A DNA stretch of 64,000 bases from Ignavibacteria bacterium (GCA_036262055.1 DATAJP010000002.1:330177-394176); one strand, 5' to 3'. Shown: positions 1 through 64,000, counted from the stretch's first letter. Numbers and translations are program-made. The notes: a model not told the origin generated them from the letters alone.

Positions 1-16
1 TGAGTGAGGCGGGTTT

Positions 17-41
17 GACTCTTCGCTTCGCTCATAATGAC
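17..41 (-). repeat. Degenerate copy of dispersed repeat B
   Basis: The stretch reads CTTCGCTTCGCTCA then AATGAC, the reverse complement of the repeat that recurs at 20640, 45500, 62073 and elsewhere. It lies just downstream of the DUF4404 gene. It has lost the usual GATT start and carries a substitution, so it is an old copy. Confidence 0.6.
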
Positions 42-51
42 TTATCTGAAA

Positions 52-306
52 CTAAATACCCATATTAGAGAGCATCGTAGAAATTTCATTTACGTTCTTC
101 ACTAACGTCGGATGTTCTTTTTCAAACTCCAATATCGATTTGCGCAAAGCACTGTAAGATGCTTTGACAGGATTTGTATGCTGTTCTCCCGAACTGATGT
201 ATTCGGTTCGCAAATCATCTATGTTGTTTAAAATTTCTGTTTTCTGGTTTTCCGGAAGTTTTGAGTTTCTTACATTCTCTTCCAGTTCTGTTAATTTATG
301 AAGCAT
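52..306 (-). CDS. DUF4404 family small protein
   Basis: An 84-residue soluble, mostly helical protein. The C-terminal third (FEKEHPTLVKNVNEISTMLS followed by NMGI) matches what I recall of the DUF4404 signature, where a conserved FE.EHP.L block precedes a short terminal helix ending in MGI. The length fits the family, which is usually 80-90 residues. Its function is unknown. The start ATG at 306 is overlapped by the end of a possible small membrane ORF (296-451), which suggests the two may be translationally coupled. The gene lies downstream of the kinase and response regulator pair on the same strand. Confidence 0.6.
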   Translation of the reverse strand: MLHKLTELEENVRNSKLPENQKTEILNNIDDLRTEYISSGEQHTNPVKASYSALRKSILEFEKEHPTLVKNVNEISTMLSNMGI

Positions 307-451
307 TGTTCCTCTCTTTGTTCGAATAAAAAAATATTATTATGAAAATTACCGATATGATTAATATCCCCGCAGATAACGGTGCGGCATAAATTGCAGC
401 AATTATAAAAGGAATTAAAATTATAACGGATACCTTAAATAAAAATGACAA
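296..451 (-). CDS. Possible small two-helix membrane protein
   Basis: A 51-codon frame opens with TTG at 451-449 and stops with TAA at 298-296, inside the first codons of the DUF4404 gene. The product would have two hydrophobic helices (VSVIILIPFIIAAIYAA and GILIISVIFIIIFF) joined by a short turn, followed by a basic tail SNKERNNAS. It fills most of the gap between the response regulator and the DUF4404 gene on their strand. No ATG is available, and I recognise no family. Hydrophobic frames can arise by chance in AT-rich DNA, so this is a candidate only. Confidence 0.35.
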   Translation of the reverse strand: MSFLFKVSVIILIPFIIAAIYAAPLSAGILIISVIFIIIFFYSNKERNNAS

Positions 452-495
452 GTTTTGAGTAATTATTGGTTGGTGGTAAGTTATGAACTCTCGAA

Positions 496-852
496 TTATT
501 TTAAAAGTCGTTCTATCGTGCTTATAATTTCATCATTATCGAACGGTTTGGTCATAAAAACATCTGCACCAAGCTCCAATGCCCTCTCACGAGTTTTTTC
601 ATCGCCATATGCAGTTAAAATAATTACCGGAAGTTCTTGTCTTATTTTTTTAATTTCGACAAGAAGGTCGAGACCGTCATAACCGGGAAGTTTTTTATCG
701 AGTATGACTAAGTCCGGGTTTTTGGATTTAACCTCAGCAATTACTTTTTCGCCTTCCCCGACTTCGTGTCCGTTATAACCGGATTGTTCCATCAAGACAG
801 ATAATGCAAAACGAATATATTTGTTATCGTCAACAATTAAAATTTTTTTCAT
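496..852 (-). CDS. Receiver-only response regulator (CheY-like)
   Basis: A 118-residue stand-alone receiver domain of standard length. It shows the acidic pocket D8-D9, the phospho-acceptor D52 in LVILDKKLPG, T80 in ILTAYGD and the conserved K102 in MTKPFD. There is no output domain, so it acts by protein contact or as a phosphorelay intermediate. Its start lies 3 bp after the stop of the large histidine kinase, so the two are almost certainly co-transcribed and cognate: the kinase would phosphorylate D52. The downstream target is not visible here. Confidence 0.93.
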   Translation of the reverse strand: MKKILIVDDNKYIRFALSVLMEQSGYNGHEVGEGEKVIAEVKSKNPDLVILDKKLPGYDGLDLLVEIKKIRQELPVIILTAYGDEKTRERALELGADVFMTKPFDNDEIISTIERLLK

Positions 853-855
853 GTA

Positions 856-3800
856 TTAGCATTCTTTACAGACAGGCAGTCGTATGATAATTTCCGTGCC
901 TTCGTTAACTTTACTATTAATATTTAATTTCCCTGAATTTGCTTTTATAACTTCATAAGCCAGATTTAAACCCAATCCGGTTCCGGCATCCTTTGTAGTA
1001 AAAAACGGCTCAAGAACCTTATTCAGATTTTCAGATTTTATTCCTATTCCGGTATCCTTAAATGACACAATTACCTCATTTGTGTTATTGTCTGCTTTGG
1101 CAGAAATTTTCAATTCACCTCCATGCGGCATCGCATCTATTGAGTTCGAAACGAAATTTAAAAATGCAGTTTGCAGTTTTTCCTGATTTGTTTTTACTTT
1201 CGGAAGATTCTCGTTTAATTCTATGCTAAGAGAAACATTATATTTATCACACCTTGGTTTTACAAGGTTATAAAGATTTTCAATAATGTCGCTTATCTTA
1301 GTCGATTTAAGATTTACATTATGCGGTGATGCAATCATCAATAAATCTTTGATGATATTGTTTGCAATGTCTGAATTTACCAATATATAATCCAAATGCT
1401 GCCTTACTCTGATATCAAGACTTTTATCTTTATTCAGAAGCTGTGCAAGAGCGCTTATGTTTGCAAGCGGATTCCGGATTTCATGTGCTATGCCGGATGC
1501 AAATCTTCCGAGTGATGCAAGCTTTTCCGAATGAATGAGCTCTTCATGAGCATCTTTTAATTTTTCTTCCGTTCTTTTTCTTTCGGATATTTCTCTTTCC
1601 ATTTCTTCAACAATAATATGCAGTTCCTTTGTTCTTTCAGCTACACGCTCTTCCATTTTCAGATATGAATCCTTCAATTCTTTTTCGACTTTTTTCATCA
1701 GAGAAATATCAGTCACTGACGCTAGCCAGCCGGAGGGTTTTCCTTCGCTATCCTTGATGGGATTAACATTTACAAGCACATCGAATCTTTCACCGTTTTT
1801 CTTGCAGAATTTAAGCTCAAATCCGTTTGGAGGCGCTGTGCCCTGCAAAGTTTTTGCAAAGGCATTGTTTATGTTTTCTATTTCTTCAGGAGGCCAATAA
1901 AAAAACGGAGGCGTTGCCGCTGTAAGTTCTTCTTCAGTCCAGCCCAGCATATTGCACAAAGCCGGATTAACATACGTTTGCGTTCCGTTAAAATTTATAG
2001 CAGCTATTCCTGATGCTACCGAATTTTCAATGGCTTTCCTGAATGAATATTCTTCATTTAATTTTTTTTCGGCAAGTTTTCTCTCTGATATGTCTCTTGC
2101 AACGCAGAAACTCATTCCCGGAATGAAGTTTGCTTTTGAAACCCATTCTGCCTGAACAATTGAACCGTCAAGAGCCATTAACGGAAACTCTCCCCTGAAA
2201 TAACCGGTGTTTTTTAAATCTTCAAATGCCTTTGCCGCATGATGAAACATACCCGGCGGCATAAACCTGCTGAAATTTTGACCGATTATTTCTTCACGGG
2301 TGCCTTTTAGCATTCTGCAATAACTTTCATTAACATTTACGTAGGTTCCGTTATTATCAACAATCAAAATTCCATCAAGGGTTGATTCAAATAATGATTG
2401 ATATGTATCCTGTGCTATTTGCTTTTCCTCTTCAGCTTTCTTCATTGCAAGATAGTTTCCTATCTGTCTACCCGATGCATTAAGCACATTAAGCAAATCT
2501 TCTTTCGGCTCCAGAATATTTTTATTGAAGCATTCTATAACAGCTATTATTTCATTTTCATTTTTCACTGGAAATGCCAGACCTGCATGTAAATCTGCTT
2601 CCACAGCTAACGGCGCGCGGGGGAAATTATTATCAGATGTTACATCGTGCACCCATGCCGGAGCGCCTGTTTCCCAGACTCTTCCCGGAAGCCCTTCTCC
2701 ATTTTCAAATGTTCTTTCCTGCTCCACCATCTTAGAATACTTTTCATTGTTCTCGGGCTTGCACCAGGAATTTTCGATTCGTAAAACATTCGATTTATTA
2801 TCAACAATCCATAACGCACCAAGCTCCCATCCTATGCCTTCACAGATTGATTTAAGAACTTTTTGTGCAGCTTCCTTTGATGTTCCTGACCCGGCAAGTG
2901 CTTTAGAAATAGAATATTGTATATTGAGATACCTCTCGAATTTTTTCCGCTCATTTATATCCACAAGAACATTTACTGCTCCCAATAATTTACCCGAATC
3001 ATCATAAATAGGATTTGCATGTGCAAGAACTGTAACTTTATTTCCGGTCGGCTGTTCAACTACAATTTCTTCTCCGTTATAATCCTGTTCGTTATGTAAT
3101 GCACGTGCCATCCAGCATGTATTGTGATTTATCAACTCACTATTAAGAAAAAGCCTAAAAGAACCGCAGTAGCGGTCAACCGGGTCATTTAATTTAGGAG
3201 CGCGTCCCCATACCTCAAGCGCTTTTTCATTGTAATATGTGATTAACCCTTCTGCATCGCAAGTATAAGCCCCTGCGGGAAGCTTATCAAGCAAACGTTG
3301 AAGCATTGTCCATCTGCGTCTTTCTGCTTCGCGAAGCGCATGCTCACGTTCCTGAACTTCCATTTCTAATTTCCGCTTCTCCGTAATATCTTTGGTAAAA
3401 CACCGGGTATGAATAAATTTTCCGTCTTCGAAATAAACATTGGATGAAATCAAAACGTGTTTTATGGAGCCATCTTTGCACTTCAACTGTGCTTCATAGC
3501 TATGAACTGTTTCATTGTCCGTTAAGCGCGTAAGTATCTCATTTATTTTTTCCTGACTGTGATGAAATTCGGAAACGTGATGACCTATATACTCATCTTC
3601 TGTGTATCCAAGCAAATCCAGTTCGGTTTTGTTTGCCCAAATAATTTTTCCATCGGGTCCGATCCAATGAAGTCCGACCGATGCATTTTCAATAAAATCT
3701 TTTAAATCTTTCTGGCTGTCTTCCAGTGATTTCCTGCTTTTGTTTTTTTCGATTATTGCTGCAGAAAAACTTATTGACATTACGGTTATGATTCCGATAA

Positions 3801-4752
3801 ACGCCTGCAAAAACAAAAGAGAATCATTGAGTGAATCCACCACAAAAGGACCGTACCTTTCAAGTGTTCCCCATATTGCTACAACACTGATTGCAAATGC
3901 TGCAGTTGTTATAAAGCGCTGTGAAAAACGGAAAGCTATCCAGACAAATGGTGGTATTATGAGATAGCTGAATGGATAATGGTTTTCTGCAGGGTACGAT
4001 AATGGAGTAAAAATTATGACACAGACAACTGCAAGAGTCAGTATTACAAGAGTGCCCTCAACAATTTTTTCTTTATTAATTTTAATTTGTGGATTTAAAA
4101 TCCATTGAATGAGCAATGGTGCCACGAGAAACGCACCTACTGCATCACCAAGCCACCATGTAAGCCAAACTGAAACATAATTGTTCCAGTTTACAAAACC
4201 AAAAAAAGAAAGACTTGTAACACCTATGGTTGCGCTGATTGTTGTTGCAAGAATTCCTGCAAATATTGAAAACTTTAATATATCATATACATTTCCAAAA
4301 GCATGCTTTCCGTTTGCAAATTTGTTTACAAGATATGCAGCAACAAGACCTTCGAGAGTATTACCGATTGCAATAAATATGGAAGTCGGAATATCTCCCG
4401 TCGTTGTAACATTAATTAAGAATGCCCCCAGCAGAATAGCCGGAAAAATATGATAACCTCTTAATAAGAAAAATGCTATTGCTATACCCGTCGGCGCCCA
4501 TACTGCAGTTGCGCTTGCATTTTCATAAGCAAGCTTAAGCCCTAGCTTACCCGCGAAAAAATAAATAACAAAAATAATAAACATTAAACCAATTTCAGCT
4601 AATGTATTATTTTTTTTATTTGGATTTACTGAAGGAATATGAGAATTAATGAGACTATCCCCATTGGATTGTCCCTTTAGGATGGTTGAAAAAGGAAATA
4701 GATTTTTAGCTAACTTGCCATTAGCCTTATTTTCACGCAAGAGATTTTTCAT
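856..4752 (-). CDS. MASE1/multi-PAS/GAF sensor histidine kinase
   Basis: A 1298-residue membrane kinase. Residues ~50-335 form a MASE1-type sensory region with about eight membrane helices, including FFAGKLGLKLAYENASATAV and the tryptophan-rich WLTWWLGDAVGAFLVAPLL. PAS domains follow at ~350-460 and ~485-600, then a GAF domain at ~610-755, two more PAS domains at ~765-885 and ~890-1015, and a coiled coil to ~1075. The HisKA box has H1090 in FASGIAHEIRNPL. The ATPase domain shows NSIDAM, DTGIGI, FFTTK and GTGLGL. No receiver is fused; the partner is the adjacent CheY-like gene. The signal is unknown. PAS and GAF modules commonly bind small ligands or haem, but no haem-specific motif is evident. 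Confidence 0.93.
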   Translation of the reverse strand: MKNLLRENKANGKLAKNLFPFSTILKGQSNGDSLINSHIPSVNPNKKNNTLAEIGLMFIIFVIYFFAGKLGLKLAYENASATAVWAPTGIAIAFFLLRGYHIFPAILLGAFLINVTTTGDIPTSIFIAIGNTLEGLVAAYLVNKFANGKHAFGNVYDILKFSIFAGILATTISATIGVTSLSFFGFVNWNNYVSVWLTWWLGDAVGAFLVAPLLIQWILNPQIKINKEKIVEGTLVILTLAVVCVIIFTPLSYPAENHYPFSYLIIPPFVWIAFRFSQRFITTAAFAISVVAIWGTLERYGPFVVDSLNDSLLFLQAFIGIITVMSISFSAAIIEKNKSRKSLEDSQKDLKDFIENASVGLHWIGPDGKIIWANKTELDLLGYTEDEYIGHHVSEFHHSQEKINEILTRLTDNETVHSYEAQLKCKDGSIKHVLISSNVYFEDGKFIHTRCFTKDITEKRKLEMEVQEREHALREAERRRWTMLQRLLDKLPAGAYTCDAEGLITYYNEKALEVWGRAPKLNDPVDRYCGSFRLFLNSELINHNTCWMARALHNEQDYNGEEIVVEQPTGNKVTVLAHANPIYDDSGKLLGAVNVLVDINERKKFERYLNIQYSISKALAGSGTSKEAAQKVLKSICEGIGWELGALWIVDNKSNVLRIENSWCKPENNEKYSKMVEQERTFENGEGLPGRVWETGAPAWVHDVTSDNNFPRAPLAVEADLHAGLAFPVKNENEIIAVIECFNKNILEPKEDLLNVLNASGRQIGNYLAMKKAEEEKQIAQDTYQSLFESTLDGILIVDNNGTYVNVNESYCRMLKGTREEIIGQNFSRFMPPGMFHHAAKAFEDLKNTGYFRGEFPLMALDGSIVQAEWVSKANFIPGMSFCVARDISERKLAEKKLNEEYSFRKAIENSVASGIAAINFNGTQTYVNPALCNMLGWTEEELTAATPPFFYWPPEEIENINNAFAKTLQGTAPPNGFELKFCKKNGERFDVLVNVNPIKDSEGKPSGWLASVTDISLMKKVEKELKDSYLKMEERVAERTKELHIIVEEMEREISERKRTEEKLKDAHEELIHSEKLASLGRFASGIAHEIRNPLANISALAQLLNKDKSLDIRVRQHLDYILVNSDIANNIIKDLLMIASPHNVNLKSTKISDIIENLYNLVKPRCDKYNVSLSIELNENLPKVKTNQEKLQTAFLNFVSNSIDAMPHGGELKISAKADNNTNEVIVSFKDTGIGIKSENLNKVLEPFFTTKDAGTGLGLNLAYEVIKANSGKLNINSKVNEGTEIIIRLPVCKEC

Positions 4753-4877
4753 AACTTTCCTTCGGGTAAATGAAGATTAAGCTATGAAGTCTGAAAGGGT
4801 AATTTTAACTAAAATAAATAAGAAAATAAACAGTAATTTATGTTATTATATACTGTTTTTATTGAAATTTGTTTCGA

Positions 4878-5720
4878 TTATTTCAATTTTTTAACTTTTT
4901 CAGGGTGCCTTTTGGAAAGGAAATTAATCGTTGATTTAACAGCTCTTTGAACAACAGGTCTTAAATCGGAGTTAAGCAGCAAAAGTGTCTGCAAAGCATA
5001 TTCGGGATATTTATTCCCGAAGCTGTTTTTATATGTCATTGCAAGATTCCACCTCAAGTGTTCGTCTTTTTTCTTCGTCCATTTCAAAATTTGCTTCTGA
5101 ACTTTTTGCGGATACCTGTTTGCAAAATAAGAACCGAGAATGAACGGTCCTAAATTTTTCTTTACATAAACCGAACTATCCGTTAAAAGTTTTTCAATAA
5201 GCTTTAATGCTTTAGTTAAATTTTTTTCTTCGTCAATTAAACCATGTGCGGAAAATAATACAGCGCGTCTTACGTTTTCGGATTTATGTTTGCAAAGTTT
5301 GCACATGTAATCATAAAGTTCAGGATTTGCATTCAGAACTCCAGCAAAAGCTCCGCCTGCGCTTTCCCTTACTTCCCAATTTTTATCATCGGCAATTTTA
5401 CACAGCCATTTTTTCACATCAGCAGGGTTTTGTTTGTAACCTCTTCTGAGCAAAGCAATGCCTATTTCTTTTGCATTATCACTTTTAACCGACAGAAATT
5501 TTTTTCCTGTGGTATAAAAATCTTTGACGGGATTTTTTGAGTTCTTATTTATGAATTTTGTTATTTCGGTTATGACAAACCTTTTATCTTTTGTCTTTGC
5601 GGTGCCTGCGTGAGCAGTTGAATGCTTGTCCAAAATAAAAATGATTTCCGGATATTTCTTCACGGAAATCATTTTTAAAATTTCTTTTTTTTCTTTTTCG
5701 GATAATAAGCTGTCTTTCAT
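4878..5720 (-). CDS. HEAT-repeat protein, AlkD-like
   Basis: A 280-residue all-helical protein without signal peptide. Consecutive ~35-residue helical pairs are visible, e.g. WEVRESAGGAFAGVLNANPE, ENVRRAVLFSAHGLI, VYVKKNLGPFILGSYFANRY and LRWNLAMTYKN, the pattern of HEAT repeats. The layout resembles proteins annotated as DNA alkylation repair (AlkD) or generic HEAT-repeat proteins. The catalytic aspartate and aromatic cleft of AlkD cannot be assigned confidently by eye, so glycosylase activity is not claimed. It is the upstream neighbour of nothing obviously related; a DUF1801 gene precedes it by 18 bp and could share its transcript. Confidence 0.6.
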   Translation of the reverse strand: MKDSLLSEKEKKEILKMISVKKYPEIIFILDKHSTAHAGTAKTKDKRFVITEITKFINKNSKNPVKDFYTTGKKFLSVKSDNAKEIGIALLRRGYKQNPADVKKWLCKIADDKNWEVRESAGGAFAGVLNANPELYDYMCKLCKHKSENVRRAVLFSAHGLIDEEKNLTKALKLIEKLLTDSSVYVKKNLGPFILGSYFANRYPQKVQKQILKWTKKKDEHLRWNLAMTYKNSFGNKYPEYALQTLLLLNSDLRPVVQRAVKSTINFLSKRHPEKVKKLK

Positions 5721-5738
5721 CTAATGAATTACCCCGCT

Positions 5739-6161
5739 TTATCCATGCCCAAACCCATGTCTTATTGCTTCTTCAAGTATATTAATATTTATATCTTTCA
5801 AAGTTTTGAACTTAATGCAATATCCGCTTACACTCGCCTTGCCGAGTTTTTTTCCATATGTATAAGCTAAGTATTTCTTATCTTCAATACTAAGAATATA
5901 GACAGAGATTCCTGTTGTGTTTGCGCTGATGCCAATTTGATAAAACTCTCTGGTTTTTCCATCAGCATATTTTATGGTGTGAAATCCATATCCTATGTTA
6001 GGATTAGAAACAACTTTATTTTCACTGTTCTTGCCATCCAGGAACCATAATTTACATTTTGGCATTATTTGCAGAATGATGCGGTGCAACGCTTGCATGT
6101 CGCTGCGTTTTGGTTCAGGTTGGCTGTCTATATACTTTTTAATTTGTTCTTGTATGCTCAT
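5739..6161 (-). CDS. DUF1801 domain protein
   Basis: A 140-residue soluble protein. The opening pattern (IQEQIKKYIDSQPEPKRSDM then QALHRIIL) followed by a substrate-like pocket region (GYGFHTIKYADG.. FYQIGIS) matches the DUF1801/YdhG family, in which a helical N-terminus precedes a small mixed alpha/beta domain. Members are widespread and biochemically uncharacterised. The first ATG at 6161 gives a natural N-terminus. It sits 18 bp upstream of the HEAT-repeat gene on the same strand and 27 bp downstream of the TPR gene, so these three may be one operon. Confidence 0.65.
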   Translation of the reverse strand: MSIQEQIKKYIDSQPEPKRSDMQALHRIILQIMPKCKLWFLDGKNSENKVVSNPNIGYGFHTIKYADGKTREFYQIGISANTTGISVYILSIEDKKYLAYTYGKKLGKASVSGYCIKFKTLKDININILEEAIRHGFGHG

Positions 6162-6188
6162 AATATCTTTTAAAGTATAGAAAGTTTT

Positions 6189-6962
6189 TTACTTTCCTGT
6201 TTTTTCATTATACTGTTTTTCAACAAAACTTTTAATGAAACCTGACTCAGGGTCAATTGCAAGAGCCATATCAATATATTCTTTCGCTTTTGCCATGTCG
6301 CCTTCTTTATCCCGTTTCATAAGCGCGAGAGCGTAATATCCATAAAGCTGGTCCTGCCCCCAATCGGGATATGTTTCGTTCACTTCTTTCCTGATTTTAA
6401 AATACTCTTCGGATTTCTGAAACTGCTCGAGCGCTTTTTCCTCACCTCCGCCAAATGCTGCAGGAGTCCAGTAAAGCGATATCCCTTTTACAAGAAAATA
6501 CCTGGGATTATTCGGGTCGGCTGATTTGGACATTTCTTCAGCTTGCTGTGAAGCTGAAATTATGTCCATCATTTTATCCTGCTCATAAAGCCATCTGTTG
6601 AAAGTTGCCGCAAGACGCAAAACATATGCATCTGAGAAATTCGGATTTTTATCAATTACTTTATCAAGTGTAGTAAACGCAGACTCGGTATATTTTTTTA
6701 TATTCTCTTTATCTTCTTTTTGAGAATGAATCAGAGCAAGATTATAATCCGTGAATGCTATCCAGTAGTTAACAAGCCACTCGTCTTTTTTGAGCTGTAA
6801 AATTCTTTCAAACTGACCGCGAACTTTTATAAGCTCTTTCTCATCAGCTTTATTTACAGCGTTTTTGAAATTTAGTTTGGCTTTCACCATCGCGTCGGAA
6901 AAATCATCCGCCTGCGCATAAGAAAAAACCAGAAGAAATAATATTACAAATATTTTTTTCAT
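6189..6962 (-). CDS. Secreted tetratricopeptide-repeat protein
   Basis: A 257-residue protein that begins with a cleavable signal peptide (MKKIFVILFLLVFSYAQA), so it is periplasmic. The mature part is helical, with TPR-like units (e.g. LVNYWIAFTDYNLALIHSQ, KYTESAFTTLDKVIDKNPNF, and MAKAKEYIDMALAIDPESGF near the end). TPR domains serve as protein-binding scaffolds; no enzymatic motif is present. Similar periplasmic TPR proteins are common in Bacteroidota. The function is unknown. Confidence 0.75.
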   Translation of the reverse strand: MKKIFVILFLLVFSYAQADDFSDAMVKAKLNFKNAVNKADEKELIKVRGQFERILQLKKDEWLVNYWIAFTDYNLALIHSQKEDKENIKKYTESAFTTLDKVIDKNPNFSDAYVLRLAATFNRWLYEQDKMMDIISASQQAEEMSKSADPNNPRYFLVKGISLYWTPAAFGGGEEKALEQFQKSEEYFKIRKEVNETYPDWGQDQLYGYYALALMKRDKEGDMAKAKEYIDMALAIDPESGFIKSFVEKQYNEKTGK

Positions 6963-7055
6963 GACTTAAATTTTTTGATTACTATAAAAATAAAGGATTT
7001 AAAAATGTATAACGAGGATAAATAAAAGTAGGATTTTATATATAAAATTAAAAAC

Positions 7056-7080
7056 GGCTTCCTCCATGCTAAAAGAAGCC
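7056..7080 (-). terminator. Intrinsic terminator after the first paralogue
   Basis: On the minus strand GGCTTC pairs with GAAGCC and is followed by a run of T (the A-rich stretch 7046-7054 on the plus strand). T residues also flank the other side, so it may work in both directions. Its stem resembles the hairpin at 7578-7611. Confidence 0.75.
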
Positions 7081-7110
7081 ATTTTTTTAAGATAATTTAA
7101 ACTTAATTAA

Positions 7111-7542
7111 CTATTGTTGTGTCAGAGTAATTGTAGCAGTTTTACAAAGATTTACATCCTGCATTATGTATTCTGTTCCGTTCTCTCCGGTGAACTTGAT
7201 ATCCCATATGCATTTTTCGGGAGAAACATCTGTGAAGGTAAAATCGAATGTCTCACCGTTTGCAATAACATCTTTAGGAATAACATCTTCACCCCAGGTA
7301 TTAGCATCATTAGGAGAAATGAACACATCAATTAATGTCATTCCGGTATTATTGACCATTGAAAAATTCTGAACGGCATTATCGGTGCTGCTCGATGACG
7401 TTGTGTTTGAACCTGAATTTGTTGTCTGCTGCTGCTGTGTTGTGGTTTGCTGATTTGTTGTTGGTGCTCCTTTATCTTTTGAACAAGATTGCAGAGTAAC
7501 AACAAAAGCAACCATAAATAAAAATTTGAATAAATTTTTCAT
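7111..7542 (-). CDS. Small lipoprotein, paralogue of 7635-7970
   Basis: The ATG at 7542 is preferred over the upstream ATG at 7593, because it places a lipoprotein signal directly at the N-terminus: MKNLFKFLF..., hydrophobic core, then VVTLQSC. This gives a 143-residue product. A Thr/Gln/Ser-rich linker follows the lipidated cysteine. The C-terminal ~85 residues form a compact domain (NNTGMTLIDVFISP.. WGEDVIPKDV.. FDFTFTDV.. CIWDI.. VNLC). The same domain occurs in the neighbouring gene and, as I recall, in proteobacterial secreted proteins often mislabelled as argininosuccinate lyase. Two conserved cysteines could form a disulfide. Function unknown. Confidence 0.7.
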   Translation of the reverse strand: MKNLFKFLFMVAFVVTLQSCSKDKGAPTTNQQTTTQQQQTTNSGSNTTSSSSTDNAVQNFSMVNNTGMTLIDVFISPNDANTWGEDVIPKDVIANGETFDFTFTDVSPEKCIWDIKFTGENGTEYIMQDVNLCKTATITLTQQ

Positions 7543-7577
7543 AAAGTAGTTGAGGTTTATTTTAATTAAAATAAAAA

Positions 7578-7611
7578 AATAGCTTCTATTCAAAAAGAAA
7601 GAGAAGCTATT
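7578..7611 (-). terminator. Intrinsic terminator between the tandem paralogues
   Basis: AATAGCTTCT pairs with AGAAGCTATT, and on the minus strand it runs into seven T. It lies only 36 bp upstream of the ATG at 7542, so the second paralogue depends on read-through or on a promoter overlapping the hairpin. Confidence 0.75.
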
Positions 7612-7634
7612 TTAAAATCAGAATTTCTAAAAAC

Positions 7635-7970
7635 TTAATTCTTTGTAAGAGTAATTGTGGTTATCTCGCAAAGATTAACTCCTTTCATATAATATTTCAC
7701 ACCATCATCGGCTGTGAACATTATATCCCACATACATTGCTCAGCTGATACATCTGTGAAAGTGAAATCGAATGTTTCACCATCAAGAATCATATCTTTT
7801 GGAATGACATCCGGTCCCCATGAATCGGAATCACTCGGAGAAATGAACACGTCAATAAGGGTCATTCCCGTATTGTTTGTCATTGAGAAATTTTGGTTCT
7901 GAGCCTGAACCGAGGAATTAAGAATAAATAGCGCTCCTAATAAAAAAAGGTAAAGTAAAGATTTTTTCAT
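7635..7970 (-). CDS. Secreted single-domain protein (paralogue pair)
   Basis: A 111-residue protein with a classical signal peptide (MKKSLLYLFLLGALFILNSS, cleavage near VQA-QNQ) and no lipobox cysteine. The mature protein is almost only the domain shared with the next gene: NNTGMTLIDVFISPSDSDSW, VIPKDM, GETFDFTFTDVS, CMWDI, VNLCEITTITL. The two copies are about 70% identical across this domain by eye, so they arose by tandem duplication. The upstream copy is soluble and periplasmic or secreted, while the downstream copy is lipidated. No catalytic residues are apparent; the fold is probably an all-beta sandwich. Confidence 0.7.
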   Translation of the reverse strand: MKKSLLYLFLLGALFILNSSVQAQNQNFSMTNNTGMTLIDVFISPSDSDSWGPDVIPKDMILDGETFDFTFTDVSAEQCMWDIMFTADDGVKYYMKGVNLCEITTITLTKN

Positions 7971-8406
7971 TTTTGGTTTAAATTTTTTGGTTTTGGGAAA
8001 ATGATTGATAAAAAAGGAAGTTTCTTCCTTATAATCAATTCAAATCATATACTAAAACGGATGTAACTAGTTCCCAAAATTTAAAAAATAAAATTTTTTG
8101 CTATATTTTAGCTATTAAATATGTGATTTTACAGTATTATTGCTTAGTTTGCAAGAATGGAATTGGTGTGCTTAAAAAAAATCTGCGCCAAATAAAATCA
8201 TTGAGCGCAGATTTGAAAGAAATGTTTCACACAGAGAGTGAGATACTACAGTGACTTTTCCATTGGAGTAATTCCTTATTTTTTAAAATTATAAAAATAA
8301 GTTTAAAATATGTCCTGCAATTATTCTCACATCATTAGGAGGTTGTTGCAACCTTCTATTATATAAAAACAAAAATTTATAAAAACAGTTCCGGCTTATT
8401 AAGAAT
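7971..8406. other. Intergenic stretch, 436 bp, 3' region of a receptor gene
   Basis: AT-rich non-coding DNA. It contains a strong minus-strand terminator at 8179-8214, about 190 bp beyond the receptor stop codon. A small hairpin (AGGTTG TTG CAACCT) lies at 8340-8354 within that long 3' leader. The remaining 8215-8339 and 7971-8178 show no convincing ORF. The promoter of the 7635-7970 gene should lie within 7971-8100. Confidence 0.6.
8179..8214 (-). terminator. Intrinsic terminator of the TonB receptor transcript
   Basis: A perfect 10-bp stem, AAATCTGCGC with GCGCAGATTT and a 16-nt loop. On the minus strand it is followed by eight T. It implies a 3' untranslated region of about 190 nt after the receptor stop codon at 8407. 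Confidence 0.85.
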
Positions 8407-10623
8407 TTATAATTGAATGCCCACTCCGAAATAAACTATTCTTTTGTTATTAGAACGAACTTCAATCTTTTGCGAATAATCCTGATTGTATGTAATAAGA
8501 TATAAATTTTTTGTATCGAGTAAATTATTCAGTGCAACAAAGAATACAGCGAACTTATCGAAGAGAGACGTTAAATACTGAACGTTCAAATCAACTCTCT
8601 GATATGTGGGGAATCTTCCGCTGTTTGTTTCTGCATAAATGGGAACATATACGTCTTCAACAAAATCATAATAGCTTCCGACTACAGGGGTATATGGTTT
8701 GCCTGTAGAAATTCTGTAAGACACTCCTGCCGTCCAACGGTCTGTTATATTATAGCTTCCGACAACTGTGAGGTTATGGGTTATGTCATATGTTGCTGAA
8801 ACGAGCGCATCACTATCGAATCTTCTTCTCTTTGAATCAGAGTATGCGTAAGAAATCCATCCGGTAAATTTATTTTCAAATTTTCCTTTTAAAAATACGT
8901 CAATGCCCTTTGCAAACCCGCTCCCTGTTGATGCGTAGGTCGGCGGTTGACCGAAATATAATGGAGCATAAGTCGAAGGAAGTTTTTTATAATCCTTATA
9001 ATATCCTTCAACTCTGAAGATAATTTCATTGTCTTTATTGAACTCATATCCCAGAATATAATGCATTGCCTCCTGAGCATCGAGGTCATTATCAAAAGAA
9101 CGCTCATATTCATCTACTCTCGGATATTGATGGTAAATACCAACGGCTCCTCTCAGTGCATTATAATTATTAAATTGATAACCGACAGATAATCTGGGGT
9201 CAAAGCTTACTTTTTTTGAAAGAGTATGATAATCACTTCTAACACCTGTGATTGCAAAAAACTTTTTTGTAACTTTGAAAAGTCCTTCTGCATAACCTCC
9301 TATTCTTTTTGTATTCTCCGTAAGATTGAGGTTTATTGAAGGTGCACCCGGACGAATGTTATATCCGTTCTCAGGAAAAATTCCGTTTAAATCATTTTTG
9401 TTATACTCGATTTCAGCGCCAGCATTGAACTCGATTTTTTCAGTAACCGGATTTGTGAAATCAGCCCGCAGCTTTGCATAGTAGTCTTTGCTTTTTGAAT
9501 CAAGAAGTCCATATGCCTGATTGCGGTCAAAGTGGCTGAACGATGCGCCTATGCTTAAGCTTGATGCTGAAGTCGGTGCGAAAGATACTTTCAGATTTGT
9601 AAAATAATTATGCGATTTAGTTGTATAAAACCCATCGAATGAAGGTGAGTTGCTTAGTATTCCAAGCTGGTCGCCTGAATAACTAAAATAAAGTTTTGCA
9701 TAACCTGTTTTAGAAAATTGTTTTGCAATGGTTCCTCCGAAACCTCTCGCTTCAGGAACCTTAGAATATTCTGCTGTGATTCCGTTCAAATCAAAAAACG
9801 GCTTTAGATAAGTCTGGTCAACCTGAAAAGTTGCTCCGAGCTTTCCGTCATTTGCTGTCCAAACTCCGGCAAGACTTCCTGCACCAACACCAAGAAGCGC
9901 GAACATCCCCGTTCCTCTTGTCATTTCATATGACTTTAAATCGAGAACCGCCGAAAGCGCATTTCCGAATTTTGCAGAAAAACCGCCGCTTGTGAAGTTG
10001 ATTCCACGTAAGCTCCATGGATTAACTGTAGAATATGAAGACGTATTATAAGAATCATCGAATATAAACGGATTATATAATGTTGCCTGGTCTAAAATTG
10101 TTATTACTTCATCAGGGTCGCCACCGCGAACTGTTATGCGGCTTCCTTCATCAACTTGATTTGAACCGGGGAAAGTCGTTATTGCGCGGTAAAGGTCAGC
10201 ATCAGCCCCGGGAATACGGACAATTTCAAGAGGCGTAAGTGTAACTCGTGAATTTTCACCCGATGTGAATGAGCTTGCAGTTACAATAATCTCTTCGGTC
10301 TCGATTTCTGATTTGCCCAGCTTTATGTCTTTCACAACATTTTGTCCGGGAGCTAAATCAACTATTACAATTTTCTCTGCATAACCAACATACGTAACAA
10401 TCAAATTAAACCGTCCCGTCTTATCTGTTTCAAATTCATACAAGCCCTTTTCATCTGTTGTTGCACCGTCTATTGTTCCTTCAAGAACAACATTTGCGCC
10501 GTAAAGAGGTTTGCTTTCCTCGCCTGTAACTGTTCCTGAAATTTTTGTCTGTGAATTTGCCTGAGAAACAAAAGCAATTATTATAAATAAAAGTAATGCT
10601 AATAGTAAAAATAATCTTTTCAT
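8407..10623 (-). CDS. TonB-dependent receptor with carboxypeptidase-like N-domain
   Basis: The ATG at 10623 puts a signal peptide (MKRLFLLLALLLFIII..) at the N-terminus; the earlier ATG at 10656 lies within a repeat region and is rejected. The product is 738 residues. After the signal comes a ~90-residue CarboxypepD_reg-like beta-sandwich (KISGTVTGEESKPLYGANVV..), then a TonB plug (ITVRGGDPDEVITILDQATL, with GGFSAKFGNALSAVLD) and a beta-barrel ending in aromatic FGVGIQL. It is an outer-membrane importer energised by TonB. No SusD partner is adjacent, and the substrate is unknown. The transcript ends at the terminator 8179-8214. Confidence 0.88.
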   Translation of the reverse strand: MKRLFLLLALLLFIIIAFVSQANSQTKISGTVTGEESKPLYGANVVLEGTIDGATTDEKGLYEFETDKTGRFNLIVTYVGYAEKIVIVDLAPGQNVVKDIKLGKSEIETEEIIVTASSFTSGENSRVTLTPLEIVRIPGADADLYRAITTFPGSNQVDEGSRITVRGGDPDEVITILDQATLYNPFIFDDSYNTSSYSTVNPWSLRGINFTSGGFSAKFGNALSAVLDLKSYEMTRGTGMFALLGVGAGSLAGVWTANDGKLGATFQVDQTYLKPFFDLNGITAEYSKVPEARGFGGTIAKQFSKTGYAKLYFSYSGDQLGILSNSPSFDGFYTTKSHNYFTNLKVSFAPTSASSLSIGASFSHFDRNQAYGLLDSKSKDYYAKLRADFTNPVTEKIEFNAGAEIEYNKNDLNGIFPENGYNIRPGAPSINLNLTENTKRIGGYAEGLFKVTKKFFAITGVRSDYHTLSKKVSFDPRLSVGYQFNNYNALRGAVGIYHQYPRVDEYERSFDNDLDAQEAMHYILGYEFNKDNEIIFRVEGYYKDYKKLPSTYAPLYFGQPPTYASTGSGFAKGIDVFLKGKFENKFTGWISYAYSDSKRRRFDSDALVSATYDITHNLTVVGSYNITDRWTAGVSYRISTGKPYTPVVGSYYDFVEDVYVPIYAETNSGRFPTYQRVDLNVQYLTSLFDKFAVFFVALNNLLDTKNLYLITYNQDYSQKIEVRSNNKRIVYFGVGIQL

Positions 10624-10646
10624 ATAAAATTTTTCTTTTGTGGGTA

Positions 10647-10668
10647 CGACAGACATTCTTGTCTGTCG
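10647..10668. repeat. Dispersed hairpin repeat D
   Basis: CGACAGACA TTCT TGTCTGTCG forms a 9-bp perfect hairpin. The same core with the complementary loop recurs at 31697-31718. It sits directly upstream of the receptor gene start. Confidence 0.7.
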
Positions 10669-10671
10669 AAA

Positions 10672-10754
10672 TAAAAATTTTTAACACAAAATCACAAAAC
10701 TAAAATACTACAAAATTAAAAATTGAAAAGTTTTATGTTTTTGTGGTTTCGTGT
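10672..10754. repeat. AT-rich inverted repeat G
   Basis: AACACAAAATCACAAAAC on the left is mirrored by GTTTTTGTGGTTTCGTGTTT on the right, giving a long imperfect hairpin between the pterin dehydratase and the receptor. A related inverted repeat lies at 25300-25370. Confidence 0.5.
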
Positions 10755-10761
10755 TTACAAA

Positions 10762-11055
10762 CTACAATCCGTTATCAAAAATTTCATCTATTGCTTTTGC
10801 AATATCCAAATCCTTTTGTGTAACTCCGCCTTCTGAATGCGTCGAAAATGATAAAGCGACTTCCTGATATTTGAATGTTCCGTAGTCAGGGTGATGGTCC
10901 TGTGCCTGGCATAATGCACCGACAGCAGAGATAAATCCCATTGTCTGGGGAAAACCTTTTGTCTTAAAAGTTTTCTTTAAAGAATTTTCTACATACTGCC
11001 ATCCATACATTGCTTCGATTGCATCTGTAATTTGTTGTGAGGTCAGCTTAGCCAT
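10762..11055 (-). CDS. phhB: 4a-hydroxytetrahydrobiopterin dehydratase
   Basis: A 97-residue protein of the expected length for pterin-4a-carbinolamine dehydratase (PCD/DCoH). The active-site signature is clear: AQDHHPDYGTFKYQEVALSF followed by STHSEGGVTQKDLDIA, with the His-His and the distal His-containing strand. The enzyme dehydrates 4a-hydroxytetrahydropterin produced by aromatic amino-acid hydroxylases or, in many bacteria without such hydroxylases, supports molybdopterin or folate metabolism. No phenylalanine hydroxylase is in the window. It starts 4 bp after the stop of the winged-helix regulator, so it is in that operon. Confidence 0.9.
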   Translation of the reverse strand: MAKLTSQQITDAIEAMYGWQYVENSLKKTFKTKGFPQTMGFISAVGALCQAQDHHPDYGTFKYQEVALSFSTHSEGGVTQKDLDIAKAIDEIFDNGL

Positions 11056-11059
11056 AATC

Positions 11060-11359
11060 TTATTTCGATTTGATTAACGATTCCAGTTTGTTGATATATG
11101 CCTCAAATGCTTTTAAACCTTTTGATGTAATTTTATATTTTGAAACCGGTTTTCTGTCAATAAATAATTTCTTGACCGAAACATATCCGGCATCTTCAAG
11201 TTTTTTAAGATGTACGCTCAGGTTGCCGTCGGTTGCATTTACTTTTTCTTTCAGATAAGAAAAGTCGGCTTCCTCAACGCTTGCAAGAACAGCCATAACA
11301 GCGGTTCTTATTCTTGAGTGAATTACATCATCAATTTCGTTATAGTCAAAGTTAGCCAT
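11060..11359 (-). CDS. Winged-helix transcriptional regulator
   Basis: A 99-residue DNA-binding protein. It has the layout of the HTH_34/ArsR-like winged helix: SRIRTAVMAVLASVEEADFS, the recognition helix TDGNLSVHLKKLEDAGYVSV, and the wing KPVSKYKITSKG. There is no ligand domain or metal-binding cysteine set. Regulators of this type are commonly encoded next to a small multi-pass membrane protein, as here, where the membrane-protein gene directly abuts upstream. It probably autoregulates this three-gene operon; the signal is unknown. Confidence 0.8.
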   Translation of the reverse strand: MANFDYNEIDDVIHSRIRTAVMAVLASVEEADFSYLKEKVNATDGNLSVHLKKLEDAGYVSVKKLFIDRKPVSKYKITSKGLKAFEAYINKLESLIKSK

Positions 11360-11974
11360 TTATACAATAGAAGGTAATTCAGAATTTAAGTCCCTTTTAT
11401 ATTTTTTATATAAAATAATTCCCGGAATGGTCTGGAAAAATATAAGCATCAACGCAAAATACAAAAGCGATTCGGTGGTCGGCTTCATAAAAAATGCCCA
11501 GCCTCCAAGGAACCATGCTAGCGAAAGATATTTAAGCCAGTTAAGTCTTTGAATGGTTCCGCTTGTAAAATATCCGATTGCAAGAAGGCATGAAACAAAT
11601 CCTGAAATGTAAATTGCATTATATACTTTCGTAAAAATCCCGATAAAAACAAAAGTAAATATAATTGCTCCTATTGCAATCCATAGTGAAGAAAGAATTT
11701 CTCCGGCGAAGGTTTTTACTTTTTTCTTTTTCTCCATTTTTGCGCCGGCAATTGTTCCTATAATGGCACCGATAACCATAAGTATCATCCACATAAATCC
11801 TATATATTGTCCTGAATAATTATAAATTATCAGAAGATAATTTAAAATAAGGGCTGTCGATGTAAGAATTCCCCAAAAAATATAATAAAACCCGTTATCA
11901 ACATTAAGCTTTCTGCTGTCTTCCATTATTTTTTTGATTACGGATAATTCAGATTCTGCTTCGTAAGTTTTCAT
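11360..11974 (-). CDS. Six-helix membrane protein of a regulator operon
   Basis: A 204-residue integral membrane protein with about six hydrophobic segments (e.g. FYYIFWGILTSTALILNYLL, FMWMILMVIGAIIGTIAG, LSSLWIAIGAIIFTFVFIGI, LSLAWFLGGWAFFM, YFALMLIFFQTIPGIILY). The N-terminal ~25 residues are hydrophilic and cytosolic. I recognise no named family. The stop codon is immediately followed by the ATG of the winged-helix regulator with no gap, so the pair is translationally coupled, a recurring arrangement in which the membrane protein may modulate the regulator. That role is inference. Confidence 0.65.
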   Translation of the reverse strand: MKTYEAESELSVIKKIMEDSRKLNVDNGFYYIFWGILTSTALILNYLLIIYNYSGQYIGFMWMILMVIGAIIGTIAGAKMEKKKKVKTFAGEILSSLWIAIGAIIFTFVFIGIFTKVYNAIYISGFVSCLLAIGYFTSGTIQRLNWLKYLSLAWFLGGWAFFMKPTTESLLYFALMLIFFQTIPGIILYKKYKRDLNSELPSIV

Positions 11975-12055
11975 TGTTTTAATAAAGTGCTTTAATTTTT
12001 AAAGTGCTTTACAAAACTATATCAAAATATTTTTAATGTCAAGCATAAAATAAAA

Positions 12056-12075
12056 AAGCCCGATTTATCGGGCTT
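12056..12075 (-). terminator. Intrinsic terminator after isocitrate dehydrogenase
   Basis: AAGCCCGA TTTA TCGGGCTT is a perfect 8-bp stem with a tetraloop. On the minus strand it runs into TTTTATTTTA, so it should end the isocitrate dehydrogenase transcript. Repeats at 12094-12205 lie between the stop codon and this hairpin. Confidence 0.8.
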
Positions 12076-12093
12076 CATATTTAAATAATGGTA

Positions 12094-12120
12094 GTCATTC
12101 CCGCGCAGGCGGGAATCCCA
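12094..12120. repeat. Dispersed hairpin repeat A
   Basis: GTCATTCCCGCG then CAGGCGGGAATCCCA. This is one of four copies in the window (also 13750, 27381, 37718). The inner CCCGC/GCGGG arms pair. Confidence 0.8.
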
Positions 12121-12129
12121 GTATATTTT

Positions 12130-12205
12130 TAATTACTAATTGCTCATTGCACATTACTCATTGCTCATTGCACATTGCACATTGCACATTGCACATTGCA
12201 CATTG
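12130..12205. repeat. Tandem short repeat (CACATTG units)
   Basis: A run of TTGCTCATTGCACATT blocks collapses into about six direct 7-bp CACATTG units, ending 3 bp before the isocitrate dehydrogenase stop codon. The same words occur, as an inverted pair, at 29771-29809. Copy number at such a tract is likely to vary by slippage. Confidence 0.8.
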
Positions 12206-12208
12206 AAG

Positions 12209-13666
12209 TTACTGTCCTTGTGCCAACGAATATCCTGCTTCGCCGTCGAATGTATAAAGATTTTCAGTTTTCAAGAAATCCAGACCTTTATTTTTCATTT
12301 TTCCGAGCAGTGAAATTATTTCATCGTGAGAAATTGCTTTCCCGCTTGAAGGATTCATGAATCTGCAATTATACTGCTCAACGCAGAACGGCTTTACAAG
12401 TCCTGCCGGCCATACTTTAACACCTCTGTTGCTGATTGCAAGAAGTTTCAAGTTATCGGAGTTCATTCCGTTTAAGATATTCGCAAGCTCTTCAGGTTTG
12501 CCGGGCTCGAACTGAACAAATACGTCAACACCGACAAGCTCTTTCTTTTGAGCATTCTTCATCAAGCTGTCTTCTGATACCGTTATATCAATTGCTTCTC
12601 TTTCAAAATACTGAACAGGTCTCAAGATTTTTGGAGTTTGTCCCAGTCTTGCAATAACTTCCTGAGCAAATTCTTTTGTGCCGACTAATTTTTTGCTGAC
12701 ATCTTCTTTGAATATATCATATGTATGAACACCATCTTCGATTGTTTTAAGCCACGCATTATGAACTTTTGATGCAACATCGATTTGTTTAATATGAACA
12801 AGCATCATAACAGCGCCAAGCAATAATCCTGATGGATTGGCAAGGTTCTTTCCTGCTCTTCTTGGAGCGGAGCCGTGAATTGCCTCAAACATCGAAGCTT
12901 TATCACCAATGTTAGCCGAACCTGCAAGACCAACAGAACCTGTCATCTGAGCAGATACATCCGATAAAATATCACCGTATAAGTTTTCCATTACGATTAC
13001 ATCAAAATCTTCAGGAGTGGTTGCAAGCTTTGCAGCACCGATATCGACAATCCATGTTTCTTTTTCAATGTCAGGATATTCCTCACCGATTTTATCGAAT
13101 ACTTTATGAAATAACCCGTCGGTTATTTTCATGATGTTATCTTTAACGAAGCAGGTTACTTTCTTTCTGTAATGGCTTCTTGCATATTCAAATGCATATC
13201 TGATAATTTTTTCACAGCCGGGTTTTGTAATAAGCTTAATTGCAGCTGTTACGTTTTGCGATTGTCTGTATTCGATACCTGCATATAAATCTTCTTCGTT
13301 CTCCCTGACGATTACAACATCCATAACCGGATGCTTTGTTTTAACAAACGGAGCATAAGAAACGCACGGTCTTATGTTTGCAAAAAGTCCGAGTGTTTTT
13401 CTTGCAGTGACGTTCAAGCTTTTATATCCGCCGCCCTGTGGAGTAGTAATCGGAGCTTTCAAAAAAACTTTTGTTCTTAACAAAGATTCCCATGATGAAT
13501 CTTCTATTCCAGAGGTGTTGCCTTTGAGGTAAACTTTTTCTCCGATGTCGATAGTTTCGATATCGAGTTTTGCTCCTGCAGCTTTGATAATATCGAGTGT
13601 TGCCGTCATGATTTCAGGACCTATTCCATCCCCGTAAGCAACTGTAATTGGTGTATTTTCTGACAT
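12209..13666 (-). CDS. icd: Isocitrate dehydrogenase, long Thermus/Rickettsia type
   Basis: A 485-residue isocitrate/isopropylmalate dehydrogenase-family enzyme that oxidatively decarboxylates isocitrate to 2-oxoglutarate in the TCA cycle. Motifs: VAYGDGIGPEIM at the N-terminus, VIVRENEEDLYAGIEYRQ, VMENLYGDILSDVSAQMTGS with the metal-binding aspartates, and EAIHGSAPRRAGKNLANPSG. The paired arginines in the last motif suggest NADP rather than NAD. Residues ~340-485 form the extra C-terminal domain (VGVDVFVQFEPGKPEELANI..) seen in the ~480-500 residue subfamily and absent from E. coli Icd. It is a single-gene unit ended by the hairpin at 12056-12075. Confidence 0.93.
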   Translation of the reverse strand: MSENTPITVAYGDGIGPEIMTATLDIIKAAGAKLDIETIDIGEKVYLKGNTSGIEDSSWESLLRTKVFLKAPITTPQGGGYKSLNVTARKTLGLFANIRPCVSYAPFVKTKHPVMDVVIVRENEEDLYAGIEYRQSQNVTAAIKLITKPGCEKIIRYAFEYARSHYRKKVTCFVKDNIMKITDGLFHKVFDKIGEEYPDIEKETWIVDIGAAKLATTPEDFDVIVMENLYGDILSDVSAQMTGSVGLAGSANIGDKASMFEAIHGSAPRRAGKNLANPSGLLLGAVMMLVHIKQIDVASKVHNAWLKTIEDGVHTYDIFKEDVSKKLVGTKEFAQEVIARLGQTPKILRPVQYFEREAIDITVSEDSLMKNAQKKELVGVDVFVQFEPGKPEELANILNGMNSDNLKLLAISNRGVKVWPAGLVKPFCVEQYNCRFMNPSSGKAISHDEIISLLGKMKNKGLDFLKTENLYTFDGEAGYSLAQGQ

Positions 13667-13749
13667 TTTTATATTTAGGCGAGTTAAATTTTACAAACAA
13701 CAAATTTAACGATTTTTGATGTGAATTAAAATTGAAAAAGAGAACCAAT

Positions 13750-13777
13750 GTCATTCCCGCGAAGGCGGGAATCCCAG
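13750..13777. repeat. Dispersed hairpin repeat A
   Basis: GTCATTCCCGCG then AAGGCGGGAATCCCAG; lies in the divergent gap between isocitrate dehydrogenase and the 13853 gene. Nearly identical to the copy at 12094. Confidence 0.8.
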
Positions 13778-13852
13778 TCTTTTCATATACTGATAATATG
13801 CTATTAAATTAATATTTTCAAAGTTATTTTTTAATTAATCAATATTTAAAAA

Positions 13853-14326
13853 ATGGAAAGATCTAAAATCAGCAGTGATTTATTAGAAAAACTTCAAAAA
13901 ATAGGAATCACAGATTTAAATAATTTAAATAAAGAAAATTTATCCTTATTACTGAATGCATATATTAAACATAAATCTCTATCCTTAAAAGAACTAATAT
14001 CCATATTTGATTTTAATTATAAAGTAATATCACAAACTTTTGACCTTGTTAAAAATATTCTTGAAAATCAAAAAAACATTGATGCAAAAACTTTGGAAAT
14101 ATATAACTCATCTCTGGAAGATCTAACAGAAATGTATAAGAATAATCCAAATGATGATGAAAGAAATACAATATTAGAAATATATAAAGGTGTTTTAGAA
14201 AAAATAGAAAAACTTAACACAGAAAGCAGATGGTACAATAAAGAAATAATCCAATATGTTTTAATCTTTGCTTCTGCTATTATTGGTGGTGTAGTATATG
14301 ATAAATATTTAAATAAAGAACAATAA
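13853..14326 (+). CDS. Tail-anchored helical protein of unknown function
   Basis: A 157-residue protein. It is a long hydrophilic, largely helical N-terminus (LLEKLQKIGITDLNNLNKEN.. FDLVKNILENQ.. TILEIYKGVLEKIEKL) followed by one membrane helix near the C-terminus (IIQYVLIFASAIIGGVVY) and a short DKYLNKEQ tail. This predicts a cytoplasmic domain anchored at its C-terminus. I recognise no family. The gene is markedly more AT-rich than hutU downstream and, with the next ORF, forms an accessory-looking patch next to a repeat A copy. Confidence 0.55.
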   Translation: MERSKISSDLLEKLQKIGITDLNNLNKENLSLLLNAYIKHKSLSLKELISIFDFNYKVISQTFDLVKNILENQKNIDAKTLEIYNSSLEDLTEMYKNNPNDDERNTILEIYKGVLEKIEKLNTESRWYNKEIIQYVLIFASAIIGGVVYDKYLNKEQ

Positions 14327-14384
14327 CTAACAAAATAAAACTTTATTTGAATTTGAAAAAATTTCATTAATACAATAAAAATAT

Positions 14385-14633
14385 ATGCAAATGAATAAGC
14401 AATTGGAAATTTCAAGAATTAAAATATTAAATAGATTTATATATTTTGGATTTTTCCATTACGAAATAATGAGAAATAGAATAATTAAAATTACTAATGA
14501 AGAATTTAGAATAATACAAAATTATTCAGGTAAACAAACATTAAGCTATTTTTATCCTAGGTTGAACCCTAAAATTAATATTCAATTAGAAAACAACGTT
14601 TCTAAATTGAAAACCAATATAATTTTTATTTAA
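14385..14633 (+). CDS. Hypothetical short AT-rich ORF
   Basis: An 82-residue frame starting MQMNKQLEISRIKILNRFIY; an internal ATG (MNKQ..) is equally possible. Very rich in Ile, Asn and Lys, basic, with no signal peptide, membrane helix or recognisable motif. It ends 12 bp before hutU on the same strand. It may be a real small accessory gene or a chance frame in AT-rich DNA; composition matches its upstream neighbour and not hutU. Confidence 0.3.
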   Translation: MQMNKQLEISRIKILNRFIYFGFFHYEIMRNRIIKITNEEFRIIQNYSGKQTLSYFYPRLNPKINIQLENNVSKLKTNIIFI

Positions 14634-14645
14634 TTATACTTTTTA

Positions 14646-16295
14646 ATGTCAAGAAAAATTAAAGCACCGACCGGAACGAAAATGACCTGCAAAAACTGGC
14701 AGGCAGAAGCCGCAATGCGAATGCTTATGAACAACCTCGACCCCGATGTCGCGGAACGTCCCGAAGACCTTATCGTTTATGGCGGATACGGCAAAGCTGC
14801 TCGCAACTGGGAAAGTTATGACAAGATTATCGAGACTTTAAAAACTCTTAATGAAGATGAATCACTTCTCGTGCAGTCAGGAAAACCGGTAGCTGTTTTG
14901 AAAACTCATGCGAATGCTCCGCGTGTAATAATCTCGAACTCACAGCTTGTGCCTGCATGGGCAACATGGGATGAATTCAGACGCCTTGATGCTTTAGGGC
15001 TTACAATGTACGGGCAGATGACGGCAGGGAGCTGGATATACATCGGCACCCAGGGAATTTTGCAGGGAACATACGAAACATTTGCTGCTTGCGCGGATAA
15101 ATATTTCGGCGGCTCGCTGAAAGGAAAGTTTGTACTTACATGCGGACTCGGAGGAATGGGCGGAGCTCAGCCCCTTGCTGCAACTTTGAACGGCGCTGCG
15201 TTTCTTGGTATTGATGTTGACAAGTCTCGCATACAAAAAAGAATAGACACGGGTTACTGCGATGTGATGACAGACAATCTCGATGAAGCATTGCAAATCG
15301 TTCTCGATGCAAAAGAAAAAGGAATTGCAAAGTCAGTCGGACTAATCGGCAATGCAGGTGAACTGCTTCCTGAAATTTTAAAACGCAACATCTTTCCTGA
15401 TGTTCTTACGGACCAGACTTCTGCGCATGACATGCTTTACGGTTACGTTCCCATGGGAATGACATTTGATGAAGCATTGAAATTACGAAAAGAAAATCCC
15501 GATAAATACATCGAGCTTGCAAGAAAAACAGTTGTTACTCACTGCAGAACGATGTGGGAGTTCATGCAGAAAGGCGCAATCACTTTCGACTATGGAAACA
15601 ACCTGCGCGGTGAAGCTTATGCGAATTGCTTTAAGCAGGCGTTTGATATTCCGGGCTTCGTTCCTGAGTTTATCCGTCCGCTTTTCTGCGACGGCAAAGG
15701 ACCTTTCAGGTGGGTTGCTCTTTCGGGAGACCCTGAAGATATTTACACAACCGATGAAGCGATAATGAAAGCTTTTCCTGATGACAAGCCGCTTCATAAC
15801 TGGCTGAAAGCCGCAAAAGAGAAAGTTCATTTTCAGGGATTGCCTTCGCGAATCTGCTGGCTTGGGTATGGCGACCGCGCAAAAGCGGGAAAGATTTTTA
15901 ATGATTTGGTTCGTGATGGAAAGGTCAAAGCTCCGATTGTTATCGGTCGTGACCACCTCGACTGCGGAAGCGTTGCATCACCAAACCGCGAAACAGAAAA
16001 AATGAAAGACGGCTCGGATGCAATTGCTGACTGGCCTATTCTAAATTTTGCTTTGCATTGTGTCGGCGGTGCAAGCTGGGTATCGCTGCATCACGGCGGC
16101 GGTGTTGGAATCGGAAACTCAATTCACTCGGGAATGGTAATAGTTGCAGACGGCACAAAAGAAGCCGGATCACGATTAGAGAAATGTCTAACCTATGATC
16201 CGGCTATGGGAATCATCCGTCACGCAGACGCGGGCTATAAAGAAGCAATCAATAACGAAAAAAAATTCGGCATCAAAATGCCGATGCTGGATTAG
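14646..16295 (+). CDS. hutU: Urocanate hydratase
   Basis: A 549-residue enzyme of normal length for urocanase. It hydrates urocanate to imidazolonepropionate with tightly bound NAD, the second step of histidine degradation. Family signatures are present throughout: [31 protein letters not shown], the nucleotide-binding [54 protein letters not shown] and [18 protein letters not shown]. The histidase, imidazolonepropionase and formiminoglutamase genes are not in the window, so it is a singleton here. It is visibly GC-richer than the AT-rich ORFs on both sides. Confidence 0.97.
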
Positions 16296-16332
16296 AAATT
16301 TTGCCACCGAGTTCACAGAGAAAAAACTTTTT

Positions 16333-16360
16333 GTCACTCTGAACTTGATTCAGAGTCAAC
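16333..16360. repeat. Small intergenic hairpin repeat
   Basis: GACTCTGAA-like arms: ACTCTGAA CTTGA TTCAGAGT form a perfect 8-bp stem within GTCACTCTGAACTT/GATTCAGAGTCAAC, between hutU and the convergent 16402 gene. It resembles the repeat B family in opening (GTCA.TCTGA) but has a different core. Confidence 0.5.
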
Positions 16361-16401
16361 GAAATGCTTGAATATTTATTGCCTTAAACGCCCACTATCA
16401 A

Positions 16402-16770
16402 TTAAGCAGACAAAACATCCAATTGATTATTAGGAGCTTTATTCTCATCTTCATTTAGATTCCTCATTATTGTTCTCCATAAATCAGCGATCTTCATATC
16501 TCTAATACTATTATCATTGATATATAATCTATATCCTTCATTAGCATAATTATAATTTTTATTATTACCTGTTCGTATATTAAAATTTAATTCTTGTAAT
16601 CTATTGTTATAACAAAATCCTAAGTAAACTCTTTTTGGACAAGATTTTTTAATCATCGATAGTTCAACATTTAATTCATTCCAAGCTTCTTCCCAAGCTT
16701 CTTCCGGTGAAAGTTTCTCATTATAGAAAAGTTCAATGGCTCGTTGAGTTATGTTATAAAATATTCCCAT
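16402..16770 (-). CDS. DUF6979-like small protein
   Basis: A 122-residue soluble protein. The order of blocks - an N-terminal helix with a EEAWEEAWNEL motif, SCPKRVYLGFC, a middle GNNKNYNYANEGYRLYI and a terminal LWRTIMRNLNED.. NNQLDVLSA - matches my recollection of the DUF6979 family, where K.CPK..FLGLC and HNSQMDVV are the hallmarks. No function is known. It is AT-rich and convergent with hutU. I am only moderately sure of the family because it rests on memory of motif order. Confidence 0.5.
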   Translation of the reverse strand: MGIFYNITQRAIELFYNEKLSPEEAWEEAWNELNVELSMIKKSCPKRVYLGFCYNNRLQELNFNIRTGNNKNYNYANEGYRLYINDNSIRDMKIADLWRTIMRNLNEDENKAPNNQLDVLSA

Positions 16771-16843
16771 TTATGTATTTTTTATTTCTAAATATATTAA
16801 AAACTACATAGAATTTTAATACCTATATCGTGAAATTTATACT

Positions 16844-18085
16844 ATGAAAAAATTTGTTTTCATAATTGCAATTGTTTTTACTACTGCTCATTCCATAGAC
16901 GCTCAATGGATTTCACAGACTTCCAATGTCACGGGAAAGCTTAGCGATGTATGTTTCATAAACGAAAACACGGGATGGATTTGCGGTGATGATTGTGTTT
17001 TGAAGACAACCAACTCAGGTGTTAATTGGCAGAAGATAAATATCAGCGGGTCAAACAATTCAATTCAGTTTATAAATTCCGAAACTGGATATATTGCAGG
17101 TAATAACGGAAAGCTTTATAAAACAATAAACAGCGGCGTTAACTGGGAGTTGGTTAATCTCGGAATTACAACCAACCTGAATCAGATAAGATTTTTTAAC
17201 AGCAGTTTCGGAATTGTTGTAGGCAATAAAGCAAAAGCTTTCAAGACAACAAACGGCGGATTAAATTGGAGTAACATTTCAATCAGCGGCGATACGCTTG
17301 ACATTCTCGATTTAAAAATCTTAAGTGAAAATAAAATCATCTTCACAGGTACGGAATCAACCGTATGGACAAGCATTAATGCAGGAGTAACATGGTCATC
17401 AATATGGTTTGGAATGCCTAACCCTCTTTTTGCGATTGATTTCATAAACGAAAACACAGGTATGGTAAGCGGATGCTGCGGAATGCTGATGCGAACTACA
17501 AATAGCGGCATAAATTGGACGCCCGAAGTATATCTTACCCCCGGCTTTACAGTACATTCATTGAAATATGTAACGCCAAATAAAGTTTTCATTGCCGCCG
17601 AGGCGGGATACATCTTCAGAACATCGAACAATGGAATGAACTGGGACTCACTCGTCGTCCCGAATCATAATGATATTCACGGAATGCATTTTGTAAATGA
17701 AAACACCGGCTGGCTTGTCGGCATCTGGGGAACGATTCTTAAAACCACAAACGGAGGCGGCACGGGCTTTCCAATTGGTATAAATCAAATATCATCGAAT
17801 ATACCTGAAAAATTCTTTTTATCTCAAAACTATCCAAATCCTTTTAATCCTGTTACAAAGATTGTGTTTGATATTCCATCAAACGTCAAAAGCCAAATGT
17901 CAAACGTCAAGTTGTATGTGTATGATATTAACGGAAAGCTTGTTGAGACTTTATTAAATCAAAATCTTTCTACAGGAACTTATGAGATTACTTGGGATGC
18001 AAGTAACTTTCCTAGCGGCATTTATTTTTATACTTTGAATTCTGATATGTTTTCTCAGACGAAAAAAATGATACTCATAAAGTAA
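16844..18085 (+). CDS. Type IX-secreted YCF48-like beta-propeller
   Basis: A 413-residue exported protein: signal peptide (MKKFVFIIAIVFTTAHSIDA), then repeated ~45-residue blade units with the pattern GxxxKTTNSGxNW (VLKTTNSGVNWQKI, LYKTINSGVNWELV, AFKTTNGGLNWSNI, ILKTTNGGG), typical of the YCF48/BNR-like propeller. The last ~85 residues are a type IX secretion sorting tail (FLSQNYPNPFNPVTKIVF .. GIYFYTL .. KMILIK), which directs export to the surface and is normally removed. Inside the tail, SNVKSQMSNVK is encoded by direct repeats of a CAAACGTC word. A paralogue lies at 21903. Confidence 0.9.
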   Translation: MKKFVFIIAIVFTTAHSIDAQWISQTSNVTGKLSDVCFINENTGWICGDDCVLKTTNSGVNWQKINISGSNNSIQFINSETGYIAGNNGKLYKTINSGVNWELVNLGITTNLNQIRFFNSSFGIVVGNKAKAFKTTNGGLNWSNISISGDTLDILDLKILSENKIIFTGTESTVWTSINAGVTWSSIWFGMPNPLFAIDFINENTGMVSGCCGMLMRTTNSGINWTPEVYLTPGFTVHSLKYVTPNKVFIAAEAGYIFRTSNNGMNWDSLVVPNHNDIHGMHFVNENTGWLVGIWGTILKTTNGGGTGFPIGINQISSNIPEKFFLSQNYPNPFNPVTKIVFDIPSNVKSQMSNVKLYVYDINGKLVETLLNQNLSTGTYEITWDASNFPSGIYFYTLNSDMFSQTKKMILIK

Positions 18086-18086
18086 C

Positions 18087-18126
18087 CGAAAGCTTTAGCT
18101 TTCGTTCCCGAACCCTGAAGGGTTCG
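18087..18126. repeat. Twin hairpins between convergent genes (repeat E)
   Basis: CGAAAGCT TT AGCTTTCG (18087-18104) and CGAACCCT GA AGGGTTCG (18109-18126) stand side by side between the propeller gene and the convergent oxidoreductase. The second has a decayed relative at 19291-19308 (CGAACTC..GGGTTCG). They could serve as bidirectional terminators although T-tracts are poor. Confidence 0.65.
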
Positions 18127-18140
18127 ACTACAATAATTAA

Positions 18141-19256
18141 TTATTTCTTTTCGCTCAATCTCTCTGCCTCTACTGCCATTTCAAGTGAACTTCTTCCGTT
18201 TTCTTCAGTGATTATTCTCTTGTGAGATTTGTTTTTAATCCATTCAATCTGGTCTTCAATCATTGCACGAAGTATATCCCCGTATATATGCATTTTTTCT
18301 TTTTGTTCGTTCCAGTATAAATCATATTGCTGGTATGTTTCATAATCTTTAAAGCGTGATTTTGTTTTCCGTTCATCACCGTTATACCAGCTTGTCATGT
18401 CGATACGTGCATAAGGAAATAAATCATTTATGATTTTTGTTTCCGTTTCATTTGTAATTGCGTGAATTTTTATTCTTGTCGGCACCCATTCATAAAGTGT
18501 GATGTCCCCCTTTTCAAAAAGTATTCTCAGCTCCTGTCTGTCCATTCTGTTTGCCTGTGTAAACCCGTGATAATAATTTATCATAACGTCATTTTTATAT
18601 TTTACCGAACATTGTACCTGGTCAATTATATTCGTTCCTTCTCGCATTGACTCTTGAGCGCACTCAACTTTTCCTTTTCCGAGCCAACCCTCAAACATAT
18701 CAAAAAAATGCACACCGTGCTCGATGAATATTCCTCCGCTCTTTCCTTTATCCCAGAACCAATGCTTGGGTGAAAGCCCCTCATCGGAGGCATAATTTTC
18801 AAAATACCCGTGAAGAACTTCACCGAGCGCTTTTGAATTGATTAACTGTTTAACTTTATCATAAAGCAAATTATATCTCTGCATGAGATTAACAGACAGC
18901 AAAAGATTTTTTTCTTTTGCAAGCGCAATCATTTCATCTGCTTGTTCGAGAGATAATGCAAAAGGTTTTTCGACTATGACATTCTTCCCTGCATTGAGTG
19001 CTTTCATGGAATGTTCGTAATGAAGAAAAGGAGGAGTGGCAATATATACGAGGTCGATTTCAGGATTTGCAAGCATATCAGTAATTTCCAGAATGCCTGC
19101 AAGTCCAAATCTTTCTGATGCTCTTTGCGCTGCTTCGCGATGAGTACAGCACATACCTGCAATTTTTATTTCAGGCAGCTGCAAAAAATTCTGAACTGCA
19201 AACATTGCAAATCCGCCAAAACCGATTACACCTAAATTAATTTTTTTGTTTCCCAT
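18141..19256 (-). CDS. Gfo/Idh/MocA-family oxidoreductase
   Basis: A 371-residue cytosolic NAD(P)-dependent dehydrogenase. The N-terminal Rossmann fold has LGVIGFGGFAMFAVQNFLQL, then the family hallmark VYIATPPFLHYEHSMKAL and NVIVEKPFALSLEQADEMI with the catalytic EKP lysine. The C-terminal half is the GFO_IDH_MocA substrate domain, with HFFDMFEGWLG after a GGIFIEHGVH motif. Such enzymes act on sugars, inositols or related polyols; the substrate cannot be read from the sequence. Possible link: envelope sugar or storage metabolism. It is a single gene, flanked by hairpin repeats on both sides. Confidence 0.85.
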   Translation of the reverse strand: MGNKKINLGVIGFGGFAMFAVQNFLQLPEIKIAGMCCTHREAAQRASERFGLAGILEITDMLANPEIDLVYIATPPFLHYEHSMKALNAGKNVIVEKPFALSLEQADEMIALAKEKNLLLSVNLMQRYNLLYDKVKQLINSKALGEVLHGYFENYASDEGLSPKHWFWDKGKSGGIFIEHGVHFFDMFEGWLGKGKVECAQESMREGTNIIDQVQCSVKYKNDVMINYYHGFTQANRMDRQELRILFEKGDITLYEWVPTRIKIHAITNETETKIINDLFPYARIDMTSWYNGDERKTKSRFKDYETYQQYDLYWNEQKEKMHIYGDILRAMIEDQIEWIKNKSHKRIITEENGRSSLEMAVEAERLSEKK

Positions 19257-19355
19257 ACGTTACATAAAGTAGTATAATATATAACGCAGTCGAACTCATT
19301 AGGGTTCGCAGAATAAAAAATTAATTCAGGTTAATTTTCGACTAAAAGATTCGTG

Positions 19356-19601
19356 TCATTTATTATAGAGGTTGTGAAGCATTGCTTTCGCATCTTCCAA
19401 TCTCGCTTTTGCCTGGTCAGAAAGTTTTTCGCCTGCGCGGTTGATATAAAAATTCAACCTGTCCATTGCCTGCTGTGCACCATCTGAAGCCGCTTTCAAT
19501 CCTTCTGCAATTTTTTCAGGCGCTTGCTCAAAAAAACCTTCAGGCGGATGCCAATGGGTATCAACGTCCTTCGACCACAAATTTTTGTTTTCTTCCGACA
19601 T
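19356..19601 (-). CDS. DUF3175 family protein
   Basis: An 81-residue soluble protein. It keeps the DUF3175 pattern: an N-terminal LWSKDV, a central EGFFEQAPEKIAEGLK and a C-terminal LNFYINRAGEKLSD.. RLEDAKAML. In that family W[ST].. precedes a .GVF.. PKKIA block and a FYINRAG helix. Length and order fit. No biochemical role is known. It is divergent from the 19763 gene, and the ~160 bp between them must hold both promoters. Confidence 0.65.
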   Translation of the reverse strand: MSEENKNLWSKDVDTHWHPPEGFFEQAPEKIAEGLKAASDGAQQAMDRLNFYINRAGEKLSDQAKARLEDAKAMLHNLYNK

Positions 19602-19762
19602 AATATTGAATTTAAATTTGGAACTAATAAAATATCTGTTCTATTAAATAAATTAAGTTAAGATTCGTTAACTAAATGAATTAATACTCAATTTTTCACG
19701 AATTTTAATTAAAATATATTTAGCTTAAATTTAAGCTAATTAAAATTAAATCAAAAGAAATT

Positions 19763-20632
19763 ATGCAGGATAATTTTAGCCAAAGAGAAGTCAACGACGA
19801 TAGACTTGATACTGAAGTTATGACAAAACAGGGAAATAAAATGATAATCTTCATGTCGATTATCATTTTACTTGTGCTTGTCATTCTCGGATTGTTATGG
19901 ATAACATATTTCAATGTGTCGGATTATGACCGCGGGATGGATTTCCTTGCTAAGAGAAACTATGACCAGGCGTTAATATATTTTCAGAAAGTTCCGGCGG
20001 GTAAAGGCGATTATACAGCTGCACAATCAAAGATAAATTATATTCAGGGGGTGAAGTTATTTAATGTAAATGATTATGCCGGAGCAAAACAGTTTCTTAC
20101 GAAAGTGAATCCTAACGATGAATATTATAATGAAGTAAAATTAATGCTGGATAAAGTTAATGAGATTGAAAAAGCGGAACTGCTAAAGCAGCAGCTTGAA
20201 CTGGATGAACGGCAGCAGATAATCGATGCGCAGAAACAAGAGGAGCAAAAAATAAAAGATAAAACATTGAGCAATGAATATTTCGCTTTGCTCAAACGTC
20301 TCGAAGATAAATTTCAGAGCGAGTTCGATTTAACAAAAGTTGAGAACTCAGTTGCAATGAAAAAGAATCTCAGAAATCTGAATGATATCCGGCAGCAAAT
20401 GCTTGACATAAAATATGAGGCTCTTAATCAAGACCCCCAGTTACTGGATTATAAAAATGCACTCGATAACTGGATGCTGAAATCGATCAGCTTCGTTACA
20501 ACGGTGATTTCCGAAAACGTTCTCAGCATTCAGGATGCAAGCGTGAATGCAAAAAATATTTTAACAGACGCAGAAAAATATAAAGAAGAAGTAAATCTTG
20601 ATAAACAAAAGCTCAATGCACTGTATCAATAA
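19763..20632 (+). CDS. Membrane-anchored TPR/coiled-coil protein
   Basis: A 289-residue protein with one membrane helix at ~27-50 (MIIFMSIIILLVLVILGLLW) and a large extracytoplasmic part. The first ~90 residues after the helix contain two TPR-like units (AKRNYDQALIYFQKVPAGKG and FNVNDYAGAKQFLTKVNPND), followed by a charged coiled coil (EIEKAELLKQQLELDERQQI..) and a helical C-terminus. I know no named family; the topology is like that of many Bacteroidota envelope scaffolds. No partner gene is obvious; murB follows 95 bp downstream, separated by a repeat B copy. Confidence 0.6.
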   Translation: MQDNFSQREVNDDRLDTEVMTKQGNKMIIFMSIIILLVLVILGLLWITYFNVSDYDRGMDFLAKRNYDQALIYFQKVPAGKGDYTAAQSKINYIQGVKLFNVNDYAGAKQFLTKVNPNDEYYNEVKLMLDKVNEIEKAELLKQQLELDERQQIIDAQKQEEQKIKDKTLSNEYFALLKRLEDKFQSEFDLTKVENSVAMKKNLRNLNDIRQQMLDIKYEALNQDPQLLDYKNALDNWMLKSISFVTTVISENVLSIQDASVNAKNILTDAEKYKEEVNLDKQKLNALYQ

Positions 20633-20639
20633 ATGCATA

Positions 20640-20666
20640 GTGTCATTCTGAGCGAAGCGAAGAATC
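20640..20666. repeat. Dispersed repeat B
   Basis: GTGTCATTCTGAGC then GAAGCGAAGAATC, a complete forward copy between the TPR gene and murB, followed by a run of T. Confidence 0.85.
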
Positions 20667-20727
20667 TTGTTTTTTTTGTTCATATAAATTTAATTACAGA
20701 AATTATAAAGAATAACCTGCCCATATA

Positions 20728-21789
20728 TTGAACATAAAAGAAAACTATCCTTTATCATCACTTACCACCATTGGTCTTGGCGGTCCTGCAAAATATATTA
20801 TAGAGTGTGAATCACCTGCTGAAATAAAAGAAGCAATTAACTTTTCCCGTGAAAAAAATTTAAAGTTTTATGTTCTCTCCGGCGGGAGCAACGTCGTTTT
20901 TCCCGATAAAGGATTTGATGGAGTTATTTTGCTTCTGAGAAATAAATTTCAGGCATTTGAGGTTTTAGAGCAAGATTCGGATTCAATTATTTTAAAAATA
21001 AATGCAGGAGAAAATTGGGACAGCTTTGTAAAATTTGCCGTCGAAAATGGTTACTCTGGAATTGAGTGTCTCTCAGGCATTCCCGGTTCAGTCGGTGCAA
21101 CTCCCGTGCAGAACGTCGGCGCATACGGACAGGAAATAAAAGATGTTTTTGTTTCTCTTAATGCAATTGATGTAAATACCCTTGAAGAAAAAAGTTTTTC
21201 TAATGAGGAATGTAAATTCGATTACCGTCAGAGTAGATTTAAAAAAGAAGATAAAGAAAAATATGTCATTACGGATGTTACGCTTAAGCTTTCCAAAACA
21301 GAAAGTCCAAAAATAAAATATCCCGAGCTTCAGAAATATATTTCTGAAAACACTAAGTATGATTCGACTGATTCATTAAAAGAAAAATTAAAAATCGTTC
21401 GAGAAAGCGTGATTGAAATCAGAAAAAGGAAATCGATGGTTATTGACATTCACGACCCGAACACAAGATCGTGCGGGTCTTTTTTTATGAATCCTGTTTT
21501 GGATGAAATATCATACCAAAATTTTTTAGAGAATGCAAAAGAGCTAAACCCTCCTTCATATAAATCAGGAGATAGATATAAAATTCCCGCCGCATGGCTG
21601 ATTGAGAACTCGGGTTTTTATAAAGGTTACAAATATATGGGAGTTGGAATTTCAACTAACCATACACTCGCGCTTGTAAATTACAACGGTACCACGACCC
21701 AACTCATCGAATTAGCTAATCTCATCAGAGGCAAAGTTTTTGAAAAATTCGGTTTAAAACTTACCCCTGAACCCGAAATAATAGCTTAA
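20728..21789 (+). CDS. murB: UDP-N-acetylenolpyruvoylglucosamine reductase
   Basis: A 353-residue FAD flavoenzyme that reduces UDP-GlcNAc-enolpyruvate to UDP-MurNAc in peptidoglycan synthesis. The start is TTG at 20728, since an in-frame TAA lies 15 bp upstream and no ATG falls between. Signatures: NYPLSSLTTIGLGGPAKYII, YVLSGGSNVV, GIECLSGIPGSVGATPVQNV with GAYGQEI, the catalytic arginine in FDYRQSRFK, the serine proton donor in TRSCGSFFMNP and a terminal LTPEPEII glutamate. The layout is that of the long type I MurB. Other mur genes are not nearby. Confidence 0.95.
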   Translation: MNIKENYPLSSLTTIGLGGPAKYIIECESPAEIKEAINFSREKNLKFYVLSGGSNVVFPDKGFDGVILLLRNKFQAFEVLEQDSDSIILKINAGENWDSFVKFAVENGYSGIECLSGIPGSVGATPVQNVGAYGQEIKDVFVSLNAIDVNTLEEKSFSNEECKFDYRQSRFKKEDKEKYVITDVTLKLSKTESPKIKYPELQKYISENTKYDSTDSLKEKLKIVRESVIEIRKRKSMVIDIHDPNTRSCGSFFMNPVLDEISYQNFLENAKELNPPSYKSGDRYKIPAAWLIENSGFYKGYKYMGVGISTNHTLALVNYNGTTTQLIELANLIRGKVFEKFGLKLTPEPEIIA

Positions 21790-21902
21790 AATTCGCATTA
21801 TCTGCATTTCGTGAAATTACCCTTTCATTTTAAATGCTTGTTTAATATGTTCAATCCTCGGGGAAGAAGGAGAATTAATTAACATCAAAACACAAAATCG
21901 AA

Positions 21903-23126
21903 ATGAAAACGTTAATTACAATTCTTCTTTGTTTTATTCTTAGTTTTGTAAGCGTGAATGCTTACAGCCAATGGATTAACCAATCACCGCCATCTCCCGG
22001 ACACCAAATTTTTTCCTGTTCGTTTCCTTCGGCAAATGTCGGTTACATTTGCGGCTATGGTGAGTTTTTTATGAAAACCACTAACGGTGGCCAAAACTGG
22101 ATAGATCTTTCACTCGGCTTCACGGGTGACAATCTAAATGCAGTCTGGTTTTTGAATGAAACAACGGGATTCATGACGTCAACAAATGATTCGCTTTTAT
22201 ATTCTACCAACGGCGGGCTCGATTGGATAAATTATTTATATCTCGGAAACCAGGGACAGGATTTATTTTTCTTAAACAGCCAGACGGGTTGGGCATCTTC
22301 ATATAACCGATTATACAAAACAACTAATGCAGGAATAAACTGGTCTTTGGTAATTAACGCTGCCGTACCTGATATGTTTTTCACTAGTGAAAATACCGGA
22401 TGGAAAACTTCTTATTCAAGCGGAAGCTCGCAGGTAATGAAAACAACAAACGGTTGTCAAAGCTGGGAAACAAAACATACGACAACTGACTTCAGAGTTG
22501 TTTATGCAATTGATTTCATCAACGAGAATACGGGATGGATATGCGGTTACCGGGGCTATATTGCTAAAACAACTGACGGAGGTGAAACATGGACAGTGCA
22601 GCGTGATACCGGTGGACAGGGTTTATATACAATTTGTTTTATCAATCCAAACATAGGTTTTGCTTCGGGTGATAACGGCTCCGTAGTAAGCACTTCTGAT
22701 GGCGGCACTACATGGACAGAAACCAATCTGCCCGCAAGCAGATATTCAAAGATTGAATTCATAAATCAAAACACGGGATGGATGGTCGGAAGTCACGGCG
22801 TAGTGAGAAAAACTACAAACGCTGCAGGTCTGACTTTTGCAAACCCAATAAGTACAGTTGCAGACGGCTTTGAGTTAAAACAAAATTATCCGAATCCTTT
22901 TAATCCTTCGACCACAATTGAGTTCAGTGTTCCTAATTCAGATTTTTATACTTTGAAAATTTATGATATGAACGGAAAAGAAGTTGCAACTTTAGTGAAT
23001 GAAAATTTGAACTCAGGGAGTTACAATGTTGAATGGAACGGATTAAATAATTCAAGCGGAATTTATTTTTATAAGCTTGTGTCAGGAAGTTTTACTGCAG
23101 TTAAGAAAATGTTGATGTTAAAATGA
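21903..23126 (+). CDS. Type IX-secreted YCF48-like beta-propeller (paralogue)
   Basis: A 407-residue relative of the 16844 protein. Signal peptide MKTLITILLCFILSFVSVNA; then six or seven blade repeats with G...KTTNGGQNW, YSTNGGLDW, YKTTNAGINW, AKTTDGGETW, VSTSDGGTTW and RKTTNAAG. The C-terminal sorting domain reads LKQNYPNPFNPSTTIEF .. IYDMNGKEVATLVNENLNSG .. GIYFYKL .. KKMLMLK, so it is a type IX secretion substrate. It lacks the SNVKSQ insertion found in the tail of its paralogue. Surface propellers of this type often mediate adhesion or carbohydrate contact, but no activity can be read here. Confidence 0.9.
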   Translation: MKTLITILLCFILSFVSVNAYSQWINQSPPSPGHQIFSCSFPSANVGYICGYGEFFMKTTNGGQNWIDLSLGFTGDNLNAVWFLNETTGFMTSTNDSLLYSTNGGLDWINYLYLGNQGQDLFFLNSQTGWASSYNRLYKTTNAGINWSLVINAAVPDMFFTSENTGWKTSYSSGSSQVMKTTNGCQSWETKHTTTDFRVVYAIDFINENTGWICGYRGYIAKTTDGGETWTVQRDTGGQGLYTICFINPNIGFASGDNGSVVSTSDGGTTWTETNLPASRYSKIEFINQNTGWMVGSHGVVRKTTNAAGLTFANPISTVADGFELKQNYPNPFNPSTTIEFSVPNSDFYTLKIYDMNGKEVATLVNENLNSGSYNVEWNGLNNSSGIYFYKLVSGSFTAVKKMLMLK

Positions 23127-23185
23127 TTTATCATTTTAACAGAAATCCCGACTTGTTGGGAATTTATTAAAATAAATTAATCTTT

Positions 23186-23213
23186 GTAGAGACGCAATAT
23201 TTTGCGTCTCTAC
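23186..23213. repeat. Dispersed hairpin repeat C
   Basis: GTAGAGACGCAA TATT TTGCGTCTCTAC is a perfect 12-bp stem with a tetraloop, between convergent genes. The same hairpin is embedded in the riboswitch at 27160-27181. Confidence 0.9.
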
Positions 23214-23218
23214 TTATT

Positions 23219-24127
23219 TTATTTCTGTATAATTCCATAATTCTCAAAATATTTATCGAGCCACTCTTCGTCTTCTGATTCCTGATATAACTTTCCGGTA
23301 TAACCCATATCCTTTGCTATTGCTGCTACTCTGCCCTGATACAACACAAGTGTCTGCGGCTCAATATTAAAAATCGGGTCGGTGTAAGCTTCATCAACTG
23401 TAATAATCTCACCGCCCTGTTGTCTTATGTAAGCAACAAGGTCATCTATAAATAATGCGGCTAAATCGTTTTCATGTAAAAGCAAAACGTGGTTCGGTGA
23501 CCTGCCGATTGTTTTCAGTGCAATGTCATCATAAAACTTTATGCTGTTCCATAAATGCTCGATATAAAAATCTTTAAGCTTTCTGTAATCAATTTTCTTT
23601 TTTTCTTTGAGAGCTTTCTGAAATAAGCTTTCTATATACCAGTCATAATTATCAATAGTAACATAACCATTTACATATCCTAAATTTTTTAATTCCATTC
23701 TTATGTTATCGCGCTCAGGAATGTCTCTTCCCTCTTGAAGAAAAGGAAAACGAAACCATTTTTTAAAATTATTATAACGCGATAAAATCGAATCGGCAGT
23801 TTTTATATCCTGAATATATCCGTCATATCCGATGTTGCGAAGAAACTGATGAGTGTGAGTATGATTTGCGATGATATGTCCTGCATCGATGTATTTTAGC
23901 AATCGAAAATGTCCGTCATAATCGATGTTTCCCGATACACAAAAGAAAGCAGTTTGAACTACACCTGCATCTTTCAATCTTTGAATAAGCGTGTTGGTTC
24001 TTTGAATGCCTGTATAATATGCTCCATCTTTTCTCGGAGCATCATCAAACGTTAATGCAATTTTTTGTGAATAAGAATTAATTGGTGAGAACAAAATAAC
24101 AAACAAAAATAAATAAATAATTTTCAT
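23219..24127 (-). CDS. Polysaccharide deacetylase (NodB domain), secreted
   Basis: A 302-residue exported enzyme: signal peptide (MKIIYLFLFVILFSPINSYS) followed by a NodB-type carbohydrate esterase 4 domain. Visible motifs are the motif 1 IALTFDDAPR with the catalytic Asp-Asp pair, the metal site IIANHTHTHQFL (motif 2, H..H), and FRFPFLQEGRD near motif 3. It would remove N-acetyl groups from a surface or peptidoglycan polysaccharide using a divalent metal. The C-terminal ~80 residues (VLLLHENDLAALFIDDLVAY..) complete the fold. It belongs to a minus-strand group with the next SRPBCC gene, but the 32-bp spacing does not prove an operon. Confidence 0.88.
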   Translation of the reverse strand: MKIIYLFLFVILFSPINSYSQKIALTFDDAPRKDGAYYTGIQRTNTLIQRLKDAGVVQTAFFCVSGNIDYDGHFRLLKYIDAGHIIANHTHTHQFLRNIGYDGYIQDIKTADSILSRYNNFKKWFRFPFLQEGRDIPERDNIRMELKNLGYVNGYVTIDNYDWYIESLFQKALKEKKKIDYRKLKDFYIEHLWNSIKFYDDIALKTIGRSPNHVLLLHENDLAALFIDDLVAYIRQQGGEIITVDEAYTDPIFNIEPQTLVLYQGRVAAIAKDMGYTGKLYQESEDEEWLDKYFENYGIIQK

Positions 24128-24159
24128 AACACATTATCTATAAAAACTGTTCAAAAAAA

Positions 24160-24657
24160 TTATGAATTTATAACTCCTCTTACTTCTGAATCTTTATTCC
24201 GGATGTCTATTCCGCCTTCGGCGATGGACTTAATATTACAAAGATAAAACTGCCACCCTTGTGAGCATCCGAGATGTGTGCTGACTTTTGCTTCTTCGGT
24301 AAGTGGAATATTTTCCTGTGTGAGAGTAATAATTGTATAATCTTTGAACGGCTCGAACTTAACCGTTACCGTGCAGCCGTTTGCAAACGTGAACTTGAAT
24401 AAATCTTTTCCGTTTGCTTCGAGTACTTTTCCTTCTTCAATCACATCGTAGCCAAACCACTCCCATTCATAACTGTCACCTGCTTTGCATGATTCACTTT
24501 TAGAAATCACTTTTCCGTCCCGGTAATAATCCGCGCGTCTTAAAAACCATTTCTCGAGATTATCCCCGGTTATCCACCAGTCATACATTTGTTTTGGTGT
24601 TACACCTTTCACCGCAATTTTTTCTGTGAACTTACTCCAGTCGTATGGTTTTGACAT
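24160..24657 (-). CDS. SRPBCC (START-like) domain protein
   Basis: A 165-residue soluble protein of the AHSA1/SRPBCC type: MYDWWITGDNLEKWFLRRAD at the front, GDSYEWEWFGYDVIEEGKVL and CTVTVKFEPFKDYTIITLTQ in the beta-sheet, and a long C-terminal helix GCSQGWQFYLCNIKSIAEGG. The fold encloses a hydrophobic ligand pocket, with no conserved catalytic residue. The ligand is unknown. The same strand and orientation as the VOC and AraC genes upstream suggests a loose metabolic group of stress or ligand-binding functions. Confidence 0.8.
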   Translation of the reverse strand: MSKPYDWSKFTEKIAVKGVTPKQMYDWWITGDNLEKWFLRRADYYRDGKVISKSESCKAGDSYEWEWFGYDVIEEGKVLEANGKDLFKFTFANGCTVTVKFEPFKDYTIITLTQENIPLTEEAKVSTHLGCSQGWQFYLCNIKSIAEGGIDIRNKDSEVRGVINS

Positions 24658-24759
24658 GATATTTTTGAATTAATTTAAAACAAAGATAATTAAGATAAAC
24701 AAAATTTCCGAAAGTTAAATCGGAAATCTGTTTATCTTATAATAATGGAATGAGTTTGC

Positions 24760-25128
24760 CTATTTAGGTGAGTGCATTGCAACTTTGTTGCCCTCTGTAT
24801 CCATGAAAATCGCAAAGTAACCGATTTCAGGAGTAATCAAAGTTTTTTCAACAACAACTTTTCCGCCTGCAGGCGCAACTTTATCGAGCATTCCCTGTAA
24901 GTTTTCGCCGCCGTTTAAATAAACCATAACACCGTTTGTTGACGGCTCGAAATCTTTTACTGCACAGACAGCACCGCTCACGCCATTGCCGTCATACGGG
25001 AAGAATCCCATCTTAGCTTCACCCATATCTTGTTTGTGAAGGTCAGCGTCAAAAAGTGTTCCGTAAAACTTGCATGCTCTATCGAAATCCTTAGCCGGAA
25101 TCTCGAACCAGTTAATTGTATTTGCCAT
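24760..25128 (-). CDS. VOC (glyoxalase-fold) protein
   Basis: A 122-residue protein with one vicinal-oxygen-chelate module pair: NTINWFEIPAKDFDRACKFY, a GFFPYDGNGVSGAVC strand, MVYLNGGENLQGMLDKV and the terminal EIGYFAIFMDTEGNKVAMHS. Divalent metal ligands of true glyoxalase I cannot all be recognised, so only the fold is claimed. Members often carry antibiotic resistance, dioxygenase or predicted isomerase roles. It follows the AraC regulator at a distance of ~300 bp and precedes the SRPBCC gene. Confidence 0.82.
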   Translation of the reverse strand: MANTINWFEIPAKDFDRACKFYGTLFDADLHKQDMGEAKMGFFPYDGNGVSGAVCAVKDFEPSTNGVMVYLNGGENLQGMLDKVAPAGGKVVVEKTLITPEIGYFAIFMDTEGNKVAMHSPK

Positions 25129-25431
25129 TTAAATTTCTCCTTGCAGATTGTTCTGCAGTTTAGTTTGTGATTAATATTACTGATACAAAGTTAAGAAAAT
25201 ATTAACAGGTGTGCTTCTTGAAAATTGCTAAATTGGGGAAGAGTTAAAAACTACACAAAATTAAATAACTTTTAAAGAGACTTAACACAAAATATCAAAA
25301 ACACAAAAATTAAATATAAATTTATTGCAATGTTTTGTTTTATTTCGTGTTTTTGTGGATTTTGTATTGAAGAATATTCAGTTTAAATCTTAATCTATCA
25401 TAAAAAATCTGCGTCTAATCTGCGTTGAAAA
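25129..25431. other. Intergenic stretch, 303 bp
   Basis: AT-rich gap between the AraC gene end and the VOC gene start. It holds an imperfect inverted repeat of family G (ACACAAAATATCAAAAACAC with GTGTTTTTGTGGATTTTGTA, about 25300-25370) and a word pair AAATCTGCGTCT..AATCTGCGTTG at 25406-25427 (family H, compare 40546-40618). No ORF worth calling. Confidence 0.6.
25300..25370. repeat. AT-rich inverted repeat G
   Basis: Left arm ACACAAAATATCAAAAACAC is complementary, with mismatches, to the right arm GTGTTTTTGTGGATTTTGTA. Similar words and arrangement occur at 10672-10754. Confidence 0.5.
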
Positions 25432-26379
25432 TTACACTTTCAGGTTTTTAAATGAGGTTTGGAAATATTGATAAGAATGGCGAAGCTGTTCAGGGTACAT
25501 TCCGAATTTTTGTTTAAAAAGCCAGCTGAACGAACTCAAGCTTTTAAAGCCGACATCAAAGCAAACATCCGTCACGGAAACTTCCGAGTGCATTAATAAA
25601 GCCGATGCCTTATCAAGACGTTTTTTTATGATATACTGTCTCGGAGTTTCTTTAAAAATGTTTTTAAAAATTCTTATGAAGTGAAATAAAGACAAGCATG
25701 ATGCTTTTGCAACATCTTCAAGCTTTATCTCTTCCGTAAAATGAGCATCGATATAATCTCTTGCAACATGCGCGCGGCGGTAGATTTCCCATTTGGTTGA
25801 AAGCTTCGCCGATGAAACATTCTCGACTTCCTTATTCACGACCCTGTGAAGCACAAGCATATTTTTCAGAAGCGTAAAAAATTCATCTTCAAACCAGTCT
25901 TCATCTTCAAGATTATTTTCGGATGCGATCTTGAACTTCATAATCGAAGTCGTGATGAAGCTGTTCTGTTCATAAATTTTCTCAACAAAATGAACCGGAA
26001 GCTCGCTCTTTGTTTCTTTTAGCTCAAGTAATTTATCTTCAGGAGTTACAAGACTTGCAAGAACCTCCTCAGCAAATTGAGGTCTGAAGAAAACCGAAAT
26101 CGTTTCGACCTCGCTTCGCGAAGCAATTCTGCACGAATATTTTTGTCCCTGATTGATGATTAAATAGCAGCCGCCCTCGACAGTATAATCACGCTCGGAA
26201 GTTTTAAAGAACTCCGCGCCCTTGAGCGTGAACTTTAGCGTCAATGGTCCTGTGTGCATGGGATAATCAGCCGATGTAGTTTTATTATGAATAATCATAT
26301 TCGGCCATTTCCACTCGGGACACGGTGCGTTTATATCAAAACCCTCTTTAGTATAATCAGGATATCCTTTAAGAATCAT
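25432..26379 (-). CDS. AraC-family transcriptional regulator
   Basis: A 315-residue regulator. The N-terminal ~190 residues are a cupin-like sensor region (TLKFTLKGAEFFKTSERDYT .. CYLIINQGQKYSC). The C-terminal ~110 residues contain the two helix-turn-helices of the AraC family: TEEIKLEDVAKASCLSLFHF / IRIFKNIFKETPRQYIIKKR and VSVTDVCFDVGFKSLSSFSW / LFKQKFGMYPEQLR. Effector and targets are unknown. It is transcribed away from the PIN toxin-antitoxin genes; the genes immediately downstream (VOC, SRPBCC) are plausible targets by proximity only. Confidence 0.9.
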   Translation of the reverse strand: MILKGYPDYTKEGFDINAPCPEWKWPNMIIHNKTTSADYPMHTGPLTLKFTLKGAEFFKTSERDYTVEGGCYLIINQGQKYSCRIASRSEVETISVFFRPQFAEEVLASLVTPEDKLLELKETKSELPVHFVEKIYEQNSFITTSIMKFKIASENNLEDEDWFEDEFFTLLKNMLVLHRVVNKEVENVSSAKLSTKWEIYRRAHVARDYIDAHFTEEIKLEDVAKASCLSLFHFIRIFKNIFKETPRQYIIKKRLDKASALLMHSEVSVTDVCFDVGFKSLSSFSWLFKQKFGMYPEQLRHSYQYFQTSFKNLKV

Positions 26380-26476
26380 TGGTAAATATAGGAATTATTT
26401 ATTAAAAATACCTTATTTAAATAAGGTTCTTATAAATAGAGTTTACTTTAATTCATTTGTATATTAATTTAATATT

Positions 26477-26719
26477 ATGACAGGCTTAAATATAAAATCT
26501 AACGAGAATGAGATATTAATCTCATTAAAAAAATCTGAGCTCAATAATAAGAACTATAAAGATTTCATAAAGGAAATTTATAATTTTTTAAGGTTTCAGC
26601 AATTAAGTGATAAAGCCGAGTTTGATGAATCTATTCTGAATCTTGCTGAAGAAGTAAAAGAGGAATGGTCAAAAAAATATGGCAAAGATTTCCTGAAAGA
26701 AATTGAAGATAGTAATTGA
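26477..26719 (+). CDS. Antitoxin partner of a PIN toxin
   Basis: An 80-residue acidic/basic helical protein: NEILISLKKSELNNKNYKDF near the start, then FLRFQQLSDKAEFDESILN and the tail LAEEVKEEWSKKYGKDFLKE. It has no clear DNA-binding motif by eye. The gene overlaps the PIN gene by 17 bp (its end 26719, the PIN start 26703), a classic type II toxin-antitoxin arrangement in which the antitoxin comes first. It would bind and inhibit the ribonuclease and may bind the operon promoter. Confidence 0.65.
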   Translation: MTGLNIKSNENEILISLKKSELNNKNYKDFIKEIYNFLRFQQLSDKAEFDESILNLAEEVKEEWSKKYGKDFLKEIEDSN

Positions 26720-27101
26720 TACAAATATTATTTTCAGCGCTCTCCTTTCACAAAACAACAAATTCCAGGAAATAATATTTACTGATTCCTACCAACTGTT
26801 CTCGCCTAATTTCGTATTAATTGAAATCTTAAAACATCAGAATAAATTACTTAATAATTCAAAATTGAATTCTGATGAGTTATTGGAGCTATTGCATCTT
26901 TTAACATCACGAATTGAATTTATTTCTGAAACAACAATCTCATCGAAAAACAAAAAGAAAGCTTATGAATTTTGCAAAAATGTCGATTTAAACGATACAC
27001 CTTTTGTTGCACTATGCTTGGAACTGAATGCAAAACTATGGACAGGAGATAAAAAATTAAAAGACGGCATTAATAAAGAAAAGTTTATTGATTTATTTTA
27101 A
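26703..27101 (+). CDS. PIN-domain toxin ribonuclease
   Basis: A 132-residue PIN domain, the fold of VapC-type metal-dependent RNases. The acidic catalytic set is intact: D6 in VIDTNIIFSAL, E41 in PNFVLIEILKHQ, D98 in LNDTPFVALCLEL and D116 in WTGDKKLKDG. The motif combination NDTPFVAL..LWTGDKKL is that of the 'putative toxin-antitoxin toxin component, PIN family'. The start ATG lies inside the antitoxin gene. Target RNA is unknown. The TPP riboswitch of the next transcript begins about 24 bp after the stop. Confidence 0.85.
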   Translation: MKIVIDTNIIFSALLSQNNKFQEIIFTDSYQLFSPNFVLIEILKHQNKLLNNSKLNSDELLELLHLLTSRIEFISETTISSKNKKKAYEFCKNVDLNDTPFVALCLELNAKLWTGDKKLKDGINKEKFIDLF

Positions 27102-27128
27102 CTTAACAAATCTGTAACTTTGTAAACA

Positions 27129-27246
27129 TACAGGGGTGCTTAATTGATTTTTGCATGTAGAGACGCAACATTTTGCGTCTCCGCAAATCAAACTTAGGCT
27201 GAGAGAGTCCCTTTGAACCTGATCCGGGTAATGCCGGCGTAGGAAT
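27129..27246 (+). promoter_or_regulatory. TPP riboswitch (THI element)
   Basis: The aptamer core is unmistakable: CAGGGGTGC at 27131, AGGCTGAGAGAGTCCC at 27196 with the thiamine-pyrimidine sensor CTGAGA, and CTTTGAACCTGATCCGGGTA then ATGCCGGCGTAGGAA at 27211-27244. The P3 arm is elongated: TTGATTTTTGC (27144-27154) pairs with GCAAATCAA (27183-27191), and its tip is a copy of dispersed repeat C (GAGACGCAA, loop, TTGCGTCTC at 27160-27181). A strong terminator follows at 27259, so TPP binding should stop transcription of the downstream TonB receptor. Confidence 0.95.
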
Positions 27247-27258
27247 TAAAAAATTTTT

Positions 27259-27308
27259 AACGCTTAAATACTTTCCATTTTATCAGGTTCGGAAAGGGTT
27301 TGAGCGTT
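27259..27308 (+). terminator. Riboswitch-controlled intrinsic terminator
   Basis: AACGCTTAAATACTTTCC (27259-27276) pairs with GGAAAGGGTTTGAGCGTT (27291-27308), an 18-bp stem with two G-U pairs and one mismatch, followed by T-rich TTTTATTTTT. It lies between the TPP aptamer and the receptor ATG at 27327, and is the expression platform. Confidence 0.88.
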
Positions 27309-27326
27309 TTTTATTTTTAAAATAAA

Positions 27327-29750
27327 ATGAAAAAACTTTTTGTGTTCTTTGTAAACTTATTTTTTTTATCCGTAATTATTGGGATTCCCGCTTTCGCGGG
27401 AATGACTTCCCAGAATGGGATTCTTCGCTTCGCTCAGAATGACACAAGTAAAGATGATGATTCCACAACCACCATCGAGACCGAGACAATCGAAGTCGAT
27501 GCTCTGCGAGGAGTCGAGGGAATCACTCCCATCACTTTCGAAAACATCGACCGCGAGCAAATCGAAGAGCGTTACTGGATGGAAGACCTTCCGATGTTCC
27601 TGAAAGGAACGACAAGCATCAATACTTACTCCGAGTCCGGTTCGTCAGTCGGATATTCTTATCTCACGCTTCGCGGATTCGACCAGCATCGCCTGTCAAT
27701 TATGATAAACGGCATTCCGCAGAACGACCCCGAAGACCATCAGGTTTACTGGGTTGATATTTCCGACTTAACCGCATCAGTCGAGAATATCCAGATTCAG
27801 CGCGGCATCGGGACTGCGCTTTACGGCTCGTCATCAATCGGCGGTGTTATTAACATTCAGACAATCGATTACTTCAAGCATCGTTTCTTAAATCTTAAAG
27901 GCGGATACGGAAATTATAATTCCAAACGCTACTCGCTCGAGTATTCATCAGGCAACGTTGCAAACGGTTTCGGGTTTTATGGCAAGTTCACCAAAATAAA
28001 CACCGACGGATACCGCGATCTTTCATGGTCTGACCACATGGCATATTTTTTCAGCGCAGGAAAAATGATTGGCAACCACTCAATCGTTAAATTAAATTTT
28101 TACGGCGGACCGATTAAAAACCATCTTGCATATCTCGGCGTTACAAGAGATTATCTCGATGGGCAGGTAACAGGCGACAAGCTTGTAGACCGCAGATATA
28201 ATTTCATCACATTCCCGAATGAATCCGATAACTATAACCAGCCGCACTATGAATTAATTTTCAACACTCAGCCGTCAAAAAATCTTTTTATCTCTAATAC
28301 GTTCAGTTACATTCGCGGCGAGGGATACTTCGTAACAAACTTCCCTGCTTATTACGGTTATGATTTTTCTTATTTCAGATTGAATCCATACTATGTTCCA
28401 GATTCGACTTTATATAACCCGGCTTACTATAGAAGAAATCCCGACGGTTCATTTTATTATGACCCGGCACTCGGTTATGAAATCATTACATCAGACATCG
28501 TTACAAATCTTTATGTGAACAACGACACTTATGGATGGTTTCCGAAATTAAAGTGGAATCACTCTAACAATGGCTCGCTTGTTGTCGGTGGTGAGGTTCG
28601 TTTCCATAAATCGGAGCATTACGGTGAGATAACTTTCGGTGATGCGCTTCCGCAAGGCACTCCCGTGAATTATCAATATTATTATTATCAGGGAGGCAAG
28701 CGAACATTCTCTATTTTTGCGAATGAAGTTTATGAGCTGACTCCGCAGCTTACGGGGATGCTTGGTGTTCAGTATGTAAATCATCAATACAAAATCTCGA
28801 AAGATAAATTTAAGCCGTATGACTTCACGGTAAATTATAATTTTGTTACTCCGCGTCTCGGTTTGAATTATAAATTCACAAATAACTTCCGAACGTTTGC
28901 AAACATTTCTTATGCGCGCAGAGAGCCGAGGCTGAAAGACATCTATGATGCTGAAAGTCCTTACTCAACGCCGAACTTCAGAGTTGTTGACCCTGCGACG
29001 AATACTTACGAAGACCCGTTAATTAAGCCTGAAGACATGCTTGACTTCGAGCTTGGTTTCGGATATGACAATGAAAAACTGAACACAAATTTAAATTTTT
29101 ACTGGATGGATTTCAGAAATGAAATCGTGAACAACGGTCAGCTCGACAACGTCGGTCAGCCGATTGTCGGCAATGCGGGAAAATCAACTCACAGAGGAAT
29201 CGAGCTTGAGCTTCACTATCAATTGCTAAAAAATCTTTCCCACGAGTTCGGAGTTTCAGGAAACCTGAATCTCTCACAAAACTTTTTTAATGAGTACATC
29301 GAAGTTCTCGGAGTTGATTCAACAGGAAATATTATTTATGGAAATAACTATTCCGATAATAAAATTTTGTTAACTCCCGACATAATAGGTAACCTGAGCT
29401 TACATTATAAAAACAGGTACGGCTTTACTGTTTATGTGAACATGCAGTCAGTCGGAAAACAATATCTGGATAATTCCGAAAATGACAGAAAAAATCCTTC
29501 TGCAAGAAACGTTCCGGGATATGTAGATAAAGTAATCGAGCCGTATAATGTTTTCAACGCAGGCATCAGTTTTGATTTAATGAAGGTTCTCAACTATAAG
29601 CAGCTTAGCAAATTTGATTTAAGCTTAAAGGTTAACAACATTTTCGATAAGCTTTATGAAACTTATGGAAGCGTTGATGGCTCGGGAACGCCGTACTGGA
29701 TTCCCGCTGCTACAAGAAATGTTTTCTTTGAGCTGACACTGGGACTGTAA
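27327..29750 (+). CDS. TonB-dependent receptor, probable thiamine importer
   Basis: An 807-residue outer-membrane receptor. Plug domain: TPITFENIDREQIEERYWME, LTLRGFDQHRLSIMINGIPQ and GIGTALYGSSSIGGVINIQT; then a ~650-residue barrel ending in aromatic FFELTLGL. The upstream TPP riboswitch says that expression falls when TPP is plentiful, so the likely cargo is thiamine or a thiamine phosphate. The N-terminus is odd: after MKKLFVFFVNLFFLSVI come IGIPAFAGMT and ILRFAQNDT, which are translations of dispersed repeats A (27381-27406) and B (27417-27445). The AFA in the repeat is a good signal-peptidase I site. Confidence 0.93.
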   Translation: MKKLFVFFVNLFFLSVIIGIPAFAGMTSQNGILRFAQNDTSKDDDSTTTIETETIEVDALRGVEGITPITFENIDREQIEERYWMEDLPMFLKGTTSINTYSESGSSVGYSYLTLRGFDQHRLSIMINGIPQNDPEDHQVYWVDISDLTASVENIQIQRGIGTALYGSSSIGGVINIQTIDYFKHRFLNLKGGYGNYNSKRYSLEYSSGNVANGFGFYGKFTKINTDGYRDLSWSDHMAYFFSAGKMIGNHSIVKLNFYGGPIKNHLAYLGVTRDYLDGQVTGDKLVDRRYNFITFPNESDNYNQPHYELIFNTQPSKNLFISNTFSYIRGEGYFVTNFPAYYGYDFSYFRLNPYYVPDSTLYNPAYYRRNPDGSFYYDPALGYEIITSDIVTNLYVNNDTYGWFPKLKWNHSNNGSLVVGGEVRFHKSEHYGEITFGDALPQGTPVNYQYYYYQGGKRTFSIFANEVYELTPQLTGMLGVQYVNHQYKISKDKFKPYDFTVNYNFVTPRLGLNYKFTNNFRTFANISYARREPRLKDIYDAESPYSTPNFRVVDPATNTYEDPLIKPEDMLDFELGFGYDNEKLNTNLNFYWMDFRNEIVNNGQLDNVGQPIVGNAGKSTHRGIELELHYQLLKNLSHEFGVSGNLNLSQNFFNEYIEVLGVDSTGNIIYGNNYSDNKILLTPDIIGNLSLHYKNRYGFTVYVNMQSVGKQYLDNSENDRKNPSARNVPGYVDKVIEPYNVFNAGISFDLMKVLNYKQLSKFDLSLKVNNIFDKLYETYGSVDGSGTPYWIPAATRNVFFELTLGL
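27381..27406. repeat. Repeat A copy inside a coding sequence
   Basis: GGGATTCCCGC, TTT then CGCGGGAATGAC, reverse complement of the copies at 12094 and 13750, in frame in the receptor gene where it encodes the end of the signal peptide (IPAFAGMT). Confidence 0.9.
27417..27445. repeat. Repeat B copy inside a coding sequence
   Basis: GGGATTCTTCGCTTCGCT then CAGAATGACAC, reverse complement of the copies at 45500 and 62073, encoding GILRFAQND just after the signal peptide. Confidence 0.9.
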
Positions 29751-29770
29751 TTTGCAATGTACAATTAACC

Positions 29771-29809
29771 ATGAGCAATTAGTAATACTTGGTATTATTA
29801 ATTGCTCAT
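29771..29809. repeat. Hairpin after the thiamine receptor (repeat F)
   Basis: ATGAGCAATTAGTAATA pairs with TATTATTAATTGCTCAT (one mismatch in 17) around a 5-nt loop, 20 bp beyond the receptor stop codon. The words are those of the tandem tract at 12130-12205. It could act as a transcript end, but no T-tract follows. Confidence 0.7.
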
Positions 29810-29872
29810 TGCACATTGTTAATTGTTAATTAAATCCGTTGATATAACTCTATAAAAAATATATTTTATAGA

Positions 29873-30667
29873 ATGTTAGAGTGGCTTATACGTTTACCTT
29901 TAATAGTTTCCATTCCTTTAATCTCAGTTGTTTCCGTCGGGACATCAATTCTTATACTCATTATTATCAGAAAAAAACTTGAACCCGAAAACTGGAAAAG
30001 CAATCATGAGGTCGCAAGCTTTATTTTTAACGGTTACGGATTAATTTATGCTGTTCTTGTTGCATTCGTTGTGTTTGCAACATGGAATGATTATGAAGCG
30101 GCAAAAGAGACTGTTGATAATGAAGCAATTTTATCTTTCGAGCTTTTTCTTGATGTCGGAGTTCTTAATGACCCTCAGAAAAGCGAAATCAGGACACGGC
30201 TGATGCAGTATGATTCAATTGTTGTGGCAGAGGAATGGGATTTAATGGAGACAAGACAAACAAGCACAAGCGCTAAGGAAAAACTTTCTCAGGTTTTTGT
30301 AATACTTGCAGGTTATAATCCCACCAGTAAGACCCAGGAAATTGTTCTGCAGGAAATATATCAGAAGCTTAATGACCTTGTAGGTCAACGCCGGACAAGA
30401 ATTTTTTACGCAACAAACAGAGTGCCTAACGTTATGTGGGTTGTGCTCATCATAGGTGCATTACTTTCTGTTTTCTTCACCTATTTCTTTACAATGGATC
30501 AGTTAGTTATACAAAGCATGCTTACAGGAGCATTTACTTTGATGAATGTGCTTATTTTATTTTTGATTCTTGTGCTGGATAACGGCTTTCTTGGGGATGC
30601 AAAAATTACGAGTGACTCATATCAATATATTTTAAACTTGATGAGAACTGTTTTGTTCGCGCAATAA
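29873..30667 (+). CDS. DUF4239 (bestrophin-like) membrane protein
   Basis: A 264-residue integral membrane protein: two N-terminal helices (LIVSIPLISVVSVGTSILIL and FNGYGLIYAVLVAFVVFATW), a ~100-residue soluble loop with VDNEAILSFELFLDVG, and two C-terminal helices (VMWVVLIIGALLSVFFTYFF and LTGAFTLMNVLILFLILVLD). The order and the WNDYEAAKETVDNEA motif match the DUF4239 family. Activity is not established; similarity to bestrophin-like anion channels has been noted for the fold. It is convergent with lplA 10 bp away. Confidence 0.8.
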   Translation: MLEWLIRLPLIVSIPLISVVSVGTSILILIIIRKKLEPENWKSNHEVASFIFNGYGLIYAVLVAFVVFATWNDYEAAKETVDNEAILSFELFLDVGVLNDPQKSEIRTRLMQYDSIVVAEEWDLMETRQTSTSAKEKLSQVFVILAGYNPTSKTQEIVLQEIYQKLNDLVGQRRTRIFYATNRVPNVMWVVLIIGALLSVFFTYFFTMDQLVIQSMLTGAFTLMNVLILFLILVLDNGFLGDAKITSDSYQYILNLMRTVLFAQ

Positions 30668-30677
30668 GTTAACGAGC

Positions 30678-31673
30678 TTAAGTATATAAAAACTTCGCAA
30701 ATTCTTTCGAATTTTCAATCCCGATGTATTCTTTCAGGTTAATTCCTTCCACGGCTTTTTCAATTTCATCTTCCATATATTTTTTGCCAATCAGCTTGTC
30801 TTCAATTTCTTTCATTTCACCATGCCCGAGGAAATCACCGAAGATTTTCATATCCTGGATAATACCATCTTTCACATGAAATCTTGCATCGATTTGACCG
30901 AAATCAAACCTGTGAACTTTCTGAATGTTGAACTCAGGCGAACGTCCGAAATTCCATTCCCATGTTCTGTATTTTTTTTCTGCAAGGTCTCTCACTTCAT
31001 GCCATTGTTTGGACGTAAGATTATAAACAGGAAAATTTTTATCACTTCCAAAAATGTTTTTTAGTAACTCATTTCTGAATTCTTCAATCGAAATATTTTC
31101 TTTAAGAAACTCCGTTATGTTTGCAACACGGCTTCTTATGGATTTAATCCCTTTGCTCTCTATTTTGTCTATTTTAACATTTAATGCTTCGACAACGTCA
31201 TCAAGATTTGAATCGAACAATAAAGTGCCGTGAGAAAACATCGATTTTGTGTTCGAGAACTGCGCATTACCTGAAATTTTTCTTCCGTCAACGGTAATGT
31301 CATTTCTTCCTCCAAGAACCGCATTCACACCAAGCGAATGAAGAGTTTTTATAACCGGTTCGGTGAACTTCTGAAAATTGTTTATGCTGTGAAGTTCATA
31401 TTTTTTTATGAAACTGAAATTTAAGTTGCCGAAATCGTGATATACGGCGCCGCCGCCGGAAATTCTGCGGACAACATAGATATTATTTCTGTTTGTATAG
31501 GGATAATTTATTTCCTCAATCGTGCATTGATGTTTACCAATGATTATCGACGGAGCGTTTATGTAAAACAAAATATAATTTTCGTTTTCAACATCGAGAT
31601 TTCTCACGCAATACTCATCAAGCGCAAGATTGATTGTCGGGTCGGTAATATTTTCGTTGTTAATTAACTTCAT
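30678..31673 (-). CDS. lplA: Lipoate-protein ligase A
   Basis: A 331-residue enzyme that adenylates free lipoate and attaches it to lysines of 2-oxoacid dehydrogenase E2 and glycine-cleavage H protein. Signatures: INAPSIIIGKHQCTIEEINY, the lipoyl-AMP loop VVRRISGGGAVYHDFGNLNF, the catalytic lysine region DITVDGRKISGNAQFS, and MFSHGTLLFDSNLDD. The C-terminal ~100 residues include the LplA C-domain (YRTWEWNFGRSPEFNIQKVH). Full length for the long LplA class. It supports lipoate salvage; lipoate synthase genes are not in the window. Confidence 0.93.
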   Translation of the reverse strand: MKLINNENITDPTINLALDEYCVRNLDVENENYILFYINAPSIIIGKHQCTIEEINYPYTNRNNIYVVRRISGGGAVYHDFGNLNFSFIKKYELHSINNFQKFTEPVIKTLHSLGVNAVLGGRNDITVDGRKISGNAQFSNTKSMFSHGTLLFDSNLDDVVEALNVKIDKIESKGIKSIRSRVANITEFLKENISIEEFRNELLKNIFGSDKNFPVYNLTSKQWHEVRDLAEKKYRTWEWNFGRSPEFNIQKVHRFDFGQIDARFHVKDGIIQDMKIFGDFLGHGEMKEIEDKLIGKKYMEDEIEKAVEGINLKEYIGIENSKEFAKFLYT

Positions 31674-31696
31674 TAAATATTTTTTAAATTCTTAGT

Positions 31697-31718
31697 GGAC
31701 AGACAAGAATGTCTGTCC
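31697..31718. repeat. Dispersed hairpin repeat D
   Basis: GGACAGACA AGAA TGTCTGTCC, with flanking AGT/ACT complementing outside. Second copy of the family seen at 10647; lies between lplA and the PIG-L gene. Confidence 0.8.
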
Positions 31719-31732
31719 TACTAAATAGTGTT

Positions 31733-32449
31733 TTAAAGCTTTTCGCAAATATCTTTTAACGGCGGTTTGTGGTCTTCACCGAAAATCTCAAATGAAACAA
31801 AATCACCGAACATATCGGCAACTCCGACATTTTTTATCGTTTCCTGAAATGTTACATAACAATCGAGTCCTGCGCGCATTTTGTTTTTATCCTCTTCATT
31901 TATAGGAGTTTGGCAGTCAATCAATTCATCAGGTGATGATTGAATGTTAAACGCATTCGTGTCTTTTTTCTGTTCAAGATCTTTTTTGCTCAAAGTAAAA
32001 AACGCAAGACGTTTCAGATAATCAGCGCCGTCATCTTTCATCTGCAAAAAAACTCTTTTTGCGACTGCATGCATTACAAGATGGTCATGAAAACCGCTTA
32101 CGCCATAAACAGCATAGCTCACAACAACATCAGGTTTAATTTTTTTTATTTCCTCCTCGACAACTTTCTCAATTTCACGCGGGTCCATTTCTTTCAGTCC
32201 GCTGTCAGGTAAATCAAGCACGGTCATTCCCGAAAGTCCGAGAGCTTTTTCAACATTTAACATTTCACGGTAGCGCACTTCTCCCATTTCGTCAACAGAA
32301 TAACCGTATTTATGACGCTGTTTTGTTGCGCCTCCCTTTGTCAGGGTCAATAAAAAAACCTGATGTCCCACTCTCATTTGTGCCGACATTGCGGCAGATG
32401 GTCCGAACGATTCATCATCAGGATGGGGAAAGATATAAAGTATTTTCAT
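31733..32449 (-). CDS. PIG-L family LmbE-type deacetylase
   Basis: A 238-residue metal-dependent deacetylase of the LmbE/PIG-L superfamily. It shows the zinc motif ILYIFPHPDDESFGPSAA, and the later VSGFHDHLVMHAVAKRVF, whose His completes the metal site. The middle carries VLDLPDSGLKEMDP and VVSYAVYGV. Members remove N-acetyl groups from glycans or small thiols such as bacillithiol precursors; the substrate is not defined here. It is a separate unit from lplA, about 60 bp away, with repeat D between. Confidence 0.85.
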   Translation of the reverse strand: MKILYIFPHPDDESFGPSAAMSAQMRVGHQVFLLTLTKGGATKQRHKYGYSVDEMGEVRYREMLNVEKALGLSGMTVLDLPDSGLKEMDPREIEKVVEEEIKKIKPDVVVSYAVYGVSGFHDHLVMHAVAKRVFLQMKDDGADYLKRLAFFTLSKKDLEQKKDTNAFNIQSSPDELIDCQTPINEEDKNKMRAGLDCYVTFQETIKNVGVADMFGDFVSFEIFGEDHKPPLKDICEKL

Positions 32450-32559
32450 TTTGTTTTTATGTAAGGTGAGAATTAACTGCTTGGCGGTTAAGTTATATTC
32501 ATCCCGTTATTCAAAAATAACTTAATTGATTTTGTAAAAAAATATACGAAAAATAGACT

Positions 32560-33336
32560 ATGAGATATTTCACAATAGTTATTTTGCTGTGTTTCGCGTG
32601 CGGAACAAAATCTGTTAATAACAGCAATGCTAACGCTGAGCAGCAAAAGAAAATTCCCGAAGGTCTGCAAAAGCTTTTAAAAGCATATCCTGATTTTCTT
32701 GACTCGGCTGATGAAAACAATTTATACTGGAAGGACGGAACAGTGATGCAATACGATGATGGCAAAGAAAAAACATTTGATGAAATGCTCGACAATCCCG
32801 ACCTCGAAGATATGTTCAAACTTGAATACCCTATTGGTGAATGGAACCCTCCTCCGGGCGAAAACTTTGACCCCGGAAGAATCCGCTATGAACCTTTTTT
32901 TATGAAGATGTACGGTAATTCCGCCGGTGAAGTAAAGCAAAACCTTGTTACAATTGATTGGATGCCTAACTCATCAAACGAAAGATTGCAGGTTTCACAA
33001 ATTAATGATGCTCACATCCAGCTCAAAGCAGTTTCCGATGAGCTTGAACAGCTCCCTGATAATCTGAAAAAATACGTTAAAAAAACCGCAGGGACATTCA
33101 ATTGGCGTCCAATTGCAGGAACGAACCGCTACAGCGCGCATTCGTTCGGAATTGCAATCGACATAAACACGGCTTATTCCGATTACTGGCTTTGGGATAA
33201 ATCTACCACTTACAGAAATCAAATCCCTATGGAAATCGTGCAAATATTTGAAAAATATGGATTTATTTGGGGTGGTAAATGGTTTCATTATGACACAATG
33301 CACTTCGAATACCGTCCTGAATTGCTAAATAAGTAA
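32560..33336 (+). CDS. M15-type metallopeptidase lipoprotein
   Basis: A 258-residue exported protein. The N-terminus MRYFTIVILLCFACGTKS is a lipobox with Cys14, so the mature protein is membrane-anchored. The C-terminal ~120 residues carry the M15 (D-Ala-D-Ala carboxypeptidase/VanY-like) zinc pattern: a SAHSFGIAIDINTAYSDYW block with H..x6..D, then KYGFIWGGKWFHYDTMHFEY with W..H..MHFE. It would cleave peptidoglycan cross-peptides. The central region is unassigned. It stands alone, divergent from the PIG-L gene. Confidence 0.82.
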   Translation: MRYFTIVILLCFACGTKSVNNSNANAEQQKKIPEGLQKLLKAYPDFLDSADENNLYWKDGTVMQYDDGKEKTFDEMLDNPDLEDMFKLEYPIGEWNPPPGENFDPGRIRYEPFFMKMYGNSAGEVKQNLVTIDWMPNSSNERLQVSQINDAHIQLKAVSDELEQLPDNLKKYVKKTAGTFNWRPIAGTNRYSAHSFGIAIDINTAYSDYWLWDKSTTYRNQIPMEIVQIFEKYGFIWGGKWFHYDTMHFEYRPELLNK

Positions 33337-33508
33337 ATCCCCTCTTAAAAATTTTTCGTAATATATATTATTTGAGAAATTTATTTAATAATTTTCCATA
33401 AACCAAATAAGCAATTTTCAAGAAGTATCATAAAGAAAGCTTTTTTATTTTTGTATAAGAGTTTTCAATACCCTTTAATTTTTCATTAATCAAAAAAATA
33501 TAAACCCC

Positions 33509-34081
33509 ATGAAAAAATTACTATCTTTATTCGTTATTCTATTTTTAGCCGGTATGTCCTCTGCATATTCCCAGGATATGAGCAATGAGGAAATGGCAAA
33601 ATGGATGGAAGCAATGACTCCCGGAGCACAACAACAAATGCTGGCAAAGTCAGTTGGTACCTGGAATTTAAAAAACACAATGTGGATGGAACCTAATTCA
33701 GAACCAATGGTAACCACCGGGACTTGTGTAAACGAAATGCTTCTTGGAGGCAGATATTTACAGGGAAAAATTACCGCGCAAATGATGGGAATGCCTTTTG
33801 AAGGAATTTCATTAACTGCTTATGATAACGCTGCGAAACAATATCAAAATACCTGGATAGATAATATGGGAACAGGTATAATGTTCACAACAGGAAATAT
33901 TGGTGCAGACGGGAAACTTACAATGACGGGAACAATGGTTGACCCTATGACAGGGAAACCATGTAATATAAGAGAAGTGCTGATTTTCGATGGTGACAAC
34001 AAAATGACAATGGAAATGTATGGTCCTGACAGAGCAACGGGTAATGAGTATAAAATGATGGTTATCGAATATACACGATAA
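33509..34081 (+). CDS. DUF1579 family secreted protein
   Basis: A 190-residue exported protein: signal peptide MKKLLSLFVILFLAGMSSAY, then the DUF1579 domain (KSVGTWNLKNTMWMEPNSEP, GRYLQGKITAQMMGMPFEGI, LTAYDNAAKQYQNTWIDNMG, EYKMMVIEYTR). The fold is probably a lipocalin-like barrel. Function unknown. It is transcribed as its own unit and ends at the hairpin 34108-34128; a tandem paralogue follows at 34237. Confidence 0.85.
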   Translation: MKKLLSLFVILFLAGMSSAYSQDMSNEEMAKWMEAMTPGAQQQMLAKSVGTWNLKNTMWMEPNSEPMVTTGTCVNEMLLGGRYLQGKITAQMMGMPFEGISLTAYDNAAKQYQNTWIDNMGTGIMFTTGNIGADGKLTMTGTMVDPMTGKPCNIREVLIFDGDNKMTMEMYGPDRATGNEYKMMVIEYTR

Positions 34082-34107
34082 AAAAAATTTAAATATTTTT
34101 CAATATG

Positions 34108-34128
34108 AAAAGGGGCAAATGCCCCTTT
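34108..34128 (+). terminator. Intrinsic terminator after first DUF1579 gene
   Basis: AAAAGGGGCA AAT GCCCCTTTT: a strong GC stem followed by more T (TTTTTGTTTTT). Confidence 0.88.
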
Positions 34129-34236
34129 TTTGTTTTTAGTAGTTTAGTTGTTTCATAATGGCTTATTAATTTATATTAATCAAATTTTTAAGTAAATTAT
34201 GCTTCCACAATTTTATCAAATTAAATCTTTATACTT

Positions 34237-34818
34237 ATGAAAAAATTAATTCCCCTATTTGTATTTTTATTTTTGGTTAGCGGCACTTCATTGGTTTATT
34301 CTCAAAATGACAGCGAGGGATTCAAAAAATGGACGGAATTCATGACACCTGGAACACAGCACCAAATGATGGCTTCATCTGTTGGGACATGGAATGTGAG
34401 CACAACCTTATGGGTATATCCCGGAGCACAGCCTATGACAAGCACAGGCACATTAGTAAATGAAATGCTTTACGGAGGAAGATATCTTCAGGGGAAAGTT
34501 ACTTCAACATCTGACAGAAACAGTTCGCCTTTTGAGGGAATGTTCATAACAGCATATGATAATGCAACTCAAACTTATCAAAACATGTGGATAGATAACG
34601 GTTCAACATCTATACATAATACAAGCGGAACAATGAGCGCAGACGGAAAAACTTTAACAATGACAGGAACTTCTACAGACCTTATGACCGGACAACCAAG
34701 CTCAGTAAGAGAAGTTATTACATTCAACAATGCTAACAGCACTACATGGGAATTTTACAAAACTCTAAACGAAACCGGAAAAGAGTTTAAGATGATGCAA
34801 ATAGAATATACCAGGTAA
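34237..34818 (+). CDS. DUF1579 family secreted protein (paralogue)
   Basis: A 193-residue paralogue of the preceding gene, with the signal peptide MKKLIPLFVFLFLVSGTSLV and the same landmarks: SSVGTWNVSTTLWVYPGAQP, EMLYGGRYLQGKV, FITAYDNATQTYQNMWIDNG, and EFKMMQIEYTR. About half the residues match by eye, so this is a tandem duplication followed by divergence. Each copy has its own spacing and terminator (34844-34876), so they can be regulated independently. No catalytic motif is apparent. Confidence 0.85.
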   Translation: MKKLIPLFVFLFLVSGTSLVYSQNDSEGFKKWTEFMTPGTQHQMMASSVGTWNVSTTLWVYPGAQPMTSTGTLVNEMLYGGRYLQGKVTSTSDRNSSPFEGMFITAYDNATQTYQNMWIDNGSTSIHNTSGTMSADGKTLTMTGTSTDLMTGQPSSVREVITFNNANSTTWEFYKTLNETGKEFKMMQIEYTR

Positions 34819-34843
34819 AAAAATAATTTTATCATATAAAAAG

Positions 34844-34876
34844 AAAAGGGGCTTCATCCTGAGATGAATCCCCTTT
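34844..34876. terminator. Bidirectional terminator between convergent genes
   Basis: AAAGGGG-CTTCATC and GATGAAT-CCCCTTTT pair around CTGA. T-tracts occur on both sides, so it can serve DUF1579 on the plus strand and livH on the minus strand. Confidence 0.85.
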
Positions 34877-34902
34877 TTTGTTTCCTCCAATATCTGTTAA
34901 AC

Positions 34903-35799
34903 TTATACTTTTTCTATTTCCTTCTTTCCTAAAAGCCCTGATGGTCTGAATAATAAAATGATAATCAAAATTGCAAACGCAATTGCATCGCGGTAAGTAG
35001 GTGAAATATATCCAACCGTCAGCGTTTCGATTATTCCAATCAATACTCCTCCAAGTGCTGCTCCGGGAAAATTGCCTATACCGCCAAGAACCGCTGCAAT
35101 AAATGCTTTCAAGCCGGGTAATAAGCCGATTAACGGGTCGATGCTCGGATAGCTGATTGCATATAAAATACCTGCTGCGCCTGCCATCGAAGAACCGAGA
35201 ATGAACGTGAATGAAATTACTTTGTCTATGTTGATTCCCATCAATGATGCTGCTGTGAGATTATTCGAAACCGCTCTGATTGCCGTTCCGATTTTTGTGT
35301 TCATTACAATGAATCTCAAGCCAAGCATCAGAAACAACGAGAAGAAAATTACGATAAGCTGAATCAACGATACTCTGACACCTGCAATATTAAAATTATA
35401 GTTTTCGATTAATGTCGGGAAAGATTTCGGGTCTGCGCCGAACACAAGCTGTCCGCCGTATTGCAAAAACAGCGATACTCCGATTGCAGTAATCAACACA
35501 GTGAGCTTGGATGAATGTCTCAATGGTCTGTATGCAAGCTTTTCGATTATCACACCGATTGTTGCGGTGATTACCATCGTTAGAATTAAAATAATAACTG
35601 CCCATACAATAGACGGTGATGTTACTCCGAATAACCCCGCAAGATAATATCCTGAAAATGCTCCAAGCATAAACACCTCGCCGTGAGCAAAGTTTATGAA
35701 TTTCAGAATACCATAAACCATCGTATAGCCAAGTGCAATCAGTGCATAGATTGCACCAAGCGAAAGTCCGTTAATTAGCTGTTGAAGAAACTCTGTCAT
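34903..35799 (-). CDS. livH: Branched-chain amino-acid ABC permease (LivH type)
   Basis: A 298-residue integral membrane permease with about eight helices. Signatures: GLSLGAIYALIALGYTMVYG then ILKFINFAHGEVFMLGAFSG (the LivH start), IEKLAYRPLRHSSKLTVLIT, and the EAA-like turn ending in AVLGGIGNFPGAALGGVLIG. LivH pairs with LivM to form the channel of a HAAT-family importer. The partner permease and the ATPases livG and livF are absent from the window; a LivK-type binding protein lies 600 bp upstream on the same strand, separated by a four-helix-bundle gene. Exact substrate is unknown. Confidence 0.92.
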   Translation of the reverse strand: MTEFLQQLINGLSLGAIYALIALGYTMVYGILKFINFAHGEVFMLGAFSGYYLAGLFGVTSPSIVWAVIILILTMVITATIGVIIEKLAYRPLRHSSKLTVLITAIGVSLFLQYGGQLVFGADPKSFPTLIENYNFNIAGVRVSLIQLIVIFFSLFLMLGLRFIVMNTKIGTAIRAVSNNLTAASLMGINIDKVISFTFILGSSMAGAAGILYAISYPSIDPLIGLLPGLKAFIAAVLGGIGNFPGAALGGVLIGIIETLTVGYISPTYRDAIAFAILIIILLFRPSGLLGKKEIEKV

Positions 35800-35807
35800 A
35801 GTTCAAA

Positions 35808-35838
35808 TGCGAAATTGTGAAATCGTGAATTTGCGAAT
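35808..35838. repeat. AT-rich GTGAAAT/TTCAC flank, downstream of four-helix gene
   Basis: GCGAAATTGTGAAATCGTGA then ATTTGCGAAT: short forward words of the same type as the longer inverted array on the other side of the gene (36232-36402). Confidence 0.5.
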
Positions 35839-35849
35839 AAAAACAAGTA

Positions 35850-36209
35850 TCATAAATATTTCTCTCTGATTTTTTTACGTGTTGAAGAAAATATTTTTAC
35901 TAATTCCATTGCCTCTTTATATAACAAATCTGTTTTAGTACTGCTTAATAATTTCGATTCAATAATAATCTCCAACCAAAAACATACTTCATCACATTCT
36001 TCGATAACAATGGATAACTTTGAATAAAATTCTTTTTTAGAGCGAGCTCTTGTAGCAGCTCTAAAATTTGCTGCAACTGAAGTTGCAGATCTTAGTAATT
36101 GATTAAAAACTATTTGAACCTCAAATTTCTTAGGTTCATCTTTTATAAGTGAAATAACACTAATAGCGAATTTTTTAGTTCTATTTCTTAAATCTTCGTT
36201 AAAAGTCAT
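35850..36209 (-). CDS. Four-helix-bundle protein (S23/avd-like)
   Basis: The ATG at 36209 gives a 119-residue protein starting MTFNEDLRNRTKKFAISVIS; the upstream ATG at 36266 adds residues encoded by repeat-like DNA and is rejected. The motif series (FEVQIVFNQLLRSATSVAAN, FRAATRARSKKEFYSKLSIV, IEECDEVCFWLEIIIES) is the well-known four-helix bundle family seen in intervening sequences of 23S rRNA and as accessory proteins of diversity-generating retroelements. No reverse transcriptase is nearby. It sits between the LivK-type and livH genes, bracketed by AT-rich repeats, as if inserted. Confidence 0.88.
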   Translation of the reverse strand: MTFNEDLRNRTKKFAISVISLIKDEPKKFEVQIVFNQLLRSATSVAANFRAATRARSKKEFYSKLSIVIEECDEVCFWLEIIIESKLLSSTKTDLLYKEAMELVKIFSSTRKKIREKYL

Positions 36210-36231
36210 AATAATTGTTAAATGTATTTCT

Positions 36232-36402
36232 TTACTTCGCAAATTTAAAACTTCACATTTAAACATTCACTATTTAACAATTAAAATATTCACATTTCAC
36301 GATTTCACAAATTCATTATTTCACCCTTAAACATTCACCACTTCACAAATTCACCATTTCATAAATTCACCACTTCGCAACTTCACCACTTCACCACTTG
36401 AA
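36232..36402. repeat. TTCAC array upstream of four-helix gene
   Basis: About a dozen near-repeats of AATTCACCA / ATTTCACAA / ACTTCACCA words in 170 bp, with no ORF. Together with 35808-35838 this flanks the four-helix-bundle gene. Composition is unlike the coding neighbours. Confidence 0.75.
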
Positions 36403-37563
36403 CTACGGTGCGATTGTTTCTTTATAAACAAACTTTCCGTTTTTGATTTCCATAACTACTGCCGGTTTTACTGCATTACGGTCTTCGTTAAGTGAAATTG
36501 TTCCCGATACACCGGGAAAATCTTTTGTGGTTGCAATAGCATCCTTGATTTTCGGACCTTCGGTCGAACCGGCTCTTTTAATTGCATCAAACAAAATCCA
36601 TCCTGCGTCATAAGCAAGAAGCGCCATAGTGTCAGGAGTTTTTCCGTATTTAGCTTTGTATTTCTGAACGAAGCTCTGTATCTTCGGATTCGGGTCATCT
36701 ATTGATGCATGAGTTGAGAAGAAAGAACCTTCGAGCGCATTAGCTGCTTTACCTTCGGTAAGCTTTTCGGATTCCCACCCGTCGCCGCCGAAAAGAGGAA
36801 TCGTTATTCCAAGCTCGCGCGCCTGAATTGAAATTAAGTTTACGTCCGTATAATATCCCGGAATGAAAATCGCCTGCGGGTTTTCATTCTTTAAAGCAGT
36901 AAGCTGTGCTTTGAAGTCTTTATCACCTGCGGTATATTGCTGTTCACCGATTACCTGTCCGCCCATTTCAGTAAACACTCTTCTGAAATTTTCCGCAAGA
37001 CCTGTTGAGTAAGCATTCTTAACGTCAATAAGCAAAGCAACTTTTGTAACCTTCAGAGAGTTAAGAGCAAACTTCGACATAACAGTTGCCTGAAACGGGT
37101 CGATGAAACAAACTCTGAAAATATAATCGCCGATAGCGGTAACTTCAGGATTTGTCGAAGCCGGAGAAATCATCGGGATTTTATTCTGCTGGCAAATCGG
37201 TGCGCCTGCTTTGCTTCGTGATGATGCAACCTCGCCGATTATGGCAACGACTTTATCCCTGTTAATGAGCTTCTGAACGACCGTCTGAGTTTCGGAAGTT
37301 TGTCCGCGGTTATCTTCGGTGATAAGCTCGATTTGTTTTCCGAGCACTCCGCCCTGTGAGTTGACTTCTTCAACTGCAAGACGCAAGCCCTCGTCAGATG
37401 AAATCCCGAACGTAGCTTCACTTCCCGTAAGCGATGCAAACTGCCCGACTTTGATTGTATCACCGCCGCCTTTGTTGCATCCTGCAAGTCCAAGCCCGAA
37501 CCCGCCGAGAATAACTCCAAACACCAAAAGATAAACCACACTGCTAAGTTTAATATTTTTCAT
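36403..37563 (-). CDS. LivK-type substrate-binding lipoprotein
   Basis: A 386-residue periplasmic-binding-fold protein of the Leu/Ile/Val (type 1) family. Lipoprotein signal: MKNIKLSSVVYLL.. GLAGC. The mature part has IKVGQFASLTGSEATFGISS, QLTALKNENPQAIFIPGYYT, and the C-terminal TMALLAYDAGWILFDAIKRA. It binds a small ligand, typically a branched-chain amino acid or related acid, and delivers it to the LivHM permease. The livH gene follows after the insertion-like four-helix gene. Twin palindromes upstream (37664-37705) are candidate operators. Confidence 0.9.
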   Translation of the reverse strand: MKNIKLSSVVYLLVFGVILGGFGLGLAGCNKGGGDTIKVGQFASLTGSEATFGISSDEGLRLAVEEVNSQGGVLGKQIELITEDNRGQTSETQTVVQKLINRDKVVAIIGEVASSRSKAGAPICQQNKIPMISPASTNPEVTAIGDYIFRVCFIDPFQATVMSKFALNSLKVTKVALLIDVKNAYSTGLAENFRRVFTEMGGQVIGEQQYTAGDKDFKAQLTALKNENPQAIFIPGYYTDVNLISIQARELGITIPLFGGDGWESEKLTEGKAANALEGSFFSTHASIDDPNPKIQSFVQKYKAKYGKTPDTMALLAYDAGWILFDAIKRAGSTEGPKIKDAIATTKDFPGVSGTISLNEDRNAVKPAVVMEIKNGKFVYKETIAP

Positions 37564-37663
37564 ACCCCTTGTTTTAGGTTAAAATTAAAATGACTAAAAT
37601 CTGATTTATTAATGAAATGATTTGGTAAAATTAGTCGAATATATACAGAAATTAAAGGGATTT

Positions 37664-37705
37664 ATGTTACAATTGTAACATTAAAAAATGTTATAGATAT
37701 AACAT
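37664..37705. promoter_or_regulatory. Twin 18-bp palindromic operator candidates
   Basis: ATGTTACAATTGTAACAT (37664-37681) and ATGTTATAGATATAACAT (37688-37705) are both perfect palindromes of consensus ATGTTA-N6-TAACAT, centre to centre 24 bp. They lie 101 and 125 bp upstream of the LivK-type ATG in the divergent gap with the methyltransferase fusion gene. Equal spacing of about two helical turns suggests dimer sites for one regulator. The regulator is not identified. Confidence 0.6.
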
Positions 37706-37717
37706 TTGTTATATATT

Positions 37718-37742
37718 GTCTTTTCTGCGAAAGCAGGAATCC
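37718..37742. repeat. Degenerate repeat A copy
   Basis: GTCTTTTCTGCGAAAGCAGG then AATCC; matches GTCATTCC.GCG..GCGGGAATCC with several changes. Lies in the divergent gap upstream of the methyltransferase fusion gene. Confidence 0.6.
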
Positions 37743-37794
37743 AACAGAAGTTATTGTTTAAATATTTGGTTTTAGTTAGTTTACAAAAGTTAAT

Positions 37795-40032
37795 ATGCAA
37801 TCAAGCCAAAAACTCCTAAAAGACTTCAACTTTAAGTTATTAAATTCACCTGATTTTAAAGAGGATAGTGTTCGTGAAGAAATTATATTACCTATTTTAA
37901 AAGCATTGGGTTATAATTCACAAAATATTATAAGAAGCAAAAATTTATTACATCCATTTTTAAAAATTGGTTCAAAGAAAAGACCAATAACAATAATTCC
38001 TGACTATTTATTAAAGGTGAAAGACAATTTTGCTTTTGTTTTGGATGCAAAAGCTCCTAATGAACAAATAACACAGGGCGATAATGTTGAACAAGTATTT
38101 AGTTATGCAATACATCCCGAAATTCGCGCAAAGTATTTTGCATTATCTAATGGCAGAGAATTTATTTTATTCCGGCAAGATATTGAAAAGCCACTTATAT
38201 ACTGCAATGTTAAGGATATAAATAAATATTGGGAACAACTTTATAAATATTTATCTCCGGAGTCTTTTCAAACAGGAAAAGAAATTATATATACACCTGT
38301 TATAGAAAAATCCAAAGAAGAAAAGTTTGATTATTTAAAACGTCCATTATTGGAAGAAATTCCTGTTAAAAAACGAGCTGCGAAAAGACACTTTGGCGTT
38401 CATGGTTATTTTACAAAACAGAGCTGGAATATCGTAGCTGAATATATAAAAAATTTCTCTCAACCCGGTGACATTATTTTAGATCCATATGGTGGAAGTG
38501 GTGTTACTTTAATTGAAGCCTTAATGAACGATAGAAAAGCAATTCATATTGATTTAAATCCAATGTCAGTATTTATTGTTAGCTCATTAATCGCTCCGGT
38601 TAAAGAACGAGAGTTTTTGGATGCATTCGATAGGGTTAAAAATTCCTATGTAAAAAACGAACCTAAATCCAAAGAAGAAATTAAGCAAGCTCTTAAAAAA
38701 TATCCTTATCCAAAAGGTTTTATTCTTCCTAAAAGTTCTGATGTAGAAAAAATTGAAGATTTATTTTCCGATAAACAACTTGCTCAACTTGCTTTTCTTA
38801 AACATTTAATAAATAAAGAAAAAAATAACAACATTAGAAACTCGTTGTTACTTGCATTTTCTAGCAGTGTTAACAAAGCAAATCTCACTTATCATCATTC
38901 GACATATGCCAGTGAAAATGCAGGCAATAGTGGCCCAATGATGTATTATCGCTATCGTCTTGCACCTCAGATTGTTAATTTAGATTTAATGGAAACTTTC
39001 ACAAAAAAGTTTTCAGCTGTGTTAAATGCTAAACGCGAAATACAATATAAAATTAACGAGCAGACAATTAGCAATGCATCAATCTATAAAGGAACCGCAA
39101 CAGATTTAAAACAAATAAAATCTGAAAGCATAGACTACATTTATACAGACCCGCCTTATGGAAATAAAATCCCCTATTTGGATTTATCCGTGATGTGGAA
39201 TGCATGGCTTGACCTTGAAGTAACTAAAAAGGATAGACAATTAGAAGCAATAGAAGGTGGTGAGCAAGAAAAAACTAAACAAGAATATTCAGAGTTAATT
39301 GCAAAATCTATTGAGGAAATGTATAGAGTTTTAAAGTTTGACAGATGGATGAGTTTTGTATTTGCTCATAAAGACCCTGAACTTTGGCACTTAATTTTAG
39401 ATAGTGCAGAAAGGGCAGGTTTTGAATACGCAGGTGCCGTTAAACAAGCGAATGGTCAAACAAGTTTTAAGAAAAGACAACATCCTTTCACGGTGCTTGC
39501 AGGACAATTAATAATTAACTTTAAAAAAGTCAAAAACCCTAAAGCAATTTTAAAAGCTCATTTAGGAATGGACATTAGTGAAATAATTCTTCAGACAGTC
39601 GAAGGTGTTATAGCACAACATAATGGTGCCACACTCGAACAAATAAATGATGAATTAGTAATTAAAGGTTTGGAATTGGGGTTTTTAGATTTATTAAAAA
39701 AAGAATATTCGGATTTAACACCAATATTATTAGATTCATTTGATTATGATGATGACACAGAATTATTTACTTTAAAAAAGAATGCAAAATTTAAAACTCA
39801 TGTTGATATACATTTAAGAATAAAATATTATCTCATTTCATATCTTCGACGCCAAAAACTCGAAAATAAATTTCCAACCTTAGAGCAAATTGTTTTCCAT
39901 ATTATGCCTCTTTTGAGAAATGGAGTTACGCCGGAACACCAAACAATATTAAATGTTTTAGAAACTGTTGCTGTTCGTCACGGTGCCGATACATGGAAAA
40001 TAAAAGAACACGGACAATTTGAATTATTCTAA
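37795..40032 (+). CDS. HsdR-N nuclease / adenine methyltransferase fusion
   Basis: A 745-residue single-chain restriction-modification candidate. Residues ~15-150 look like the HsdR N-terminal nuclease: EEIILPILKALGY, then IIPDYLLK and FAFVLDAKAP, giving PD-(D/E)xK residues D70 and D84xK86. A methyltransferase follows with SAM motif I at ~230 (IILDPYGGSGVTLIEAL) and N6-adenine motif IV DPPYG at 452-456, separated by a ~180-residue insertion that may hold target recognition. The C-terminal ~130 residues are helical. No helicase, specificity subunit or second R-M gene is nearby. It resembles type IIG layout; the family in detail is uncertain. Confidence 0.78.
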   Translation: MQSSQKLLKDFNFKLLNSPDFKEDSVREEIILPILKALGYNSQNIIRSKNLLHPFLKIGSKKRPITIIPDYLLKVKDNFAFVLDAKAPNEQITQGDNVEQVFSYAIHPEIRAKYFALSNGREFILFRQDIEKPLIYCNVKDINKYWEQLYKYLSPESFQTGKEIIYTPVIEKSKEEKFDYLKRPLLEEIPVKKRAAKRHFGVHGYFTKQSWNIVAEYIKNFSQPGDIILDPYGGSGVTLIEALMNDRKAIHIDLNPMSVFIVSSLIAPVKEREFLDAFDRVKNSYVKNEPKSKEEIKQALKKYPYPKGFILPKSSDVEKIEDLFSDKQLAQLAFLKHLINKEKNNNIRNSLLLAFSSSVNKANLTYHHSTYASENAGNSGPMMYYRYRLAPQIVNLDLMETFTKKFSAVLNAKREIQYKINEQTISNASIYKGTATDLKQIKSESIDYIYTDPPYGNKIPYLDLSVMWNAWLDLEVTKKDRQLEAIEGGEQEKTKQEYSELIAKSIEEMYRVLKFDRWMSFVFAHKDPELWHLILDSAERAGFEYAGAVKQANGQTSFKKRQHPFTVLAGQLIINFKKVKNPKAILKAHLGMDISEIILQTVEGVIAQHNGATLEQINDELVIKGLELGFLDLLKKEYSDLTPILLDSFDYDDDTELFTLKKNAKFKTHVDIHLRIKYYLISYLRRQKLENKFPTLEQIVFHIMPLLRNGVTPEHQTILNVLETVAVRHGADTWKIKEHGQFELF

Positions 40033-40074
40033 ACCTTTTCACTCTTTCCTGTGTTTAATAGATAAACGCGAAAT

Positions 40075-40539
40075 ATGAAAACAAATCTGAAATATTTATT
40101 TGGTGTAGTCGCAATTGTAATGATAACGGCAGTGGTTTTGTATTCCTGCTCGGGAGCAGGAACGACGGGAACGGGACAGAGCATAAAAAACACAAAGTGG
40201 ATGCTTGAGTCGCTTTACGGCGAGAGAGTCGACACGATGTATCTTACTTCCGGCAACGAGATTTCACTCAACTTCGCCGACAGCAGCCAGATGAACGGCA
40301 AAGCTCCCTGCAATCACTATTTCAGCACATATACCGTCACCGGAACAACGCTTACAATCGGTGCAATCGGAGCTACGAGAATGGCTTGCCCGGAGCTCGA
40401 CCTGGAGCAGAGATATTTCTCATTTCTCGGCAACGTAACGAGATACAGCATATCAAGCAATGCTTCCGGCAACCGCCTGACGTTTTATTCAGTCACCGAC
40501 GGTTTGACCACCACCGCAACATTCAGGAAGATGTATTAA
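40075..40539 (+). CDS. META-domain lipoprotein
   Basis: A 154-residue exported lipoprotein (signal MKTNLKYLFGVVAIVMITAV.. with YSCSG, Cys25). The mature part is one META domain, recognised by NTKWMLESLYGERV near its start, APCNHYFSTYTVTGTTLTIG in the middle and ACPELDLEQRYFSFLGNVTR before the last strand. META domains (HslJ-like) occur as periplasmic single or tandem modules with stress or envelope links and no known enzymology. A divergent paralogue follows at 40730. Confidence 0.85.
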   Translation: MKTNLKYLFGVVAIVMITAVVLYSCSGAGTTGTGQSIKNTKWMLESLYGERVDTMYLTSGNEISLNFADSSQMNGKAPCNHYFSTYTVTGTTLTIGAIGATRMACPELDLEQRYFSFLGNVTRYSISSNASGNRLTFYSVTDGLTTTATFRKMY

Positions 40540-40545
40540 CCAACT

Positions 40546-40618
40546 CAACGCAGATTACTAAGATTTTGTTATGATTTAAAATTTCTTTGATTATAGAATA
40601 TCATAAAAATCAGCGTTG
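40546..40618. repeat. Inverted repeat H (CAACGCAGATT type)
   Basis: CAACGCAGATT..ATTTTGTTATGATT on the left mirrors AATATCATAAAAAT..CAGCGTTG on the right, between the two META genes. Related words occur at 25406-25427. Confidence 0.6.
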
Positions 40619-40662
40619 AAATTGTTTCATCTTTCAAAAGAAAATAACTCCTTTCGGTCTGA

Positions 40663-40686
40663 AAGTCCTCTTCCAAAGGAGGACTT
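40663..40686. repeat. Short hairpin AAGTCCTC/GAGGACTT
   Basis: Perfect 8-bp stem, loop TTCCAAAG, between the two META genes. It could end the first transcript although no T-tract follows; it lies 44 bp before the second gene. Confidence 0.55.
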
Positions 40687-40729
40687 ATTCATTTAAACTT
40701 TTTTCAATTATTCGTATGTTACAAAACAT

Positions 40730-41161
40730 ATGAAGACTATAACAACCTTATCAAAATATTTTTTCCTTCCCTCATTACTGATTGCAGCATTTATATTTAT
40801 CTCCTGCTCAAGCTCGGGCTCCGAAAGAAAAATGAGCGGGCCTCCGTTTGAAAACACGATGTGGGCTCTTATATCAGTCACCGGTGATTCCGTAACCGCA
40901 GACTTTGACGTGAAATTCTCCACCGGGCAAGTCACCGGCACAGGACCGTGCAACAGTTTTACAGGAGTGTATAACCTGAACGGCACTGTAGTATCAATAA
41001 GCAAAATTTTATCAACGGATGTCGGATGTGCGCAGATACAAATGGAAGGAGAATATCTCCGGCTGCTTGGAGCGGCGCAGCGTTATGACATTCAAAATGG
41101 ATATCTGAAAATATTTACTTCGGTTGATTACAAAGTAATGACTTTCGCCCCTGCAAATTAA
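40730..41161 (+). CDS. META-domain lipoprotein (second copy)
   Basis: A 143-residue lipoprotein: MKTITTLSKYFFLPSLLIAA.. with ISCSS lipobox. The domain shows NTMWALISVTGDSVTADFDV, GTGPCNSFTGVYNLNGTVVS, the cysteine-containing TDVGCAQIQMEGEYLRLLGA, and YLKIFTSVDYKVMTF. Shared landmarks with the preceding gene, including the single GxC..N and GC motifs, make it a tandem paralogue. It is followed by the TMEM175-like gene after 15 bp, so these two may be co-transcribed. Confidence 0.82.
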   Translation: MKTITTLSKYFFLPSLLIAAFIFISCSSSGSERKMSGPPFENTMWALISVTGDSVTADFDVKFSTGQVTGTGPCNSFTGVYNLNGTVVSISKILSTDVGCAQIQMEGEYLRLLGAAQRYDIQNGYLKIFTSVDYKVMTFAPAN

Positions 41162-41176
41162 ACTCAACAAAGCTCA

Positions 41177-41743
41177 GTGAAAAAAGACCGGCTGGAGATG
41201 TTCAGTGACGGAGTTATTGCAATCATTATCACATTGATGGTGCTTGAAATAAAGCTTCCGGCATTTACATCCGATAATGTGCACGATGTAATCAGGCACG
41301 TGGGAGTTTATGCGCTGAGCTTCATTGTCATCGGGATTTTATGGCTCAACCACAATGCAATGTTCGAGCAGCTTGAAAAAGTTAACGCTTCAATCGTCTG
41401 GCTGAATTTTTTATTATTATTTTTTATGTCGCTCATCCCCCTGCCGACCGAAGCGCTTGGCTTGGATTTTTTTTCTTCTCAAAGCCACGTTTTTTATGGA
41501 GTAGTAATGACGCTGAATGCAGCGGCATACTCAACACTTCAGCTTGTAGTCAATAAAAATCTCACTCACATTCCCGAGAAAAACCGCCGCGACGTGAATA
41601 AGCTTAACTGGATTTGCACTGCGCTTTATGCAATCAGTATTCCGCTAAGCTTAATAAGCATTTACATCCCGACCGGAATTTTTATTTTAATCCCCGCGAT
41701 TTATTTCATTCCATCAAAGAAGCTGTCGCCTAATAGATTGTAA
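41177..41743 (+). CDS. TMEM175/DUF1211-type potassium channel protein
   Basis: A 188-residue six-helix membrane protein. The signature RLEMFSDGVIAIIITLMVLE and IKLP follows the TMEM175 R..xFSDG..AI..TL..LEI rule, the selectivity-region helix of bacterial TMEM175 channels. The GTG at 41177 is preferred as start, because the internal ATG at MFSDG would delete the conserved arginine region. Later helices include FIVIGILWLNHNAMF (the WLNH motif) and WICTALYAISIPLSLISIY. Channel function is inferred from the family. Confidence 0.85.
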   Translation: MKKDRLEMFSDGVIAIIITLMVLEIKLPAFTSDNVHDVIRHVGVYALSFIVIGILWLNHNAMFEQLEKVNASIVWLNFLLLFFMSLIPLPTEALGLDFFSSQSHVFYGVVMTLNAAAYSTLQLVVNKNLTHIPEKNRRDVNKLNWICTALYAISIPLSLISIYIPTGIFILIPAIYFIPSKKLSPNRL

Positions 41744-41745
41744 CC

Positions 41746-42001
41746 TCTGTTACTTTCTTTTCAAAGATGAAAAGGAAAGTAACCAAAGAAAAATCTTCCG
41801 CTCCTGAAAAATTGTCTAAATTTTTAAATAATTGCTATAAAATTCAAACTCGTATTCTGACAAGTCAGAATACTCAAACAGCGAATTTTATTGACGCAAT
41901 TATTTCCAAATTCTTCGGCACAGCCGCCTCTTCGGGGTACGCCAATTTTTCAAATGCGGATTAAGAAAACAGGTTTTTATGAATCAAAAGAAAGTAACAG
42001 A
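41746..42001. mobile_element. 256-bp inverted-repeat element, MITE-like
   Basis: It is bounded by 16-bp perfect inverted repeats, TCTGTTACTTTCTTTT (41746-41761) and AAAAGAAAGTAACAGA (41986-42001). Inside is a palindrome-like GACAAGTCAGAATACTC and a 65-codon frame (41767-41964) that I reject as coding. It begins 3 bp after the TMEM175 stop codon. No target-site duplication is obvious and there is no transposase, so it would be a non-autonomous element or a relic. Confidence 0.65.
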
Positions 42002-42042
42002 AATTCAATTTTATGTATAAATAAATATACATATTTTAGAGT

Positions 42043-42318
42043 ATGGCGAAGATAAACGTTACAATAATAGACGCGACGGGCAACAAGGAGCAGGAAGCGA
42101 CTCTGCCCGATGATGCCCCGATAAAAAGAATCATGGAAGTCTTGCTTCCGAAAATGAAAATGCCTCTTACAGGACCCGACGGCGAACCGCTCTCATATAA
42201 GTTTCATCACAAAGCATCAGGCAAACAGCTCAAAGATAATCAGACCCTCTCAGAAGCCGGGGTGAAGGAAGGCGATGTCCTCCGGCTTCACCCGGAGATT
42301 ACAGCAGGAAGTTTATAA
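42043..42318 (+). CDS. YukD/ubiquitin-like protein
   Basis: A 91-residue beta-grasp (ubiquitin-fold) protein. Segments read NVTIIDATGNKEQEATLPDD (first hairpin), IKRIMEVLLPKMKMP (helix), YKFHHKASGKQLKDNQTLSE and AGVKEGDVLRLHPEITAG. The order matches ubiquitin strands and helix, including the KQL.DNQTL block that parallels KQLEDGRTL of ubiquitin. The C-terminus ends ITAGSL rather than GG, so it would need trimming after Gly89 for E1 activation, or it works without conjugation. In related YukD/E1/RING clusters the Ubl is the likely modifier. It lies 40 bp upstream of the 42359 gene. Confidence 0.82.
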   Translation: MAKINVTIIDATGNKEQEATLPDDAPIKRIMEVLLPKMKMPLTGPDGEPLSYKFHHKASGKQLKDNQTLSEAGVKEGDVLRLHPEITAGSL

Positions 42319-42358
42319 AACAACATAACATTATTTATAAAAAATAAATAAAGTTCAT

Positions 42359-43264
42359 ATGAAAAATAACTTCAGGTTTATCATCGTTTATATTTTTTTA
42401 CTTGCTTTAGTCTTCCCATACGGGCAGGTTTCCGCACAAACCACACCGCTAACAATAAAAGTTGTGGGATTTGATGTAAACAATAACTCCGAGCCAATAT
42501 CAGGTGCAACAGTAACACTCAATGGAGCCGGATTTCTCCAAACCGGAGTTGAAGGAATTTTAATATACGACCATAATTATAAAAAAGATCAGGTAATAAC
42601 AATAGCGGTAGATGCTAAAGGATATTTACCAAAATCAGTTACAATTACCGGTGAGACCTCTGAAGTAACCATTGCTCTTGAAAAGAAGCAAGCAAATGAC
42701 ATACCTCTTATAGTTCAGGTTGTAGATAAAAATACAAAACCTCTGGCCGGCGCACGTATATATATAGAACAAAATACAATGGGGGTAACTACAGACAACA
42801 ACGGTGAAGGTTATATATTGCTGAACGTCAGCGACCTCAACAAAAAAATCACTGTGGAAGTATCTAAAGAAGGATATAAAACAGCATTCTCTACAATCCC
42901 GAGTGAACTATTACAACCATCACAGGAGGCGCGCTTATATACAGTTTTTCTTGTGAAAAAAAGAGATTTAGTTGGTTTATCAGGAACGTGGAAATCAGGA
43001 TGGGGTGATGTAACTTTAAATATTACAGACGCTTCAGTTACCGGTTCATGGAAACAAGACAGCGAGAAAACAGGGCAGATAACGGAGGGTTCATTCGATG
43101 AAGATACCGGCGTTATGAGATTCAAATACAGCCAGCCCTGGAATAATGCAACCGGCACAACGGAATTTACATTATTCGAATCAGATACAGAATATACTTT
43201 CAGCGGAACATGGCAGCATGACGGCGGTGGAGGCGGGACATGGACTCTGACAAAAGCAAGATAA
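42359..43264 (+). CDS. Secreted protein with two carboxypeptidase-like domains
   Basis: A 301-residue exported protein in the Ubl cluster. A signal peptide (MKNNFRFIIVYIFLLALVFP) precedes two CarboxypepD_reg/CNA-B-like sandwiches at ~30-110 (NSEPISGATVTLNGAGFLQT) and ~117-195 (TKPLAGARIYIEQNTMGVTT), then a ~95-residue beta-barrel-like domain (GLSGTWKSGWGDVTLNITDA .. FSGTWQHDGGGGGTWTLTKA). No enzymatic motif is seen. Being secreted, it is probably not a conjugation enzyme; it may be an accessory or an unrelated passenger between the Ubl and E1 genes. Confidence 0.75.
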   Translation: MKNNFRFIIVYIFLLALVFPYGQVSAQTTPLTIKVVGFDVNNNSEPISGATVTLNGAGFLQTGVEGILIYDHNYKKDQVITIAVDAKGYLPKSVTITGETSEVTIALEKKQANDIPLIVQVVDKNTKPLAGARIYIEQNTMGVTTDNNGEGYILLNVSDLNKKITVEVSKEGYKTAFSTIPSELLQPSQEARLYTVFLVKKRDLVGLSGTWKSGWGDVTLNITDASVTGSWKQDSEKTGQITEGSFDEDTGVMRFKYSQPWNNATGTTEFTLFESDTEYTFSGTWQHDGGGGGTWTLTKAR

Positions 43265-43304
43265 TATAAAAATTAAGTATTAACAAACTTCTTATAAAAA
43301 CCAA

Positions 43305-43324
43305 GAGTATTAAAATACTCTTGC
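43305..43324. repeat. Short hairpin AAGAGTATT/AATACTCTT
   Basis: Perfect 9-bp stem with a 2-nt loop, in the 155-bp gap before the E1 gene. No T-tract, so not a clear terminator. Confidence 0.5.
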
Positions 43325-43419
43325 CAACTTCACCTCTTTTTAACACTTCAATTAAAGTAATTTCAAATTAATTTATCGTTAATTTGTGTAATTCGTGAAA
43401 TTAGTGGGTAAAATTTCTT

Positions 43420-44577
43420 ATGAAAATCGACGTTGATAATAAATATTCACGCTTTGAGTTAATTTCCTGGTGGGATCAAAGCATTCTCAAGAACGCAAAA
43501 ATTCTTGTAGTCGGATGCGGTGCGCTCGGAAATGAAATAGTGAAGAATCTTGCAATGCTCGGCGTTGGAAATATTTTTGTAGTCGATATGGATAAAGTCG
43601 AGAAATCGAATCTCACACGAAGCGTTTTGTTCCGTGAAGAAGACGAAGGAAAATACAAAGCCGAAATCATTGCAAAGCGCGCAAAGGAAATCAACAAAGA
43701 TGTAAACGTAAAATATTACGCAGTAAATATTTTTAATCTCGGGCTCGGTGTGTTCAAGGAAATGGATTTGGTAATCTGCGGGCTTGATAACCGCGAGGCA
43801 AGATTGTTCGTTAATCAATCATGCAGAAAAGCAAACAAAGTCTGGATTGACGGAGCAATCGAAGTGCTCACAGGAGTCGCAAGGGTTTTTTATCCCGAAA
43901 ATTCTCCGTGCTATGAATGCACAATGAGTGAAATTGATTATCAGCTTCTCAATAAAAGAAAATCCTGTCTGCTTCTTGGTATCGAAGACATCGAGCAAGG
44001 AAAAATTCCGACAACGCCGACTATCTCGTCAATCATTGCAGCAATTGAAGTTCAGGAAGCTGTGAAAGTACTGCACGGGTTTGATCAAAGCAGTATTCTC
44101 ATCGGTAAAGGATTTATATACAACGGAATCTCGAATGACTCGTATATAGTAGAGTATCAGGAAAAAGAAGACTGCGCTTCGCATTATAATTTTAAGAATT
44201 TTCATAAGTTTGACGCAAAGTTCAGCGAAGCAAAGATAAAAGATATTTTTGATTTCGGATGCAAACATTTTAATACAGAAAAATTCGAATTAATGTTTAA
44301 CAATGAAGTTGTATATGAATTATTCGACACGCAATCCGATTTGAAGAAAAAAATCTTCGCAAATATGAATACGATGAAAATCGATGACATAAAAGTTGAC
44401 GATAAGATTCTAAAAATGAAATTATTTCATTCGGTTTACAACAAGAGCGAGCTGTATGATTACATAAAAGATAAAACTTTGAAGGAGCTTAACATTCCTG
44501 TTAATGACATTCTAACTCTTGCAACGGGAAAAGAAGACTTGCATATTGAATTTTTACCTGAGGAAATTTTCATTTAA
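43420..44577 (+). CDS. ThiF/E1-like ubiquitin-activating enzyme
   Basis: A 385-residue E1-type adenylyltransferase. The Rossmann site GCGALGNEIVKNLAMLGVG (G32xGxxG37) is followed by VVDMDKVEKSNLTRSVLF with the conserved D56, N64 and R67, GLDNREAR at 121-128, and GKIPTTPTISSIIAAIEVQE at 194-213. C164-x2-C167 is one zinc pair. C183 in KRKSCLLL is the candidate thioester cysteine. Residues ~240-385 form an additional C-terminal domain not present in MoeB/ThiF; the central part may be beta-rich. It would adenylate the Ubl C-terminus. Its stop is 2 bp before the RING gene. Confidence 0.92.
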   Translation: MKIDVDNKYSRFELISWWDQSILKNAKILVVGCGALGNEIVKNLAMLGVGNIFVVDMDKVEKSNLTRSVLFREEDEGKYKAEIIAKRAKEINKDVNVKYYAVNIFNLGLGVFKEMDLVICGLDNREARLFVNQSCRKANKVWIDGAIEVLTGVARVFYPENSPCYECTMSEIDYQLLNKRKSCLLLGIEDIEQGKIPTTPTISSIIAAIEVQEAVKVLHGFDQSSILIGKGFIYNGISNDSYIVEYQEKEDCASHYNFKNFHKFDAKFSEAKIKDIFDFGCKHFNTEKFELMFNNEVVYELFDTQSDLKKKIFANMNTMKIDDIKVDDKILKMKLFHSVYNKSELYDYIKDKTLKELNIPVNDILTLATGKEDLHIEFLPEEIFI

Positions 44578-44579
44578 AC

Positions 44580-45491
44580 CTGAAAACACAAACCTGTCCA
44601 TATTGCCATAGTTCAATCAAGCCCGGTGCTGATATTATTAAATGTCCCGTGTGCGAAACTCCGCATCACAAAGAATGCTGGGAGGAAAACAAAGGATGCA
44701 CAACTTACGGATGCGAAGAAAATCCTGAAGTAAAAAAACAAAAACAGGAAAACCTCGATATTGCAAACGAAGTACCCCGCGGTGTAATCCCCCCAATCAA
44801 CACAATTGAACCAATCCAGCCAGTTAACGAAACACAAAATATTCCCGGCGCAGGAATACCCGGTTTTGAAGGAATGATTCCCTGTTCCGAATGCGGACAG
44901 CTTGTTGATGCAAATTCATCATATTGCAAATTCTGTGGACATAACATCATCCTCAAATCCAGCGAAGAAGACCGTCAAAAGTTTAATGAACAAGTTGAGA
45001 CTGCTTATAAACAAAAAGCATCGTTCCATAAAAAAAGAATTTTTTTCCTTTTTGCTTCAATTTTTCTTTTATTCATACTTATTATATACGGAATCTATAA
45101 AGTCTATAATTACTTTGACCAAAACATAACCTCAGATGAATATGCAATAGCAAAAACACTCGATAACTGGGAAGCGGCATGGGAAAATGAAAACTTAAAC
45201 GAGTATTCAAAATATCTTACGGCAGATTATGGATATTACGGAAGCGATAATAAAAAAATTGATAAGGAAACTCGTCTAAAGCGCATCGATTATACCTTCG
45301 ATAGATATAATTATATTAACATCAATATTGACAGCTTGAAATATCAAAAGATAAATGACAATCCTGTTGAGTATAAAGTAACTTTTTATGAAAAATATAA
45401 TTCGGATAAATTTAAATCCGACGGACAAAAAACTTTATACATGCGGAAAGAAAATGATGAATGGAAAATCTACAGAGAAGAGTTTAAATAA
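44580..45491 (+). CDS. Membrane-anchored prokaryotic RING protein, NTF2-like C-term
   Basis: A 303-residue protein if begun at the CTG at 44580, 2 bp after the E1 stop; a GTG at 44649 would remove the first zinc ligands. Residues 6-45 are a Prok-RING finger: CPYCHSSIKPGADIIKCPVC then HHKECW and GCTTYGC. A second zinc ribbon follows at 102-119 (CSEC..CKFC). One membrane helix lies at ~154-174 (IFFLFASIFLLFILIIYG) after a KKR, so the RING faces the cytosol. Residues ~188-303 form an NTF2/SnoaL-like domain outside. Potential E3 for the Ubl above. The start codon is inferred. Confidence 0.85.
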   Translation: MKTQTCPYCHSSIKPGADIIKCPVCETPHHKECWEENKGCTTYGCEENPEVKKQKQENLDIANEVPRGVIPPINTIEPIQPVNETQNIPGAGIPGFEGMIPCSECGQLVDANSSYCKFCGHNIILKSSEEDRQKFNEQVETAYKQKASFHKKRIFFLFASIFLLFILIIYGIYKVYNYFDQNITSDEYAIAKTLDNWEAAWENENLNEYSKYLTADYGYYGSDNKKIDKETRLKRIDYTFDRYNYININIDSLKYQKINDNPVEYKVTFYEKYNSDKFKSDGQKTLYMRKENDEWKIYREEFK

Positions 45492-45499
45492 CCCCCTTT

Positions 45500-45527
45500 G
45501 TCATTCTGAGCGAAGCGAAGAATCCCC
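45500..45527. repeat. Dispersed repeat B
   Basis: GTCATTCTGAGC then GAAGCGAAGAATCCCC, directly downstream of the RING gene. Following text (45528-45600) holds further decayed repeat words such as AAAGGGTACCCCTTCG. Confidence 0.85.
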
Positions 45528-45605
45528 TTCATATTGGTAATGGGATGACCTAAAGGGTACCCCTTCGTCGCTAAAGCTCCTCAGAAAGACACAAGCTTAA
45601 ATCAT

Positions 45606-46577
45606 TTAGCTAAAGAAAAAATAAGCTACCAGCAAACCAATAATCAACGTCAATCCAAATTGAATATTCAACTGCGCTGTCATAATTGTATGCTTTGAGC
45701 CGTATTCAAATCTCGCCTGCGGCTCATCGGGAATGCCGCTAATCATTGTCATGAGTTTCCATGCCGCCGGGAAAGTAATAAGCGCAAGCAAAGCAAACGG
45801 AGAAATTCTTCCGATGGCAACAAAAATAATCAAAGAAACATAAGCGCCAATCAGTAAAGCCCAGTATAATTTAATCGATAAATCCTGACCGATAAGTATT
45901 GGTAGAGTCTTAACACCGAATTTTCCATCGAAGTTAATATCGCGGATATTATTCGAGTGAAGTATTGCGTCAATCAATAATCCAAGCGGAAGCGAATAAA
46001 GAATAGGTCCCCATGCGAACTGTCCTGTCTGAACTATGTAAGCGCCGAGAGTCATTCCGACACCGAAAGAAAATATCACTTGCAAATCACCAAGCGCTTT
46101 ATATTTTAACGCAACAGGGGCAGCAGTATAAAAAATCGCCGATAAAAATCCGAAAGCTGTCAGATATAATATCCATGGACCGACCTGAGTATAAAGATAA
46201 ATGCCGATTAAAGTTGCAACGGATATGGAAATGAACGCAACCATTTTCATAAATTTCAAATCAGCTATTCCCATCGAAAGCACCATCGAGCCTCCGTGAG
46301 GAATTCCGGTTTTTTCATCCGCCTTATCGATTCCTTTTTTGAAGTCATAAATGTCATTAACAACATTCGTGCCGACTTGAATAAGCACTCCACCGATTAA
46401 TGTCAGAATGAAATTGAAAAAATTAAATCTTCCTCCGACAACGGGAAGCGCAAGTACCGAACCGAAAATTATCGGAATGACTGATGCAGGAAAGGAATAA
46501 GCACGTGATGCCATAATTGCCTTCTGCATTGTGTTCATCGGTTTGGCTTGCTCTGGTTTATTTGTTTGTTCGCTCAT
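45606..46577 (-). CDS. menA: UbiA prenyltransferase, MenA-like
   Basis: A 323-residue membrane prenyltransferase with about eight helices. It has the first Asp-rich motif in QVGTNVVNDIYDFKKGIDKA and a second around ILHSNNIRDINFDGKFGVKT, as in MenA. The reaction is attachment of a polyprenyl chain to 1,4-dihydroxy-2-naphthoate, giving demethylmenaquinone for anaerobic or aerobic respiration. The GG.MVLSMGI motif after the first site fits. Other men genes are not in the window, so MenA is assigned by motif rather than context. The first ~10 residues are hydrophilic. Confidence 0.85.
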   Translation of the reverse strand: MSEQTNKPEQAKPMNTMQKAIMASRAYSFPASVIPIIFGSVLALPVVGGRFNFFNFILTLIGGVLIQVGTNVVNDIYDFKKGIDKADEKTGIPHGGSMVLSMGIADLKFMKMVAFISISVATLIGIYLYTQVGPWILYLTAFGFLSAIFYTAAPVALKYKALGDLQVIFSFGVGMTLGAYIVQTGQFAWGPILYSLPLGLLIDAILHSNNIRDINFDGKFGVKTLPILIGQDLSIKLYWALLIGAYVSLIIFVAIGRISPFALLALITFPAAWKLMTMISGIPDEPQARFEYGSKHTIMTAQLNIQFGLTLIIGLLVAYFFFS

Positions 46578-46598
46578 AAATTATTTATGTTATAAAAT

Positions 46599-47102
46599 TT
46601 ATTCTATGTCCGTTGTTATCCAGCAGTCACCCGTGTGTAGCCCAGGATTAGATGACATTTTCATAAATAAAAACAACTGCATTTTGTAACCTGTAAGCCA
46701 CTTGATGCTTGTCTCGGTAATCGCCATTCCCATCGGAAACTCTTCCCTCCAGGGAACCATAACAATTTTTTCTTCAAGCATTTTGATGTCAACTTTTTCC
46801 ATCAGGCTTTGAATCTTCACCCATTGCTCGTCCATCTTTTGCAAAAAATTTTCCGGTGTTACTTTGCCACTGTCCTTGCTATACTTAGAATACATTTCAA
46901 TCTGCGTCTCGAGTGTTCCATTTACATAAAAATCAATCGGCGATACCGCAACCCAGCTCAGGTATTGCAGAAGCTCCAAAATGCTTCGCGTATTTTCAAA
47001 AGGTTTATAGTCATATGAACCGGCAGGAAGCAAAGTAAACAATCTTTTGCAGACGTTTATTTCTCTCTCAATTGCAGTTAAAATTGTGGCTTTGAAATCC
47101 AT
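46599..47102 (-). CDS. DinB-like four-helix protein
   Basis: Start chosen at ATG 47102 (MDFKATILTAIERE), which gives 167 residues; the ATG at 47159 adds 19 residues of weak character. The helices (ATILTAIEREINVCKRLFTL, TRSILELLQYLSWVAVSPID, GMAITETSIKWLTGYKMQLF) resemble the DinB/YfiT metal-binding four-helix superfamily, although I do not find the full His triad. The function of the family varies (hydrolases, thiol transferases). It is followed by menA 21 bp further on the same strand, so the two may be co-transcribed. Confidence 0.5.
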   Translation of the reverse strand: MDFKATILTAIEREINVCKRLFTLLPAGSYDYKPFENTRSILELLQYLSWVAVSPIDFYVNGTLETQIEMYSKYSKDSGKVTPENFLQKMDEQWVKIQSLMEKVDIKMLEEKIVMVPWREEFPMGMAITETSIKWLTGYKMQLFLFMKMSSNPGLHTGDCWITTDIE

Positions 47103-47251
47103 TCGTATGTTTAAAAATAAGCAGTTTTCAGACAATATGTAATTTAAAAATCTTGTCATTCTAACAAAATTTTAAATCCTATGATTACACTGAATTTTAC
47201 TGAAACTTATTGTAAATTATTAAGTTATATTAGTAATTAAGGGTTTTTATC

Positions 47252-50200
47252 GTGTCAACACTTCAGTTAACCGCACAGAACACATACAACGAGATTACTT
47301 CACGGCTCTCGGCAATCAGCCGCAAAGAATCGCTTTATGTTTTTGCAAATAATTTCCTCCGACTGCTCATTTTTTCTGCTTCGCTTTTATTCGTAATTCT
47401 TGTTCTTGAATCCATTTTCAGCTTCAACTCTACAATAAGAAAAGTTTTGTTTTTTGGATTCATTGCTGTCTCAATCGGCTCTCTTGGAATAATTCTGTTT
47501 AATTTCTTCAAATCATTTTTTCAGAACATTAACTCAGTTGCTTATGCAAATAAGCTCGGGAAGTATTATCCCGACATAAAAGACAAGCTTTCAAATTCTT
47601 TGTTCTTGTATGATAAAGCCGGAGCGATAAAATCTAACTCTGATGAATTGATTTTTGAAAACTTACTTCAGGTTAATGACAACATAAAAAACAAAAATCT
47701 TGCTTCGTTCATAAATTATAAATCGTTACGGAATAAGTTTTTTGTTCTGTTAAGCGTCGGAGTAATTTATGTTTTATCGTTTGCATTTTTTGGAAACGAC
47801 CTGAATGCCGCTTATTTCAGATTGGTGAATTACCAGTATAGCTTCATTAACAACGAATACGGAATTTATTTTGAAGTAACTCCCGGCAGCGTTGAAATCG
47901 TTAAAGGCGGTGAAGCGGAAATAAAAGTTACACTAAAGTCCAACAAACCCGATTTAAAAGTTGAAGAAATAAACCTAACCTTAATCGAGAAATTTGCTGA
48001 CGGAACCGAAGTCGAAAAAGAGAAACGAACTTTAACAAGCTCGGGGAATAATGTTTATTACACCAAGATTGAAAACATAAACAACCCGCTGACTTACTTT
48101 GTAAGTCTTGAAGATATAAATTCTTCAAAATACTTTATTTCAGTTTCTGATTATCCTGTTGTAAAAAAATTCTTTGTTACCATTACACCTCCGGCGGTTT
48201 CAGGACTTCCCCAAAAGAAATTAAACGAAAACGAAGGCAACATAATCTGTCCCGAAGGAAGCCAAATCAGTTTTTATCTTGAATCAAATAAAGAACTTTC
48301 CCAGGCAGGCATTACTTTCAACGGGCAGTTCATTTCATTTAACACAAACGGCGATAAAGCAAACGGCTCCATAACCGCATCACAGAACGGGAAATATAAA
48401 TTTACTTTAAAAGACATCAACGGCACAGACGGAAAAAATGCAACAGAGTATAACATCACCGTCAACTCAAATCAGCCGCCGACAGTTACGATAATTGAAC
48501 CGCAGGAAGTCAATTATACAATCAAAGCACAATCCGAGCTTTTACTTCGCGCAAGGATTTCTGATGACTACGGGTTTTCATCTTTGAAATTGAACTACGC
48601 AATCTCGAACAACAACTCAACTGCTGCACCAAAGTTTACTTCGTTTAACATTCCCGTAACAAACCTCAACGCAACTGCTGTTGAAGTTCCTTATATATGG
48701 AATTTTCCAAAGCCCGGAAAAAATCAGAGAGTTGAGTATTATCTCGAAGTTACCGACAACACCGGAAAAACCGGCAAGAGCGAACTGCGAACTTTGAGTT
48801 ATTTCTCCGCATCGGACTTGCTCAAAGAAACAGAAAAGCTTACAAGTGAAATCAAAGCTGATTTAAACTCAATAGTTAAGAGCATGTCCGACATGAGTCA
48901 GCAGTCACAGCAGTCACGCAACCTGATGAAAACGAATGAAGAACTTGGTTTAAATGATCCTAATCAAAAACAGCAAATCCAGGAAAAAGTCGAAAATCTT
49001 CAGAACACTTTGCAGGATGCGCAAAATAAAATAGAACAAAGTTTGAACGAGCTTCAAAAAACCAACATGCTCAATGATAAAACACTGGAGCAATATATGA
49101 AGCTTCAGGAATTGTTTAACAAGATTAACACTCCCGAGCTTCAGGATATGCTTAAAAAAATTCAGGATGCCTTAAAGAAAAATAATCCTCAGGAACTCCG
49201 CGATGCGATGAAGAATTTTAACTTCGATGAAGAAATGTTCAAGAAAAACATGGAAAAGCTGATGGACTTAATGAAAAAAATCGAGAGCATGCAAAAACTC
49301 GGGGAACTTACCCAAAAGCTTGATGACATAACTAAACAACAAGATGAATTAAAAAAAGAAACTGAGAACGCTAATCAAAACGACCCGCAAAAATTATCTG
49401 AGTTAGCTAATAAGCAGCAGGACATAAAACAGCAAACAAACGATTTTAAACAAAAACTGCAGGAAGCTGTTGACCAGATGAAAGACCTGCAGAAACGCGG
49501 CAATGATGATATGAATCCAAAAAAGTTTGAAGATTTGCTGAATAAAATGAATAAGAAAAATACCGAGAACAAAATGCAGAAATCAAGCGAGCAGATGCAG
49601 AACGATAAAAACCAATCAGAAGAAACTCAGGAAGAAATTATGCAAGATCTGAATGAAATGAATGAAGAAATGCAGCAATCTTTAGACGAAATGCTTGACA
49701 CACAGGATATGTCTCAGAAGATGATGGATAAAATGAAAGACATAAAAAGCAATCTTGAAGAGCTTAGCAAAAAACAGCAGGAGCTTAAAGAAAAAACTCA
49801 GGAACTTGGCAATAATGATAAACAAAATTTTCAGAGTAAATCCAAAGACCAGTCAGGTCTTCAAAAAGATTTATCGCAGAACATAGATGACCTTATGGGG
49901 ATGTCGAAAGACGGATTTCAGATGAGTCCGGAGCTTGGCAAAGAGCTCGGCAATTCTTATAATAAGATGGATAAAGCATCCGAAGATTTACAGAACAGCA
50001 AAAAGAGTGATGCAGTTGGTAATCAGGGTAAAGCAAAAGAATCCTTGGATAACGCTGCAAAGATGCTTGGTGATATGCTTTCTGAAATGCAGCAGAGCAT
50101 GAGCGGGAAAAGCGGTAAAGATGGGAAATCAGGCAATGGAAAAATGAACCAGCTAATGCAGCAGCTTGCAAATGTGATTGCGCAGCAGCAGGGGCTTGCA

Positions 50201-50767
50201 GGTCAGATGGGACAATTTGGTCAGAACGGCAAAGACAGCAAAGAAGGACAAAACGGAAAAAACGGTAAGGATGGAAAATCAGGAAAAGATGGTTACAGTC
50301 AGGAACAATTACAGCAAATTGATAAGCTGAGAATGGAGCAGCAGCAAATAGAGAAATCCATGGAGCAGCTTCAGAGAGAATTTGAAGAAGAAAAACAGCG
50401 CTCAGGTGAAAAGCTTCTCGGCGACATGAATGAAATGAGAAAAGAAATGAATGAAATTATCAAGCAGATGTCAGAATATAAAATTGATGACCAGTTAATC
50501 GAAAAGCAAAACCGCATTCTTTCCAGAATGCTCGATGCTCAGCTTTCGCAAAGAGAAAAAGATTTCGAACAAAAACGCGAGTCAAAACCCGGCAATAACG
50601 TAGTTCGCAATACTCCTCCCGAAATTATTTTAAGCGGTCCGAACTCATTCAATGCCTTAAAAGAGGAGTTCCTGAAAATCCAAAAAAACGGCTATAATGA
50701 GGATTATGAACTGCTTATATCCAAATACCTCCTGCAATTAAAGCAATCCGGTTATATTGATAATTGA
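47252..50767 (+). CDS. Giant DUF4175-type membrane/coiled-coil protein
   Basis: A 1171-residue protein starting with GTG at 47252. It has two or three N-terminal helices (FANNFLRLLIFSASLLFVIL, FGFIAVSIGSLGIILFNFF, NKFFVLLSVGVIYVLSFAFF), a beta-rich middle (~200-510), and a very long Gln/Met/Lys-rich coiled coil (~520-1130). Within it are Gly-rich runs such as SGKSGKDGKSGNGK (~949) and GQNGKNGKDGKSGKDG (~1000). This is the layout of DUF4175-annotated proteins found in Bacteroidota and alphaproteobacteria. No enzyme motif is seen; a structural envelope role is plausible. It is expressed alone. Confidence 0.7.
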   Translation: MSTLQLTAQNTYNEITSRLSAISRKESLYVFANNFLRLLIFSASLLFVILVLESIFSFNSTIRKVLFFGFIAVSIGSLGIILFNFFKSFFQNINSVAYANKLGKYYPDIKDKLSNSLFLYDKAGAIKSNSDELIFENLLQVNDNIKNKNLASFINYKSLRNKFFVLLSVGVIYVLSFAFFGNDLNAAYFRLVNYQYSFINNEYGIYFEVTPGSVEIVKGGEAEIKVTLKSNKPDLKVEEINLTLIEKFADGTEVEKEKRTLTSSGNNVYYTKIENINNPLTYFVSLEDINSSKYFISVSDYPVVKKFFVTITPPAVSGLPQKKLNENEGNIICPEGSQISFYLESNKELSQAGITFNGQFISFNTNGDKANGSITASQNGKYKFTLKDINGTDGKNATEYNITVNSNQPPTVTIIEPQEVNYTIKAQSELLLRARISDDYGFSSLKLNYAISNNNSTAAPKFTSFNIPVTNLNATAVEVPYIWNFPKPGKNQRVEYYLEVTDNTGKTGKSELRTLSYFSASDLLKETEKLTSEIKADLNSIVKSMSDMSQQSQQSRNLMKTNEELGLNDPNQKQQIQEKVENLQNTLQDAQNKIEQSLNELQKTNMLNDKTLEQYMKLQELFNKINTPELQDMLKKIQDALKKNNPQELRDAMKNFNFDEEMFKKNMEKLMDLMKKIESMQKLGELTQKLDDITKQQDELKKETENANQNDPQKLSELANKQQDIKQQTNDFKQKLQEAVDQMKDLQKRGNDDMNPKKFEDLLNKMNKKNTENKMQKSSEQMQNDKNQSEETQEEIMQDLNEMNEEMQQSLDEMLDTQDMSQKMMDKMKDIKSNLEELSKKQQELKEKTQELGNNDKQNFQSKSKDQSGLQKDLSQNIDDLMGMSKDGFQMSPELGKELGNSYNKMDKASEDLQNSKKSDAVGNQGKAKESLDNAAKMLGDMLSEMQQSMSGKSGKDGKSGNGKMNQLMQQLANVIAQQQGLAGQMGQFGQNGKDSKEGQNGKNGKDGKSGKDGYSQEQLQQIDKLRMEQQQIEKSMEQLQREFEEEKQRSGEKLLGDMNEMRKEMNEIIKQMSEYKIDDQLIEKQNRILSRMLDAQLSQREKDFEQKRESKPGNNVVRNTPPEIILSGPNSFNALKEEFLKIQKNGYNEDYELLISKYLLQLKQSGYIDN

Positions 50768-50864
50768 AACATTAATCCTTAATTTATGTTTAACATTATA
50801 GGATTAAATTCCGGGAAGAAATGGGAATCTTCCCTGCCGAAAATTCAGGCAAAACAAAAGTAAA

Positions 50865-51350
50865 ATGAAAAACATAAAGTATTTGTTAATATTGTTTATT
50901 CTTGCGTTCACTTCACAGGTGTTTTCGCAGACGGTTTATAATTTCACAGACGGTTTAGCTCAGGCTAAATCCCAGAACAAAAAAGTCATTGTTGAAATTT
51001 ATATTCCCGACAATACCTGGGTTGATAAGATGAACGGTATTTATGCAGAGCCGGCAATATCAAGCATTCTTGCTTCAAGTTTTGTTTTTGTCCGACTTAA
51101 CGCATCGGGAACTGAAACTTATTCATACGGTGGAAAAAACATTTCTGCTGCTGACCTTGCAAGACAGTTCGAAGCAATGAGCTATCCTACGCACGTGTTT
51201 TTAAATCCTGACGGTTCTGTCATTACATTTTTGTATAATGGAGCTACTTCAAGGAATGTCCCGGGTTATATGGATGCAGGAGATTTTGAGCAGGTGCTGA
51301 TTTATTTCAGAGATGGGAAAACAAGTACTGACCTGTCTACGATTTTATAA
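50865..51350 (+). CDS. Thioredoxin-fold periplasmic protein lacking CxxC
   Basis: A 161-residue exported protein: signal peptide MKNIKYLLILFILAFTSQVF, then a thioredoxin-like domain (KSQNKKVIVEIYIPDNTWVD, AISSILASSFVFVRLNASGT, FEAMSYPTHVFLNPDGSVIT). The site that normally holds WCxxC reads NTWVDKM, so both redox cysteines are gone. The cis-proline block YPTHVFL is retained. It could be a thioredoxin-fold chaperone or binding protein rather than a disulfide reductase. It is convergent with coaD. Confidence 0.8.
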   Translation: MKNIKYLLILFILAFTSQVFSQTVYNFTDGLAQAKSQNKKVIVEIYIPDNTWVDKMNGIYAEPAISSILASSFVFVRLNASGTETYSYGGKNISAADLARQFEAMSYPTHVFLNPDGSVITFLYNGATSRNVPGYMDAGDFEQVLIYFRDGKTSTDLSTIL

Positions 51351-51355
51351 TTTTT

Positions 51356-51431
51356 GTCATTCTGAACGAAGTGAAGAATCCCACACAAAAGTGTGGGATT
51401 CTTCGTTCGCAAAGCTCATAAGAATGACACC
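51356..51431. repeat. Full-length repeat B palindrome
   Basis: Two face-to-face repeat B halves: GTCATTCTGAACGAAG then TGAAGAATCCCACAC, and GTGTGGGATTCTTCG onward to AAGAATGAC, around AAAA. The 76-bp hairpin sits between convergent genes 50865 and coaD and could end both transcripts. Confidence 0.85.
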
Positions 51432-51435
51432 AATA

Positions 51436-51921
51436 TCATCTCTTAAACTTCTCTTTTAATTTTTTCTGAACATATTTGGGAACGAAATCAGAAACATCTC
51501 CCCTGAATGACGAAAGCTCTCTAACAATTGATGAGTTCAGATAAGTATATTTTTCATTTGGCATCATAAATATCGTAGTAAGCTCGCTGTCAAGCTTATG
51601 ATTTATAAGCGACATCTGAAACTCATACTCAAAGTCAGATACCGCTCTCAATCCTCTTATCAGCACGGAAGCATTTTTTTTCTTTGCATAGTCAACCAGG
51701 AGTCCGTCAAAAATATCTACTTTCACGTTTCCGTAATTTTTGACACATTCTTCAATCATGTCCCTGCGTTCTTGTTTTGTGAATAGTTGTTTCTTGCCGG
51801 AATTAACCGCAATCGTTACAATTATTTTATCAAATAATTTCGATGCGCGTTTTATTATGTCAAGATGACCGTTTGTTATGGGGTCGAATGTTCCCGGATA
51901 TAACGCTGTTATTTTTTTCAT
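51436..51921 (-). CDS. coaD: Phosphopantetheine adenylyltransferase
   Basis: A 161-residue enzyme that transfers AMP from ATP to 4'-phosphopantetheine in CoA synthesis. The nucleotidyltransferase motif ALYPGTFDPITNGHLDIIKR (T/H signature) is complete, with RGLRAVSDFEYEFQMSLINH, PNEKYTYLNSSIVRELSSFR and the C-terminal VPKYVQKKLKEKF. Standard length. Its start overlaps the rsmD stop by 4 bp, so the two are co-transcribed, a common pairing in bacteria. Confidence 0.97.
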   Translation of the reverse strand: MKKITALYPGTFDPITNGHLDIIKRASKLFDKIIVTIAVNSGKKQLFTKQERRDMIEECVKNYGNVKVDIFDGLLVDYAKKKNASVLIRGLRAVSDFEYEFQMSLINHKLDSELTTIFMMPNEKYTYLNSSIVRELSSFRGDVSDFVPKYVQKKLKEKFKR

Positions 51922-52430
51922 CTGAAAAATGTAAAATGTGAAATGCCAATTTTCTTTTCAAGAAAAACTCTGTTGGAAAAATCTTTTTTGAAATTTATTT
52001 TATCGCTATGTTCAAGAACAAACATTGTCTCTGATTTCAGAACACGGGCAATGAGTTTATCATAATATTCAAATTCATATGGCGGGTCTGCAAAAACGAG
52101 CGCTGAATTTAACTCCGAATCTGTAAATTTCAGGACATCTCCTCTCACGATTTTTGAATTTTCTTCCAGTTTTAACATTTTAATATTTTCTTCAACTGTT
52201 TTTGTGTTAAAATCCACAAATGTGCAGAAGCCGGCTCCTCTTGAAAGGCATTCGATTCCAAAGCTTCCTGTTCCGCAAAATAAATCCATACCTTTTATGC
52301 CTTCAAAATCTATAAGATTATTTAAAACATTAAACAAGGTCTCACGGGCGCGGTCGGTTGTAGGTCTTACATTTTCCGTTTGAGGCGATTTAAGAATCCT
52401 GCTTTTATATTTTCCCGATATGACACGCAA
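51918..52430 (-). CDS. rsmD: 16S rRNA (guanine-966-N2)-methyltransferase
   Basis: A 170-residue SAM-dependent methyltransferase that modifies G966 of 16S rRNA. The hallmarks are present: MRVISGKYKSRILKSPQTEN then VRPTTDRARETLFNVL at the N-terminus, SAM motif GMDLFCGTGSFGIECLSRGA, and the catalytic FADPPYEFEYYDK. Normal length. Its coupling to coaD is typical of many genomes; the PilM-like gene lies 2 bp upstream of its start. Confidence 0.95.
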   Translation of the reverse strand: MRVISGKYKSRILKSPQTENVRPTTDRARETLFNVLNNLIDFEGIKGMDLFCGTGSFGIECLSRGAGFCTFVDFNTKTVEENIKMLKLEENSKIVRGDVLKFTDSELNSALVFADPPYEFEYYDKLIARVLKSETMFVLEHSDKINFKKDFSNRVFLEKKIGISHFTFFR

Positions 52431-52432
52431 AA

Positions 52433-53332
52433 TTAAATTAATGCTCCTGCAACGGATGCAAACTTATAACCGGAATTATTCAACACATCTTTATTGACAA
52501 AATTCTCTCCTGGTTTTAAAAAATTCAACGGGTTTATTATGCTTATTTCTTTATTGCCGTAAAATTTTTTTATTTCATTCAAAACGTATTCGGAATAATC
52601 TTCACCCGATATATAAATATTTTTTACCCTCTCAAATTCTTTTCTGCTGTTTAATCTTTTTATGTTATTCTCAAGCTCTATGTCGAAGTTGTTGTCTTTA
52701 AAATAAACGTAATCATAACAAAGCAAACTATTTCCGCTCATTATAAGGTAATCGATGCGGTTTTTATAACAGTTCATTATAAGTTTTGAATCCGCTCCGG
52801 GATTTGTTTTGAAAAGATTATTAAGGGCAAACAAATCAATGTCAATTTTTTCAATTGTCAGATTGCATCGCCGGAAAAGCTCATTTATAAAATTAATGCA
52901 GTTATTTCTAATGCTTATGGTAAGAATTCTATAATCTCCGAGAATATCCTGTGCTTCGCTTGAGGAAATAATTTTGTGATAATTTACAATAAAGTTTTTA
53001 TATATATCCGGATAAAAATTTGAAATGTCCCAGATGATATATGACTTAAGGGATTCAGCATCAAAAGTTTCTACCGGAACCGAGTTAATAAAAAATTGAT
53101 TTACATCAAGAATAAGCCGCGCATTAAGCGCAGGTATATTTTCACTTTTTAAGGCATTTGAAATTATTTCCGCAAGCTCATTTATTATTTCAAAATTGCT
53201 TCCATAAATTGAAACGTCCTCACTGAAGTCAACATTTGATTCTTCTTCTTTTAAAAAAATAATTTCATTTTTTGCATCAGTGCAAAGTATGCGGATTTTT
53301 TTTTGTGTCAGATTTATGGAGGTGTTTATCAA
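52433..53332 (-). CDS. Actin-fold PilM-like protein
   Basis: A 299-residue protein. Its order of strands and helices resembles PilM, the actin-like cytoplasmic component of type IV pilus machines: RLILDVNQFFINSVPVETFD, SLKSYIIWDISNFYPDIY, NLTIEKIDIDLFALNNLFK (the PilM IDIDLFAL..N signature) and INPLNFLKPGENF. The ATP-binding loops are weaker than in canonical PilM. PilN, PilO and PilQ are not here. It lies between rsmD and a ComEA-type gene, which suggests a competence/pilus connection, but the identity is not certain. Confidence 0.5.
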   Translation of the reverse strand: MINTSINLTQKKIRILCTDAKNEIIFLKEEESNVDFSEDVSIYGSNFEIINELAEIISNALKSENIPALNARLILDVNQFFINSVPVETFDAESLKSYIIWDISNFYPDIYKNFIVNYHKIISSSEAQDILGDYRILTISIRNNCINFINELFRRCNLTIEKIDIDLFALNNLFKTNPGADSKLIMNCYKNRIDYLIMSGNSLLCYDYVYFKDNNFDIELENNIKRLNSRKEFERVKNIYISGEDYSEYVLNEIKKFYGNKEISIINPLNFLKPGENFVNKDVLNNSGYKFASVAGALI

Positions 53333-53344
53333 TTTAGTATATTC

Positions 53345-53824
53345 TTAATCTTTTATCTTTATGAATTCTTTTATCTTATCAAATTTTGCTTTTTTTATTC
53401 CATCAACTTTCATTATGTCTTCTATTTTTCTAAAATTTCCTTTTTTATTCCTGTAAGCAACAATCTCGCCTGCCATTGCTTCACCAATTCCGGGAAGTTT
53501 TATAAAATCATTTATTGTAGCAGTATTAATATTAACGGATAAAAATTCCTTATACTCATTCTGTTTTTTGTTAAGAAGTGAATCTATAACATTGTTTAAG
53601 CTGTCCGAAATCGTTGTGTCGCCGCTTAAAAGCTTACTATACGTTTCCGATGCTTTGCGATATTTCTCATCGAATTCGGAAAAATCATAAGGAGGAAGCT
53701 CGGGTTTGCTGATAACTTCCACGTACAGCTTAATGCTAAATCCTACGGTAAGAACAATAATTAAAAATAGAATTACACGTTTTTCATTTTTTGTAAAGCC
53801 AATGTATTTCTGCCAGTCTTTCAC
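53345..53824 (-). CDS. ComEA-like helix-hairpin-helix DNA-binding protein
   Basis: A 159-residue protein with one membrane helix near the N-terminus (NEKRVILFLIIVLTVGFSIK) and a C-terminal double helix-hairpin-helix domain (INTATINDFIKLPGIGEAMA then GEIVAYRNKKGNFRKIEDIM and VDGIKKAKFDKI). This is the ComEA layout, a receptor that binds incoming DNA in natural transformation. Its downstream neighbour is the PilM-like gene 12 bp away. ComEC is not in the window. Confidence 0.85.
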   Translation of the reverse strand: MKDWQKYIGFTKNEKRVILFLIIVLTVGFSIKLYVEVISKPELPPYDFSEFDEKYRKASETYSKLLSGDTTISDSLNNVIDSLLNKKQNEYKEFLSVNINTATINDFIKLPGIGEAMAGEIVAYRNKKGNFRKIEDIMKVDGIKKAKFDKIKEFIKIKD

Positions 53825-53905
53825 TTCAGATGTTTTTCATCGTTCACAATAATTTAAAGATTTTATAACGAATATTCGGGATAAAAAAGAAGATATGCTG
53901 AAATA

Positions 53906-53932
53906 AAAAAGGGCTGTCTTGCAGCCCTTTTT
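53906..53932 (-). terminator. Intrinsic terminator after lipoprotein gene
   Basis: AAAAAGGGCTG TCTTG CAGCCCTTTTT, an 11-bp perfect stem flanked by A/T runs on both sides. On the minus strand it follows the stop of the 53956 gene by about 24 bp. Confidence 0.9.
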
Positions 53933-53955
53933 AAATGAAATATTTTTTGAAAACA

Positions 53956-54639
53956 TTACTGTTCAATACCCGTAACGGTTCTTTCTCTCAGGAATTGATT
54001 TTCACCCTTTGTGTTAATTTTAACATTAACGGTAAGCTTTACTTCTCCGCCGACGGTTTCCATTTTTTCAAGATGAATTAATCCCCATACTTTATTTGGA
54101 GTTACACCATTTTCATATTTTCCTTTCAAATAAAATGAAAGAACCATTCTGTTTGAAAGAGGTGGATTAAGATATTGCGGGTTGGAATATTGAGCCGTTG
54201 ATGTAATATTAAAAAATTCCGTGGTTGGTTGAACGGTTGTGGAACCAATGTTTTTAATCCGTGATATTGTATCAAAACGCTCTTTTGATAAATCATCATA
54301 CTCTCTTAGCATTTTAAAAAGAGTTTCAGAGCCTGCCGGCAAATCGAGAAGAGATAAACTGCCATCTCTTAAAAACCAATCTTGATTTGTTCCATCAAGA
54401 TCTTTGAGTAAAATATCTTTTTGAGTACTTTCTGAAGTAACAATTGTACCGGTAAATAAATTAATACCCGACATTGATGTTGGACTCATATAACCCGTTA
54501 TAACTCTTCCCGAATAAACATGTACATTTGTATCTGTTATTATCGTTGGACCGGTGGGATTATCTTCGCAGCCGCTTCCTGTTGAAGCAATGTAAACCAT
54601 AATGCTTGCTACAATAAGAAATAGAATATTTCTTTTCAT
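53956..54639 (-). CDS. Lipoprotein of unknown function
   Basis: A 227-residue exported lipoprotein: MKRNILFLIVASIMVYIAST then GSGC, with the lipidated cysteine at 24. The mature protein starts with a Pro/Thr-rich linker (EDNPTGPTIITDTN) and continues in beta-rich sequence (SGRVITGYMSPTSMSGINLF .. MVLSFYLKGKYENGVTPNKV .. GLIHLEKM). I recognise no family. No neighbour suggests a role; it has its own terminator at 53906-53932. Confidence 0.6.
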   Translation of the reverse strand: MKRNILFLIVASIMVYIASTGSGCEDNPTGPTIITDTNVHVYSGRVITGYMSPTSMSGINLFTGTIVTSESTQKDILLKDLDGTNQDWFLRDGSLSLLDLPAGSETLFKMLREYDDLSKERFDTISRIKNIGSTTVQPTTEFFNITSTAQYSNPQYLNPPLSNRMVLSFYLKGKYENGVTPNKVWGLIHLEKMETVGGEVKLTVNVKINTKGENQFLRERTVTGIEQ

Positions 54640-54669
54640 AGTTTTTCTCCTTTGATTTTAATTAGTTAT

Positions 54670-55473
54670 TTATTTTTTAAATTCAGGGAAGAATATTCTT
54701 TCCATAACTTCCGTTTTCCCCGTATCTTTATTTATTTTATAAAACATACCTGCAAACTTAACATCATTTGTCGCAACCTCATGGCGGTGGGGAGTGCTGA
54801 AGATAAATCTTTTTATGGCGGATTCTTTATTCGTGCCAATTACGGAATCATAAGGTCCCGTCATGCCGGAATCTGTAATATATGCAGTTCCGTTTTCGGA
54901 AATCCTCTCATCGGCTGTCTGCACATGAGTATGTGTACCGACTATTGCAGATGCTCTGCCGTCCGCATAATAATAAAATGCGAGTTTTTCTGCCGATGCT
55001 TCCGCATGGAAATCAACAAAAATTATCTTTGTTTCTTTGCTGACTGCTTTATACACTTCATCGAATCCTCTGAAGGGACAATCGATATATTTCAAATAAA
55101 CACGTCCCATCAGGCTGACAACGCCTATTTTGCACTTTTCATCTTTAACGCTATAAACTCCGTAGCCGTTCCCGTAAACCCCCTTCGGATAGTTAAAAGG
55201 ACGCAGTACATTTGTTGCATTTTTGATGAAATTATGCGCCTGAATCTTGTCAAAAGTGTGATTTCCACCCGTTAAAACATCAATTCCAAGCTCAAGAAGT
55301 TTTTTTGCGTCACGCTCGAGTATGCCGTTGCCTTCATTTATATTCTCCCCGTTTGCAATCGTAAAATCGATTTCATATTTCTTTTTAAGCTCAGGTAAAA
55401 CTTCTTTTGTGAATTTATATCCCGGCTCACCGACAATGTCCCCTATAAAAAGAACGTTAATGTAATCTTTCAA
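54670..55473 (-). CDS. ymdB: YmdB-family metallophosphoesterase
   Basis: A 267-residue enzyme of the TIGR00282/YmdB type, a 2',3'-cyclic-nucleotide phosphodiesterase involved in RNA turnover in some bacteria. Motifs: VLFIGDIVGEPG, ANGENINEGNGI, GGNHTFD, DFHAEASAEK, VGTHTHVQTADERI and TDSGMTGPYDSVIG with the dinuclear metal ligands. The start is TTG at 55473 (LKDYINVLFIGD); an upstream TTG at 55503, overlapping the YkvA stop as TTGA, is an alternative. A longer ATG start at 55539 would lie inside the YkvA gene and is rejected. Confidence 0.9.
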   Translation of the reverse strand: MKDYINVLFIGDIVGEPGYKFTKEVLPELKKKYEIDFTIANGENINEGNGILERDAKKLLELGIDVLTGGNHTFDKIQAHNFIKNATNVLRPFNYPKGVYGNGYGVYSVKDEKCKIGVVSLMGRVYLKYIDCPFRGFDEVYKAVSKETKIIFVDFHAEASAEKLAFYYYADGRASAIVGTHTHVQTADERISENGTAYITDSGMTGPYDSVIGTNKESAIKRFIFSTPHRHEVATNDVKFAGMFYKINKDTGKTEVMERIFFPEFKK

Positions 55474-55499
55474 AATTTCTCTGTTCGTTTTTAATTTTT

Positions 55500-55907
55500 T
55501 CAAAAATAATTCGCCGGGTCGAGACCTTTCCAGTGACAATAATTTTTTAAATCGGTTTGTATCGATTTAAATATTGCTGCGAACGCAACAGCGTCATCGG
55601 TATAACCGAATATCGGAAGTATATCGGGAATGATATCAAGCGGATTAATAAAATAAAGCAATGCAGCCGTAATTAACCCAACCGTTCTCCACGGCACCTG
55701 CGTATATCTTTTTGCTTTAAAATCTTTCATCATCTGCATCCCGAGCTTTACCTGGTCAAACAATTTAAATAATTTTTCTCTCTTAACTTTATCTTCTTTT
55801 GCATCAATTACTTTTTCGCTCGATAAAACTTTATCAACCTCCGCCGGAGTAATGTGCTCTGCTTTTTCTTCTATGCCTGAAATTATTTTTGTGTCTTTGT
55901 CTTCCAT
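55500..55907 (-). CDS. YkvA-family (DUF1232) membrane protein
   Basis: A 135-residue small membrane protein. The family core is WRTVGLITAALLYFINPLDI then IPDILPIFGYTDDAVAFAA, with two short helices and the conserved P-DIIPD turn. An N-terminal 60-residue hydrophilic extension (DKDTKIISGIEEKAEHITPA..) precedes it. The function is unknown. It overlaps the ymdB alternative start and lies 4 bp after the peptidase gene stop, so the M19, YkvA and YmdB genes form one operon. Confidence 0.85.
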   Translation of the reverse strand: MEDKDTKIISGIEEKAEHITPAEVDKVLSSEKVIDAKEDKVKREKLFKLFDQVKLGMQMMKDFKAKRYTQVPWRTVGLITAALLYFINPLDIIPDILPIFGYTDDAVAFAAIFKSIQTDLKNYCHWKGLDPANYF

Positions 55908-55911
55908 AATT

Positions 55912-57204
55912 TTATCCGCAAACTTGTTTAAATACTCTTAAAAAATTTAATCCTAAAATTTTCTTCACGTCTTCCTCTGTATATCCCTTTTCAAGAAGCT
56001 TTTTTGTAAGCAAAGGATAACAGCTTGCATCATAAAGCTCAACAGGCGGAGTTATTCCGCCGTCAAAATCCGAACCGATTCCGATATAATCTATTCCTAC
56101 AAGATTTTTTATATAGTCTATGTGCTCGATAACCTTATCAATGGTTGTGCCGCTTTCAAGATTTTTTTCTTTCAAAAACTTTTCACGTTCTTCATTATAC
56201 TTTATTAAGTCATCACCATATTTCTCATTAAGTTCATCAAGTTCAGCGCTGTATAAGTTATATGCATTAGAAGTCCGGTTTCTTTTGGCATGCTTATCAA
56301 GAAACTCATCGTAAAAATTCACGTTTATCACTCCTCCTCTTTGCGCAATAGCTCTTATTTGTTCATCGGTAAGATTTCTGAAATGTGGATTTATTGAATA
56401 TGAATTCGAATGTGATGCAATCACCGGATTTTTGCTGATTTCAATAACATCCCAAAAACTTGCTTCTCCAAGGTGTGAAACATCAATCAGCATTCCAACG
56501 TCATCCATGCGCTTAATAACTTCAGTGCCGAAGTTCGTTAGACCTCCGTTTTTACCGCGCTCTCTTTCGTCACGCGCAGAAGATGCAATTAGGTTTGAGT
56601 TATTCCATGTCAATCCGATGTATCGAACACCCAAATCCCAGTACATATTTACATTATCAACTGAACTTCCGACAGCCGTGCCTCCTTCGATTCCTAATAA
56701 TGCGCAAAGCTTGCCTGTATTAACAATACGAAGTATGTCATCATAAGTTTTTCCAATCTCGATTTTATCAGGATTGTTTCTTTCAATGTTATATAACCTT
56801 TCAATTTGCCCCTTTGTAAAACCAACCGAACGTTTCACTTCCTTCATAGGAATCCAGACTGCAAAAATCTGAACGTCAACACCGCCTTCCTTAAATCTGA
56901 AATAATCTGACTGAGTAAATGAATTTCTGTTTTCAAAAACCGCTCCCTTGTCATATACCTGCCATAAAAAATCATTATGTGAATCAATAAGTATGTTATC
57001 GAAATGAAGTTTTAAGTAATCTTCTTCTGAATAAGGGTTGTTTTGAACGGGCATTTCGGGTTTTATGTTTGTGCTTATGATATTTTCTTTTACAGAATTG
57101 TTTTTAAAGAGATTGCTCAATAAAAATGCAGCAAGAACCATTGTGAGGAAAATAGCTCCGTATATATAATATTTAATATTCAATTTAATATTCATAGTCT
57201 TCAT
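55912..57204 (-). CDS. M19 membrane dipeptidase
   Basis: A 430-residue renal-dipeptidase family enzyme with an N-terminal membrane anchor (YYIYGAIFLTMVLAAFLLSN). The metal site residues appear in LIDSHNDFLWQVYDKG, ALLGIEGGTAVGSS with the bridging Glu, DVSHLGEASFWDVIE, VIASHSNSYSINPHFRNLTD and GIGSDFDGGITP. It hydrolyses dipeptides, including D-amino-acid ones, outside the cytoplasm. Its start overlaps the DUF2007 gene end by 20 bp, so it is in that operon. Confidence 0.93.
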   Translation of the reverse strand: MKTMNIKLNIKYYIYGAIFLTMVLAAFLLSNLFKNNSVKENIISTNIKPEMPVQNNPYSEEDYLKLHFDNILIDSHNDFLWQVYDKGAVFENRNSFTQSDYFRFKEGGVDVQIFAVWIPMKEVKRSVGFTKGQIERLYNIERNNPDKIEIGKTYDDILRIVNTGKLCALLGIEGGTAVGSSVDNVNMYWDLGVRYIGLTWNNSNLIASSARDERERGKNGGLTNFGTEVIKRMDDVGMLIDVSHLGEASFWDVIEISKNPVIASHSNSYSINPHFRNLTDEQIRAIAQRGGVINVNFYDEFLDKHAKRNRTSNAYNLYSAELDELNEKYGDDLIKYNEEREKFLKEKNLESGTTIDKVIEHIDYIKNLVGIDYIGIGSDFDGGITPPVELYDASCYPLLTKKLLEKGYTEEDVKKILGLNFLRVFKQVCG

Positions 57205-57463
57205 CGAGAAGCTGTGAATTATCCGTGTTAATAAGCACCTTTGCTATTTCATAAAACTTCGGTAAAACAAAAAACTTTATCGGCTGTTTCAATGCCATTC
57301 TTCCGAGCTCGCTGTTCACGCCTTCCATTGTAAGAAAATACGGACTCGCTCCTGTAATTTTAAAATCAATGCTTTCACTTTCAAGCTTTGCCTTTATAAT
57401 CATTGCCTCATTATAATTATATGTTTCATAAACAAGAACCAGTTCTTCCATATTAAACGGCAT
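57185..57463 (-). CDS. DUF2007 family protein
   Basis: A 92-residue protein with the DUF2007 pattern: ELVLVYETYNYNEAMIIKAK, LESESIDFKITGASPYFL and the terminal QPIKFFVLPKFYEIAKVLI. Family members are small ferredoxin-like-fold proteins of unknown function. The ATG at 57463 overlaps the purK stop as TAATG and so is translationally coupled. The end overlaps the dipeptidase start by 20 bp. Confidence 0.8.
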   Translation of the reverse strand: MPFNMEELVLVYETYNYNEAMIIKAKLESESIDFKITGASPYFLTMEGVNSELGRMALKQPIKFFVLPKFYEIAKVLINTDNSQLLDEDYEY

Positions 57464-58590
57464 TAAACATTAATTATCCTTCTGCATTCATTAGCAATTT
57501 TTTCAGCTTCGCTTAAGCTATCATGCAGCACGGTTATGTGCCCCATCTTTCTTCCGGGAAGAGATTTTTTTTTTCTGTAGTTGTGAACATATGTTTTTTC
57601 ATGTTTTAAAATTCCGCTCAGGTCTTCCATATCCGGCTCGCCTTCTTTTTCACCGAGAATGTTTATCATAACTGCCGAGCCTGCTGTCATATCCGTATTG
57701 CCAAGAGGCAAATCGAGTATTGCTCTTATGTGATTTTCAAACTGCGAAGTATAACATCCCTCGATTGTATAATGCCCCGAGTTATGCACTCTTGGCGCAA
57801 GCTCATTTACAAGAATTTCATTATCCGTGGTTAAAAACATTTCTATTCCAATAACCCCTGTATAATTTAACTGCTCCAGAATCTTCTCTGTTATTTCATT
57901 TACTTCATTAACAATTTTTTCATCAAACAAATTCTTTGAAGCCCGCACTATGTGGCAAATATGGTTTTTTTGAATGGTTTCAACTACGGGAAATATTTCA
58001 ATTTCGCCTTTATGATTACGAGCTGCCTGAACTGCAATTTCTTTATCGAAATTAATAAATTTCTCACACATTAATTCACCGCGGGCTTTAAGAGTGGTAA
58101 TTCCCTTTTCAATATCACTTTCAGAATCAATCTTATAATTTCCCTTACCGTCATAACCCATCGTGCGCGATTTCAAAATAACAGGATAGCTGTGCTCTTT
58201 TGCAAATTTTACAATATCCTCTTTATTTTCAACATTAACAAAATCTGCAACCGGGATTCCCGCTTTGAGCAATGTATCTTTTTGGAAAAGTTTATCCTGG
58301 ATTAATTTAATTATTTTTGAACATGGATAAACTTTTTTATTCAGCTTTTCGAGAGCTTCGATTTTTTTGTAGTCTATGAATTCATTTTCGAGCGTAATAA
58401 CATCGCAGTCTTTTGAAAACTCGATAAGGTCGGCCTCATTGTTAAAATCACCTTTCTGAAAATAGCGCGTAACTATCCCTGCAGGAGAATCCTCCTCATT
58501 GGCAAGAATCTTAAAATCAAATCCGAACTTATATGAGGACTCAATTAACATTCTTGCAAGTTGTCCGCCGCCAAGTATTCCTATTTTCAT
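57463..58590 (-). CDS. purK: 5-(carboxyamino)imidazole ribonucleotide synthase
   Basis: A 375-residue ATP-grasp enzyme that makes N5-CAIR from AIR, ATP and bicarbonate in purine synthesis. Motifs: MKIGILGGGQLARMLIESSY, DVITLENEFIDYKKIEAL (the LENEFI PurK mark), VILKSRTMGYDGKGNYKI with the ATP-grasp lysine, GVIGIEMFLTTDNEILVNEL and APRVHNSGHYTIEGC. Normal length. PurE, its usual partner, is not in the window. The start overlaps the S41 protease stop by 1 bp. Confidence 0.95.
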   Translation of the reverse strand: MKIGILGGGQLARMLIESSYKFGFDFKILANEEDSPAGIVTRYFQKGDFNNEADLIEFSKDCDVITLENEFIDYKKIEALEKLNKKVYPCSKIIKLIQDKLFQKDTLLKAGIPVADFVNVENKEDIVKFAKEHSYPVILKSRTMGYDGKGNYKIDSESDIEKGITTLKARGELMCEKFINFDKEIAVQAARNHKGEIEIFPVVETIQKNHICHIVRASKNLFDEKIVNEVNEITEKILEQLNYTGVIGIEMFLTTDNEILVNELAPRVHNSGHYTIEGCYTSQFENHIRAILDLPLGNTDMTAGSAVMINILGEKEGEPDMEDLSGILKHEKTYVHNYRKKKSLPGRKMGHITVLHDSLSEAEKIANECRRIINV

Positions 58591-60263
58591 TAGTACGGTC
58601 TTAATAACGAATCATAAAGACTTCTGTCTCTCAGAACTTTTATTGCTTCCTGCAGAACTAAATCTGACGGAAACGTTACTTCAATCTGTTCCGATTCTGT
58701 TATTCTTCTTTTGTTTATTTCAATCTCAATGCTTCTTTTGATTTCATCTTTTGCGGCATTAAGTTCGCCGGTTTCTTCTGCTTGAACTTCGTTTTCGAGA
58801 TTTTGTAACAATTCATTATATCTTGATGAAAAACTTTTTTGAGTTCCGATATTTTTTAAATCGGTAATTTTTCTGTCAGCAACTGAATTGTAAATATAAC
58901 CTGATGTGCTGAGGAAATTTAAAAATTCATTATAAACATTGTCATCGACTCTGAAAGATTTATCAACTTGATTGCTGAGTAAATAATAATTTGCAAATTT
59001 GAAAAACATATCGTTGTTTATCAACGATTGATGAATGTCGCTTTCAGCCGCAAGGTCAAGCTTCACATCAGGCATAATTCCCCCAAGCGCTAAAACTTTT
59101 CTGCCGTCAAGTGTTTTAAATTCCATCTGGGTGAATGCATCTTTGTTCAGGAATACACCGCTTTTGTTTTCTTTAAAATAATTTTTTTCCTGAATCCATC
59201 TTCCCGATGGTGTAAAATATCTTGAAAGCGTAATGCGCAATTGGGAATCTGCATCAAGGTCTTTAAACTGCTGAACAAGTCCCTTGCCGAACGAATTACC
59301 TCCGATAATAACAGCTCTATCCAAATCCTGCAAAGCTCCTGCTACGATTTCAGATGCAGAAGCAGTATTGCTGTCAATCAGAACCGCAAGAGGAGTATTT
59401 TTGTTAAGCAAAGGTTCTTCGGTTGAAAAATATTTTTTCTCGGAATCAGCTTTTCTTCCTTTTGTTATTACAAGCAGGCTGTTTTTTTCAACGAGTTTGT
59501 TCAAAATACCGATAGCAGCATCGAGCAATCCGCCGCCGTTGCCGCGCAAGTCGATAACCAAACCATTTAGCTGACCGTTTGCCTGAAGCATTTTTAAGGA
59601 ATTAGTAAATTCCTGCTCAGAGTTGTTCGTGAATCTGTCAAGCTTTATATACCCGATACCATCGGCTTTTTCGCCAAGATATCCGGAATAAGAAACATTC
59701 TTCAAAATAATTTCTTCACGTGTCATGTCTATATCAAGTTCGTTTCCTTCCCTGTCAATTTTTAATTTGATGACAGAGCCAACCGGACCCCTTACGAATT
59801 TTCTTATATCATCAATTTTCAATCCTGAAATTTCTTTGCCGTCAATCTGAAGAATTTTATCACCGCGTCTTAATCCTTTTCTCTGCGCTTCATAACCGTT
59901 CATAACTTCAGTGATTGTTACAACGCTGTCGCGCAAACCAACTGTAACACCAATGCCGCCATATTTTCCGAGTGTAATCAAATCAATCTGGTCCCTGCTT
60001 CTCTCATCAAGATAGCTTGTGTAAGGATCGAGTGTAGAAAGCATTCCTTCTATCCCTGCGGCAACAAATCTGTCCGGGTCGATTTCATCTACGTAGTTCA
60101 AAGTTATCTCACGGTAAACTTTTCCAAGTATGTCAAGATTCTTGTTTATCTTATCGTAAATATCATCTTCGCCTTTAAAAGTCGAACCCGTTACAAATAC
60201 AAATAAAACTGCAGACAAATAAACAATCAGCCTGCCCTTAAAAAATTTATTTTTATTAAACAT
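58590..60263 (-). CDS. S41 C-terminal processing protease
   Basis: A 557-residue exported protease of the CtpA/Prc type. An N-terminal anchor (LIVYLSAVLFVFVTGSTF) is followed by a PDZ domain (GGIGVTVGLRDSVVTITEVM .. GLRRGDKILQIDGKEI) and the catalytic domain with DSNTASASEIVAGAL (Ser in the ASASE loop) and IIGGNSFGKGLVQQF (Lys). The C-terminal ~150 residues are extra helices. It degrades or trims periplasmic proteins. It overlaps purK by 1 bp and follows tmk by 16 bp. Confidence 0.93.
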   Translation of the reverse strand: MFNKNKFFKGRLIVYLSAVLFVFVTGSTFKGEDDIYDKINKNLDILGKVYREITLNYVDEIDPDRFVAAGIEGMLSTLDPYTSYLDERSRDQIDLITLGKYGGIGVTVGLRDSVVTITEVMNGYEAQRKGLRRGDKILQIDGKEISGLKIDDIRKFVRGPVGSVIKLKIDREGNELDIDMTREEIILKNVSYSGYLGEKADGIGYIKLDRFTNNSEQEFTNSLKMLQANGQLNGLVIDLRGNGGGLLDAAIGILNKLVEKNSLLVITKGRKADSEKKYFSTEEPLLNKNTPLAVLIDSNTASASEIVAGALQDLDRAVIIGGNSFGKGLVQQFKDLDADSQLRITLSRYFTPSGRWIQEKNYFKENKSGVFLNKDAFTQMEFKTLDGRKVLALGGIMPDVKLDLAAESDIHQSLINNDMFFKFANYYLLSNQVDKSFRVDDNVYNEFLNFLSTSGYIYNSVADRKITDLKNIGTQKSFSSRYNELLQNLENEVQAEETGELNAAKDEIKRSIEIEINKRRITESEQIEVTFPSDLVLQEAIKVLRDRSLYDSLLRPY

Positions 60264-60279
60264 ATATTTATGAACTAAT

Positions 60280-60903
60280 TTATATTTTTTTGTGTGAACT
60301 TATTTTTTTAAAATCTTCCAGTATTTTATTATGAATGAGTGCTTTTGATTCGGCTGCATCAAGCACCAAAAATCTTTTTTTATTTTCCGAAGCAATCTTC
60401 AGATATCCTTTGATAACCTTTTTATAATAATCTGCTTTTCGTTTTTCAATCCTGTCTCTTTCATTTTGCTTTGATTTTCTCTTAGCCATATCACCCAATG
60501 TAATATTCATAAGATAAGTTCTGTCCGGAACGAGACCATCGGAAGCTATTTTATTAACTATCTCAACCGTTTTTAGTTCAATTTTTCCGCCAAAACCCTG
60601 ATATGCCGTCGAGGAATCATAATACCTGTCACAAACCACTATATAACCTTTTTTCAGATGAGGCAGAATAATTTCACTTGTTAGCTGCTGTCTCGATGCA
60701 GAAAAGAGCAAAAATTCGCTTAAATAAGTCATATTATCAAGCCGTTTATCAAGCAAAATCTTGCGAATTTTCTCTGAAACAATGGTTCCTCCCGGCTCGC
60801 GGAGCAAAATTGCCTTTTTATTATACCTCTTTAAATGATTATAAAAAAGCAATGCCTGAGTTGATTTCCCGCTGAAATCAATGCCTTCAAATGTAATAAA
60901 CAT
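60280..60903 (-). CDS. tmk: Thymidylate kinase
   Basis: A 207-residue P-loop kinase that phosphorylates dTMP to dTDP. The P-loop is FEGIDFSGKSTQALLFYNHL, followed by the LREPGGTIVSEKIRKILL loop, CDRYYDSSTAYQGFGG with the DR(Y/S) motif, and a lid region. The length is typical. The start is the ATG at 60903; the divergent YdcF-type gene starts about 170-200 bp away, so a shared promoter region lies at 60904-61071. First gene of the tmk-S41-purK-DUF2007-M19 run. Confidence 0.95.
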   Translation of the reverse strand: MFITFEGIDFSGKSTQALLFYNHLKRYNKKAILLREPGGTIVSEKIRKILLDKRLDNMTYLSEFLLFSASRQQLTSEIILPHLKKGYIVVCDRYYDSSTAYQGFGGKIELKTVEIVNKIASDGLVPDRTYLMNITLGDMAKRKSKQNERDRIEKRKADYYKKVIKGYLKIASENKKRFLVLDAAESKALIHNKILEDFKKISSHKKI

Positions 60904-61071
60904 AGGTAAATGTAATAATTAGGAAGCCACTTTTATAGGTACTTCTAAGATTGCAAAAATATACCTTATTTAGAAGTCAAAATCTTCTTCAAAAGTATAA
61001 TTTCGGGCTTATTTTCTAAATATATATTTAATTTTAAATTTTAAATATTATCGTAAACAAATACTCGCACC

Positions 61072-62043
61072 ATTAAAAGTCTCGTTCTAATCAGCTTATT
61101 TTTTATTCAGTTGCTTACCTGCTTCATTGTCACCAATCTGCGGTATTCAAATCAGGATTTACGTCTCGATGAGTTCAGTTTTTTAAAAACCGGCAACATC
61201 ATTTGTTTTATTTTATTTCTTTTAATTTTTGTTCTGATGTTCTTGAATTTTCTTTCTTCATCCAAACTAACATTAACTTCCCTTATAATAATCTTCATCG
61301 CGTCGATTGCAGGATTGCTTACTTTAATTCTATTTAATTTAATCGCTGTAAAAGACGAAAGAATTGTTTACGGTTCGGTATTTTTATTCATAATGATGTT
61401 TATACTTTGCGGGTTATATCAGTTATACCGTTCAAAGTCAGGGAAGCTTGAAATTTTCAAAACTGCTTCAAATGCAATGTTTGTTATATTAATAGGAATA
61501 CTTGCAATATTTCTGAATATATTTTTCTTTCATGATGATTACGGAACGGTTTCCGCCGATAATGGAAAAAATGATGCCGGTGTAATCTTCGGCGCAGCGG
61601 TTTGGGGCGGAAACAGACCTTCCCCTGTTCTGCGCGAGCGCATAAATAAAGGATTTGAATTATATCAAAATAAAATCGTTCCTCGTCTGGTATTGACCGG
61701 AGGCGGCTCGCCTAATGAAATGACCGAAGCCGACGTTGCAAGAAATGAGCTTCTGAAATATGGCGTAAAAGATGAAAATCTGATTATTGAAAATACATCT
61801 AACTCAACACGCGAACAGATTTTTTTTCTTCGGGATAAGTTATATAGAAGATTAAAGTGGAATAAAGTTGTTTTGATATCGGATAACTATCACTTATACA
61901 GGATAAAAGAGATTTGCAGTTTTAATGACATTAACTCCAGCGCAGTCGCAACTGAAATGCCCCTATCTCTCGAAGGCAAAGTTTGGTATTGTATAAAAGA
62001 AAGCTTTGCTGTTTTAATGTTCTGGTTTTATGGAATTGGGTAA
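61072..62043 (+). CDS. YdcF/ElyC-type DUF218 membrane protein
   Basis: The start is not obvious. The first ordinary start in frame is TTG at 61111, but it lies within the first membrane helix; ATT at 61072 gives IKSLVLISLFFIQLLTCFIV and a complete helix, so ATT (or a mutated ATG) is preferred. About 323 residues. Four helices follow, then the DUF218 domain: DAGVIFGAAVWGGNRPSPVL, VLTGGGSPNEMTEADVARNE, and VVLISDNYHLYRIKEICS with the conserved SN.H. The family includes ElyC and SanA, envelope factors acting on lipid carriers. Confidence 0.8.
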   Translation: MKSLVLISLFFIQLLTCFIVTNLRYSNQDLRLDEFSFLKTGNIICFILFLLIFVLMFLNFLSSSKLTLTSLIIIFIASIAGLLTLILFNLIAVKDERIVYGSVFLFIMMFILCGLYQLYRSKSGKLEIFKTASNAMFVILIGILAIFLNIFFFHDDYGTVSADNGKNDAGVIFGAAVWGGNRPSPVLRERINKGFELYQNKIVPRLVLTGGGSPNEMTEADVARNELLKYGVKDENLIIENTSNSTREQIFFLRDKLYRRLKWNKVVLISDNYHLYRIKEICSFNDINSSAVATEMPLSLEGKVWYCIKESFAVLMFWFYGIG

Positions 62044-62072
62044 CAACCCTAAACTTTTAAATATCTATCTTA

Positions 62073-62100
62073 GTGTCATTCTGAGCGAAGCGAAGAATCC
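62073..62100. repeat. Dispersed repeat B
   Basis: GTGTCATTCTGAGC then GAAGCGAAGAATCC, first of three forward copies downstream of the YdcF-type gene. Confidence 0.85.
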
Positions 62101-62108
62101 AACAGCTT

Positions 62109-62160
62109 TGTGTCATCCTGCTTCAAAGGAGTCCCTTTGGGAAACGAAGTGAAGGATCCC
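62109..62160. repeat. Variant repeat B with internal insertion
   Basis: GTGTCATCCTG then CTTCAAAGGAGTCCCTTTGG and AAACGAAGTGAAGGATCCC: the B ends with an extra hairpin CAAAGG..CCTTTG between them. It shows the family is modular. Confidence 0.8.
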
Positions 62161-62214
62161 ATTCAAGTACTTATCTTAATTGAATTCTGAATCCTTTTTA
62201 AAAAATCTACATTG

Positions 62215-62243
62215 GTGTCATTCTGAGCGAAGCGAAGAATCTC
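62215..62243. repeat. Dispersed repeat B, left side of GIY-YIG gene
   Basis: GTGTCATTCTGAGC, GAAGCGAAGAATCTC. Its 29 bp match the inverted copy at 62556-62584 with one mismatch. Confidence 0.9.
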
Positions 62244-62254
62244 GTTTTTAGAAT

Positions 62255-62551
62255 ATGCTTACAAAACAATATTATGTTTATATTATTACCAATAAACTTA
62301 ATAAAGTCTTATATACCGGCGTTACAAATAATTTATGCTCAAGAGTTAGCCAGCATAAATCGGGTATAATTGACGGTTTTTCAAAGAGATATAAATTAAA
62401 TAAACTAATTTATTTTGAAAACACAGATGATATAAAATCAGCGATAGAAAGAGAAAAACAAATTAAAGGCTGGTTAAGAGAAAAGAAAATTAAATTAATT
62501 GAAAATTTTAATCCGCAATGGAATGATTTATATGAAGAATATTGTCAATAA
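62255..62551 (+). CDS. GIY-YIG family nuclease
   Basis: A 98-residue single-domain nuclease of the URI-type group: YYVYIITNKLNKVLYTGVTN (the GIY-YIG core, here VYI..YTG) with NLCSRVSQHKSG carrying the R..H catalytic pair, SKRYKLNKLIYFEN, and the terminal IEREKQIKGWLREKKIKLIE with the metal glutamate. Such genes are typically stand-alone accessory ORFs. It lies exactly between inverted copies of repeat B, 11 bp from the left and 4 bp from the right copy, as if moved together. Confidence 0.92.
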   Translation: MLTKQYYVYIITNKLNKVLYTGVTNNLCSRVSQHKSGIIDGFSKRYKLNKLIYFENTDDIKSAIEREKQIKGWLREKKIKLIENFNPQWNDLYEEYCQ

Positions 62552-62555
62552 AAAA

Positions 62556-62584
62556 GAGATTCTTCGCTCCGCTCAGAATGACAC
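62556..62584. repeat. Dispersed repeat B, inverted, right side of GIY-YIG gene
   Basis: GAGATTCTTCGCTCCGCT, CAGAATGACAC: reverse complement of 62215-62243 with one A/G difference. Confidence 0.9.
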
Positions 62585-62685
62585 TACTATTCATTTATAA
62601 ATTATTAACTTTTTGATATTTATAAGTTTATTTCTAATGAATTTTTAAATAAGTATTTTAACATTACACACATTATTAGACTCAG

Positions 62686-63165
62686 ATGAAGGATAAACAA
62701 GGTTTCAGCTTGACCAACAGAAGAAGCTTGCGGGTAAAAGTATTGCAGATACTATATGCCTACGAAATGTCAAAAGACCCGGTTGATAAAATCAAGAAAG
62801 ACATTTTTGTAAACGAACTGAGCGAGGAAAACAAAGAATTTGTTGATAATCTCATTTCTCACGTTTTGAAAAATGAAAAAGAGCTCGATGAAATAATAAC
62901 GAGCAAATGCCAGAACTGGGAACTCGAAAGAATTTCCGTTATTGACAGGATTGTTTTACGAATGGGCATAACCGAGCTGATGTATTTTCCCGATATCCCC
63001 CCGAAAGTTTCAATCAACGAAGCAATAGACATTGCAAAAGAATTCTGCACCCGCAATAGCGGAAAGTTTGTAAACGGGATTCTCGATGCGGTTCTCGATG
63101 AGCTTAAGGAAAGCAATAAGCTGAACAAAACGGGCCGAGGATTGATTGACTTCAAGAAAAAATGA
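62686..63165 (+). CDS. nusB: Transcription antitermination protein NusB
   Basis: A 159-residue helical protein. The start LTNRRSLRVKVLQILYAYEM and the C-terminal block ISVIDRIVLRMGITELMYFP .. VSINEAIDIAKEFCTRNSGK .. FVNGILDAVLDEL are the standard NusB signatures. NusB binds boxA in rRNA leaders with NusE (S10) and supports antitermination and ribosomal RNA maturation. Normal length. The last codons overlap the ATG of the MFS gene (ATGA at 63162-63165), so the two are coupled. Confidence 0.95.
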   Translation: MKDKQGFSLTNRRSLRVKVLQILYAYEMSKDPVDKIKKDIFVNELSEENKEFVDNLISHVLKNEKELDEIITSKCQNWELERISVIDRIVLRMGITELMYFPDIPPKVSINEAIDIAKEFCTRNSGKFVNGILDAVLDELKESNKLNKTGRGLIDFKKK

Positions 63166-64000
63166 AAAATAAAAAAGATGTTTTTGTCTGGTCATTATTC
63201 GATTTCGCCAATTCGACTTATGCGACTATAATTGTTGCATTTGTCTTTGCCGTTTTTTTTAAATCCGTAATTGCAAATGACGAACCAATCGGCGATTTAT
63301 ACTGGGCGCTTGGAATAAACATCTCAATGATAATCTCCGCTGTTCTCAATCCTGTTTGCGGAGCAATCTCAGATTTATCTTCAAACAAGAAAAAGTTTTT
63401 GTTTGTTTTTACATTGATGTCGGTTATTGCAACCTGCATGATGTATTTCACCGGACCTGGAACGATTTTGTTTGCAATAATCTTATTTATCGTTTCAAAC
63501 ATTGGTTTTCAGACTGGAATGACCTTTTATGATGCGTTCATTCCTGAAATAACTACACCTGAATATTATAATAAACTCTCGGGAATCGGATATGCGGTTG
63601 GCTATCTCGGTTCGCTTATTTCTGTATTTCTTGTGTTCCCTTTGAAGGATAATCCGAATTTATTGTTTGCTGTAACTGGAATGTTATTTTTATTATTCTC
63701 GCTCCCTTTGTTTTTATTTTTAAAAGAGAAAAAGAATGTTTTACCTCCGGCTGATGTTAGTTATATTAAATACGGGTTCACGAAAGTAAAAAATTCTTTA
63801 CTTCACATAGGAAATCTTCCGAACCTGAAAAATTTTTTGATTTCGTTTTTCTTTTATATTGATTCGGTTAATACAATAATATTTTTTGCGGGAATATTTG
63901 CCAGCACTACGCTTGGCTTTACGATTACACAGCTTGCAATATTTTTCATTCTCGTTCAGATTACGGCTCTTATAGGGTCGCTTGTGTTTGCAAAGCTTGG
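63162..64000 (+). CDS. UMF1/Atg22-type MFS transporter, partial
   Basis: The gene starts with ATG at 63162 and runs off the window edge; at least 279 residues are present. The first motif VFVWSLFDFANSTYATIIVA is the UMF1 (Atg22-like) signature, followed by NISMIISAVLNPVCGAISDL (the DL after helix 2-3), GMTFYDAFIPEITTPEYYNK with the F.DAF.PE mark, and GYAVGYLGSLISVFLV. Many helices follow. UMF1 members are MFS transporters; the substrate is unknown. Overlaps nusB by 4 bp. Confidence 0.88.
   Translation, partial: MKNKKDVFVWSLFDFANSTYATIIVAFVFAVFFKSVIANDEPIGDLYWALGINISMIISAVLNPVCGAISDLSSNKKKFLFVFTLMSVIATCMMYFTGPGTILFAIILFIVSNIGFQTGMTFYDAFIPEITTPEYYNKLSGIGYAVGYLGSLISVFLVFPLKDNPNLLFAVTGMLFLLFSLPLFLFLKEKKNVLPPADVSYIKYGFTKVKNSLLHIGNLPNLKNFLISFFFYIDSVNTIIFFAGIFASTTLGFTITQLAIFFILVQITALIGSLVFAKL

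Follow-up and report, generated by a model that had tools for sequence, protein, structure and literature searches.

At positions 42043 to 45491 of the stretch of DNA analysed here (the window, 64 000 nucleotides from an Ignavibacteria bacterium), a gene for a small ubiquitin-fold protein (Ubl) lies close to genes for an E1-like enzyme and a membrane RING protein. Is this the whole of a protein-tagging system, part of one, or something else? Our answer, with a probability of about 0.82, is that a complete ubiquitin-like conjugation cascade, E1-E2-(RING)-JAB, is encoded at two chromosomal loci. The Ubl, E1 and RING genes are in the window; genes for an E2 enzyme and a JAB peptidase are found at a second chromosomal site.

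Gene content and order of the window locus

Four open reading frames had been proposed in the initial annotation, and all were confirmed in place on the + strand. The Pfam matches of their four products were all over the cut-off. E1 orthologues were searched for in 294 genomes of the class, and neighbourhoods of up to 19 kb were taken around the matches. Close orthologues (55–67% identity) were found among these genomes only in the window's own family. In every family locus with a contig long enough, the Ubl, E1 and RING genes follow one another in this order on a single strand. The grouping of these three genes, put forward from the window alone, is therefore conserved in related genomes, and the arrangement is not due to chance. 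The Ubl and E1 genes are separated by 0–234 bp in the family (930 bp in one locus), and most family loci have a MenA-like gene in opposite orientation downstream of the RING gene.

The remaining gene (42359..43264, +) encodes a secreted CarboxypepD_reg-type protein that begins with a signal-like stretch at its N-terminus. It had been counted as a member of the cluster. Since it was found in none of 19 orthologous loci, it was rejected as a private insertion of the window genome and judged to be outside the system.

The Ubl modifier

The first gene (42043..42318, +) encodes a 91 aa protein described at the outset as having a ubiquitin fold. By profile, its family is unambiguous (Pfam YukD, 1.1e-14); it also matches Pfam ubiquitin, more weakly (2.8e-5). 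Within the family, identity to the window copy is 82–93% for the Ubl, compared with 64–81% for topoisomerase I, 54–66% for the E1 and 34–48% for the RING protein. Using the Ubl alignment as query, relatives about 61–73% identical were found outside the phylum, in Planctomycetota, Armatimonadota/Zipacnadia, Lentisphaerota, Clostridia and Synergistota. A contig scan with the window E1 alone as query gave no matches.

The motif P-E-I-T-A-G is present near the C-terminus of the Ubl in 79 of 80 loci, the 80th being truncated by a contig end. In 30 loci the protein ends directly after the Gly; elsewhere it is followed by tails unrelated in length and sequence. An invariant Gly with variable tails is, as judged from these alignments, what is expected of a modifier made as a precursor and then processed. 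The predicted mature end of the window Ubl is Gly89 (..PEITAG), followed by a two-residue tail, Ser-Leu; Gly89 was aligned to Gly76 of ubiquitin. This conserved end carries a single Gly, not Gly-Gly, which counts against a cascade, as does the report that B. subtilis YukD is not conjugated (PMC1779556).

The E1 enzyme and its C-terminal domain

The protein encoded at 43420..44577 (+; 385 aa) had been read as a ThiF/E1 enzyme with C183 as candidate thioester cysteine. Its match to Pfam ThiF (7.7e-53) bears out the first point. Residues R67, K80, D123 and the proposed thioester cysteine C183 do not vary among 46 sequences drawn from several phyla. By our reading, the first three are equivalent to the MoeB adenylation residues Arg73, Lys86 and Asp130 (PMC12355090). 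In the E1 of a divergent relative (L051), both members of the first CxxC pair and of the later C-x-x-H pair are lost jointly, as would be expected if the two pairs shared a zinc site.

In a profile search against solved structures, eukaryotic UBA1 was the best match (4e-36), ahead of ThiF (2e-19). An AlphaFold2 model of the E1 (pLDDT 90.7) was aligned to MoeB/ThiF over residues 3–255 (Z about 31), whereas alignments to UBA3, SAE2 and UBA1 extend through residues 379–381. The last 129 residues (257–385; 44188..44574, +), which follow the adenylation domain carrying C183, were modelled separately (pLDDT 94). The best 30 rows obtained with VIA-align were all eukaryotic E1 UFDs (Z 5.6–9.0), and the first unrelated row had a Z of 5.3. 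Foldseek searches with this domain alone gave no E below 0.001, and this lack of significance counts against the cascade. The assignment was therefore based on the VIA-align ranking, the position in the chain and the full-length structural match of the E1. The modelled domain, the predicted docking site for E2, appears to be UFD-like; the assignment is good but not absolute, because of the weak Foldseek E-values.

A second locus encoding E2 and JAB

E2 genes were searched for with Pfam UQ_con across the family genomes and 14 control genomes. One match per genome was obtained in 20 family genomes and none in the 14 controls. In the window genome, the JAB gene (G000:C3 190363-191352, 329 aa) is followed after 90 bp by the E2 gene (G000:C3 191442-191993, 183 aa), the locus spanning G000:C3 190363-191993. 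The initial annotation had regarded both as absent, and had offered two ways out: direct transfer by E1, or genes lying elsewhere. The genome-wide search decides for the second, the adjacent pair showing perfect co-occurrence with Ubl and E1. Direct transfer from E1 to the target is therefore unnecessary.

The E2 matches UBE2N-type E2s, and its HPN motif and C106 are invariant in 15 sequences. The JAMM site of JAB (E53, H118xH120, S128, D131) is intact and likewise invariant in 15; its best solved match is Rpn11 (7e-11). JAB has one membrane helix in 15/15 sequences and a LysM domain in most; the domain is missing from some, a point against the cascade. PF14464 also matched other, shorter open reading frames in genomes without the system. 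JAB was therefore counted with a profile built from the JAB family itself, which removed the PF14464 noise. The JAB-E2 pair is conserved, and its flanks, including topA, are unchanged in most genomes. The family set is thus carried at two loci, and a single-operon layout was treated as variable, not essential.

Ubl, E1, E2 and JAB are all present in 21 of the 29 family genomes and all missing in the other 8; apparent gaps in G197 (E1) and G201 (E2) are contig ends. On the topA tree, the absences of the four genes need three separate changes. Joint loss, three times, from two unlinked loci is the strongest evidence that they form one system. The 14 E1s of the family group in a single clade, an E2 of this type was found nowhere outside the family in the 294 class genomes, and among 395 sampled genomes of the phylum the Ubl is confined to the family. 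The simplest reading is one acquisition, then vertical descent. Direct support for the cascade comes from the gene families, the conserved residues for catalysis and zinc binding, the joint presence and loss of the genes, their order, the C-terminal motif and the modelled UFD-like fold.

The membrane RING protein

The last gene of the cluster (44580..45491, +) encodes the candidate E3. It had been described as a RING finger with a single membrane helix and an NTF2-like domain. The profiles gave Prok-RING_1 (3.9e-13, an unambiguous family match), a zinc ribbon, and Cds6_C/NTF2-like at the C-terminus (2e-11). The eight zinc ligands (Cys/His, C4HC3) are invariant in 19 proteins. One membrane helix is predicted (residues 154–172), preceded by 5 K/R and followed by 1. 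In 19/19 orthologues the positive residues lie on the N-terminal side of the helix, and the NTF2-like domain is predicted to lie outside the membrane.

ATG, GTG and TTG are all missing from the stretch that separates the upstream stop from the first cysteine of the RING, and a few relatives likewise lack a standard start codon. CTG, or some other rare codon, is therefore the probable start, coupled to the stop of E1. Because the sequence TTTAAAC (44573-44579) overlaps this stop, we asked whether a -1 frameshift might join E1 to RING. This was rejected since TTTAAAC is in phase with the RING frame and not with the E1 frame, and since the E1-RING gaps of relatives range from -4 to +107 bp.

It is possible, though we hold it less likely than not, that the cascade is real and the RING protein not its E3 but an independent membrane protein in a shared operon. 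Genus g7 has lost Ubl, E1, E2 and JAB and has kept the RING-TM-NTF2 gene beside the same MenA-like gene, with the zinc ligands retained in the two genomes read (L196, L201); this persistence counts against the cascade itself. The RING protein evolves fast (34–48% identity to the window copy). A second RING protein of about 500 aa, encoded near secE/nusG/rplK, occurs in nearly every genome whether the cascade is there or not, and is likewise independent of it. Against this stand the position of the RING gene next to E1 wherever the family has E1, the presence of Prok-RING_1 genes within the cascade operons of several phyla, and the loss of the RING gene in two other lineages that lost the system (G090/G147, with the second type only, and G205, with none). 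Because g7 retains RING but has lost the cascade, the role of RING as E3 is one that we infer, and the protein may have, or may gain, a role apart from conjugation.

Inheritance and probable role

That the loci are fixed and passed on vertically suggests housekeeping, perhaps in envelope protein control, and not phage defence. An antiphage system related to BIL, BUB or CBASS E1-E2 conjugation would use the same kinds of enzyme, the PADLOC E1-E2/BilD and JAB models match E1 and JAB weakly, and the window genome has a methyltransferase gene 2 kb upstream. Such a system is nevertheless improbable: the loci are fixed and inherited family-wide instead of forming sporadic islands, Ubl and E2 have no PADLOC match, the Ubl was in none of the phage or plasmid records searched, and the remaining flanking genes are not defence-like.

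We consider it more improbable still that the Ubl is a ThiS/MoaD/CysO-like sulfur carrier, with activation of ThiF/MoeB type and JAB as a CysO-type hydrolase. The MoeB/ThiF-like adenylation domain (Z 31) would fit, and a cysteine-synthase-like/JAB/MoaD-like/E1 cluster occurs in other families of the class. A sulfur carrier, however, leaves aside the co-inherited E2 with HPN and Cys, the UFD-like domain on E1 and the RING gene in the operon. Sulfur-metabolism genes were found at neither locus, and the E1 is far below the NCBIfam cut-offs (ThiF 142/275 bits; MoeB TIGR02355 89/377). Finally, the idea that the Ubl is a YukD-type part of type VII secretion, and that E1 and RING beside it are unrelated, can be dismissed: YukD is the best Pfam family of the Ubl, but WXG100 was missing from 29/29 family genomes with the B. 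subtilis control detected, which removes type VII secretion, the Ubl always adjoins E1, and its conserved terminal Gly is absent from the EsaB/YukD proteins of such systems (PMC11217815).

Proposed mechanism

In the conjugation cascade, JAB (locus 2) would trim the Ubl tail after Gly89. The E1 (43420) would adenylate Gly89 and take the Ubl as a thioester on C183. Its UFD would dock the locus-2 E2, and the Ubl would be passed to C106. The RING protein (44580) would then carry E2~Ubl to inner-membrane targets, and the membrane-anchored JAB, usually with LysM outside, would remove the tag. The reactions themselves, the E3 step and the membrane or envelope targets are inferred. From their predicted helices, RING and JAB, the ligase-like and the tag-removing enzymes, both appear to be seated in the membrane. 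The best reading is membrane-associated, reversible Ubl conjugation, perhaps in envelope protein quality control. More speculatively, this could be a non-defensive, family-core Ubl system in which a RING writer and a JAB eraser span the inner membrane, with the NTF2-like and peptidoglycan-binding LysM domains outside, so that the state of the envelope or cell wall gates tagging at the cytoplasmic face; we put this forward tentatively and with some doubt.

Distribution and comparison with known systems

The same genes form a single operon in Planctomycetota, Armatimonadota, Clostridia and Synergistota, with the HPN and JAMM motifs kept. These operons encode Ubl, E1, E2, a trypsin-like protease, a JAB that in many cases has LysM, and Prok-RING_1 proteins with membrane helices; in Clostridia, the E2 is part of a fusion with several membrane segments and FHA. 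Membrane-helix proteins in these operons make the membrane theme common across lineages. Cultured isolates with relatives of the system include Massiliimalia massiliensis and Lachnospiraceae MC2017.

Like eukaryotic UBA3, SAE2 and UBA1, to which it is structurally alignable over about residues 4–381, the window E1 has the adenylation fold, a conserved Cys, a CxxC zinc pair and a C-terminal UFD-like domain. Unlike them, it is 385 aa long and has no separate catalytic-cysteine half-domain. The set unites an E1 that bears a UFD, an E2 of the HPN type, a RING, a JAB resembling Rpn11 and a modifier that has changed far less than its enzymes; the same holds for eukaryotic ubiquitin. These five proteins offer a compact set for studying the interplay of UFD, RING and JAMM protease in bacteria.

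The archaeon Caldiarchaeum subterraneum has a cascade, Ub-E1-E2-srfp(RING)-Rpn11, that has been reconstituted (PMC5654768). It likewise comprises an E1, an E2, a small RING, an Rpn11-like JAMM protease and a precursor modifier (PMC5654768, PMC6043591). The Ignavibacteria set differs in being bacterial and not one operon, in its YukD-like modifier with a single terminal Gly, and in its membrane-anchored RING and JAB. B. subtilis YukD/EsaB shares Pfam family and fold with the window Ubl, but acts in type VII secretion, is unconjugated and lacks a terminal Gly and an E1 partner (PMC1779556, PMC11217815).

Characterised bacterial Ubl-conjugation operons are described as mainly serving phage defence (PMC12687455). 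The BIL and BUB systems (Hoer 2024, Chambers 2024, as cited in PMC12687455) also combine Ubl, E1, E2 and JAB. From these, as presented in that source, the Ignavibacteria set differs by its UFD-like E1, the presence of a RING, its membrane topology, its family-wide vertical inheritance and its single-domain, YukD-type Ubl. BilA of BIL has two tandem Ubl domains; the window Ubl has one, in 91 aa. By contrast with defence operons, the window system looks stable, vertically inherited and placed at the cell membrane.

Burroughs, Iyer and Aravind reportedly proposed bacterial YukD conjugation, UFD-bearing E1s and RING E3s in 2011, in Mol Biosyst 7:2261. Related operons in Actinobacteria, Planctomycetes and Acidobacteria are credited to Burroughs et al. 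2011 in PMC4197634. The predicted YukD-Ubl/E1/E2/RING/JAB operons contain the same kinds of gene, and the Clostridia and Planctomycetota loci resemble them. The Ignavibacteria family set departs from them in being split over two loci, in its free-standing E2 without FHA or membrane segments, in having a trypsin-like protease at neither locus, and in the NTF2-like domain of its RING protein. Judged from reviews, the window system is best read as a variant of the type predicted in 2011, distinguished by split loci, a free E2, a RING with an NTF2-like domain, a membrane JAB and strong evidence of co-inheritance.

RING proteins and the cascade

In genus g7 of the window genome's own family, Ubl, E1, E2 and JAB have all been lost and the RING-TM-NTF2 gene, whose product is the candidate E3, has been retained. 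It adjoins a MenA-like gene in loci L196 (8033-8857, minus strand) and L201 (7964-8935, plus strand), and the zinc ligands are intact in both RING proteins. A second Prok-RING_1 membrane protein (L198, 5951-7462, minus strand; other examples in L197, L202 and L204) was found in nearly every family genome, whether the cascade is present or absent. Its size is about 370-510 aa and its gene lies near secE/nusG/rplK.

Ubl and E1 variants

Four Ubl frames extend beyond the conserved C-terminal PEITAG motif (L105, 10001; L120, 10001; L139, 4760; L141, 5887) and possibly represent Ubl-fusion precursors. The extensions are 107-318 residues long and membrane- or lipoprotein-like. Two CxxC pairs, likely a zinc site, occur in the C-terminal UFD-like domain of E1s from other phyla (e.g. 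L082, 11024-11416) and are absent from Ignavibacteria E1s.

Neighbouring and related genes

The gene at 37795-40032 (plus strand), 2 kb upstream of the window Ubl, encodes a protein of 745 aa that matches PglX and type II methyltransferase models and is possibly defence-related; no such gene was seen in orthologous loci. The segment immediately before the Ubl (40075-41743, plus strand) encodes two META-domain lipoprotein-like proteins and a TMEM175-type channel. The upstream region of two near relatives (L035, L036) likewise contains a META-like gene.

A cluster distinct from the cascade occurs in other families of the class (L057, L058, L061, L062). It groups a cysteine-synthase-like gene, a JAB-like gene, a MoaD-like protein and a distant E1, and looks like a sulfur-carrier cysteine pathway.
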